Shown here in pieces: positions 1 to 35,891 of a stretch of DNA of 35,891 nucleotides. The stretch is taken from assembly GCF_002159335.1 (NCBI RefSeq), contig NZ_NFHP01000010.1, forward strand, positions 1 through 35,891, read 5' to 3'. Position 1 is the stretch's first letter, and the number at the start of each line of letters is the position of its first letter. The DNA comes from Collinsella sp. An7. Its GTDB lineage: Bacteria; Actinomycetota; Coriobacteriia; Coriobacteriales; Coriobacteriaceae. A program made the translations under genes and the position numbers. The notes under the pieces are model-generated. The model had not been told where the DNA came from and made no database searches. It was given only the letters and a program-made list of their open reading frames with translations.

Positions 1-76
1 AGGCTCTTCGGTGGTTTCTGTGGGAGAGATTCCGGCATAGGCCCAGCTCAGCGGGCGAAAACAACGATCTGGAACT

Positions 77-102
77 GAAACGGCCCCGGGAGGGGCCGTT
101 TC
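77..102 (+). terminator. Hairpin inside the IS left end
   Basis: GAAACGGCCCC and GGGGCCGTTTC form an 11-bp stem around a 4-nt loop, followed by few T residues. It sits about 60 nt upstream of the transposase start. Such a structure can block transcription running in from flanking DNA or hide the ribosome site in read-through RNA, a known protective device of insertion sequences. That role is inferred. Confidence 0.5.
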
Positions 103-159
103 CGCGTCATCCGCCTATGATTGCTAAGCCAAATTCAGACAACCGAAGAGGTGTGACGC

Positions 160-1533
160 ATGAAGAGTCTACTACTTCTCGCCCTCGGTCTGGCCCGCAC
201 GGTCGTCCTGGGCGCGCGCATCGAGGCCGAGCGCATCGTCGTGAGCGTCCGGCCCTACAAGCGCGAGCAGCGCCGCTGCCCCGTATGCGGCAGGGCCTGC
301 GACTTCTACGACATGGCGAACCGCGGGGCCCCCAGGCTGTGGAGGGCGATGGACCTGGCGCGCTCGGCCTGCTACCTGGAGTACGCGCCCTGCAGGGTGC
401 GCTGCCCGGAGCACGGCGTGCGCACCGAGGCCGTCCCCTGGGCGCGGCACGGGGCGCGCTTCACGCGCGACTTCGAGGACTGGGTGGCGTGGCTGGCGGT
501 CCGCTGCACCGCCCCGGCGGTCTCCGAGCTCGCCCGCGTCGAGTGGCACAGCGTGGGCGGCGTGTGCAGGCGCGTCTACGCCGAGCTGGAGGCCGCGCGC
601 GGCGCCTCGAGGTTCGACGGCGTGCGCCGCATCGGCATCGACGAGACGTCGTACAAGAAGGGCCACAAGTACGTCACGGTGGTCGTCGACCACGACCGCG
701 GCTGCCTCATCTGGGCGCACGAGGGCACCGGCAAGGACGTGCTCAACCTGTTCCTCGACGAGCTCACGCGCGAGCAGAGGCGCGCCATAGAGGTGGTGAC
801 CGCCGACGGCGCGAGGTGGATAAGGCAGCTGGTCAAGCGCCGCTGCCCCAACGCGAGGTGGGTCATGGACCCCTTCCACGTGGTCCAGTGGATGAACGAC
901 GCGCTCGACGCCGTGCGCTGCGAGGAGTGGAACGCCGCCAGGGCCGCCGCCAGGGCCGCCAGGCCCAGGCCCGAGGGCAAGCGCGGCAGGCCTGCCAAAG
1001 GCGAGCTGCCGCCCGAGGAGGTCAGGGCGCTCGAGGAGGAGGCGGCCTCCATCAAGGGCAGCCGCTACGCGCTCGTGAAGAACCCCGAGGACCTCACCGA
1101 CGGCCAGAGGGCGAGGCTCGAGGCGCTCAAGAAGAGGGCCGGCTCGCGGCTGGTCAGGGCCTGGGAGCTCAAGGAGGACCTGCGGGCCGTCTTCCGGGCA
1201 GCCGACGGCTCCGAGGCCGCCGAGCTGCTCGACGACTGGATGCACAGGGCCGCCTACTGCAAGATCGCCAAGGTCGTCGCCGTGGAGAAGAAGGTGCGCC
1301 GCCGGCGCGACGACATCATCGCCGCAGTCGAGCTCGGCATCAGCAACGGGCGCGTAGAGGCCATCAACAACAAGATCAAGGTGACGGTGAGGATGGGCTA
1401 CGGCTTCCGCAACACCGACAACCTCGTGGCCCTGCTCATGCTCAGGTGCGGCGACTGCCAGCCCCAGCTCCCGGGTCGCCCGGTGAAGGCGAGGAAGAAG
1501 GGCGTGAAGGGAGCGAAGAGCGTTGCTGCCTAG
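160..1533 (+). CDS. ISL3-family transposase
   Basis: This 457-residue DDE transposase catalyses movement of the surrounding element. The N-terminal zinc-binding region has CPVCGRAC at residues 40-47 and a second Cys pair near 78-82. The catalytic core has IGIDETSYKKGHKY (Asp161), VMDPFHVVQWMND (Asp237) and the late GRVEAINNKIK segment carrying the Glu, all typical of ISL3. The ATG at 160 follows a purine-rich AGAGGTG about 8 nt upstream. An upstream in-frame extension is not expected for the family. A long overlapping frame over the same bases is a GC-rich shadow. The gene looks intact. Confidence 0.93.
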   Translation: MKSLLLLALGLARTVVLGARIEAERIVVSVRPYKREQRRCPVCGRACDFYDMANRGAPRLWRAMDLARSACYLEYAPCRVRCPEHGVRTEAVPWARHGARFTRDFEDWVAWLAVRCTAPAVSELARVEWHSVGGVCRRVYAELEAARGASRFDGVRRIGIDETSYKKGHKYVTVVVDHDRGCLIWAHEGTGKDVLNLFLDELTREQRRAIEVVTADGARWIRQLVKRRCPNARWVMDPFHVVQWMNDALDAVRCEEWNAARAAARAARPRPEGKRGRPAKGELPPEEVRALEEEAASIKGSRYALVKNPEDLTDGQRARLEALKKRAGSRLVRAWELKEDLRAVFRAADGSEAAELLDDWMHRAAYCKIAKVVAVEKKVRRRRDDIIAAVELGISNGRVEAINNKIKVTVRMGYGFRNTDNLVALLMLRCGDCQPQLPGRPVKARKKGVKGAKSVAA

Positions 1534-1565
1534 GCTAGCCCCTTGTCACACAAACTACCGAAGCC

Positions 1566-1782
1566 TCCAAAAGGAGGAGGCGAGAAGCGGTGGTGGTGGG
1601 GGGCACCTCAGAAGAGACAACCCAGAGAGTTACCGCAACGAGCCCAACGGTGTCCAAGCAAAAGGCGAAGCCAAGCACCCACAAGACCCAAGCGTCCCAA
1701 AGTCATCCCACCAGTTCCACCGGTGCATCAGCCACAACGCCCCCTCATCCTTGACCAACAGCGAGGCACCCGAGTCAACGCA
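1566..1782. other. Non-coding flank of unknown origin
   Basis: About 215 bases between the IS right end and a large hairpin. The plus strand is rich in A and C and unlike nearby spacers. Read on the minus strand it gives a short open stretch containing LMHRWNWWDDFGTLG with no start site or recognisable family. It may be the remnant of a gene cut by the IS, but I see no clear homology. Confidence 0.3.
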
Positions 1783-1890
1783 GGTCCCGGAGGTCGGTGC
1801 GGGGCGGGCCCGTATTGGGGCGACTCGCGAAGCGAGCCCAAAGGGCGCGGAGCCCCATTACGGGCCCGCCCCGCACCGACCTCCGGGACC
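1783..1890. repeat. Giant hairpin with conserved apex, copy 1
   Basis: Bases 1783-1814 are an exact reverse complement of 1859-1890 (32 bp). Pairing continues to 1820/1853 with one mismatch, giving about 38 bp of stem. The loop (1821-1852) contains CGACTCGCGAAGCGAG, which recurs in two other hairpins in this window. It starts 10 nt after the stop of the minus-strand hydrolase, so it may end that transcript, though no T run follows. Confidence 0.8.
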
Positions 1891-1900
1891 GGTGGGGGAG

Positions 1901-3247
1901 TTACGCGGACTGCCGAGCGCTCCACTCCCAGAGGCCTACGGGCTCGCTGTCGATCATGACGTTGGTCCCGTCGACCTCGGTGCGGCAGAAGTCGTTGAAC
2001 ACATGGATCCACACGCCGTGGTTGAAGGTCTTCTTGGGCGAGCCGTCGGCCTCGCGGTACACGCCGGTGAGGTCCTCAACGTGGTCAAAGTAGGTCAGGT
2101 GCACCGGTGCGCCGACTGCGGTGAGCGCACGGTAGAGCGGAAGCACGGTCTCAGTGGGGTCAACGAGCTCGTCGCCCTTGCTGTGCGTAAACCACAGCGG
2201 CGTTTGCGCGAGGGCGGCCACATCCTCGTCCGTCGCGTCATACCACGGCGCGCAGCAGGGCAGACCGGCCGCAAAGAAACCGGGGTAGTCGCGACACATG
2301 CGCAGCGTCATAAAGCCGCCGTTGGAAAGGCCGCCGATCACGATGCGGCTCGGGTCGATGCGGTCGGCGTGCGCGGCCACAAACTCGTCGATAAGCGCCT
2401 TGAGCGCCGCCACATAGATGCTCTGGTTGCTGTGACCGAGCTGTTCCACGCCGTTATCCATCCAAAACGTCGGGCACTGCGGCACGAGCACCCAGGCCGC
2501 GTCATCAAAGTAACGCTGGATCTTGGCGCCCGAGAGCGCCGTCACGCGATTGCCCGTATAGGCGCGCGAGGGGCCCTCCGGCACAAGCGGCCCGCCCTTG
2601 CCGGCAAGGTCAACACCTGCGCCCTCGCCCGCACCGTGCAGGTACACAATGAGTGCGCCGCGCTCGGGGACGACCTCGGGCTTGCCGAGGTTGCCGAGGG
2701 GCTGGCGGGGCTCGCGGTCAAAATCGGGCTCATAGTAGCCGTAGGCGAGCTGGATGCCATCCACCGCCTTAGACATGACGGCCTCGTGCCAGCGGTCGAG
2801 CGCCGGGCAGAGGTCGCCGTCGCTCTCGTCAAAGATAAGGCCGCTGATGGGATCGGGGTCGCCGGGCAGCTCGGCGAGGAGCGTTACGCGAAAGCGGTTC
2901 TCGATATAACGCGAGCCCATCACGCCGCCCTCGATGCGCTTGGTGAGGCGCGTCTCGGGGAGCTCGAGCGTAATAAATGAGCCGCGACGGCAACGATTGC
3001 CCGAAGCGTCTGAGGGGTAGGCGGCGCACACGGGCACGTAGCCCACGGAGGGGGAGGCGTGGTCGGCGCCGCGCTCGGCGCGCATGAGCACCTCGCCCGT
3101 GCGCTCGTAGCGCGCGCAGAAGACGTTGAAGATCTGGGGCGAGATGCCGGCCTCGTTGAGCTCCTCGGGAATCTCGAGCACAAGCTTGGATACCCAGGGG
3201 CCAAAATCTCCCAGGGTGGTAACGGTGCGGTAGTGGAGCTCTGACAT
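1901..3247 (-). CDS. Alpha/beta hydrolase (prolyl-oligopeptidase/esterase type)
   Basis: A 448-residue protein. The C-terminal half is an alpha/beta-hydrolase fold: an oxyanion segment YLHGAGEGAG, the nucleophile elbow GGLSNGGF (Ser in G-x-S-x-G), a THSKGDELVDP segment that probably carries the acid, and a late NHGVWIHVF with the likely catalytic His. The N-terminal 180 residues look like the beta-rich extension seen in some PHB-depolymerase or feruloyl-esterase-like proteins. No signal peptide is visible, so it is probably cytoplasmic. The start MSELHY fits a GAGAGGAC ribosome site. A longer frame upstream runs through the promoter and is rejected. Substrate unknown; an ester or peptide is inferred. 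It diverges from the PTS gene at 3732. Confidence 0.82.
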   Translation of the reverse strand: MSELHYRTVTTLGDFGPWVSKLVLEIPEELNEAGISPQIFNVFCARYERTGEVLMRAERGADHASPSVGYVPVCAAYPSDASGNRCRRGSFITLELPETRLTKRIEGGVMGSRYIENRFRVTLLAELPGDPDPISGLIFDESDGDLCPALDRWHEAVMSKAVDGIQLAYGYYEPDFDREPRQPLGNLGKPEVVPERGALIVYLHGAGEGAGVDLAGKGGPLVPEGPSRAYTGNRVTALSGAKIQRYFDDAAWVLVPQCPTFWMDNGVEQLGHSNQSIYVAALKALIDEFVAAHADRIDPSRIVIGGLSNGGFMTLRMCRDYPGFFAAGLPCCAPWYDATDEDVAALAQTPLWFTHSKGDELVDPTETVLPLYRALTAVGAPVHLTYFDHVEDLTGVYREADGSPKKTFNHGVWIHVFNDFCRTEVDGTNVMIDSEPVGLWEWSARQSA

Positions 3248-3273
3248 GGTCGGTCCTCTCACGTAGACAGATA

Positions 3274-3290
3274 TAAACATGTTTAGTATA
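3274..3290 (-). promoter_or_regulatory. Hydrolase promoter with palindromic operator
   Basis: On the minus strand a TATACT -10 box lies at 3290-3285, 38 nt before the start codon. Just downstream, at 3285-3274, is the perfect 12-bp palindrome TAAACATGTTTA. A palindrome covering the start point is a typical repressor site. No good -35 box is seen. Confidence 0.45.
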
Positions 3291-3571
3291 CAGAGCGGGC
3301 AGCGCGCGATTGGGTTGAACCGGTGAGCGTCGCATTTGGGGTGTTGAGTGGTTATGCCAGCACAAAGTCTTGCCCCGCCACGGCCTATCGATCGTCTGCG
3401 CAGGTACATGCAGCCCATTTGCGCTAGGCACGACCGCTGCGTCATGCCGGTTGGGCGGCATAGACAATTCCCGCATCGGGCCATACCATATACCAAAATG
3501 CCGCTAACCCACGCACCTGAGCGCCGCCGCGCCAAGCAACCGCTCTGCGTGCAAACTTGACGCAAACTTGA

Positions 3572-3602
3572 CGTTCACCTGACAATTTCGACCGTTCACC
3601 GG
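3572..3602 (+). promoter_or_regulatory. Bipartite CGTTCAC-N7-TTTCGACCGTTCACCGG site
   Basis: CGTTCAC is followed after 7 nt by TTTCGACCGTTCACCGG. The same two-part sequence, with the same 7-nt spacer, is upstream of xfp (8170-8200) and, inverted, upstream of the alpha-glucoside PTS (27488-27518). The two CGTTCAC cores are 21 bp apart, two helical turns. A shared regulator site is inferred. Confidence 0.55.
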
Positions 3603-3654
3603 ACGTCTCGCAGCTAAAGCGTCTATCGCCCGTTAGGATACAAGATGTAAACAT

Positions 3655-3676
3655 TCAGTAAACAACCGTTTACTGA
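3655..3676 (+). promoter_or_regulatory. Inverted-repeat operator before PTS gene
   Basis: TCAGTAAAC and GTTTACTGA are exact inverted 9-mers separated by AACC. The site lies between the likely -10 region and the ribosome site of the EIIBC gene, where a bound repressor would block transcription. The cognate regulator is unknown. Confidence 0.5.
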
Positions 3677-3731
3677 TCGGCAGACCGGCCGCACAGGACG
3701 GCGCCCGGCCACGGCAATGGGAGGGGACCCC

Positions 3732-5186
3732 ATGGCAGTAGATAACAAACAAATTGCCCAGAGCGTCCTAGAGCTGGTGGGAGGAGCGTCCAACGTCACC
3801 ACGGCGACGAACTGCATGACGCGCCTGCGCCTCACGCTCAAGGACAACAACCTGGCCGACATCGAGAAGATCAAGAAGGTCAAGGGCGTGCTCGGGGCGC
3901 AGTTCTCCGGCAGTCAGCTTCAGGTCATCATCGGCCAGAACGTGCCCAAGGTACTCGACGAGTTCATCGCCATCTCGGGCGTGGCGCGCGGTGTCGAGGT
4001 CAAGGAGAACCTCGACGCGCCCAAGGAGAAGATCACCCTCAAGGCCATTCCGGGCATCCTGCTCGACTACCTCTCCGGCTCCATGACCCAGCTCATCCCG
4101 CTGCTCATGGCCGGCGGTCTCTTCCGCACCATCGCGGCGGTGCTCGGGCCCACCATGCTCGGCGTGCTTTCCGACACCGACCCCACCTACACGTTCCTCT
4201 ACACCACCCTCTACGAGGCGACGTTTACCTTTATCCCCATCTACCTGGGTTATGCTGCAGCTAAGAAGATCGGCGCCAGCCCGGTGCTCGGCATGCTGCT
4301 CGGCGGCGCGCTCATGGCTCCTTCGGTGGTGAGCGCTGCGTCCGAGGGCGGCAGCGGCATCATCTCGGTCTACGGCATCCAGATTGCCGCGGCCAACTAC
4401 CAGCAGACGGTGCTGCCCATCATCCTGTCGGTGCCGGTGCTCTACTTCATTGAAAAGTTCTTCCGCAAGCACATGCCCGATGTGCTCTCCACGGTGTTCA
4501 CGCCGTTCTGCACCATGATCGTGACCATCCCCATCGCCTTCATCATCCTCGCGCCGATTGGCAACGCGATTGGTAACGTCATCGCCAACGCGCTCTTTGG
4601 CCTGGCCGACATGGGTGGCATCGCAGTCTTTGTTGTTATGGCGATCCTCGGCGCCTTCTGGCAGCTCTTCGTGGTGGCCGGCATGCACATGCCCGTCATC
4701 CTGCTCGCTCAGGTGCAGATCATCGCTGCTGGCTACGACCCGTTTGTCTTCGTCTCCACCAACTGCGCCATGACGGCCGTGTGGGGCTGCGCCTTTGGTG
4801 CGTTCCTGCGTATGCGTAACCCCGACGAGAAGGGTCTCGCCATCGGTTACGTCATCTCCGCTATCGCCGGCGGCGTGACCGAGCCCGCCCTCTTCGGCAT
4901 CCTGCTGCGCTTCCGTCGCACCATGCTCGGCATGTTCATCGGCGGTGCCATCGGCGCGGTGTTCTCCGGTATCGTGGGCGTGACCTACTACATGGCTGGT
5001 GGCGCATCCAACTTCTTGGTGTTCACCAACTATCTCCAGGGCGGTCAGATGAACACGGTCCTGGCTATCGCCGGCATGGTTATCTCCTTCGTGATCGCTG
5101 CCATCGTGGTCTACATCATGGGCTTCACCAAGGAGGAGCTCGCCGAGATGGACGAGGAGAACGAGGCCGAGCTCATCGGCGCGTAG
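3732..5186 (+). CDS. PTS EIIBC permease, glucose/glucoside superfamily
   Basis: A sugar-phosphorylating permease of 484 residues. The N-terminal EIIB domain (about 1-90) carries the phosphocysteine motif TNCMTRLRL with Cys28. The EIIC domain (about 95-475) is strongly hydrophobic with many membrane segments and contains GGVTEPALFGI, a conserved EIIC sugar-site loop. No EIIA domain is present, so phosphate must come from a separate EIIA, perhaps the one at 33032-33565. The domain order and EIIB sequence resemble the MurP/sucrose/beta-glucoside branch, but the sugar cannot be fixed. The ATG at 3732 follows GGGAGGGGAC; an ATG 15 nt earlier lies in that ribosome site. A strong terminator follows. 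Confidence 0.9.
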   Translation: MAVDNKQIAQSVLELVGGASNVTTATNCMTRLRLTLKDNNLADIEKIKKVKGVLGAQFSGSQLQVIIGQNVPKVLDEFIAISGVARGVEVKENLDAPKEKITLKAIPGILLDYLSGSMTQLIPLLMAGGLFRTIAAVLGPTMLGVLSDTDPTYTFLYTTLYEATFTFIPIYLGYAAAKKIGASPVLGMLLGGALMAPSVVSAASEGGSGIISVYGIQIAAANYQQTVLPIILSVPVLYFIEKFFRKHMPDVLSTVFTPFCTMIVTIPIAFIILAPIGNAIGNVIANALFGLADMGGIAVFVVMAILGAFWQLFVVAGMHMPVILLAQVQIIAAGYDPFVFVSTNCAMTAVWGCAFGAFLRMRNPDEKGLAIGYVISAIAGGVTEPALFGILLRFRRTMLGMFIGGAIGAVFSGIVGVTYYMAGGASNFLVFTNYLQGGQMNTVLAIAGMVISFVIAAIVVYIMGFTKEELAEMDEENEAELIGA

Positions 5187-5245
5187 GAACTCTCGCCTCT
5201 GGTTTGACCATCCTGCTGTCCGGGACGTCCTGACGGACTAAGCAG

Positions 5246-5286
5246 AAAACAGCCCCGTGCGGCAGTGCGCTGCACGGGGCTGTTTG
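5246..5286 (+). terminator. Rho-independent terminator after EIIBC
   Basis: AAACAGCCCCGTGC pairs perfectly with GCACGGGGCTGTTT, a 14-bp stem around an 11-nt loop, with A residues before and T residues after. It ends the PTS transcript about 60 nt past its stop and separates it from the glycosidase gene. Confidence 0.85.
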
Positions 5287-5372
5287 ATATACACGCGGCG
5301 GGGACGGGCCCGAGCGCTACGCCGGGTACCATGTCTTCACGGCCGCATTCGCCCACAACGAAGGGAATCGCA

Positions 5373-6674
5373 ATGGCAACTTTGGGAACGCTCGCCGTCA
5401 ACAATCGGCACGACGGCTTTACGCTCAACGGCAAGCCCTGGTTCTGGCTGGCCGATACCTGCTGGAGCGCGTTTACGAGCATCACGCTCGAAGATTGGGA
5501 TTACTATCTCGCCCGCCGCGCCGAGCAGGGTATCAACACGCTGCAGATCAACACCCTGCCGCAGTGGGACCGCTGCCGTCCCGACCTGGGCATCTACCCG
5601 TATGCGAGCGAGGATGGCACAACGTTTGACTGGTCGCGCCCCAACCCCGCCTACTGGGAGCGCGCTCGTGAGATGTGCCGCATGGTCGTGGAGCACGGCA
5701 TCCGCCCGGCGCTCGTGCTCATGTGGTGCAACTACGTGCCCGGCACGTGGGGCGCTATGATCGCCGAGCGTTTTGGCACGCCGGTGATGCCGCTCGAGGA
5801 GGTCGCCGCGCACGTGCGCCGCGTGGTTGAGGAGCTCGACGAGTTCGATCCGGTCTACGTGGTGACGGGCGATACCGATTGGAAGAGTGACGAGTGCCTG
5901 CCCTATTACGAGGCGGCGCTCGCCACGGTGTGCGAGCTTGCGCCCACGCGCCTGCGCACTATGCACATCAACCGTGCCAACCGCACCATCCCGGCGCAGT
6001 TTGTGGACCGGCTCGACTTTCTTATGTTCCAGCCGGGGCACAACGCCGGCGCGCAGGACGAGGCGTGGAAGCTGCCGGAGGACCTCGCGGCCGCCCATCC
6101 CGGCAAGCCGATGGTCAACTCCGAGCCTTGCTACGAGATGATGGGCGCAAGCCGCAACGTCTACGTGCGCTTTGGCGCCAAGGAGTGCCGCGCGAGCGCG
6201 TGGTCGGGCATTCTGGCCGGCGCCTCGGCCGGCGTGACCTACGGCGCGCACGGCATCTGGAACTGGCAGACCTCGCGCTCGGAGGGCTCGGCACTCGGCG
6301 AGGGCTTTGACGCGCCTTTCCGCTGGCAGGAGGCGCTGCAGCTTCCCGGTGTGTGGGACTTTGGGCTGATCCCGCAGGTGCTGGGCGTGCTGACGCACGG
6401 GAGCACCGACGCCGTGGAGCCCGCGCAGGACGTGCTCGACGATGCGCGCGAGGCCATCCGCGTGGCGCGCGTGGGCGAGCGGTCGGTGGCCTACCTGCCG
6501 TTTGCGACGGTGCTCAAGCTCAAGCTCGATGCCTCTCGCAGCTGGACGGCCGCCGCGTTTGACCTCGAGGGTAAGCGCGTGGCGCACCTGCCCGTGACGC
6601 CGTGCGAGGACGGCATCCGCGTGGCGCAGCACCCGTTTACCGCCGATGCGCTCGTGGTGGTGACGCCGGCGTAG
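5373..6674 (+). CDS. GH140-like (DUF4038) glycoside hydrolase
   Basis: A 433-residue protein of the apiosidase-like DUF4038 family. It opens with the family signature FTLNGKPWFWLADTCWSAF (about residues 15-33) and shows the barrel segments GINTLQINTLPQWD, ALVLMWCNYVPGTWG and KPMVNSEPCYE. The last of these carries a conserved Glu likely in the active site. The last 85 residues resemble the small beta domain (putative collagen-binding domain) found after DUF4038. There is no signal peptide, so it acts on an imported oligosaccharide or glycoside. GH140 members are known to release apiose from pectin side chains; substrate identity here is inferred only. The ATG at 5373 follows AAGGGA. It sits between a PTS permease and a LacI regulator. 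Confidence 0.8.
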   Translation: MATLGTLAVNNRHDGFTLNGKPWFWLADTCWSAFTSITLEDWDYYLARRAEQGINTLQINTLPQWDRCRPDLGIYPYASEDGTTFDWSRPNPAYWERAREMCRMVVEHGIRPALVLMWCNYVPGTWGAMIAERFGTPVMPLEEVAAHVRRVVEELDEFDPVYVVTGDTDWKSDECLPYYEAALATVCELAPTRLRTMHINRANRTIPAQFVDRLDFLMFQPGHNAGAQDEAWKLPEDLAAAHPGKPMVNSEPCYEMMGASRNVYVRFGAKECRASAWSGILAGASAGVTYGAHGIWNWQTSRSEGSALGEGFDAPFRWQEALQLPGVWDFGLIPQVLGVLTHGSTDAVEPAQDVLDDAREAIRVARVGERSVAYLPFATVLKLKLDASRSWTAAAFDLEGKRVAHLPVTPCEDGIRVAQHPFTADALVVVTPA

Positions 6675-6853
6675 CGCGAGCTGCGGCGCCGAGATGCCGA
6701 AGTGCGGGTTGCGGGCGCCGGAGGCAGACAGACAACGTGACGGCGCGCCCAAGGAGGCCTCTCTGTTCGAGGCGCTTTGACCGGTGCCTCCCCGGGACAG
6801 CTGGTCGTGCCCCGGTCGCCTTGCACAGCTCGTTTTCACATACTCGCCGTTCG

Positions 6854-6862
6854 TGCTACCGT
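6854..6862 (+). promoter_or_regulatory. Extended -10 promoter of lacI-type gene
   Basis: TGCTACCGT, an extended -10 box (TG-n-TAnnnT), lies 65 nt before the LacI start codon. The same TGCTA form recurs before other genes here (13313, 16263, 17359). No clear -35 box. Confidence 0.35.
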
Positions 6863-6926
6863 GATGGGGCGTCGTGCCGGGCCGATCGGGCCGCGCGCGG
6901 CGCCCCATCGCATGGAGGAGGCACGC

Positions 6927-7946
6927 ATGGCCAAGGTGACGCTCAAGGAGATTGCGCGCGAAGCGGGGCTGTCCGTCTCGACGGTCTCGCTCGTGCTCAA
7001 CAACCGACCGTGCCGCGTCTCGGACGAGAACCGCCGGCGCATCAAGGCCATCGCCGCGGCCAAGCGCTACGTGCCCAACCAGATCGCGCGCAGCCTGGTG
7101 ATGCAGCGCTCCGGCACGCTCGGGCTCATTGTGCCCAACATCGAGAGCCGCTTTTTCTCGCGCCTCGCCAAGAACCTCGAGCAGCGGTGCCGCGCACGCG
7201 GCTATGCGCTCTTCATCACCACCTCGGACGACCTCGCCTCGCAGGATATCGAGCTCATCTCCACCCTCGTTACCCGCGGGGTCGAGGGGCTCTTTATCGT
7301 GATGGGCAACCAGCGCGAGGGCGGCGAGGAGCTGCCCGAGCGCATTGCCGAGTGCCCCGTGCCCTACGTGATGATCGACCGCGTGCTCGACGAGCTCGCC
7401 TGCGACAAGGTGCTCTTTGATAACGAGCTGGGCGGCTACCTGGCCACGCGGCACCTGCTGGAGCACGGGCACCGGCGGATTGCGTGCATCGTCAACGCGT
7501 CGCGCTCCGAGACGGGTCGGCGGCGTCTCGACGGGTACCGCCGCGCGCTCGACGAGTTTGGCGTGACGTTTGACCAGGGGCTCGTCTTTGACTCGGACTA
7601 CTACATTCCCGCGGCGTACGAGGCGGCGGCCGGCGTGCTCGAGACGGACGCGACCGCGGTGTTCGCGAGCTCGGACAACATCGCACTCGGGCTCCTCAAG
7701 CGCCTGTACGAGCGGGGCAGCCGCGTGCCGCGCGACTACTCGGTGGTGAGCTACGACAACTCCGCGGCCGACTCGCTCTTTGAGCCGGCGCTCACGGCGA
7801 TCGATCAGGACGTTTCGGTGCTCGCGGAGGAGGCGCTCGCGCTCATGCTGCGGCGGCTCGAGGGCGGCTCAGCAGACAGCGTTGAGCCGGTGACGCGCCT
7901 TCTGGAACCGCGTCTCGTGGAGCACGCGAGCGTGCAGACGGTGTAG
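6927..7946 (+). CDS. LacI-family transcriptional regulator
   Basis: A 339-residue DNA-binding regulator. Residues 3-27 form the LacI helix-turn-helix (VTLKEIAREAGLSVSTVSLVLNN), followed by the hinge helix region and a periplasmic-binding-protein-like sensor domain starting at GTLGLIVPNI. C-terminal landmarks include AVFASSDNIALGLLKRL and VSYDNSAADSLFEPALTAIDQD. The ATG at 6927 follows a perfect GGAGGAG 6 nt upstream; an in-frame ATG 15 nt earlier is covered by that site. It lies directly upstream of the xfp promoter, which has two palindromes with the central CG typical of LacI operators. It may therefore repress xfp in response to a sugar or sugar phosphate. It could also control the glycosidase upstream. 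Confidence 0.92.
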   Translation: MAKVTLKEIAREAGLSVSTVSLVLNNRPCRVSDENRRRIKAIAAAKRYVPNQIARSLVMQRSGTLGLIVPNIESRFFSRLAKNLEQRCRARGYALFITTSDDLASQDIELISTLVTRGVEGLFIVMGNQREGGEELPERIAECPVPYVMIDRVLDELACDKVLFDNELGGYLATRHLLEHGHRRIACIVNASRSETGRRRLDGYRRALDEFGVTFDQGLVFDSDYYIPAAYEAAAGVLETDATAVFASSDNIALGLLKRLYERGSRVPRDYSVVSYDNSAADSLFEPALTAIDQDVSVLAEEALALMLRRLEGGSADSVEPVTRLLEPRLVEHASVQTV

Positions 7947-7973
7947 AGGAGCTCGTGTCGGACGCGTGGCCTG

Positions 7974-8092
7974 TCTAATAGAAGGAATCAGTCGACCCGG
8001 ACCCCGAACCCTGACTGATTCTGTCCAATAGAAAGAACCAGTCAATCCGAGCCAAGATTTCGACGGATTCTTTCTAGTAGAAGGAATCGGAC
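7974..8092. repeat. Tandem ~49-bp repeat with inverted arms
   Basis: Three related units start at 7974, 8024 and 8072 with TCTAATAGAAGGAATCAGTC, TCCAATAGAAAGAACCAGTC and TCTAGTAGAAGGAATCGGAC. The first two units also contain an inverted partner: GAATCAGTC pairs with GACTGATTC (8013-8021), and AGAAAGAA-type bases at 8030-8043 pair with those at 8062-8075. The array lies between the LacI stop and the xfp control region. It may form consecutive hairpins in the LacI 3' RNA; function unknown. Confidence 0.6.
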
Positions 8093-8169
8093 GGGGCGGG
8101 AGCGACCGGCGGGATCGGTTGCGTTGCAACCTTGGCGCTCACCCACAACACCAGTCCAAGATAAAACAC

Positions 8170-8200
8170 CGTTCATCTCCGTTTATCTACCGTTCACCGG
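8170..8200 (+). promoter_or_regulatory. Bipartite motif upstream of xfp
   Basis: CGTTCAT, a 7-nt spacer, then TATCTACCGTTCACCGG. The second part matches the EIIBC upstream site in 15 of 17 bases. An extra CCGTTTAT lies in between, so CCGTT-type cores recur every 10-11 bp, one helical turn. The ATG is 127 nt downstream, close to the 130 nt at the EIIBC gene. Confidence 0.55.
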
Positions 8201-8231
8201 TGCAAGCACGGCATTTTGACCCAAAGTTGAA

Positions 8232-8277
8232 ATAAAACGTTTTGCTAACAATGATAAAACGTTTTATCACCTATACT
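8232..8277 (+). promoter_or_regulatory. xfp promoter with twin LacI-type operators
   Basis: A TATACT -10 box at 8272-8277 is preceded by the perfect 18-bp palindrome TGATAAAACGTTTTATCA (8252-8269) and by a second copy of its core, ATAAAACGTTTTG, at 8232-8244. The central CG steps are 22 bp apart, two helical turns, so two dimers could bind the same DNA face. The first palindrome covers the promoter spacer, so binding should repress. The LacI regulator encoded just upstream is the obvious candidate. Confidence 0.75.
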
Positions 8278-8326
8278 GCTTCACATCATGCAACATAGGC
8301 CAAAGTACAAGTCAGAAGGAGCAGCC

Positions 8327-10888
8327 ATGTCGCACCCCGTGATCGGCACCCCCTGGAAGCGCCTCGACGGCGCCGTCCCCGAGCAGGAGCTCGAGGGCGT
8401 CGAGCGTTACTGGCGCTGCGCCAACTACCTCTCCGTCGGCCAGATCTACCTGCGCTCCAACCCGCTCATGCGCGCCGACTACCCCGATGCCAAGACGGGC
8501 GAGCCACGTGACTTTGGCCGCGCCGACGTTAAGCACCGCCTCGTGGGCCACTGGGGCACCACCCCGGGCATCAACTTCCTCTTTGCCCACGTCAATCGCC
8601 TCATCGCCGACCACGGTCAGAGCACGATCTTCCTTATGGGTCCCGGTCACGGTGGACCGGCCGGTACCGCGCAGAGCCTGCTCGACGGCACCTACCGCGA
8701 GATTCGCCCCGACATCACCAACGATGAGGCCGGCTTGGAGAAGTTCTTCCGCCAGTTCTCGTACCCCGGCGGCATCCCAAGTCACTATGCGCCCGAGACC
8801 CCCGGGTCCATCCACGAGGGCGGCGAGCTCGGCTACACGCTCTCTCACGCCTACGGTGCGGTGCTCGACAACCCGAGCCTGTTCGCCGTTGCCGTGGTGG
8901 GTGACGGTGAGGCCGAGACGGGGCCGCTCGCCACAAGCTGGCAGTCCAACAAGCTCGTAAACCCCGCCACCGACGGCATCGTGCTGCCGATTCTGCACCT
9001 CAACGGCTACAAGATCGCCAACCCCACCATCCTCGCGCGCATCTCCGACGAGGAGCTCGAGCAGTTCTTCCGCGGCATGGGCTACGAGCCGCATTTCTTT
9101 GTGGCGGGCTTTGACGACGAGAGCCACGAGTCCATCCACACGCGCTTTGCCGCCCTTATGGAGGAGGTCTTTGGCAAGATCTGCGCCATCAAAGAACGCG
9201 CTGCTGCGCAGGCGGCTGCCGGCGAGGAGGTCACCCGCCCGGTCTACCCCATGATCGTCTTCCGCACGCCTAAGGGCTGGACCTGCCCCAAGACCATCGA
9301 CGGCAAGAAGACCGAGGATTCGTGGCGCGCGCATCAGGTGCCGCTGGCCTCGGCCAAGGATACCCACGAGCACTTCCGCGTGCTGCGCGGCTGGCTCCAG
9401 TCCTACAAGCCTGAGGAGCTCTTTACTCCCGAGGGCGCTGTCCGCCCCGAGGTGACGAGCTGGATGCCCACCGGCGACCTGCGCATCGGCGCCAATCCCA
9501 ATGCCAACGGCGGGCGCGTGCGCGAGGAGCTTGTGCTTCCCGACATCCACGCCCACGAGGTGCCCGTGGCCGAGCGCGGGCACGGCTACGGCCAGACCGA
9601 GGCCGCGCGCGTCTTTGGCGCTTACACCGCCGACGTGCTGGCGGCCAACCCCGAGAACTTCCGTATCTTCGGACCGGACGAGACCGCCTCGAACCGCCTG
9701 CAGGACGCCTATCAGGTCACCAAGAAGCAGTGGGAGGCGGGCCATTACGCCGACGAGGCCAACGACGAGCTGCTGGCGCCTTCGGGCAAGGTCATCGAGC
9801 AGCTCTCCGAGCATCAGTGCGAGGGCTTCCTCGAGGCGTACGTGCTCACCGGCCGCCACGGCGTGTGGTCGAGCTACGAGAGCTTCGTGCACGTGGTCGA
9901 CTCCATGGTCAACCAGCACTGCAAGTGGCTCGAGGCCACCAAGCGCGAGATCCCGTGGCGCAAGCCCATCGCAGGCCTCAACATCTTGCTGTCGAGTCAC
10001 GTGTGGCGCCAGGACCACAACGGCTTTAGCCACCAGGACCCGGGCTTTATCGACCTTTTGCTCAACAAGGCCAACGACACGCACATCGTCAATGCCTACT
10101 ACCCCTGCGACGCCAACATGGCGCTCGCGGTGGCCGAGCGCGCCTACCAGTCGACCGACTGCGTTAACGCCATCTTCTGCGGCAAGCAGCCGGCGCCGAC
10201 CTTTGTGACCGTCGACGAGGCCAAGGACGAGCTTGCCGAGGGCCTGGCCACCTGGGCGTGGGCGAGCACGGCCGAGACGCTCGACGAGGCCGACCTGGTG
10301 ATCGCCACCTGCGGCGACGTGCCCACGCTCGAGGCGCTGGCCGCCGTCGACCTGCTGGGCGAGCAGGGCATCAAGGTGTGGTTTGTGAACGTGGTCGACC
10401 TGCTCAAGATTCAGAACGCCTGTGAGAACGATCAGGCGATCAGCGACGAGCGTTTTGCCGAGCTCTTTGGCACGGGTGAGAAGCCGGTGCTCTTCTGCTT
10501 CCACGCCTACGCGGGCACTATCCGTCGGCTCATCTGGGCGCGCCCCGGCCACGACGCCTGGTGCGTGCACGGCTACGAGGAGAAGGGCTCCACGACCACG
10601 CCCTTTGATATGCTCCGCCTCAACAACATGGACCGCTGGGCGCTTGCCGCCGAGGCGTTGCGCCTGGTGGACGCCGCTTCTGGTGCTGCCGCGGGTGCGG
10701 GCGCGCATGCCGAGCAGGCTGCCGACTGGGATGCTTTCCGCGAGGAGGCCTTCCGCTTTGCCGTGGAGGAGGGCTACGACCACCCGGCCTTCACCGACTG
10801 GGTGTGGCCCGAAGCGCGCGCCGCGACCGAGGCCGATGCTGCAGCCGGGCTCTCTGCCACCCAGATGACCGCCGGCGACAACGAATAA
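8327..10888 (+). CDS. xfp: Xylulose-5-P / fructose-6-P phosphoketolase
   Basis: An 853-residue thiamine-diphosphate enzyme that splits xylulose 5-phosphate (and usually fructose 6-phosphate) to acetyl phosphate plus glyceraldehyde 3-phosphate or erythrose 4-phosphate. Visible signatures include [17 protein letters not shown], the [24 protein letters not shown] segment (quoted in two parts by family as [15 protein letters not shown] and HEGGELGY), and the cofactor motif [14 protein letters not shown]. Later come [18 protein letters not shown] and the C-terminal RLNNMDRW. Length is slightly above the usual 800-830 because of an Ala-rich stretch near the end. The ATG at 8327 follows AGAAGGA. The gene is monocistronic and under the twin-operator promoter; acetyl phosphate can yield ATP via acetate kinase. 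Confidence 0.95.
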
Positions 10889-10898
10889 GGTGGGCTTC

Positions 10899-10922
10899 CC
10901 GGGCACCGCATGAGGTGCCCGG
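10899..10922. terminator. Small hairpin after xfp
   Basis: CCGGGCACC and GGTGCCCGG form a perfect 9-bp stem with a 6-nt loop, 10 nt past the xfp stop. There is no T run, so it may protect the 3' end more than stop transcription. Confidence 0.55.
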
Positions 10923-10924
10923 TC

Positions 10925-11014
10925 GCCCCGACCTCCCCGGACGTCCTCCCGCGCTCGGCGGCCTGCGGCCTCGCTTCGCGACTCGCGCTGGAGAACAACC
11001 GGGGAGGCCGGGGC
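10925..11014. repeat. Conserved-apex hairpin, copy 2
   Basis: Bases 10925-10940 pair with 10999-11014 (16 bp, one mismatch). Between them lies GCGCTCGGCGGCCTGCGGCC followed by TCGCTTCGCGACTCGCGCT (10951-10989). This inner sequence is the reverse complement of the apex of copy 3, while the stems are unrelated. Confidence 0.75.
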
Positions 11015-11070
11015 GCGCCGTTGCTCGGAGGACGGCTTACAGACAGATTCCCTACGATATGGCGCGTGGT

Positions 11071-11114
11071 CTTCTACCGTTTACCGGCTCTAGGAGCCGC
11101 CAAGGCGGTAGAAG
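11071..11114. repeat. Nested hairpin in xfp downstream spacer
   Basis: Outer arms CTTCTACCG (11071-11079) and CGGTAGAAG (11106-11114) enclose inner arms CGGCTC and GAGCCG. Function unknown; the left arm includes ACCGTTTACCGG, one base different from the second half of the bipartite promoter motif. Confidence 0.45.
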
Positions 11115-11191
11115 GCCGCCTGTCGCATCGTCACAGTTTTCGTCCGGAGAGTTCGCAGCAGAAAAAGACGTGTGGATTCCGTTAGAAAGCA

Positions 11192-11232
11192 AACGCCTCT
11201 ACCTGTGTGGAAAAAGCACAGGTAGAGGCGTT
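11192..11232. terminator. Likely bidirectional terminator
   Basis: AACGCCTCTACCTGTG and CACAGGTAGAGGCGTT form a perfect 16-bp stem with a 9-nt A-rich loop, followed by TTCTTCT on the plus strand. It lies between the convergent xfp and carboxypeptidase genes and could stop both. Confidence 0.65.
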
Positions 11233-11284
11233 GTTCTTCTATGGCAATCAGCGTGTAACCCCGTCGAAGCGCCGTTTCCCCTGT

Positions 11285-11324
11285 GTGCTTCTAAACCCGT
11301 TGGAGCCAACGGGTTTAGAAGCAC
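11285..11324. repeat. Perfect 19-bp palindromic hairpin
   Basis: Bases 11285-11303 (GTGCTTCTAAACCCGTTGG) are the exact reverse complement of 11306-11324, with a 2-nt centre. It lies directly beside copy 3 of the large conserved-apex hairpin. Confidence 0.65.
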
Positions 11325-11328
11325 GGCG

Positions 11329-11420
11329 CGTCGGGGTGGGCGGCGGTCGGTCTCGGCGCGAGTCGCAAAGCGAGGCCGCAGGCCGCCGAGCGCAGAGACC
11401 GACGGCCGCCCACCCCGACG
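11329..11420. repeat. Conserved-apex hairpin, copy 3
   Basis: Bases 11329-11354 pair with 11395-11420 (26 bp, one mismatch). The 40-nt apex begins GGCGCGAGTCGCAAAGCGAG and continues GCCGCAGGCCGCCGAGCGC, matching copy 2 in inverse. It starts 30 nt past the stop of the minus-strand carboxypeptidase. Confidence 0.8.
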
Positions 11421-11450
11421 TCCGGGACAAACGGGCGGCCGGTCCAGACG

Positions 11451-12965
11451 CTACAGCCCGTACAGCTCAGTGAACTTCCGTACCAGGTAATCGCAGTAGT
11501 ACGTGGCATCAAACGGCGCGCCGCATGCAGCCTCGATGAGCTCGGGCGCGTCCTTGCCGCGGCCCCAGCGCCAGATGCGGCTTCCAAGCCACGCGCGCAC
11601 CGGAGCGAGGTCGCCCGCCGCGCAGGCTGCGTCCACGTCCACCCCGTCGCGCGCCATGGCGGCAACGTACTGCGCACCGTAGGCACTGCCGAGCGCGTAG
11701 CTCGGGAAGTACCCAAAGTCCCCACCCGACCAGTGCGTGTCCTGCAGGCAGCCGAGCGTGTCGCTCGGCACCTCGATCCCCAGATAGCGCTGGGTGAGCT
11801 CGCGCCAGAGACCGGGGATGTCGGCCGCTGTGGCCTCGCCCGCAAAGAGCGCGCGTTCAATGTCGTAGCGGATCATGATGTGCAGCGGGTAGGTCAGCTC
11901 GTCGGCCTCCATGCGGATGAGCTGCGGACTGGCGATGTTGGCGGCGCGGTAGAGATCGTCTTCCGAGACGCCGCCGTACACGTCGGGTGCATGGCGGCGA
12001 AGCACCGCAAGGAGCGGGCCGGCAAAGGCGCGCGACCGGCCGACGATGTTCTCAAAAAAGCGGCTCTGGCTCTCGTGGATGCCCATCGAGGTGCCCGAGC
12101 CGAGGATGCCGTAGCCATAGGCCGGGTCGATGTTCTGCTCGTAGATGGCGTGACCGCCCTCGTGGAGGATGGAGAAGACGTTGGAGAGCGCGTCGGTCTC
12201 GTAGATGTGCGTCGTCACGCGCGCGTCGCCGGGGGCAAAGCCGTCCGAGAACGGGTGCTCGACCTCACCGAGCGAGGTGCCAGCCATGTCGAGCCCCTCG
12301 AGCTCGAGCAGGTCGCGGGCGATGGCAAGCTGCGCGTCGTGGCCCACGCGGGCGCTGCGGAAGGCATACGCGGGCTCGGGGCGCTGCGAGATCTCCTGCA
12401 CGAGCGGCACCACGGCCTCGCGCACCTGGACAAAGAAGGCGTCGTACGACTCTGCGCTCATACCGCGCTCGTACTGGTCGAGGCAGACGTCGTAGGCGTC
12501 GCGCGTGGGGTCGAGGAGCGCGGCGCGGTGCTTGAGCGTCTCCACGATGCGGGTGACGTACGGCTCAAACGAGGCCCAGTCGTCGGCGAGTTTGGCACGG
12601 TGCCACACGGCGTTGGCCTCGCTCGTAAGGCGCGACCAGGCGACCTCCTCCTCGGTGGGGATGGCGCGGGCTTCGCGCTGGTCGCGGGCGAGCACACGGA
12701 GCTCCGTGGCGGTTTGCTCGTCGAGCTCGCCGGCAGCGGCGGCCTTCTCGAGCGCGGCGACGAGCTCCACGGCGGCCGGCCCGGTGAGAAGCTCGTGCTG
12801 CTCGCCGGCGAGTGCGCCCATGGCCTCGGCCCGGGCGGCGGCGCCCTTCTCGGGCGCGGCGGTCTCGCCGTCGTAGTCGAGGATACTCATGAGGTAGCGC
12901 TTTTGCCACAGCTTTCTCTGGAGGTCTTTGAACGAGGAGACGAGCTGCTCGGTGGTGCTGGCCAT
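11451..12965 (-). CDS. M32 metallocarboxypeptidase
   Basis: A 504-residue zinc carboxypeptidase of the M32 family (thermostable carboxypeptidase 1 type), expected to remove C-terminal residues from peptides in the cytoplasm. The metal motif HEGGH is at residues 268-272, followed by the family motifs GTSMGIHESQSRFFEN and RMEADELTYPLHIMIRYDIE, and HPFSDGFAPGDARVTT just before. Length is normal for the family. The start at 12965 (MASTTEQL) follows AAAGGAG; a longer frame upstream is low-complexity and rejected. It faces xfp across a 560-bp hairpin-rich spacer. Confidence 0.93.
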   Translation of the reverse strand: MASTTEQLVSSFKDLQRKLWQKRYLMSILDYDGETAAPEKGAAARAEAMGALAGEQHELLTGPAAVELVAALEKAAAAGELDEQTATELRVLARDQREARAIPTEEEVAWSRLTSEANAVWHRAKLADDWASFEPYVTRIVETLKHRAALLDPTRDAYDVCLDQYERGMSAESYDAFFVQVREAVVPLVQEISQRPEPAYAFRSARVGHDAQLAIARDLLELEGLDMAGTSLGEVEHPFSDGFAPGDARVTTHIYETDALSNVFSILHEGGHAIYEQNIDPAYGYGILGSGTSMGIHESQSRFFENIVGRSRAFAGPLLAVLRRHAPDVYGGVSEDDLYRAANIASPQLIRMEADELTYPLHIMIRYDIERALFAGEATAADIPGLWRELTQRYLGIEVPSDTLGCLQDTHWSGGDFGYFPSYALGSAYGAQYVAAMARDGVDVDAACAAGDLAPVRAWLGSRIWRWGRGKDAPELIEAACGAPFDATYYCDYLVRKFTELYGL

Positions 12966-13379
12966 AGGGCTCCTTTGCGGTCGGGGCGCGCGGACGGGTG
13001 CCCGCGGCGCCGGGGGATGGATCTGGCTGGGGCCATGGTACCGCGTGGCCGGCGACCGGGCAAAAGCGGGGCGAGCGGGCAGGGGAGGGCGGCGCACTCG
13101 GGTTGCCCGGCATGGCGCAGGTGCCGCCGACGCCACCCTGTGCGTCGTCGTTCTGTTGGCTGCGGTCTTTTCGTCAGCCCTCTGACGCTAGTTATCGCCC
13201 CGCTCGCCCCCCCCCTCGTGAGCAGCGCCTCGGCCGCTCCTCCCCAAACTATCTCAATAATTTGAACGATTGACGGATTTACGCCATATGTCAGTAACCC
13301 TCTCTACGCCCGTGCTAGGATGATGCGCCGCTGCGGCCGTTCGGTCGCGTCTACCAGCTGCAACCCCGAAAGGATTCTC
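12966..13379. other. Divergent spacer, carboxypeptidase / Ntn hydrolase
   Basis: A 414-bp GC-rich gap. It must hold the carboxypeptidase promoter on the minus strand, which I cannot place. A C9 run lies at about 13207-13215. On the plus strand TGCTAGGAT at 13313-13321 is a likely extended -10 box for the next gene. No coding sequence or RNA gene is recognised. Confidence 0.4.
13313..13321 (+). promoter_or_regulatory. Extended -10 promoter
   Basis: TGCTAGGAT lies 59 nt upstream of the Ntn-hydrolase start and matches the TG-n-TAnnnT form. No convincing -35 box. Confidence 0.4.
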
Positions 13380-14543
13380 ATGGTAGAAACCACCGCAACC
13401 GCCGCGGAGCCCACGGGCAAGCGCCCCGGCCGCGCCAAGAAGATTGTCCTCGGCATCGTTATCGCCCTCGTGGTGCTCGTTGCCGCGGCGGCCATCGCCG
13501 TCTTTGCCCTCTTTGGGCACGAGCTCACCACGCTCGGCTCCATCCAGAAGGTCGACGATTACCCGCTCTACACCATGACCTACGACGGCGATTACGGCAT
13601 GGACGAGTTTCTTGAGCAGGGCGGTGCAAGCAACGATTCCGAGCTCATCGAGTTTGTGATCCAGCGCATCATGAAGGGCCTGCCCATCACCATCGACCTG
13701 CCCGACCTCGCGTGCTCGACCTTTAACGCCACCACCCCCGAGGGCGATGCGCTCTTTGGCCGCAACTTCGACCTCGAATACTCGCCCGGCATGCTCGTAC
13801 GCACCACCCCCGAGGACGGCTACGCGAGCGTCTCGATGGTCAACCTCGGCTTTCTGGGCTACGGCGAGGACAAGATGCCCGATGACCTCGTCTCGAGCCT
13901 GACCGCGCTCGCCGCGCCCTACGCGCCGCTCGACGGCATGAACGAGGCTGGTCTTGGCGTGGGCGTGCTGCTCATCGATACCGATCCGACCGACCAGCAG
14001 ACCGACAAGGTCGACATCACCACCACGACGGCCATTCGCCTTATGCTCGACACCTGCGCGACAGTGGACGAGGCCGTGGCGCTGCTCGAGCGCTACGACA
14101 TGCATTCGAGCGCCAACAGCTGCTACCACTTCCAGATCGCCGATGCCTCGGGCGACTCGGCAGTGGTGGAGTACATCGGCGACGAGATGAGCGTGCTCGA
14201 ACCCGGCGACGCCGCTACGATGGGCGAGCTTTCCGGCTCGGCGGGCGTGGCCTACCAGGCAGCGACGAACTTTTTGCTCACTCCGGGTGAGTACGACTTT
14301 GGCGGCGGCCAGGACCGCTACGAGGTGCTCATGGGCACCCTCGCCGAGCACGAGGGCGTGCTGACCGAGGACGAGGCGATGGGGCTTCTGCAGAGCGTGT
14401 CGCGCGCAGTGCAAATCCGCGACGACGGCAGCGTGTTTCAGACGCAGTGGTCGTGCGTCTACAACCTGGACGACCTGAGCGCCTCGATCATCATGGGCGG
14501 CAAGTACGACGAGCCCGCCTACGAGGTGAGCCTCGCCGAGTAG
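13380..14543 (+). CDS. Membrane-anchored Ntn amidohydrolase (choloylglycine/C45-like)
   Basis: A 387-residue protein with a basic N-terminus and one membrane segment at about residues 22-46, so the catalytic domain should face outward. The domain looks like the linear-amide C-N hydrolase group (choloylglycine hydrolase and acyl-CoA:6-APA acyltransferase relatives). The likely nucleophile is Cys112 in DLACSTFNA, followed by GDALFGRNFDLEY and NEAGLGVGVLLIDTD. In this fold the Cys normally becomes N-terminal by processing; here it is far from the start, so cleavage before Cys112 or a C45-like autoproteolysis is inferred. Substrate unknown: bile-salt amides, N-acyl amino acids or penicillin-like amides are possible. 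ATG follows AAAGGA. Confidence 0.75.
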   Translation: MVETTATAAEPTGKRPGRAKKIVLGIVIALVVLVAAAAIAVFALFGHELTTLGSIQKVDDYPLYTMTYDGDYGMDEFLEQGGASNDSELIEFVIQRIMKGLPITIDLPDLACSTFNATTPEGDALFGRNFDLEYSPGMLVRTTPEDGYASVSMVNLGFLGYGEDKMPDDLVSSLTALAAPYAPLDGMNEAGLGVGVLLIDTDPTDQQTDKVDITTTTAIRLMLDTCATVDEAVALLERYDMHSSANSCYHFQIADASGDSAVVEYIGDEMSVLEPGDAATMGELSGSAGVAYQAATNFLLTPGEYDFGGGQDRYEVLMGTLAEHEGVLTEDEAMGLLQSVSRAVQIRDDGSVFQTQWSCVYNLDDLSASIIMGGKYDEPAYEVSLAE

Positions 14544-14553
14544 TGCTCGGTAT

Positions 14554-14627
14554 GGGTCAGTTGGGGACGTGTTCCGTCTGACCTATCTTCAAAAATGGTG
14601 CAGACGGAACACGTCCCCAATTGACCC
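14554..14627. repeat. REP-like hairpin, 27-bp arms
   Basis: Bases 14554-14580 pair with 14601-14627, differing only by one G-T wobble. The arm includes TTGGGGACGTGTTCCGTCTG. It starts 10 nt after the Ntn-hydrolase stop. The form suggests a repetitive extragenic palindrome; possible use as a 3'-end stabiliser is inferred. Confidence 0.7.
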
Positions 14628-14641
14628 ACGTAACGACGCAT

Positions 14642-14679
14642 GCCCGCGCCCCGAGTCTGGTTCGGCGGTGCGGGCTTTT
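14642..14679 (+). terminator. Terminator-like hairpin
   Basis: GCCCGC pairs with GCGGGC and is followed by TTTT. It probably ends the Ntn-hydrolase transcript beyond the palindrome. Confidence 0.5.
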
Positions 14680-14758
14680 GCGTAGCCGTTGGGTTATGCT
14701 AGAAAAACGCCGATGTGTTGTCCCGGGGCAACCGAGCCTCGTTAGGGGAGGAGGTCGT

Positions 14759-14968
14759 ATGCCGTTTCTCTATCTCGTCGTCGTGATTCTGGTGATCGCG
14801 ACCATCATATCGCTCGTGCTTTCCTTCTTGGGGATCCTTGTGGTAGGGGCGCTCCGCCTGCTGCCGCTCGTCCTTATCCTGCTCGTGGCGGCGATTCTCC
14901 TCGGCAAGGTGCGCATCACGGTGGTCCGGGGTGGCGACCGCAAGCGCGATCGTTGGCTCGACGACTGA
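14759..14968 (+). CDS. Small membrane protein
   Basis: A 69-residue protein, almost all hydrophobic from residue 3 to about 49 (probably two membrane segments), ending in a basic tail RGGDRKRDRWLDD. The start at 14759 has a strong GGGGAGGAGG ribosome site. A TATGCT -10-like box lies at 14695-14700. No family recognised. It is followed after 13 nt by a second small membrane protein and then proC, likely one operon. Confidence 0.7.
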   Translation: MPFLYLVVVILVIATIISLVLSFLGILVVGALRLLPLVLILLVAAILLGKVRITVVRGGDRKRDRWLDD

Positions 14969-14981
14969 TTGCGAGGTCATC

Positions 14982-15290
14982 ATGGCTGGATGTGCCGTGC
15001 TCGTGCTACTGCCGCTCATCATCGGCGTGGGCGCCGTAATGGCGCTCTTTTTCCTCGGGCTGCCGCTCTACGCGGCGTTTGCGCTCTTTATGACGATCGC
15101 GTGCATCGTGGTGCGCGTTGTGCTGCAGCGCCGCGGCGTTTTTGAGCGCTACGCGGGCGACCAGACCTGGCGGCGCTACGCAGCGCTCTGCGCGCGGTGG
15201 GGCCTCGTGGCGCTCGCGGTGTTCTTTGGCGTTACGGCACTTATCGCCGGGTTTGGGTTCTGGTTCTTCTTTGGTCTGCAGATTTTCTAG
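14982..15290 (+). CDS. Small membrane protein
   Basis: A 102-residue protein with three likely membrane segments (about residues 5-28, 29-48 and 74-100) and a basic loop RRGVFERYAGDQTWRR between the second and third. No family recognised. Its ribosome site (CGAGGTC) is weak, which suggests translational coupling to the gene 13 nt upstream. An alternative start at 14931 would overlap that gene and is less likely. proC begins 25 nt downstream. Confidence 0.65.
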   Translation: MAGCAVLVLLPLIIGVGAVMALFFLGLPLYAAFALFMTIACIVVRVVLQRRGVFERYAGDQTWRRYAALCARWGLVALAVFFGVTALIAGFGFWFFFGLQIF

Positions 15291-15315
15291 ATAGGGACGC
15301 GGGAGGGGTCGCGCA

Positions 15316-16104
15316 ATGGATAGGCAGGGCACAACGATCGGGTTTATTGGGTTTGGCAACATGGCGAGCGCCATGGCCGACGGCTGGATCGTCACCGGCG
15401 CGGTGCCGGCCGACCACATGGTTGCCTGCGCCAACCGCTACGAGGCGCTCGTTGAGCGTACCGCTGCGCGCGGGATGCGCGCCTGCCACGATGCAGCGGA
15501 GGTCGTGGAGGCGGCGGACCTCGTTATCGTTGCCATCAAGCCGCATCTCATCGAGGGCGTGCTCGCGCCGCTTGCTGCCGCGCTCGCCGAGAAGCCCGTG
15601 CTCTCGGTGGCCGCCGGCTGGGATTGCGCGCGCTACGGGGCGCTCGTGCCGGGCATCCGTTGCCTCTGCACCGTGCCCAACACGCCGGTCGCCATCGGCG
15701 AGGGCGTCATTGCCGCCGAGCGCGCCCATACGCTGACGGAGGAGGAACGCGCGCTGGTGCAGGAGCTCCTCGAGGCGCTCGGTACGGTGGTGGAGGTCGA
15801 GACACGGCTTCTCTCGGTGGCGGGCACCGTGGGCGGCTGCGGGCCGGCGTTCATCGCCATGGCGATCGAGGCGCTCGGCGACGCCGCGGTAAAGTACGGC
15901 ATTCCGCGTGCCGACGCCTATCGCATGGTGAGTCAGATGGTTGCCGGCACGGCCAAGCTGCAGCTTGCCACCGGGCAGCATCCCGGTGCGATGAAGGACG
16001 CCGTCTGCTCGCCGGGCGGCACCACCATCCGAGGCGTGGCCGCGCTCGAGCGTGCGGGCCTGCGCTCGGCCTTTATCCAGGCGGTCGACGCCATCGAGGG
16101 CTAG
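15316..16104 (+). CDS. proC: Pyrroline-5-carboxylate reductase
   Basis: A 262-residue cytoplasmic enzyme that reduces 1-pyrroline-5-carboxylate to L-proline with NAD(P)H, the last step of proline synthesis. The Rossmann motif IGFIGFGNMASAM is at residues 8-20. The catalytic C-terminal part shows VPNTPVAIGEGV, GGCGPAFIAMAIEAL and the family signature HPGAMKDAVCSPGGTTIRGVAAL. Length is typical. The start follows GGGAGGGG. It appears to be last in an operon with two small membrane proteins; a palindrome follows. Confidence 0.95.
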   Translation: MDRQGTTIGFIGFGNMASAMADGWIVTGAVPADHMVACANRYEALVERTAARGMRACHDAAEVVEAADLVIVAIKPHLIEGVLAPLAAALAEKPVLSVAAGWDCARYGALVPGIRCLCTVPNTPVAIGEGVIAAERAHTLTEEERALVQELLEALGTVVEVETRLLSVAGTVGGCGPAFIAMAIEALGDAAVKYGIPRADAYRMVSQMVAGTAKLQLATGQHPGAMKDAVCSPGGTTIRGVAALERAGLRSAFIQAVDAIEG

Positions 16105-16131
16105 CACGGCCTAAGCGGGGCTGCCGGTAAA

Positions 16132-16195
16132 CCGGTACAAAGGGACGGGGGCATTGTGCTGAGGTCGGTACAATGCCCCCGTCCCACTGTACCGG
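16132..16195. repeat. REP-like hairpin, 26-bp arms
   Basis: Bases 16132-16157 pair with 16170-16195 with two mismatches. The arm includes AAAGGGACGGGGGCATTGT. It follows proC by 28 nt. It resembles the 14554 hairpin in position and in its GGGACG-rich arm, though the sequences differ. Confidence 0.65.
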
Positions 16196-16262
16196 CCGTT
16201 GCCGTCCGTGCCCTGCCGTCGGCCGGCCGTTACGCTCCCATGACCTCCCGCCCCGGCAAACC

Positions 16263-16271
16263 TGCTATCCT
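16263..16271 (+). promoter_or_regulatory. Extended -10 promoter of SPFH gene
   Basis: TGCTATCCT lies 36 nt before the SPFH start codon. A TGACCT upstream is a poor -35 candidate because the spacing is 19 nt. Confidence 0.4.
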
Positions 16272-16307
16272 TGTTGCCATCTATAGCGGCCCCTCAAGGA
16301 GGTCATC

Positions 16308-17252
16308 ATGATTCTCTGGTTGATCGTGCTCGTCATCGTTATCGTAGTGGCCATTATGCTGCTCGCCGATACGCTCTTTGTGGTCAAGCAGCAGCATGCC
16401 GTCATCATCGAGCGCCTCGGTAAGTTCAACCGCATCGTGGGGGCGGGCTTTCACGCCAAGATCCCGGTCATCGACCGCAAGGCGGCAACGGTGTCGCTCC
16501 GCACCATGAAGAACGGCTTTGACATCGACGCCAAGACCGAGGACAACGTTACCATCGGCCTCGAGGTCTCGGCGCAGTACCACGTCTCGTACGACATGGG
16601 CACGGGCCCGGCCGACTCGGGCGTCTACAAGAGCTACTACATGCTGCAGCAGCCGGTCGCTCAGATGCGCGACTTTATCACCGATGCGCTGCGCAGCTCC
16701 ATCCCGGTCTACACGCTCGACGAGGTCTTTGCCAAGAAGGACGACATCGCCAAAGACGTCAACGCCACCGTGTCCGAGCAGATGGCCGCCTACGGCTTTA
16801 CGCTCGTCTCGACCCTCATCACGCGGATCGCGCTGCCGGCTGAGGTCGAGGATTCCATGAACCAGATCAACGCGGCGCAGCGCACCAAGGCCGCTGCGCA
16901 GGACCTCGCCGAGGCCGACCGCATCCGCCGCGTGACCGAGGCCAAGGCCGAGGCGGAGGCCATGGAGAAGGCCGGCGAGGGCATCGCCAACCAGCGCAAG
17001 GCCATCGCGGTGGGCATCAAGGACTCGCTCGAGACCATCCAGGAGACGGGCGTTACCAACAACGAGGCCAACCAGCTCTTTATGTACACGCAATGGACCG
17101 AGATGATGACGGAGTTTGCCAAGACGGGCAAGAGCTCCACGGTGGTGCTGCCGGCGGACTTTAAAGAGAGCGCCTCGATGTTTGAGCAGATGCTCGCGGC
17201 CGGCGAGGCGGGCGAGCAGGGGAACGTTCCGCCCGTGCCGCCGCAGGCGTAG
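16308..17252 (+). CDS. SPFH/Band 7 membrane protein (stomatin/QmcA-like)
   Basis: A 314-residue protein with an N-terminal membrane anchor (residues 1-20) followed by the SPFH domain, beginning LFVVKQQHAVIIERLGKFN with the hallmark GFHAKIPVIDR. A long Ala/Glu/Lys-rich coiled segment (about 185-240) precedes a short tail with VPPVPPQA. SPFH proteins form large membrane-bound oligomers that organise membrane domains or hold proteases such as FtsH. No NfeD partner gene is adjacent. The ribosome site AAGGAGGTCATC is near-perfect. It has its own promoter and seems monocistronic. Confidence 0.9.
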   Translation: MILWLIVLVIVIVVAIMLLADTLFVVKQQHAVIIERLGKFNRIVGAGFHAKIPVIDRKAATVSLRTMKNGFDIDAKTEDNVTIGLEVSAQYHVSYDMGTGPADSGVYKSYYMLQQPVAQMRDFITDALRSSIPVYTLDEVFAKKDDIAKDVNATVSEQMAAYGFTLVSTLITRIALPAEVEDSMNQINAAQRTKAAAQDLAEADRIRRVTEAKAEAEAMEKAGEGIANQRKAIAVGIKDSLETIQETGVTNNEANQLFMYTQWTEMMTEFAKTGKSSTVVLPADFKESASMFEQMLAAGEAGEQGNVPPVPPQA

Positions 17253-17358
17253 CGGAGGTTGCATGGGGCGTGCGCGCCGCGGTGTGGCGTGTGCCGGCCG
17301 GTGGCGTCGCGCGCTGCCGGTAACATCTTGCAGCGCGGCGGCCACCCGGTGTTGCGCG

Positions 17359-17367
17359 TGCTAGCAT
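17359..17367 (+). promoter_or_regulatory. Extended -10 promoter of bioY
   Basis: TGCTAGCAT lies 110 nt before the bioY start, leaving a leader of about 100 nt that contains a hairpin (17381-17404). No BirA-type operator is recognised. Confidence 0.4.
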
Positions 17368-17380
17368 GAACACATTGCAT

Positions 17381-17404
17381 GAGCGGGCCTGCGACGGCCC
17401 GCTC
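17381..17404 (+). other. Hairpin in bioY leader
   Basis: GAGCGGGCC and GGCCCGCTC form a perfect 9-bp stem with a 6-nt loop. It is not followed by a T run. It could be the end of the upstream transcript or a leader structure. Confidence 0.45.
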
Positions 17405-17476
17405 GCTGTATAGAGGGGCGTGGCTGCGCAGGTCCGTCTGCCGGGCGTGCGCCCGCGCCTGTGGAGAGGAGTCCCG

Positions 17477-18010
17477 ATGTCGTCCCAGCGAATCGCCCGA
17501 TGCGGCCTGTGCGCGGCGCTTCTGGCCGTGAGCGCGTGGGTGAGCATACCCTTTGGCCCCGTGCCGTTTACCCTGCAGACGCTTGTGCTTGCGATGCTCC
17601 CCGGTGTGCTCGCGCCGGCGGACGCGGTGGCAACGGTCGGGGTCTATCTGCTTCTGGGGGCGCTCGGTTTGCCGGTGTTCTCCAACATGATGGGCGGCCT
17701 TGGCGTGATTGCGGGGCCGACCGGCGGCTTTCTCTGGGGCTTTCTGGTGGGCATGGTGCTTGCGGGCGGCGTGTCGCGCCTTGAGCGCCTGCCGCGCGTC
17801 GTACACGATGTGCTCTCGTGCGTGGCGATCCTTCTCACCTCGTACGCACTGGGGACGGTGCAGCTCATGATCGTGGGGAACATGGACCTGCCGGCCGCAC
17901 TTGCCGTGGCGGTGCTGCCGTTTATGGTGCCCGATGTGGTCAAGATGGCCGTGGGGGTGTCGCTCGCCCGGGCGGTGTCGCGCGCACTGCCGGCTGCCCG
18001 TCGCGCGTAG
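17477..18010 (+). CDS. bioY: Biotin transporter S component BioY
   Basis: A 177-residue, highly hydrophobic substrate-binding subunit of an ECF-type vitamin transporter, which captures biotin and works with a shared EcfAA'T module or alone. Family features include the start IARCGLCAALLAVSAWVSIP, PVPFTLQTLVL, and the loop GGLGVIAGPTGGFLWGF. About six membrane helices are visible. The ATG at 17477 follows GGAGAGGA. No biotin synthesis or ECF energising genes are adjacent, so energy coupling is expected from elsewhere in the genome. It faces the HAD phosphatase 33 nt away. Confidence 0.92.
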   Translation: MSSQRIARCGLCAALLAVSAWVSIPFGPVPFTLQTLVLAMLPGVLAPADAVATVGVYLLLGALGLPVFSNMMGGLGVIAGPTGGFLWGFLVGMVLAGGVSRLERLPRVVHDVLSCVAILLTSYALGTVQLMIVGNMDLPAALAVAVLPFMVPDVVKMAVGVSLARAVSRALPAARRA

Positions 18011-18043
18011 GCGCACTGCCAGGCGATCGGCACTACCGGCGTT

Positions 18044-18700
18044 TTAGCCCAACACCACGCGCTCAAGCTCCGCTGGCTCATCTACCACGTACTCGGCGCC
18101 TGCGGCCTCGAGCTCCCTACGCCCGCGGAAGCCCCAGGCCACGCCCGCCACGGCGAGCCCGGCGTTGTGGCCTGTCGCCACGTCCACGTTGCTGTCGCCC
18201 ACGTAGAGCGCATGCTCGGGCTCAACATCGAGCTGGTCGAGCACGTAGCGGGTGATGGGCGCCGCCGGCTTGGGCGGAAAGGCGTCGATGCGCCCCTGCA
18301 CGAGGTCAAAGCTCGTGCCAAAGTAGCGCTCAACGAGCGGCACCGCGGCAGCATGGTCTTTGTTGGAGAGCACAGCGAGGCGCACCCCCGCGGCGTGCAG
18401 ATGGTCGAGCAGCTCCATCACGCCTGGGTAGGGGGCTGTGTGGTCCTCCTTGTGGGCGTCGTAGTACGCACGGAACTCGCCGATCACTTGCTCAAACATG
18501 CGGCCGTCGCCCGCGTACTCCGCAGGGATGATGCGCTCGATGAGCTTGGGCTGCCCATTGCCGACCTTGTAGCGGTACTGGTCCGGCGTAAACGTCGGCC
18601 AGCCGTGCGCCGTGCACACATGGTTGCCCGCCGCCGCAAGGTCGTCGAGCGTATTGAGCAGCGTTCCGTCAAGATCAAATATCACGGTGGTGTACGGCAT
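18044..18700 (-). CDS. HAD phosphatase, phosphoglycolate phosphatase-like
   Basis: A 218-residue HAD-superfamily hydrolase. Motif I is IFDLDGTLLNT with Asp9 and Asp11, motif II VLSNKDH, the motif III Lys is in PPKPAAP, and motif IV is YVGDSNVDVATG. A helical cap lies between motifs I and II (class I). The closest family by layout is Gph/PGP, which removes phosphate from 2-phosphoglycolate, but the true substrate cannot be read from sequence. The start at 18700 (MPYTTVIF) follows a weak AAAGGATT. The upstream spacer has a large inverted repeat. Confidence 0.88.
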   Translation of the reverse strand: MPYTTVIFDLDGTLLNTLDDLAAAGNHVCTAHGWPTFTPDQYRYKVGNGQPKLIERIIPAEYAGDGRMFEQVIGEFRAYYDAHKEDHTAPYPGVMELLDHLHAAGVRLAVLSNKDHAAAVPLVERYFGTSFDLVQGRIDAFPPKPAAPITRYVLDQLDVEPEHALYVGDSNVDVATGHNAGLAVAGVAWGFRGRRELEAAGAEYVVDEPAELERVVLG

Positions 18701-18726
18701 GGGAATCCTTTGGTCGAAAGCGTTGC

Positions 18727-18950
18727 CGCGCGGTACATCGCACTCTTTTTGCCCGCAGCGCGGTACATTTCTTGGCGCAATGAACCCGGAAATGCACCGG
18801 GCAATGAGTCCGCAAAAGAATGCCAGCTAGAACGCGTGACATATTTGCGAGTAATGCGCTCCACTTGTTCCCAGAGGGCGGAGCGCGCATTTCCGGGTTC
18901 ATTGCGCTCGATATTGTACAACGCGCGTGGTTGTAGAGCGCGCGTGACAG
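18727..18950. repeat. Composite inverted-repeat element
   Basis: Bases 18775-18795 (GCGCAATGAACCCGGAAATGC) are the exact reverse complement of 18887-18907. Outside these arms GCGCGGTACAT occurs twice (18727 and 18758), with a partly complementary TTGTACAACGCGCG to the right (about 18915). Inside is a smaller GCGCTCC/GGAGCGC hairpin. The element fills most of the 342-bp gap between hypE and the HAD gene. It resembles a miniature mobile element; no gene is present. Confidence 0.6.
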
Positions 18951-19042
18951 AAGGCCGCCTAATGCGTGCGGGCTCCGGGGAAACATTGGTGGATACAGGG
19001 GGCGCGGCGTACGAGAAACGCCTAAAGCGCGGGGTGCCCGTC

Positions 19043-20071
19043 CTAGCAGATGCGGGGAAGCTGCTCGCCGACCAGCATATCCAGCACGCGGGTCGCGCCC
19101 CAGGCGGTGCGCACGCGCACCGGGGCCCGGCCGCCCTCAAACGGCTCACCCACGCGGCCGATGATGGCGGCGTTCTCGCCGTAGCGGCTCGCGCGCATCG
19201 CGGCGAGCGCCGCGTCGGCCTCCTCGGCGGGCACGACGGCGACCATCTTTCCCTCGTTTGCCACCTGAAAAACGTCGTACCCGAGCATCTCGCACGCACC
19301 GCGCACCTCAGGGCGCACGGGGACGGCGTCCTCGTCAACCTCGATGGAGACGGCGCTCGCGCTCGCAAACTCGTTGAGCGTGCTCGCCAGACCGCCGCGG
19401 GTGGGGTCGCGGAAGCAACGCGTGTGCGGCGCGGCCTCGAGCACGGCGGCGATAAGGTGGTTGAGCGGCGCGGCGTCGCTCTCAATCGTGGTGCCAAAGG
19501 CGAGTCCCTCGCGCTGGCTCATGATGGCGATGCCGTGGTCGCCGAGCGTGCCCGAGACGAGCACCACATCGCCCGGCCGGCACGCGGCGCCCGAGAGCTC
19601 CACGCCCTCCGGCACCTCGCCCACGCCAGCGGTGTTGATGTAGAGGCCGTCTGCGCCGCCGCGCTCCACCACCTTGGTGTCGCCGGTGATGATGGTAACG
19701 CCCGCCTCGCGCGCCGCCTCGGCCATGCTCGCGCAGATGCGCCGCAGGTCGGCGAGGGGCAGCCCTTCCTCCAAGATAAACCCGCACGAGAGGTAGCGCG
19801 GCCGCGCACCGGAGGTGGCCACGTCGTTGACCGTGCCGCACACGGCGAGCCGGCCAATGTCGCCGCCAGGGAAGAACCGCGGCGTTACCACAAAGCTGTC
19901 CGTCGACATCGCAAGGCGTCCGGTCGGGTCGAGCGCAGCCACGCCGGCGTCGTTGCCGGCCAAGAGCTCCGGCGAGCCAAAGGCCTCGTAAAAGACGTCG
20001 TCGATGATGCGCTTCATCATCTGGCCGCCCGAGCCGTGCCCGAGCAGGACGGTATCCGGTTGCGTGGGCAT
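19043..20071 (-). CDS. hypE: Hydrogenase maturation protein HypE
   Basis: A 342-residue enzyme that dehydrates the carbamoyl group carried on its C-terminal Cys to a thiocyanate, the CN donor for the [NiFe]-hydrogenase active site. The C-terminus ends in PRIC, the obligatory HypE tail. Other marks are LGHGSGGQMMKRII, the PurM-type GTVNDVATSGARP and ITGDTKVVERGGADGLYIN, and FRDPTRGGLASTLNE. The start MPTQPDTV at 20071 follows GAGGGAGG; an upstream in-frame extension overlaps the small gene before it. Last gene of the hyp cluster. Confidence 0.96.
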   Translation of the reverse strand: MPTQPDTVLLGHGSGGQMMKRIIDDVFYEAFGSPELLAGNDAGVAALDPTGRLAMSTDSFVVTPRFFPGGDIGRLAVCGTVNDVATSGARPRYLSCGFILEEGLPLADLRRICASMAEAAREAGVTIITGDTKVVERGGADGLYINTAGVGEVPEGVELSGAACRPGDVVLVSGTLGDHGIAIMSQREGLAFGTTIESDAAPLNHLIAAVLEAAPHTRCFRDPTRGGLASTLNEFASASAVSIEVDEDAVPVRPEVRGACEMLGYDVFQVANEGKMVAVVPAEEADAALAAMRASRYGENAAIIGRVGEPFEGGRAPVRVRTAWGATRVLDMLVGEQLPRIC

Positions 20072-20082
20072 GCAGCCTCCCT

Positions 20083-20208
20083 CTAAAACGCAAACTCCCA
20101 GTGCCCGCTCCACTCGGTGCTGCCCGTGGTGAGATAGAGCCCCAGGCAGATCGCGAGCACGATGATGGTGATGACGATGTATACGATTGGTCCTTTGAAC
20201 TTGAACAT
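20083..20208 (-). CDS. 41-residue single-span membrane protein in hyp cluster
   Basis: A 41-residue protein, MFKFKGPIVYIVITII at its N-terminus, with one membrane span (about residues 8-28) and a short tail rich in aromatic residues (TEWSGHWEFAF). The start has an AAAGGACC ribosome site, and the stop lies 11 nt before the hypE start, so it is probably translated with hypE. No known family. It sits between hypD and hypE on the same strand, where an extra gene is unusual; a role at the membrane in hydrogenase assembly is only a guess. Confidence 0.6.
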   Translation of the reverse strand: MFKFKGPIVYIVITIIVLAICLGLYLTTGSTEWSGHWEFAF

Positions 20209-20327
20209 GATCGGTCCTTTCTGCAGCGGACGTGCCGGGCGGTAGAGCCGAGCCAGCGGGTGGGACGGCGTGTCGCCCGCCGGCTCGGCGACAAGGTACT
20301 GGCTAAACCCGCGCCCGCGCCCTTCCG

Positions 20328-21470
20328 TTACGCCCCGTCCCGGAAGCGCCAGTACGCCGCGCAGCTGCCCTCGCTCGAGACCATGCAGGGGCCCACCGGT
20401 GTCTCGGGCGTGCATGCACGGTCAAAGAGCGGGCAGGCCGTGGGCGCGATCACGCCGCGGAGCACATCGCCGCAGCGGCAGCCTGCCGGCTCGCGCGTGG
20501 GCTCAACGGCAACCTCAAAGCGGCGCGAGGCGTCGTGGCGCGCAAACTCCGGGCGGATGGCGAGCCCCGAGCTCGGCAGCTCGCCCAGGCCGCGCCACAC
20601 GGCGTCGCAGGGCTCAAAGACCTCATCTACCAGCTGGCGCGCCACGGGGTTGCCCTCGTCGCTCACGCCGCGGCGGTAGGCGTTCTCCACCGCCGGCGTG
20701 CCCGCAACCACGAGCTCCGCAAGCCGCGCGATGCCTTCGAGCACGTCGACCGGCTCAAAACCCGTCACCACGCCGGGGATGCCAAACTCCTCCGGCAAAA
20801 AGCGGTACGGCGCAAGGCCGGTGATGGTCGAGACGTGCCCCGGCAGGATAAAGCCGTCGATGGCGGTTTCGGGATCGTCGGCGATCGCACGCAACGCCGC
20901 CGGGGTGGTCTTGTGCACGCAAAAGACCGAGAAGTTGTCGAGGCCGCGCTGGTCGGCCTCGAGGATGCTTGCGGCAATGGCGGGGGTGGTGGTCTCAAAG
21001 CCCACACCCATAAAAACAACCTGCCGTTCGGGCTCGGCGGCGGCGAGTTCCACCGCGTCGAGCGGCGAGTAGACCACGCGTACGTCATGCCCGGCGGCCT
21101 TCTCGGCGGCAAGCGAGCTGGTAGACCCGGGCACGCGCACCATGTCGCCAAAGGTGGCGATGGTCACGCCCGGCACGCGCGCGAGGGCCACGGCGCGGTC
21201 GATGTCGCGGTTGGCCGTCACGCAGACGGGGCAACCGGGGCCCGAGAGCAGGTGCAGGTTGCGGGGGAGGATGGAGCGAAACCCGTATCGCCCGATGCTC
21301 ACCGTGTGGGTGCCGCAGACCTCCATGAGGTTGATCTCGCGCGAGCCGACGGTCTCGCGGATGTGTTCCACAAGCTTGCGAACGAGGTGCGGGTCGCGGA
21401 AGGCCGAGAAGTCGATGGCGGCGGCGTGCGGAGTGGTCTTGCTGGCGGTGTCGCGCTCGTCGGCGGCCAT
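20328..21470 (-). CDS. hypD: Hydrogenase maturation protein HypD
   Basis: A 380-residue iron-sulfur protein that, with HypC, scaffolds assembly of the Fe(CN)2CO unit. It shows LMEVCGTHT, LLSGPGCPVCVT and GVGFETTTPA. The C-terminal cysteine cluster is GCRCGDVLRGVIAP, TACPLFDRAC and GPCMVSSEGSC. Length matches the family. The start at 21470 is 2 nt beyond the hypC stop, so the two are translationally coupled, fitting their known complex. The first 15 residues are less conserved. Confidence 0.96.
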   Translation of the reverse strand: MAADERDTASKTTPHAAAIDFSAFRDPHLVRKLVEHIRETVGSREINLMEVCGTHTVSIGRYGFRSILPRNLHLLSGPGCPVCVTANRDIDRAVALARVPGVTIATFGDMVRVPGSTSSLAAEKAAGHDVRVVYSPLDAVELAAAEPERQVVFMGVGFETTTPAIAASILEADQRGLDNFSVFCVHKTTPAALRAIADDPETAIDGFILPGHVSTITGLAPYRFLPEEFGIPGVVTGFEPVDVLEGIARLAELVVAGTPAVENAYRRGVSDEGNPVARQLVDEVFEPCDAVWRGLGELPSSGLAIRPEFARHDASRRFEVAVEPTREPAGCRCGDVLRGVIAPTACPLFDRACTPETPVGPCMVSSEGSCAAYWRFRDGA

Positions 21471-21472
21471 GG

Positions 21473-21757
21473 CTAGACCGCCTCGGGCTCTGCCGCGTCT
21501 GCCGCGCTGGCTGCGGGGGCTACGCCGAGTTCCTCGGATTCCAGCTCGTCGAGGTCGTTGAGAATCTCGATGGTCTCGCGCGCCTGCTTGGCGTCGATGA
21601 CCTCAATGGCAAAGCCTGCATGGACGAGTACGTAGTCGTCCACCTGCGCCTCGGGGGTGAGCCGGAGCGAGATGTCGCGCGTGGCGCCCATCATATCGAC
21701 GCGCGCATTCGCGTTATCGGTGATCGAGAGAATCTTGCCGGGAACGGCGAGGCACAT
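21473..21757 (-). CDS. hypC: Hydrogenase maturation chaperone HypC
   Basis: A 94-residue chaperone that binds HypD and delivers the iron-cyanide unit to the hydrogenase large subunit. It begins MCLAVPGKI; the Cys2 exposed after Met removal is the essential ligand. VDDYVLVHAGFAIEVID is the usual core. The family is often 75-90 residues; here an Ala/Glu-rich tail (about residues 75-94) extends it. The start has a GGAGGAA site. It is separated from hypF by a palindromic element, so it may have its own promoter; a CATAAT box lies on the minus strand at about 21800. Confidence 0.95.
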   Translation of the reverse strand: MCLAVPGKILSITDNANARVDMMGATRDISLRLTPEAQVDDYVLVHAGFAIEVIDAKQARETIEILNDLDELESEELGVAPAASAADAAEPEAV

Positions 21758-21874
21758 GGTTCCTCCTTCTGCCGGCAGGGCCGGCCTTGACCGCGATTAT
21801 GGTACCGCGGTGGTAACGGTTCCGCAAACCGTCACTGAAATGTCGCTGCTGGGCAAGACGGGCCCTGCCTCGGC

Positions 21875-22023
21875 GTCAACTCGAGCTGGAAAACTGTGTA
21901 AGAATGGTGCATTGCTGAGTAGAGGCCTCATGTGCTCTGCAAAAACCGCAGGTAAACGCTTTGCCTATATTTTGGATACTCGACACGCTCCGGTTCTTAC
22001 ACAGTTTTCCGGCTCGAGTTGAC
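21875..22023. repeat. 149-bp palindromic element (MITE-like) in hyp cluster
   Basis: Bases 21875-21904 pair with 21994-22023: 30-bp terminal inverted repeats with one mismatch, starting GTCAACTCGAGC. The interior (about 90 bp) is AT-richer than neighbours and has no gene. There is no clear target duplication. It sits between hypF and hypC, where closely packed genes would be expected, so it probably inserted there. Confidence 0.7.
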
Positions 22024-22076
22024 ATTAGACGGTGATAGGCGACGCCGAGCGGCCCGTTAAGCGACGGTCTGGCCGG

Positions 22077-24746
22077 TCATGCGCGGGTGAGGCGGGCCCG
22101 GGCGACGGCGGCTTGTCCGTAGGCAATGCACCCGTCGTTGACCGGGACGTTTTGCGGTATGAGCACCCGCAAGCCGTACGCCGCAAGGCCGCGTTCGACC
22201 TGGGTGAGCAGCAGGCGGTTCAGAAAGACGCCACCCGAGAGCGCAACCGTATCGATCCCCTCGCGGCGGGCGATGCGCGCCACCGCGTCAACCAAGGTCT
22301 CGGCGACCGCCCGGTGTACCAGGAGTGCCAAGCACTCCGGGTCGTCGCCCTGCGCCATGCCGTCGAGCAGTGCGACCAAAAGCGGCGAAAGGTCGATGAT
22401 TTCCGGTGTTTCGGGCGGTTGTGAGGTGCCAGAAAGGGTCTCGCGCTGCATTTCGGCGGCTTGTGATCGGCCCTCGGCCCCCGTTTCTGCCATTTTCTGC
22501 GACGCGGCACGTGTGGCAGCGGCTTCGAGCTCAATCGCCGGCTCGCCTTCGTACGTCGCGCGCGGGCACACGCCTATGATGGCGGCGACGGCATCGAGAA
22601 AGCGTCCCATGCTGCTGGTGATAGGGCTGTTGATACCGCGCTCGACCATCGTCTGTAAAAGCGCGCGCTCGGCTTTGGTGAGACTTTCGACCAGCGTCGC
22701 CGCCCCCGGATGATCCAGAAGTCCATGGGCACTGAGCAGGCCAAAAGCGTTGCGACGGGCATCGCGCACGGCCGCTGCGCCCCCGGGGAGGCGCCACGTG
22801 CGCAGGTGGGCGGCGCGCCGGCAGGAGGCGAGGGATGCCACGAGCACCTCGCCGCCCCACACGGTCCCGTCGGTGCCGGCTCCCGTGCCGTCGAGTGTGA
22901 GGCCGACCACCGTGGCGTCGGGCGCGATCTCTCCGCGTGCCGCCGCCTCGGCAAGAACGCTTGCAATGTGCGCGTGGTGGTGCTGGACCTCCACCAGGGG
23001 GAGACCACTGCGCTCCGCCTCGGCGCGAGCCCACTGGCTCGCGAGGTACCCGGGGTGCCGGTCACAGGCAAGTGCGGCGGGCTGCACATCAAAGAGCTCT
23101 TGCAGATGAGTACGACACCCCTGCCAGGCATCGAGGGTCTCAGCGTTCTCGAGGTCGCCGATGTGCTGCGAAAGCAGGCACTCCGCCGTGCCGTCGGGGT
23201 GTTCGCGGGTGAGGGCGAGGGTGGCCTTCTGCTCGGGTCCGCAGGCGAGGATGGCGGGTGGCGTTTCGGGGGAGGAGGTGCAGCCGGAGGAGCCGAGTAC
23301 GGGGTGCTCGCTTGCCTTCGCCGTCTCGGCATCTCTCGCCACACGCGGCAGCTCGAGCGGTCGCGGCGCGTAGCCGCGGGCTCGGCGCACCAGCCGCGGG
23401 GCCCCGTCGACCACGCGTACGACCGAATCGTCAAAGCGCGCGAGGATGGCGCGGTTGTTGCCCAGAAGCGCATCGGCGAGCCCACCCTCAACCAGATGCT
23501 GCCAAGCGAGGTCGTCGTCCGTTTCGATGGGCTCCTCGCTCACATTGCCACTCGTCATAACCAGTGCGCCCACGCCCCGTTCGGCACATGCGGCGAGCAG
23601 GAGGTGCTGGAGCGGTGTGTAGGGGAGCATGACACCGACTTCGGTCAGGTCAAAAGCTACGGAGGGGGCAAGGGTTGTGCTGGACGCCGAGTCGGCAAGA
23701 GCACCGTGAGGCCGTGTCGCCCGCCCGGTCTGGTCGGCGGTCCCCGCGGGCTCCGCCGCACTGTGTCGTCCGGCGTCTTGCCGCCTGAGCAGTACGATCG
23801 GCCGGACGGTGCCCTCAAGCAGCGCACGCTCGGCGCTGTCAATCACGCACCAGCGCTCTGCAGCGGCAACGTTGGGCACCATGATGGCAAGAGGCTTGTT
23901 GCTGCGGCGCTTGCGGCGGCGGAGCTCGCGCACCGCCGTGTCGTCGGCGGCGTTGCAGGCAAGGTGGAACCCGCCCAGCCCCTTGATTGCCACAATGCCG
24001 CCCGACGCCAACAGTTCGGCGCACCGGGCGATGATCGCGTCGCTCTCCTCGCGTGTGCGGCCAACGGCGGGCGTTGCGGAGTGCGGCCCCCGCGGGGTGC
24101 CCGTGTCAGTGCCCGTTCCGGCCCCCGCTTCGCCCAAATCTTCCCCTTCTGCAGCGCCTCCGCGCTCCCGCCACGTAAGGTGCGGACCACAGCTAAAGCA
24201 GGCATCGGGCTGCGCGTGAAAGCGCCGGTCGAGCGGGTCGGCGTACTCCGCGGCGCACGACGGGCACATGGGAAAATCGGCCATCGAGGTCGCGGCGCGG
24301 TCGTAGGGCAGGCTGCGGATGATGGTGTAGCGCGGTCCGCAGTTGGTGCAGTTGATAAAGGGATAGTGGTAGCGCCGGTCGGCGGGGTCAAAGAGTTCGC
24401 GCAGGCAGTCGGGGCAGGTGGCGATATCGGGCGAGACGAGCGTGGTGCGCTCGGTCGCGGCGTTGGAGGCGATGATGCGAAAGGCCCCGGCGGCGAGCTC
24501 GGCGGAGGGTCTTTCGAGCTCTTCGACAGCGACTTGCTCGACGCGCGCCGCTGCCGGTGCGTTCGAGCTCAGTGTGTGAACAAAGGGGCGCAGGGCGTCT
24601 GTAGTACCCTGCGCCTCGATATGCACACCGTCGCCGGCATTGAGCACCCAGCCCGAAAGACCGCGCGCAACCGCCTCGCGATAGACGAACGGCCGAAAGC
24701 CCACGCCCTGAACGATGCCCGTGATATGAATCCCCAGCGTTTTCAT
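22077..24746 (-). CDS. hypF: Carbamoyltransferase HypF
   Basis: An 889-residue enzyme that makes the carbamoyl group, from carbamoyl phosphate and ATP, which becomes the CN ligands of [NiFe]-hydrogenase. Domains in order: acylphosphatase (ITGIVQGVGFRPFVYR, residues 8-23), two zinc-finger pairs (CPDC...CTNC and CPSC...CFSC, about 110-185), YrdC-like domain (GGIVAIKGLGGFHLACNA onward) and Kae1-like C-terminal domain (VQHHHAHIASVLAE, LTLDGTGAGTDGT, ALSGGVFLNRLL). The usual length is about 750-770. The excess comes from three low-complexity inserts: after the zinc fingers, within YrdC (near DQTGRATRPHG), and in the C-terminal domain (near QKMAETGAEGRSQ). Start MKTLGIHI. Confidence 0.96.
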   Translation of the reverse strand: MKTLGIHITGIVQGVGFRPFVYREAVARGLSGWVLNAGDGVHIEAQGTTDALRPFVHTLSSNAPAAARVEQVAVEELERPSAELAAGAFRIIASNAATERTTLVSPDIATCPDCLRELFDPADRRYHYPFINCTNCGPRYTIIRSLPYDRAATSMADFPMCPSCAAEYADPLDRRFHAQPDACFSCGPHLTWRERGGAAEGEDLGEAGAGTGTDTGTPRGPHSATPAVGRTREESDAIIARCAELLASGGIVAIKGLGGFHLACNAADDTAVRELRRRKRRSNKPLAIMVPNVAAAERWCVIDSAERALLEGTVRPIVLLRRQDAGRHSAAEPAGTADQTGRATRPHGALADSASSTTLAPSVAFDLTEVGVMLPYTPLQHLLLAACAERGVGALVMTSGNVSEEPIETDDDLAWQHLVEGGLADALLGNNRAILARFDDSVVRVVDGAPRLVRRARGYAPRPLELPRVARDAETAKASEHPVLGSSGCTSSPETPPAILACGPEQKATLALTREHPDGTAECLLSQHIGDLENAETLDAWQGCRTHLQELFDVQPAALACDRHPGYLASQWARAEAERSGLPLVEVQHHHAHIASVLAEAAARGEIAPDATVVGLTLDGTGAGTDGTVWGGEVLVASLASCRRAAHLRTWRLPGGAAAVRDARRNAFGLLSAHGLLDHPGAATLVESLTKAERALLQTMVERGINSPITSSMGRFLDAVAAIIGVCPRATYEGEPAIELEAAATRAASQKMAETGAEGRSQAAEMQRETLSGTSQPPETPEIIDLSPLLVALLDGMAQGDDPECLALLVHRAVAETLVDAVARIARREGIDTVALSGGVFLNRLLLTQVERGLAAYGLRVLIPQNVPVNDGCIAYGQAAVARARLTRA

Positions 24747-24819
24747 GGCCTGTATTATCGCCGATTCTCCCGTTGTCCATCAACGAGGTTGCAGGCCTTA
24801 GGAACGCTACGTGGGAACG

Positions 24820-25692
24820 CTATTCCTCCGAGCAGGTCACATAGTGGTACGTGTCGCCGTCGGACACGTAGCTTACCTGCGGGCCGCCGGCGCCAAGCGC
24901 TGAGGGGATCCACGTCGCCATGTGCTCCATACCCGGCTCCTCCAGGTTGAAGTGGCCGAGTACGATGGCGCACTTACCGCGCCCGAGTTGGGCGGCGTCG
25001 CGGATGTACTCGCAGGTTGTGAAGTCGATAAACTCCATGCCGAGCAGGCAATCGGGCCCGCCTGCTGCATCCGTGGCGTTGGCAAGCGCCGTGTCTTGCG
25101 GACCACCCATGACGTGCATAGGAATCTGCACGCGGCGCACGCGCGCGGCGGGGTCGCCCACCAGGCGTACGCCCGCAAGACCGAGCTTGCTCACAATGTC
25201 GCGGGCGAGCTCCCGACCGGTCACCTCGGGAATCCCAAAGTCCATGCTGCGCGCGATGTCGCCCGTACGCGCCTCAAGCCAGCCCATCTTCCAGGCAAAG
25301 CCGTAGAAGATGCCATCGGCAAGCGCCCCGTTTGCGTCTAGTGGCACGCCGGAGTGAATGTAGTCGTGGCAGCGCCACACCGCGCTGCCTCAGGCGTCCA
25401 AAAGCTCGCGCTTTTCCTGGAACGTGGCGTTTTCCGCCACCACGTCTTGGTGATCTCCATGGTTCCAAAAGAGCGCTTCGTGCGGAATGATGAGGTTGGC
25501 GCCGAGCTCCTGCGCCTGCCGGATGACGTCGGCCGTTGCCCAAATGCAGGTAACGATACCCGTGCATTCCTGGTCGACGTTGCCGTAGAGCACCTTGTCG
25601 CGCGTGGTGGCCTCGTCGATGGGACGATCGCCCATCATATCGTAGCCGCCGCAATAGTCCTTTATGTGCTGGATAACTTCGCTGATGAGCAT
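24820..25692 (-). pseudogene. Nif3-like dinuclear-metal protein with in-frame TGA
   Basis: A Nif3/DUF34 family gene of about 290 codons read in one frame, interrupted by TGA at 25392-25390. The first part (from 25692) has the metal-site motif LIIPHEALFWNHGDH; the second has VWRCHDYIHSG and the C-terminal VLGHFNLEEPGMEHM, which supply other ligands. The junction reads ELLDA-stop-GSAVWRCHDYIH, with no frameshift. The second part has no ribosome site or sensible start. Directly after the TGA, GGCAGCGC and GCGCTGCC (25389-25368) form a hairpin. It may be a nonsense-mutated gene, a sequencing error, or UGA recoding. Nif3-like function is poorly defined. It lies 73 nt upstream of hypF on the same strand. 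Confidence 0.65.
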
Positions 25693-25931
25693 GGGGATCT
25701 TTTCTATGAGAGGGGGTCACGGCTTCGTTGTACCCAGATGGCGCGCCGAGCGAGCCAAGGCGTCTGCGGTATGTTATCGGCTGCTCGGTTTGCCGCAGCG
25801 GGTGTGCATGAGCGGCCAGTCGCCGAATACATGCTTGCCGTCCGCCGGCGTTCGCCGTCTGCTTGCAGCGCAGGGGCGGTAGCTTCGATACAGTTGATTC
25901 GTTATGCAGATAGTTCGAGCCAGGAGGTTTT

Positions 25932-27113
25932 ATGGTCAAGCTGGGAGTCTCGGTCTACCCAGAGCAGGAGTCGGCAGAAGAGCTCGCCTCGTATCTTGAG
26001 CGTGTGGCGGCGGCCGGTTTCAAAAAGGTGTTTACCAGCATGTTCTCGGTCGACGAGGGAGCAGATGCCCTTGTGGAGCGTTTTGGGTCGCTCGCGGCTC
26101 GCGTGCACGAGTTCGGCATGGAGCTTTCGGTCGACGTGAACCCCATGCTCTTCGACCGCATTGGGGCTGCAGCCGATAACCTCGAGATTTTCCACCGCAT
26201 GGGTATCGACGTCCTGCGTATGGACATGCCGTTTTTTGACGAGCGCAACGCCGCGCTGATTGAGAACCCCTATGGCATTGGCATTGAGTTCAACGCCATG
26301 ATGGAAGATCTGCTCTGCCGCTTCATCCCGGCCGAGCTCATGCCCAAGGTCGCGGTGTGTCACAACTTCTATCCGCAGCGCTTCACGGCCGAAAGCGTCG
26401 AGGCCTATTGCCAGATGAACGCCTTCTGGAAGGCACGCGGCGCGCGGGTGGGCGCCTTTGTGAGCAGTCAGAGCGAGGGGGCGCGCGGTCCTTGGCCGGT
26501 CCGCGAGGGCCTGCCCACGGTGGAGAATCATCGCGACATGCCGCTGGAGCTTCAGATTCGTCATATGCTGCTGCTTGGCGATGTGGACGAGATTCTGATT
26601 GGCAACGAGCCGGCAACCGACGAGGAGCTCGCCGCAGTGGGCGCCCTTATGCGCAAGCTTTCCGGCGAGGATGAGAAGGAGGATAGGGCCGCCGACGACC
26701 CGACGCGCCAGTTCGATGGACTTGCCGCCTTCTTTGGCGCGAGTGAGCGGACGCTTCTCCATATCGACCTCGACGAGAACATCTCTGCGGTCGAGCGCTC
26801 AATCGCGCTTGATTACCACCGCCATAGCGACGGAGGCGACGGCACCGAGTATATGCTGCGCTCCCGCATGACGCGCATGTCCTACCGCGGGCAAACGATT
26901 GCCCCGCGCACCTGGGCGGAGCCCATGTTTCACCGTGGCGACATCGTGGTGGTGAACGATAACCTCGAGCACTATCGCGCCGAGCTGCAGGTTGTGCTCA
27001 AGGACATGCCCAATGACGGGCAGCGCAATCACATCGGCCGTATTACCCCCAAGGAGCTTTTCCTGCTCGATGCGCTGGAACCGCGTGTGACGTTTCTTCT
27101 TGAAGAGGCGTAA
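25932..27113 (+). CDS. MupG/DUF871 family TIM-barrel protein
   Basis: A 393-residue protein of the DUF871 family, whose characterised member MupG hydrolyses MurNAc 6-phosphate-GlcNAc taken up by a PTS. The N-terminal TIM barrel (to about residue 235) opens with LGVSVYPEQES and shows FTSMFSVDE, LSVDVNPMLFD, LRMDMPFF and VCHNFYPQRFT. The C-terminal cyclophilin-like domain includes RSRMTRMSYRGQTIAPR and HRGDIVVVNDNLEHYRAELQVVL. The ATG follows AGGAGG. It precedes an alpha-glucoside PTS and GH4 gene rather than murP/murQ genes, so either a muropeptide-sugar role or another phospho-disaccharide is possible. A strong terminator follows. Confidence 0.87.
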   Translation: MVKLGVSVYPEQESAEELASYLERVAAAGFKKVFTSMFSVDEGADALVERFGSLAARVHEFGMELSVDVNPMLFDRIGAAADNLEIFHRMGIDVLRMDMPFFDERNAALIENPYGIGIEFNAMMEDLLCRFIPAELMPKVAVCHNFYPQRFTAESVEAYCQMNAFWKARGARVGAFVSSQSEGARGPWPVREGLPTVENHRDMPLELQIRHMLLLGDVDEILIGNEPATDEELAAVGALMRKLSGEDEKEDRAADDPTRQFDGLAAFFGASERTLLHIDLDENISAVERSIALDYHRHSDGGDGTEYMLRSRMTRMSYRGQTIAPRTWAEPMFHRGDIVVVNDNLEHYRAELQVVLKDMPNDGQRNHIGRITPKELFLLDALEPRVTFLLEEA

Positions 27114-27162
27114 CAAAAGCTCGCAGACCCGTGTGCGAGGATACATGTGTCTTTGCATTCCT

Positions 27163-27190
27163 AGGCCCGCCCTTTCGGGGGCGGGCTTTT
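27163..27190 (+). terminator. Rho-independent terminator after MupG-like gene
   Basis: GCCCGCCC and GGGGCGGGC form a stable stem with a TTTC loop and TTTT after it, about 50 nt past the stop. It separates this gene from the PTS downstream. Confidence 0.85.
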
Positions 27191-27690
27191 GCCTGTCTCG
27201 CAGCATTCGCATCTGCCCGTATGGTCAAATTGGTGCGTGAGAGGGCATTATTCAACACTCACCTACGAAGCTCGGTGCGGCTGAACTCCCAAATCCGTTT
27301 GATTTCCTGTGCAGTGGCTGCAAAATGGCGCACATACGGCATCACGCTTCCCCGCGGCGATGCCCAAAATTGCCCTCTCGCGGGGTTATTTGACCAAACG
27401 GGGATGAGCGAAGACGGCGATTGCGCGTTGCGCGTGAAGCTCGTGTTCACGTTGCAGCTTCCAGCGGCTGCCGTTTTCACGTTTCTGCCGCGAACGGTCG
27501 AAAACACCCCGTGAACGGTTTTATGCCGAAAAGCGTTTTTTCGGACGACGTTTCGTTCACGGATTTCTATCTTGTTCGTACAAGCTCTGCGCGACAGGCA
27601 TAATGCAAATCGGAACGAGATTGCGGCCGCGTTTCTCTAACCACAAATGTCCTAAACAAAGACCCAGTCTATTTGAGGGGAGTGGGGTCA
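27191..27690 (+). promoter_or_regulatory. 500-bp control region of alpha-glucoside PTS
   Basis: No gene is seen here; base composition is more AT-rich than in the flanking genes. The part from 27430 to 27565 is dense in CGTTCAC-type words on both strands (GTTCACG, TTCACGTT, CGAACGG, GTGAACGG, CGTTCACGG). The inverted bipartite motif is at 27488-27518. CTTGTTCGTACAAG (27571-27584) is a short palindrome, and a CATAAT -10-like box lies at about 27599-27604. Confidence 0.45.
27488..27518 (-). promoter_or_regulatory. Bipartite motif, inverted, upstream of PTS EIICB
   Basis: Read on the minus strand from 27518: CGTTCAC, 7 nt, then TTTCGACCGTTCGCGG. Core spacing is identical to the sites at 3572 and 8170. 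The orientation is opposite relative to the gene, which suits a dimeric or orientation-independent DNA-binding protein. Confidence 0.5.
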
Positions 27691-29301
27691 ATGAAGGTAG
27701 ATGTGGCTGGAGTCATGAAGCGCTTTTCTGGCGCGATGATTCAACCTGTTATGTTTCTGTCGGTCGCCGGCATCATGTTGGCGCTAGCCTCGGTTCTGCG
27801 CCTGACCTATATGCCCGCAGCTGTTATTGGTGTGGGAGACTTTCTCTACAACCTGTTCATGAACGGCTTCATCAACAACTTGGTTGTTATCTTCGTTGTT
27901 GGTCTTACCTGCGCGTTCGCAAAAAAGCAAAAGACCGATGCGGCGGTCGTCGCTATCGCGTCGTTCCTTTGCTACCTGTACGCCGATAACTACTGGCTGA
28001 ACCTTACCGGAACGCTCGCGCAGCCTGCTGCGGACGGCTCCTTCTATGGAACCGGACAAGCCATGGTACTCGGCGTCCAAGTTGTAGACATGGGCGTGTT
28101 CATCTCGATCATTCTCGGCTGCATTAATGGATGGATCTACAACAAGCTTTGTGACGTGCAGTTCCCTGATGCCGTGCGCATCTACGGCGGCACTAAGCTG
28201 GCCTTCCTCGTTTGCTGCCTCGCCGCGGCGCTCCTCGGCGTAGCTGCCACGTACTTCTGGCCGCCTGTCGCTAGCGGCATCTCCGCCCTTCAGGGCTTCA
28301 TCGAAAACGCGGGATACGCGGGTCTGTTCGTCTACGGCTTCCTGAACCGCATCCTCATCCCGACCGGTCTCCATCACCTTGTCTGGATGCCCTTCAACTA
28401 CACAAGCGTCGGTGGCGTGGCCGAGATTGCCGGTCAGGTTTATCAGGGCGCCGTGCCCATCTACACGGCTGAGATCGGTAACATCGCAAGCATCACGGCT
28501 ATCGATCCGTCCGTCCGCTACATCGTCTTCGGCTTCTCCAAGGTCTTCGGCTCCATCGGTTGCGTGCTCGCTTTCATCGCTACGGCTAAGCCCGAGAAGA
28601 AGGCCGCTACCAAGGCGCTGCTCATCCCGTCTTGCTTCACCGCCGTGCTCGCCGGCATCACCGAGCCGCTCGAGTTCACCTACCTCTTCGTGTCGCCACT
28701 GCTCTTCCTCGTGCACTCGCTGCTCGACGGTATCTTCCAGACGCTGCTCATCGCTGTCGGCTATCTGGCGCAGTGCGGTTCGATCATCGATATCATCACG
28801 GCCGCTATCATCATCCCGTGGGATATGTCGCACATCTACCTCATCATCCCGGTCGGTCTTGCGGCTATCGTGGTCTGGTTCCTGGCGTTCCGCTTCTTCA
28901 TCCTTAAGTTCGACCTCAAGACCCCCGGTCGCGAGGACGAGGGAGAGGAGATCGACCTCTCCAAGATGAACCGCAAGGCGTTTGAGGCGCAGAAGGCAGC
29001 CGGCGGCGCAGCGGTGGCGGTTGCCGGCGGTGGCACCGCGGTTGTGGATGATGACGCTACGAACGTCCAGCACATCATCGACGGCCTGGGCGGCCCGGAC
29101 AACATCGTGTCGCTCATGAACTGCTTCACCCGTCTGCGCATCGACCTCAAGGACATGAGCCTCATCAACGAGGACGAGGTCAACAAGTTCAAGAACTCCG
29201 GCATCGTCCGCGGCAAGAACAACGTCCAGATCATCGTGGGCATGAAGGTCCAGGACGTCTTCGAGAAGGTCATGGTGGCCCTCGGTCGCGACCTCGAGTA
29301 A
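27691..29301 (+). CDS. PTS EIICB permease, alpha-glucoside type
   Basis: A 536-residue permease with EIIC first (about 1-415, about ten membrane segments, including RILIPTGLHHLVW and AGITEPLEFTYLFVSP) and EIIB last (about 455-536) with the phosphocysteine motif LMNCFTRLRI at Cys478. A flexible Ala/Gly-rich linker (near AGGAAVAVAGGG) joins them. No EIIA. The layout matches the MalX/GlvC branch that imports maltose-like alpha-glucosides, and the GH4 gene 121 nt downstream supports this. The true start is ATG 27691 after GAGGGG; an earlier TTG is in the ribosome site. EIIA is probably supplied by 33032-33565. Confidence 0.9.
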   Translation: MKVDVAGVMKRFSGAMIQPVMFLSVAGIMLALASVLRLTYMPAAVIGVGDFLYNLFMNGFINNLVVIFVVGLTCAFAKKQKTDAAVVAIASFLCYLYADNYWLNLTGTLAQPAADGSFYGTGQAMVLGVQVVDMGVFISIILGCINGWIYNKLCDVQFPDAVRIYGGTKLAFLVCCLAAALLGVAATYFWPPVASGISALQGFIENAGYAGLFVYGFLNRILIPTGLHHLVWMPFNYTSVGGVAEIAGQVYQGAVPIYTAEIGNIASITAIDPSVRYIVFGFSKVFGSIGCVLAFIATAKPEKKAATKALLIPSCFTAVLAGITEPLEFTYLFVSPLLFLVHSLLDGIFQTLLIAVGYLAQCGSIIDIITAAIIIPWDMSHIYLIIPVGLAAIVVWFLAFRFFILKFDLKTPGREDEGEEIDLSKMNRKAFEAQKAAGGAAVAVAGGGTAVVDDDATNVQHIIDGLGGPDNIVSLMNCFTRLRIDLKDMSLINEDEVNKFKNSGIVRGKNNVQIIVGMKVQDVFEKVMVALGRDLE

Positions 29302-29317
29302 CGCATCCCTCTCAGGA

Positions 29318-29370
29318 TGGGGTAACCCGCCCGGCCCGGTATGGGGTCCGGCCGGGCGGGAATTACCCCA
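29318..29370 (+). other. Intercistronic hairpin between PTS and GH4
   Basis: Arms 29318-29336 and 29350-29370 pair almost fully (TGGGGTAA-CCCGCCCGGCC with its complement). There is no T run, and the GH4 ribosome site follows 45 nt later, so an RNA-processing or stability role for a dicistronic message fits better than termination. TAACCCGCC recurs at 29378. Confidence 0.55.
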
Positions 29371-29422
29371 ATCATCGGTAACCCGCCGGCGGCAGGAGCC
29401 GGCAGTTAGAAAAGGAGTACCC

Positions 29423-30778
29423 ATGAACGAGAACAAGAAGTTTCGCATCTGCATCGTCGGCGGCGGCTCCCGCTACACGCCGGGCATCCTGAAGATGCTC
29501 GTGGCCGAGAAGGACCGCTTCCCGATCTCGACCATCGTGCTTTACGACAACGAGGCAGAGCGCCAGGAGCGCGTCTGCGGCTACGGTAAGGTGCTGCTGC
29601 GCGAGTATTATCCCGAGTGCGAGATCATCCACACCACCGATCCCGAGACCGCCTTTACCGGCATCGACTTCGCCTTCATGCAGATCCGCGCCGGCCGCCT
29701 GAAGATGCGCGAGTCCGACGAGAAGATCGCCCTCAAGCACGGCTGCATCGGTCAGGAGACCTGCGGTGCCGGCGGCTTTGCCTACGGCATGCGCTCCGTG
29801 CCCGCGGTGTGCGCCATCATCAAGGACATCCGCAAGTACGCGCCCGAGGCTTGGGTGCTCAACTACTCCAACCCCGCGGCCATCGTCGCCGAGGCCACCA
29901 AGCGCGTCTTCAAGGGCGACTACCGCATCATCAACATCTGCGACATGCCCGTGGGCATCATGGGCATGTACGCCCAGGCCCTCGGTCTTCCCTCGAGCCG
30001 CCTCGAGCCCCGCTACTTCGGCCTCAACCACTACGGCTGGTTCACCCATATCTACGACAAGGAGACCGGCGAGGACTACCTGCCCAAGCTCAAGAAGATG
30101 TTCGCCACCCCGATGGAGGACGACGGGCACACCGGCCACGAGGTGGACGCCTCCTGGGCCGAGACCTTCCGCTTCATGTCCAAGATGGTGCGCGAGTGCG
30201 GCGACAAGTTCATGCCCAACACCTACCTGCAGTACTATCTCTATCCCAAGCACATGGTCTCGATCGAGAACCCCGACTACACCCGCGCCAACGAGGTCAT
30301 GGACGGCCACGAGAAGCGCACGTTCGAGATGATCGAGGAGGTCATCGCAGCCGATAAGCTCAAGGGCACCAAGTACGAGATGACCGAGGAGGACTTCAAC
30401 GACGGCCACGCCACCTACATCGTGGACCTCGCCTATGCCATCTCCCACAACACGCAGGACATCTTCCTGTGCATGACCGAGAACCACGGCATCATCTCCA
30501 ACTTCTCCGAGGGTGCCATGGTCGAGGTGCCGGTCCGCGTGGGCATCAACGGCGTCGAGGCACTGAACGTCGGCGAGATCCCGACCTTCCAGAAGGGTCT
30601 TCTGGAGAACCAGTTCGCCTACGAGAAGCTCACCGTGGACGCCTGCCTTGAGGGCTCCTACGAGAAGGCATGGAACGCGCTCACGCTCAATCGCTGCGTG
30701 AACGATACCGACACCGCCAAGGCCCTGCTCGACGACTACATCGAGGCTAACAAGGCCTACTGGCCCGAGCTCCACTAG
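29423..30778 (+). CDS. GH4 6-phospho-alpha-glucosidase
   Basis: A 451-residue glycoside hydrolase family 4 enzyme that uses NAD and a divalent metal to split phosphorylated disaccharides such as maltose 6'-phosphate. The NAD motif GGGSRYTPG is at residues 13-21, followed by HGCIGQETCGAGGFAYGMRS. The metal-site motif Cys173-Asp-Met-Pro is the form found in phospho-alpha-glucosidases, whereas phospho-beta-glucosidases have CNVP. GLNHYGWF carries His203. It lies downstream of the EIICB permease, as glvA/malA types do. ATG follows AAAGGAG. Codons are strongly biased to C/G endings, suggesting high expression. Confidence 0.92.
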   Translation: MNENKKFRICIVGGGSRYTPGILKMLVAEKDRFPISTIVLYDNEAERQERVCGYGKVLLREYYPECEIIHTTDPETAFTGIDFAFMQIRAGRLKMRESDEKIALKHGCIGQETCGAGGFAYGMRSVPAVCAIIKDIRKYAPEAWVLNYSNPAAIVAEATKRVFKGDYRIINICDMPVGIMGMYAQALGLPSSRLEPRYFGLNHYGWFTHIYDKETGEDYLPKLKKMFATPMEDDGHTGHEVDASWAETFRFMSKMVRECGDKFMPNTYLQYYLYPKHMVSIENPDYTRANEVMDGHEKRTFEMIEEVIAADKLKGTKYEMTEEDFNDGHATYIVDLAYAISHNTQDIFLCMTENHGIISNFSEGAMVEVPVRVGINGVEALNVGEIPTFQKGLLENQFAYEKLTVDACLEGSYEKAWNALTLNRCVNDTDTAKALLDDYIEANKAYWPELH

Positions 30779-30837
30779 GGAGTTCGTCAATCGGTGCTTT
30801 TGAGCGACATGTTCGCGTCGCGTAAGCGCTGACCTGT

Positions 30838-30867
30838 GGGAACGACCGGGCGATTCTTGCGACCCAC
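30838..30867 (+). repeat. 30-nt repeat, copy in GH4 3' region
   Basis: GGGAACGACC, a short variable part, then GCGATTCTTGCGACCCAC. The same sequence occurs at 33664-33694, on the strand opposite to the EIIA mRNA. As RNA this copy could be displayed in a loop closed by GTGGG/CCCAC, just before a strong hairpin. Confidence 0.55.
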
Positions 30868-30896
30868 GGGGCGGAGGTGAGGAGCCTCCGCCCCGT
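30866..30896 (+). terminator. Terminator-like hairpin after GH4
   Basis: ACGGGGCGGAGG and CCTCCGCCCCGT form a perfect 12-bp stem with a 7-nt loop, about 90 nt past the GH4 stop. The T run is weak, so termination may be incomplete. Confidence 0.6.
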
Positions 30897-30989
30897 TGCC
30901 CCGGTTCTTGCGGTTAGCGCTGCGCGCTGTCGGCAGATCGTGAGGGTACCGAGCAGTTTGTCTGGCACCGTTGCCAAGGGAGGATGCAC

Positions 30990-31229
30990 ATGGTTGGTGC
31001 GATCGAGCGGGCTCCAAGGGAGTTTCAAAGTCTACGGCTGTCGCAAAAATGTCTGTGCGTCGTCGAGATGATCGGCACATATCTGTGGCCATTGTTTGGC
31101 ATCGTGGCCGCGCTTGTGATGTGGCGCCGTGGCAACGCGTATATCTGGCGCTTTTGCGCCGTGGCTGGTGCGGTTGCGAGCATGGCGGTCTATGCAGTCG
31201 AGCTGACGCGCGTTCTGCTCGCTGGGTAG
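30990..31229 (+). CDS. Small two-span membrane protein
   Basis: A 79-residue protein with two likely membrane segments (about residues 29-43 and 52-74) joined by the short loop WRRGNAYIW. The ATG at 30990 is 7 nt after GGGAGG; an ATG 6 nt earlier touches that site. No family recognised. It is convergent with the RpiR gene 34 nt downstream. Confidence 0.55.
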   Translation: MVGAIERAPREFQSLRLSQKCLCVVEMIGTYLWPLFGIVAALVMWRRGNAYIWRFCAVAGAVASMAVYAVELTRVLLAG

Positions 31230-31263
31230 CGGCTGGGGTTATGCGCGCCTTGTCGTCCCGCGC

Positions 31264-32001
31264 TTAGCGTGAGTCGTGAGCCTCGCACAACAGGTGGTAT
31301 CGGGCGATTGCGTGCTCCACCAGGGCGAGCGACCCGGCAGCAAAGAGGTTTGGCTGGTACGCCTCCCGTTCCGACTTGGTGCTCTTGATCGCAATGGCCA
31401 GGTTTGCCGCTCGTGCGACCGGCGTACGCGAGCTTGCGGTGATGGCGACAGTCTCAAAGCCGCACTGATTGCATTCAAGCGCCGCCTGCCAGCACACGAG
31501 ACCGCTCTCGTTGCAGAAGAGCGCGAGCCCCGAGCTCTCCGACCCCGCTTGGCGCTGGCAAGCGCGGGCGATCTCATAGGCGTAGGGCATAACGGCAAAC
31601 CCAAGCTCGCCCAGGCGGTAGATGAGGAGTTTCTGGCAGATCTCGACGTCGCCGATGCCAAGAACCAGAACGCGACCGCCGCGGTGCCGCACGAGGGCCT
31701 CTGCGAGCAGATCGATGCCATTTGGATCTTGGTCGTCTTGGTGCTCGATCTGTTCGGCGCGGCGGTAATAGTGTCTCAGCCGATTGACCATGTCACTCCA
31801 CCCCAAATAGCCATAGGCCTTTGCGGCGCGATGCGCCGTTGAGGTGGAGATGCCGAGCTCGTGGGAGATGTCGGTAATGGTGGGCCGGTCGCCGGCTTTG
31901 AGGTGGCTGCGCACCGCCTGATAGACGAGGCGGGCGGTGTCGGATGCGGAGGTCATCGTGTCACGCTTTCCCTCGCAGGGAGGGATGGTCGGCTGAGGCA
32001 T
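31264..32001 (-). CDS. RpiR-family regulator (1)
   Basis: A 245-residue regulator with an N-terminal helix-turn-helix (ITDISHELGISTSTAHRAAKAYGY, cited as ITDISHELGIS then TAHRAAKAYGY, about residues 42-65) and a C-terminal SIS sugar-phosphate domain beginning GGRVLVLGIGDVEICQKL. RpiR proteins sense phospho-sugars; GlvR of the B. subtilis maltose PTS locus is of this family, which fits the neighbouring GH4 and EIICB genes. The start MPQPT follows AGGAGG 5 nt upstream, which lies next to the stop of the RpiR gene before it, so the two are coupled. Confidence 0.85.
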   Translation of the reverse strand: MPQPTIPPCEGKRDTMTSASDTARLVYQAVRSHLKAGDRPTITDISHELGISTSTAHRAAKAYGYLGWSDMVNRLRHYYRRAEQIEHQDDQDPNGIDLLAEALVRHRGGRVLVLGIGDVEICQKLLIYRLGELGFAVMPYAYEIARACQRQAGSESSGLALFCNESGLVCWQAALECNQCGFETVAITASSRTPVARAANLAIAIKSTKSEREAYQPNLFAAGSLALVEHAIARYHLLCEAHDSR

Positions 32002-32018
32002 CGGCTACCTCCTGCTTA

Positions 32019-32825
32019 TTATGGATCGGGGGGGGGGGCTTCCTCGATGTGAGCTGGGTTGACTAAACTGCTCGGCGCATGGTGTACGGCCAAGGTTTCC
32101 GAGTGACGAGCGTTATCGTCTGCCGCCCGTTGTGCCGAGAAGGTCGCAAGAGCCTCCTCAAAGAGCATGAGTGTTTTTACCGCAAAGAGATGCATGGCGT
32201 TGTCGCGCGTGCGAGCGAGTCTGATGGTGACGTCGAGTGAGGGGAGCGCCACGGGAAAGCCTGCATCCAAGATTCCCACAGTGGTGAATCCTCGGTCTTC
32301 TGCATATGAGAGCAGGCTCTCGAATGCCGGTTGAACGGTTGGCTTGCCGAGTGCGGATTTAGGTAGATTTTCAAAAAAGAGGAACATCACACCGGCATTT
32401 GGTGCGAGAGCGTCAAACGTTCCATAATCGTACGATGCCGTCGCGGAGAGGCCAAAGATGTTGAGCTTTCTGTTGATGTGCTCTGCAATGGGTCTCGTGG
32501 TTATTTCTCCGCCGGAATAGCAGATATTGTTGCGCCCCTCGCACCTCTCAAGGCAGGCGGCGAGCGTCTCGGCGGCTGCGGCAAAATCGCCCTCGACGAT
32601 AGGTTCGGGGAGGATATTATCGCTGCTGATGCTCGATCGCGTTTGGTATGTGTAAAGGTAGTCCTGAAACCCGCTAAACCCGAGCTTTTGCAGGGTCTTG
32701 ATGACCGTGCTTTTGGCAACATGGCATTCATTGGCAAGCCCGGTGAGCGACGGCTCCTCGTTCAGGGCGCCGTGTGCGTACAGGTGCTCAACGATTTCGC
32801 GCTCAGTTTCGGTCAGCCTGGCCAT
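32019..32825 (-). CDS. RpiR-family regulator (2), ends in a C11 tract
   Basis: A 268-residue RpiR-type regulator: helix-turn-helix (LTGLANECHVAKSTVIKTL, about 27-45) and an SIS domain (from NNICYSGGEITTRPIAEHIN). The start MARLTETE follows GAGGGG; longer upstream starts run through a promoter-like AT-rich stretch. The last codons contain eleven C in a row (coding strand) giving APPPDP before TAA. A change in tract length would alter only the C-terminus: with twelve C the frame runs on and stops in the ribosome site of the next gene. Forms an operon with the RpiR gene at 31264. Confidence 0.85.
   Translation of the reverse strand: MARLTETEREIVEHLYAHGALNEEPSLTGLANECHVAKSTVIKTLQKLGFSGFQDYLYTYQTRSSISSDNILPEPIVEGDFAAAAETLAACLERCEGRNNICYSGGEITTRPIAEHINRKLNIFGLSATASYDYGTFDALAPNAGVMFLFFENLPKSALGKPTVQPAFESLLSYAEDRGFTTVGILDAGFPVALPSLDVTIRLARTRDNAMHLFAVKTLMLFEEALATFSAQRAADDNARHSETLAVHHAPSSLVNPAHIEEAPPPDP
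32028..32038. repeat. G11/C11 homopolymer at the end of an RpiR gene
   Basis: Eleven G on the plus strand, inside the last codons of the RpiR gene. Tracts of this length slip readily during replication and are also prone to sequencing error. Confidence 0.85.
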
Positions 32826-33031
32826 GGACCCCTCTTTGACGATGTGTACACTATCAGTATATCCCACAACCACGACAGATCGCTTTTCACTGCATCGGCG
32901 CGAGCGGCGTTGTTTTGGGTGAACAAGGATGCGAGGAAGCCGGAGCATCTCGGCTCCCTCGCGCTTAGCCTGGTTTGTGTATCGCCATAAAACGCGTGCG
33001 TTGTTCTTGGGGGTTGGCGGGGTGCCTACGG

Positions 33032-33565
33032 TTATGCAAACCACATTGCCGTATCGCCGCGCGCCACCGGTCCGTCGGCATGTTTGACAAGGTCGCCGGG
33101 GCAAGAGTGCTCCACCACGAGCATCATGGTAACGGGGTCATACCCTGCCGCGCGAATCTTGTCGATATCAAACTCAAGCAGAACTTGACCTTCCGTTACG
33201 GTGTCGCCCTGCGCGGCATGCAGGGTAAAGCCGTCTCCCTGCATCTCTACGGTATCGATACCCACGTGGACCATCACGGTTATGCCGTTTGTGCCGGTGA
33301 TGCCAAGAGCGTGTCCCGTGGGAAAGAGCGCCTCGATCTTGCCAGACGTGGGTGCCACGAGTGTACCGTCGGTGGGGACAATGGCGATGCCGTCTCCCAT
33401 GGCCTTGCTGGCAAATGCCTGGTCGGCAACGGTTGAGATGTCTGCAAGAGTACCGGAGACCGGGGCGATGAGGTGTGGCTGTGTCATCGGGTCGGGCTCT
33501 GCCGGGGCGGGTGCGGCATGGTCGGCTGCTTGCTTGTGCGAGAAGAGATTATTGAAGAATCCCAT
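33032..33565 (-). CDS. PTS EIIA, glucose type
   Basis: A 177-residue soluble EIIA that passes phosphate from HPr to EIIB domains. A linker-like N-terminus (NLFSHKQAADHAAPAPAEP) leads into the Crr-like domain LIAPVSGTLADISTV. The active-site pair is His85 (FPTGHALGI) and His100 (VMVHVGIDTVEM), with the same 15-residue spacing as His75/His90 of E. coli EIIA-Glc; His100 is the phosphate carrier. Both permeases in the window lack EIIA. The start at 33565 follows GAAGGAA. Its leader has attenuator-like folds and the antisense repeat. Two RpiR genes follow on the same strand after a 206-bp gap. Confidence 0.93.
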   Translation of the reverse strand: MGFFNNLFSHKQAADHAAPAPAEPDPMTQPHLIAPVSGTLADISTVADQAFASKAMGDGIAIVPTDGTLVAPTSGKIEALFPTGHALGITGTNGITVMVHVGIDTVEMQGDGFTLHAAQGDTVTEGQVLLEFDIDKIRAAGYDPVTMMLVVEHSCPGDLVKHADGPVARGDTAMWFA

Positions 33566-33589
33566 GCGTATCGTTCCTTCCTGGTTGTG

Positions 33590-33655
33590 GGGCACCCGCC
33601 AAGGGCGGTGTGCCCAAAAACAAAACACGGCTCAGCATGCCCAAGGGCACTAGCC
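33590..33655 (-). promoter_or_regulatory. EIIA leader with alternative hairpins (possible attenuator)
   Basis: On the minus strand a hairpin (33655-33629, outer GGCT/AGCC and inner TGCC/GGCA) is followed by a T-rich run (GTGTTTTGTTTTT, 33628-33616), like an intrinsic terminator. Next comes a second hairpin with GGGCAC/GTGCCC and CCGCC/GGCGG stems (33615-33590), ending 9 nt before the ribosome site. GTGCCC and GGGCA(C) words occur in both hairpins, so mutually exclusive pairing is possible. Regulation of EIIA by this leader is inferred. Confidence 0.4.
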
Positions 33656-33663
33656 AAGCCAGC

Positions 33664-33694
33664 GGGAACGACCTATGCGATTCTTGCGACTCAC
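33664..33694 (-). repeat. 30-nt repeat, antisense copy at EIIA 5' end
   Basis: The EIIA transcript here would read GTCGCAAGAATCGC...GGTCGTTCCC, complementary to the GH4 3' region at 30838-30867 (a 14-bp and a 10-bp block). A TACACT -10-like box on the minus strand at 33702-33697 would start the RNA near 33690, placing the repeat at its 5' end. Confidence 0.5.
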
Positions 33695-33809
33695 TTAGTG
33701 TAGCGCATTGATGCGTGGCTGTGTGCCCGCGTACGAGGCGCACTGCCGGGGCGCTTTGACTTTTCGGTAAGCGGTTGAGTGCTACCCGGTGCTCAAAGGG
33801 TATATGATT

Positions 33810-33829
33810 ATCCATACCATAGTATGGAT
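33810..33829 (+). promoter_or_regulatory. Palindromic operator of the toxin-antitoxin pair
   Basis: ATCCATAC and GTATGGAT are inverted 8-mers with a CATA centre, 26 nt before the antitoxin start and overlapping an AT-rich promoter-like stretch. Such sites are where antitoxins usually repress their own operon. Confidence 0.6.
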
Positions 33830-33855
33830 TATTTTCCTATGATTTGAGGTACGAC

Positions 33856-34158
33856 ATGGCGTTCGACACGAATTGCGTCTATCCCATCAGCGCACTCCAG
33901 AATAATCAGCGGGAGGTGCGCGAAGCTGCTCGCAAAAAGCTGCTGCGCATTACCGAGAACGGCACTTCTGCCTACGTGTTCTGCTCGGAAGAGGTGCTCA
34001 AGCGCACGATCGACGAAGCTGTGGCGGATGCCCTCTACGAGCGCGACTGCCTCGAGGCGTTTGATACCGGCGAGCGCGAGATCCGCGAGGGTCGATGCGT
34101 CGAGGGAATCGACGCGCTCGACCGCGCGGTGCGCGCACAGCGCCAGCAGGTTGCCTGA
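33856..34158 (+). CDS. Antitoxin, Phd/YefM-like
   Basis: A 100-residue protein with the Phd/YefM layout: a DNA-binding N-terminus (YPISALQNNQREVREAARK and NGTSAYVFCSEEVLKRTIDEAV) and a charged C-terminus likely to wrap the toxin. The start at 33856 follows GAGG; an earlier TTG lies in that site. Its TGA overlaps the toxin ATG by one base (ATGA), typical of coupled toxin-antitoxin genes. A palindrome lies upstream, fitting autoregulation. Confidence 0.8.
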   Translation: MAFDTNCVYPISALQNNQREVREAARKKLLRITENGTSAYVFCSEEVLKRTIDEAVADALYERDCLEAFDTGEREIREGRCVEGIDALDRAVRAQRQQVA

Positions 34159-34427
34159 TGAGCCGCGTCATCTTTGCCGATGCGTTTGTCGATGCTCTGG
34201 CTGACGTGCAGTCCGAGCGCGTGGCGCAGCGCATCATAAGGCTGGTGTCCTATCTTGAGGACATGCCTGAGCTGGGGTCCGCTGATTTGCCGGAATCCGT
34301 AAGGCACCGTTACGGCGTGCGGGCCCGCAAGCTTGTGGCGACGCCGTTTGACATTCTCTACACCTACGATGCCGAGTTGGACGAGGGTCACGTGGACGGC
34401 TTGGTCCACCAACGGGCTGTCGTGTAG
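34158..34427 (+). CDS. Toxin, RelE/ParE superfamily
   Basis: An 89-residue protein of RelE/ParE type: an N-terminal helix pair (FADAFVDALADVQSERVAQRIIRLVSYL) is best cited as FVDALADVQSERVAQR, followed by beta strands with RHRYGVRARKLVATPFDILYTYD and a final DGLVHQRAV containing the late His-x-Arg-like element. It would either cleave ribosome-bound mRNA (RelE) or poison gyrase (ParE); sequence alone does not decide. It overlaps the antitoxin by one base. Confidence 0.8.
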   Translation: MSRVIFADAFVDALADVQSERVAQRIIRLVSYLEDMPELGSADLPESVRHRYGVRARKLVATPFDILYTYDAELDEGHVDGLVHQRAVV

Positions 34428-34487
34428 GCCCGCACGTTTGAGGCTTCCGGTTTTGTGATTGAGGCTGCAGGCGCTCCTCGCCTTTTG

Positions 34488-34931
34488 TTACCGCTCTAGG
34501 CTCTCCTCGGTGGCGGCACAGGTGAGCTCGCCGTGCTTCACGCCGCGCAGGCCCAGCAGCTTATCGGCTAGCTCGTACACGCGCGAGCCCTGGCCGCGCA
34601 GCGCCAGAATCTCCAGGCAGTTGTGGTGGTCAAGGTGCACGTGCATGGTCGAAACGATCTCAGCCGTGTAGTCGTGCTGAACGGCGTCGAGCCGACGGGT
34701 GAGGTCGCCGGTGTGGTGGCCGTAGATCATGGTGAGCGACCCGATGACCTCGGCGTCCGGCCGGCGCAGCTCATCTTTTACGAGCGAGGCGCGGATAAGG
34801 TCGCGGATGGCCTCGGAGCGGTTTGCCGGGCCGCCGCCGCGTGCGATCTGCGCATCAAAGGCGGCGAGCAGCTCCTCGGGGATGGCGATGGAGAAGCGGG
34901 CGAGCTCGCCCGCGCCGGTGTGGCCACTCAT
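34488..34931 (-). CDS. nikR: Nickel-responsive regulator NikR
   Basis: A 147-residue ribbon-helix-helix repressor with a C-terminal ACT-like metal domain. The DNA-binding strand is ARFSIAIPEELLAAFD. The high-affinity nickel ligands of E. coli NikR (His76, His87, His89, Cys95) match His86, His97, His99 and Cys105 here, all shifted by exactly ten, which makes the call firm. It normally represses nickel uptake; the hyp genes in this window suggest nickel is needed for hydrogenase. It starts 1 nt past the stop of a small upstream gene, so both are co-translated. Confidence 0.95.
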   Translation of the reverse strand: MSGHTGAGELARFSIAIPEELLAAFDAQIARGGGPANRSEAIRDLIRASLVKDELRRPDAEVIGSLTMIYGHHTGDLTRRLDAVQHDYTAEIVSTMHVHLDHHNCLEILALRGQGSRVYELADKLLGLRGVKHGELTCAATEESLER

Positions 34932-34932
34932 G

Positions 34933-35181
34933 CTAGACCAGGTGCACGGAGCCCACGGAGTTGTGGTCGGCCTCGATGGCGTCCTCGTAGCCCTCGAGGG
35001 CGGCGCGCGCCTCGTCGAGCGCCTTCATGGCATCGGCGAGCTTACCCTCGATGCGCTCCATGCTAAAGGCCTCGGTGGCGTGGTAGAGGTCGTGGCTCCA
35101 GCTGCGCGCGAGCGCGATGGTGTCGTCCACCTGCTTGACGCTCATGGCGAGCTGGCTCATGTTCATCCCGACGTCGTGCAT
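34933..35181 (-). CDS. 82-residue helical protein coupled to nikR
   Basis: A small acidic, mostly helical protein with no membrane span. It starts MHDVGMNMSQLAMSV (many Met) and has heptad-like repeats from about residue 18 to 68 (IALARSWSHDLYHATEAF, then KLADAMKALDEARAALEGYE). Ribosome site GGAGG. Its stop is 1 nt before the nikR start. No family recognised. Because of the coupling it may relate to nickel handling or NikR function; this is a guess. Confidence 0.65.
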   Translation of the reverse strand: MHDVGMNMSQLAMSVKQVDDTIALARSWSHDLYHATEAFSMERIEGKLADAMKALDEARAALEGYEDAIEADHNSVGSVHLV

Positions 35182-35340
35182 GGCTGCCTCCTCCAAAGTG
35201 GCCGGGCAGGGCCCGGTCGCGGCAATCGGTTCTCCGTGATTGTAGCAGGCCCGCAGGCACCATTGGCCATTTGGCAGCCAGCCGTCCGCCCACCGAGCCT
35301 TGACCGCCTGCTTACACAACGCCCGAGTTGCGCTGCGCGC

Positions 35341-35380
35341 AAAAACGCCCCGGGCGCGGCGTGTGAACGCGTCCGGGGCT
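35341..35380 (-). terminator. Rho-independent terminator of trxA
   Basis: On the minus strand GCCCCGGACGCG and CGCGCCCGGGGC form a stem (about 12 bp, one mismatch) followed by GTTTTT, about 60 nt past the trxA stop. Confidence 0.85.
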
Positions 35381-35438
35381 TATGGGAAGGATGCGCGGCG
35401 CGGGGGAGTCGCGTCGCCGCTCCGCGCAGGTCGAGCCG

Positions 35439-35759
35439 TTACAGGTACTTCTCGAGCTCGGCGGCGAGGCGCGCCTTGGGCATGGCACCCACGGTGCGGC
35501 CGACCTCCTGGCCACCCTTAAAGATGACGAGCGTGGGGATCGACATAACACCAAACTTCATGGCGAGGTCCTGGTTCTCGTCGACGTTGCACTTGCCGAC
35601 CTTGAGGCGACCGGCCAGTTCGTCGGCCAGCTCGTCAACGATGGGCGAGAGCGTGCGGCACGGACCGCACCACGGGGCCCAGAAGTCAACGAGAACGGGA
35701 AGCTGCTCGTCCATGAGCGAAGCGAAGTTTTCGGCGGTAACGGTGGTGATATCTGCCAT
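35439..35759 (-). CDS. trxA: Thioredoxin
   Basis: A 106-residue cytoplasmic thiol-disulfide reductase. The active site is WAPWCGPC with Cys31 and Cys34, and the cis-Pro loop is MSIPTLVIFKGG. Length and all signature positions are normal. It keeps reductases and other thiol proteins reduced, with thioredoxin reductase as its usual partner. The start follows GAGGAGGAAC. Monocistronic with its own terminator; the promoter should lie at about 35770-35860. Confidence 0.96.
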   Translation of the reverse strand: MADITTVTAENFASLMDEQLPVLVDFWAPWCGPCRTLSPIVDELADELAGRLKVGKCNVDENQDLAMKFGVMSIPTLVIFKGGQEVGRTVGAMPKARLAAELEKYL

Positions 35760-35891
35760 GGTTCCTCCTCGGGGGAGTGGCACCAGCGGTGCACGGTTGT
35801 TGGGTACGTTGGGGCTTATACCCACCCTGCGTGAGGTGTTTCACAAATGTTGCTGCCGCGCGTGCCTTTTGCGGGGAGCGGTCGGGGGGGG

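Follow-up and report, generated by a model that had tools for sequence, protein, structure and literature searches.

A dispersed palindrome family at gene edges in Coriobacteriales, with a conserved branched tip on variable stems

The DNA analysed here (the window; 35,891 nt of Collinsella sp. An7) is contig C2 of an 18-contig, 2.37-Mb genome. It contains three long palindromes, each located 10-35 nt beyond a stop codon: that of an alpha/beta hydrolase-like gene, a phosphoketolase gene and an M32 carboxypeptidase gene, respectively (Table 1). A preliminary description of the window had placed these palindromes just past gene ends and given them a common apex, with one base varied in copies 1 and 3 and an extension in copies 2 and 3. 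All three palindromes were found where it had placed them, and its account of the apex proved right to the base. The core of the tip reads CGACTCGCGAAGCGAG in copy 1, CGAGTCGCGAAGCGAG in copy 2 and CGAGTCGCAAAGCGAG in copy 3, and the GGCCGCAGGCCGCCGAGCGC extension is common to copies 2 and 3. The varied base of copy 1 is one half of a compensated pair change at tip positions 3 and 28, from G-C to C-G, and the RNA minimum free energy fold of this tip is a three-way junction.

Several other repeats are present in the window. An ISL3-family insertion sequence, at which contigs break, occupies its left end. Because this element is 100% identical to one in G005, compared with about 77-88% identity in orthologous genes, the sequences suggest a recent transfer. 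Further to the right are a dispersed repeat with about 10 partial matches (72-97%) elsewhere in the same genome, and an inverted repeat unrelated to the tip family.

Table 1. Palindromes, neighbouring genes and other repeats of the window, with the loci of two further tip families. Positions refer to the window unless a locus (L) is named.
Feature	Position	Strand	Details
ISL3-family insertion sequence	1-1567
Copy 1 palindrome	1783-1890	+	arms 1783-1821 and 1852-1890 (39 bp), tip 1822-1851; covariance model 87.3 bits
Copy 1 tip	1822-1851	+	GA / pair 3-28 / hairpin TCGC-GAA-GCGA / hairpin GCCC-AAA-GGGC / GC / GA
Alpha/beta hydrolase-like gene (EstA Ig-like N-terminus)	1901-3565	-	stop 10 nt from copy 1
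Canonical terminator-like hairpin	5247-5285
Dispersed repeat	7971-8118
Phosphoketolase (XFP) gene	8288-10888	+	stop 35 nt before copy 2
Copy 2 palindrome	10924-11015	- (tip)	arms 10924-10954 and 10985-11015, tip 10955-10984; 81.1 bits
Canonical terminator-like hairpin	11192-11232
Copy 3 palindrome	11329-11420	+	arms 11329-11359 and 11390-11420, tip 11360-11389; 77.4 bits
M32 carboxypeptidase gene	11451-13136	-	stop 30 nt from copy 3
Long hairpin with GGGGACG-type sequence	14553-14628
Long hairpin with GGGGACG-type sequence	16132-16195
Inverted repeat	21875-22023		near-perfect, 30 bp, 89-nt spacer
Family B, own genome	L120:10870-11259, L124:7291-7414, L128:2702-2789, L133:8041-8181, L136:4867-4992
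Family C, own genome	L125:7766-7893, L134:11611-11738		site-1 orthologues in G003, G002 and G007

With up to two mismatches to the apex core allowed, a genome search gave 32 places, as against five for a reversed control pattern, and most of the 32 are the tip of a long hairpin whose stem is different each time. A covariance model was subsequently built from 17 copies of the own genome, including the three of the window, whose model scores are accordingly by construction; the earlier apex-core search is independent of the model. The genome search proposed in the preliminary description, done with this model, yielded 26 copies (E from 2e-17 to 9e-6, the weakest being 8.5e-6), mostly at gene edges. 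The palindrome family (family A below) is thus far above chance. An enrichment between convergent genes was considered and dropped, as 9 of the 26 copies compared with 45 of 190 gaps gave no clear difference.

Eight congeners carry 0-3 copies each, versus 26 in the own genome. In a sister family of the order, copies were found in 23 of 101 genomes, with a maximum of 18. The named matches with hairpins are Atopobiaceae (Olsenella, Thermophilibacter), and three other matches of the same scan, in unrelated taxa, are without a long stem. The window sites of the congeners examined have no such hairpin, except for site 1 in G003, G002 and G007, where a related hairpin with the tip of another family (C, below) is present. 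The patchy copy number and the genome-specific tip variants suggest that the element has spread. No published description of the palindrome family was found by a literature search, the scope of which lay outside repeat libraries such as ISfinder. A text search of the literature with the tip sequence returned only short stretches, in three papers with titles unrelated to repeats, and a search for the skipping-rope and similar named RNA motifs gave nothing usable. Rfam scans with copies of tip families A, B and C gave sub-threshold matches only, mostly of microRNA models on the long stem.

The tip is a 30-nt three-way junction, in which two mini-hairpins with three-base loops, mostly GNA, stand above tandem GA/AG mismatches. 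Its pattern is GA-N3-[TCGC-GAA-GCGA]-[G(N)CC-GNA-GG(N)C]-GY-N28-GA, enclosed by a pyrimidine-purine stem pair, with pair 3-28 being G-C in most copies, C-G in three (copy 1 of the window included) and A-T in others. Tips from other genera have a longer hairpin B with a second tandem GA/AG motif. Among 19 tips from other genera, 94.3% of the cells are paired and 38 cells carry double changes, as against 13.1 in shuffles, and none of the slid versions of the structure comes close. In these tips pair 3 and its partner are CG in 8, AU in 6 and GC in 4; a hairpin A pair is GC in 13 and AU in 6; and two hairpin B pairs are GC in 12 and AU in 5, and CG in 17 and UA in 2, respectively. Many pairs of the same 19 tips are invariant, and the measure of further pair types showed no excess over shuffles. 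The junction is returned by RNA folding; DNA parameters give it as well, except that the isolated pair 3-28 is missing, and one of the four folds is different. That the full junction is predicted better by RNA than by DNA energy parameters counts against the explanation we prefer below.

Both the sequence and the structure of the tip are conserved, whereas the stems, mostly 20-44 bp long, are preserved chiefly for their pairing. Among the 17 own copies, 95.5% of the cells are paired, and 22 of the 30 pairs in the whole structure, or 21 of the 22 in the main helix, have changed on both sides; the structure was derived from the same 17 copies, and slid controls fall to 36-45% paired. The preliminary description had gone further, calling the stems unrelated and suggesting that they are kept only for pairing. 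They do differ from copy to copy, and pairing is what is kept, as seen across the genome and at orthologous sites of other genera. However, a weak shared pattern is present: mean arm identity in the own genome is 57.8%, compared with 52.0 ± 0.9% for shuffled arms, and positions 7-12 from the tip form a recurrent pyrimidine tract (76% pyrimidine in the own genome, 89% in others). Arms that keep this tract would be under some sequence constraint or simply kin by descent, which also counts against the explanation we prefer below. Copies with the same stems, which had been named as the sign of a plain repeat family, are seen only faintly, as a few pairs 76-84% alike, such as L033/L037 (84%) and L038/L052 (76%). 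Flanks are kept in a subset of nine copies of G084 sharing the left flank, in which mean identity is 91% for the tip, 82% for the flank (biased upward, the subset having been chosen by flank) and 69% for the arm (52% for shuffled arms). Conserved ends bounding a unit are found in this subset and are weak or absent elsewhere.

Orthologous sites form a natural time series for stem turnover, tip inversion and deletion. Genera g52 and g40, and most of the g18 genomes examined, keep a hairpin just upstream of hisF, which the other genera looked at lack; G101 and most g52 genomes have a second copy, in the opposite orientation, after hisA. The hisF comparison omits G086, G144, G126, G157, G093 and G056, whose rows were mis-framed. 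Between G142 and G133, the hisF start is 97% identical and the tip 98%, while 9 of the 20 stem pairs are unchanged and another 9 have changed on both sides. Between G112 and G135, 19 of the 20 stem pairs are the same and the tip is inverted. What had looked like a tip inversion between G101 and G074 at hisF was discarded, as G074 appears to have retained the copy on the hisA side. Several genomes have another conserved site, in frame within the final codons of tatA and ahead of tatC. Most tips at these two sites, ahead of hisF and within tatA, are in the sense orientation. G048 at tatA and G126 at hisF are without the hairpin and look like deletions with arm remnants. Palindromes of this length are deletion-prone, and their long retention at hisF and tatA suggests a cellular function and not only a selfish repeat.

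Stems held by selection at the RNA level should favour G.U pairs. Under an even pairing rule, the stem mismatches comprise 53 GT and 44 AC, without G.U preference, and those in mRNA orientation beside stops comprise 8 GU and 15 AC. An apparent G.U excess (46 vs 21) came from a pairing rule that favoured G.U and was discarded. A U-tract after the hairpin was not found, mean T being 0.27 over 14 nt in 28 stop-proximal copies. The missing G.U preference, together with the tip inversions, argues against maintenance of the stems at the RNA level. In two papers, template switching is described as homogenising inverted-repeat arms and inverting spacers (PMC8604942), and as maintaining hairpins (PMC8794818). 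Arm homogenisation and spacer inversion are what is seen here too, although the hairpins in those papers are unrelated to one another, whereas ours are a family with one conserved spacer. Given that G.U preference and U-tract are lacking, and that tip inversion and arm homogenisation are the two known products of template switching between inverted repeats, maintenance of the stems at the DNA level is favoured, and pairing may be kept by copying instead of selection.

We propose that the palindromes are a dispersed family of gene-edge DNA elements in Coriobacteriales, with stems maintained at the DNA level and the branched tip as the putative recognised part, a proposal that we judge to be evenly poised between right and wrong. 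The arms would be complementary mostly since template switching during replication (quasipalindrome correction) copies one of them from the other, and such arm-to-arm copying would also explain the tip inversion and the fast drift of the stems. The tip would escape the copying and be held by selection because a putative protein recognises it in its folded, single-stranded form, which would serve either the spread of the element or some function at gene ends. It counts against this proposal that neither a mobilising enzyme nor a tip-binding protein was identified in this analysis. A bolder form of it, which we put forward tentatively, is a new class of recognition element, in which the branched single-strand tip would be read by a putative dedicated protein at gene boundaries and the stem would be continually rewritten by arm-to-arm copying. 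If this is true, structure is inherited and sequence is not.

The orientation of the copies bears on what may read the tip. In the own genome (G000), a hand count of copies within 50 nt of the nearest gene boundary gave 13 with the 3′ end of the element facing the boundary versus 2. This rule was drawn post hoc in G000 and then tested on G101, G145, G106 and G084, where the counts are 19 vs 1 within 50 nt and 13 vs 9 beyond, based on home-made GC3 gene calls and on copies that are not fully independent within one genome. The close boundaries in the four test genomes are nearly all stop codons, so the tip is antisense beside stops. A bias in transcription strand over all own-genome copies, judged against the gene whose stop is nearest, was looked for and rejected (11 sense, 12 antisense). 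The fixed orientation at boundaries speaks for a strand-specific event at gene edges; beside stops, an orientation-blind DNA element would not be expected to show it, which weighs against the proposal above.

The same orientation would suit an RNA element at transcript edges, which would be co-transcribed with the adjacent gene and form its long stem in the mRNA, an alternative we hold to be unlikely. An RNA-binding protein or nuclease would then bind the tip (its complement beside stops) and set the 3′ end or separate cistrons, which seems no likelier. The antisense tip past stops (19 of 20 in the test genomes and about 10 of 12 close copies in the own genome), the place beside hisF kept across three genera, and the RNA minimum free energy fold being the junction are all in keeping with it. 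However, G.U is not favoured over A.C on either strand, the tip of G112 is inverted on the same stem relative to G135, and the mostly sense tips at hisF and tatA mean that different strands would be read. Neither is there a U-tract or an Rfam match, and some copies sit between divergent genes.

It is also conceivable, if rather improbable, that the palindrome is a purely selfish mobile element (MITE/REP-like), whose tip is the site of a transposase or nuclease and whose orientation reflects a preference for insertion at gene edges. The patchy copy number, the tip subfamilies specific to genomes, the G084 subset with conserved flanks and the in-frame position in the disordered end of tatA would all fit such an element, but its retention at hisF in three genera would not, nor would the tests of mobility. 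No transposase is linked to it: among 24 Y1 loci, a single family-A match was found, adjoining a short Y1 gene of IS200 type in G106, and the Y1 locus of the own genome has no family-A copy within about 1.5 kb. RAYT was rejected as the mobiliser, several Y1/RAYT genes adjoining a different hairpin type. A transposon interior between paired copies was likewise rejected, the interiors being unrelated. Viral contigs gave no exact match to two tip patterns, and flank counts show no strong conserved 5′ foot, with the stems varying.

Two long hairpins with GGGGACG-type sequence occur in the window; in related genomes, similar hairpins are found flanking several Y1/RAYT genes (e.g. L300, L303, L304), so that the two look like the RAYT-associated repeats here. 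In G106, most of a family-A hairpin is tandemly duplicated beside itself on contig C60 (L206).

That the copies are a plain old repeat family, one ancestral element everywhere with merely mutated stems, is very improbable. The arms being 58% identical, the common pyrimidine tract and the L033/L037 pair are what it would predict, yet at an orthologous site the stems change far faster than the tip and the neighbouring coding DNA, and both sides of the stem change together. Shared ancestry by itself does not account for this, though such ancestry is compatible with our DNA-level proposal. Ordinary Rho-independent terminators with an unusual loop, suggested by the GC-rich stems just past stops, are hardly credible, since the stems reach 20-44 bp without a U-tract and carry a conserved 30-nt branched loop, copies also occur upstream of hisF and inside a CDS, and the window has separate, canonical terminator-like hairpins.

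Recognition of dispersed bacterial palindromes normally relies on stems or ends that are conserved. REP/BIME elements (RAYT, TnpA_REP) are dispersed and intergenic, lie just past stops, often in inverted pairs, and form a structured single strand, and in all these respects family A resembles them. REPs keep the sequence of stem and foot, whereas family A keeps the tip and varies the stem, and the RAYT genes here adjoin another hairpin type. Rickettsia palindromic elements lie in frame inside protein genes, as do the copies at the end of tatA, but are conserved in sequence across the whole element and not in the tip only. The double-hairpin elements of fungal mitochondria are mobile and GC-rich and show compensatory stem changes. 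We know of no conserved three-way-junction tip in these elements or in yeast GC clusters. The likeness to both is that of mobile GC-rich hairpins, in different genomes; the GC clusters are treated as mobile DNA in one paper (PMC4478555).

Family A is thus the reverse of ordinary repeats, its branched tip being conserved and its stem fast-evolving yet paired. With it, the idea that template switching alone can keep long chromosomal hairpins becomes directly testable, which bears on whether compensatory changes by themselves prove a selected structure. The way in which copies face gene boundaries, in turn, points to a specific and testable recognition event.

Two further tip families were encountered. 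Family B (GAGTTCCGCAG, a variable inner hairpin, CGAGGACTGTCCGA) also has a constant tip and a variable stem, and is found in G002 (L071) in addition to the own genome. Family C consists of GTGTTTCCCGCAG, an inner hairpin and CGAGGACCAC. Between the family-C hairpins of G003 and G007, two species about 95-97% identical nearby, the tip is inverted and the inner stem is rewritten.
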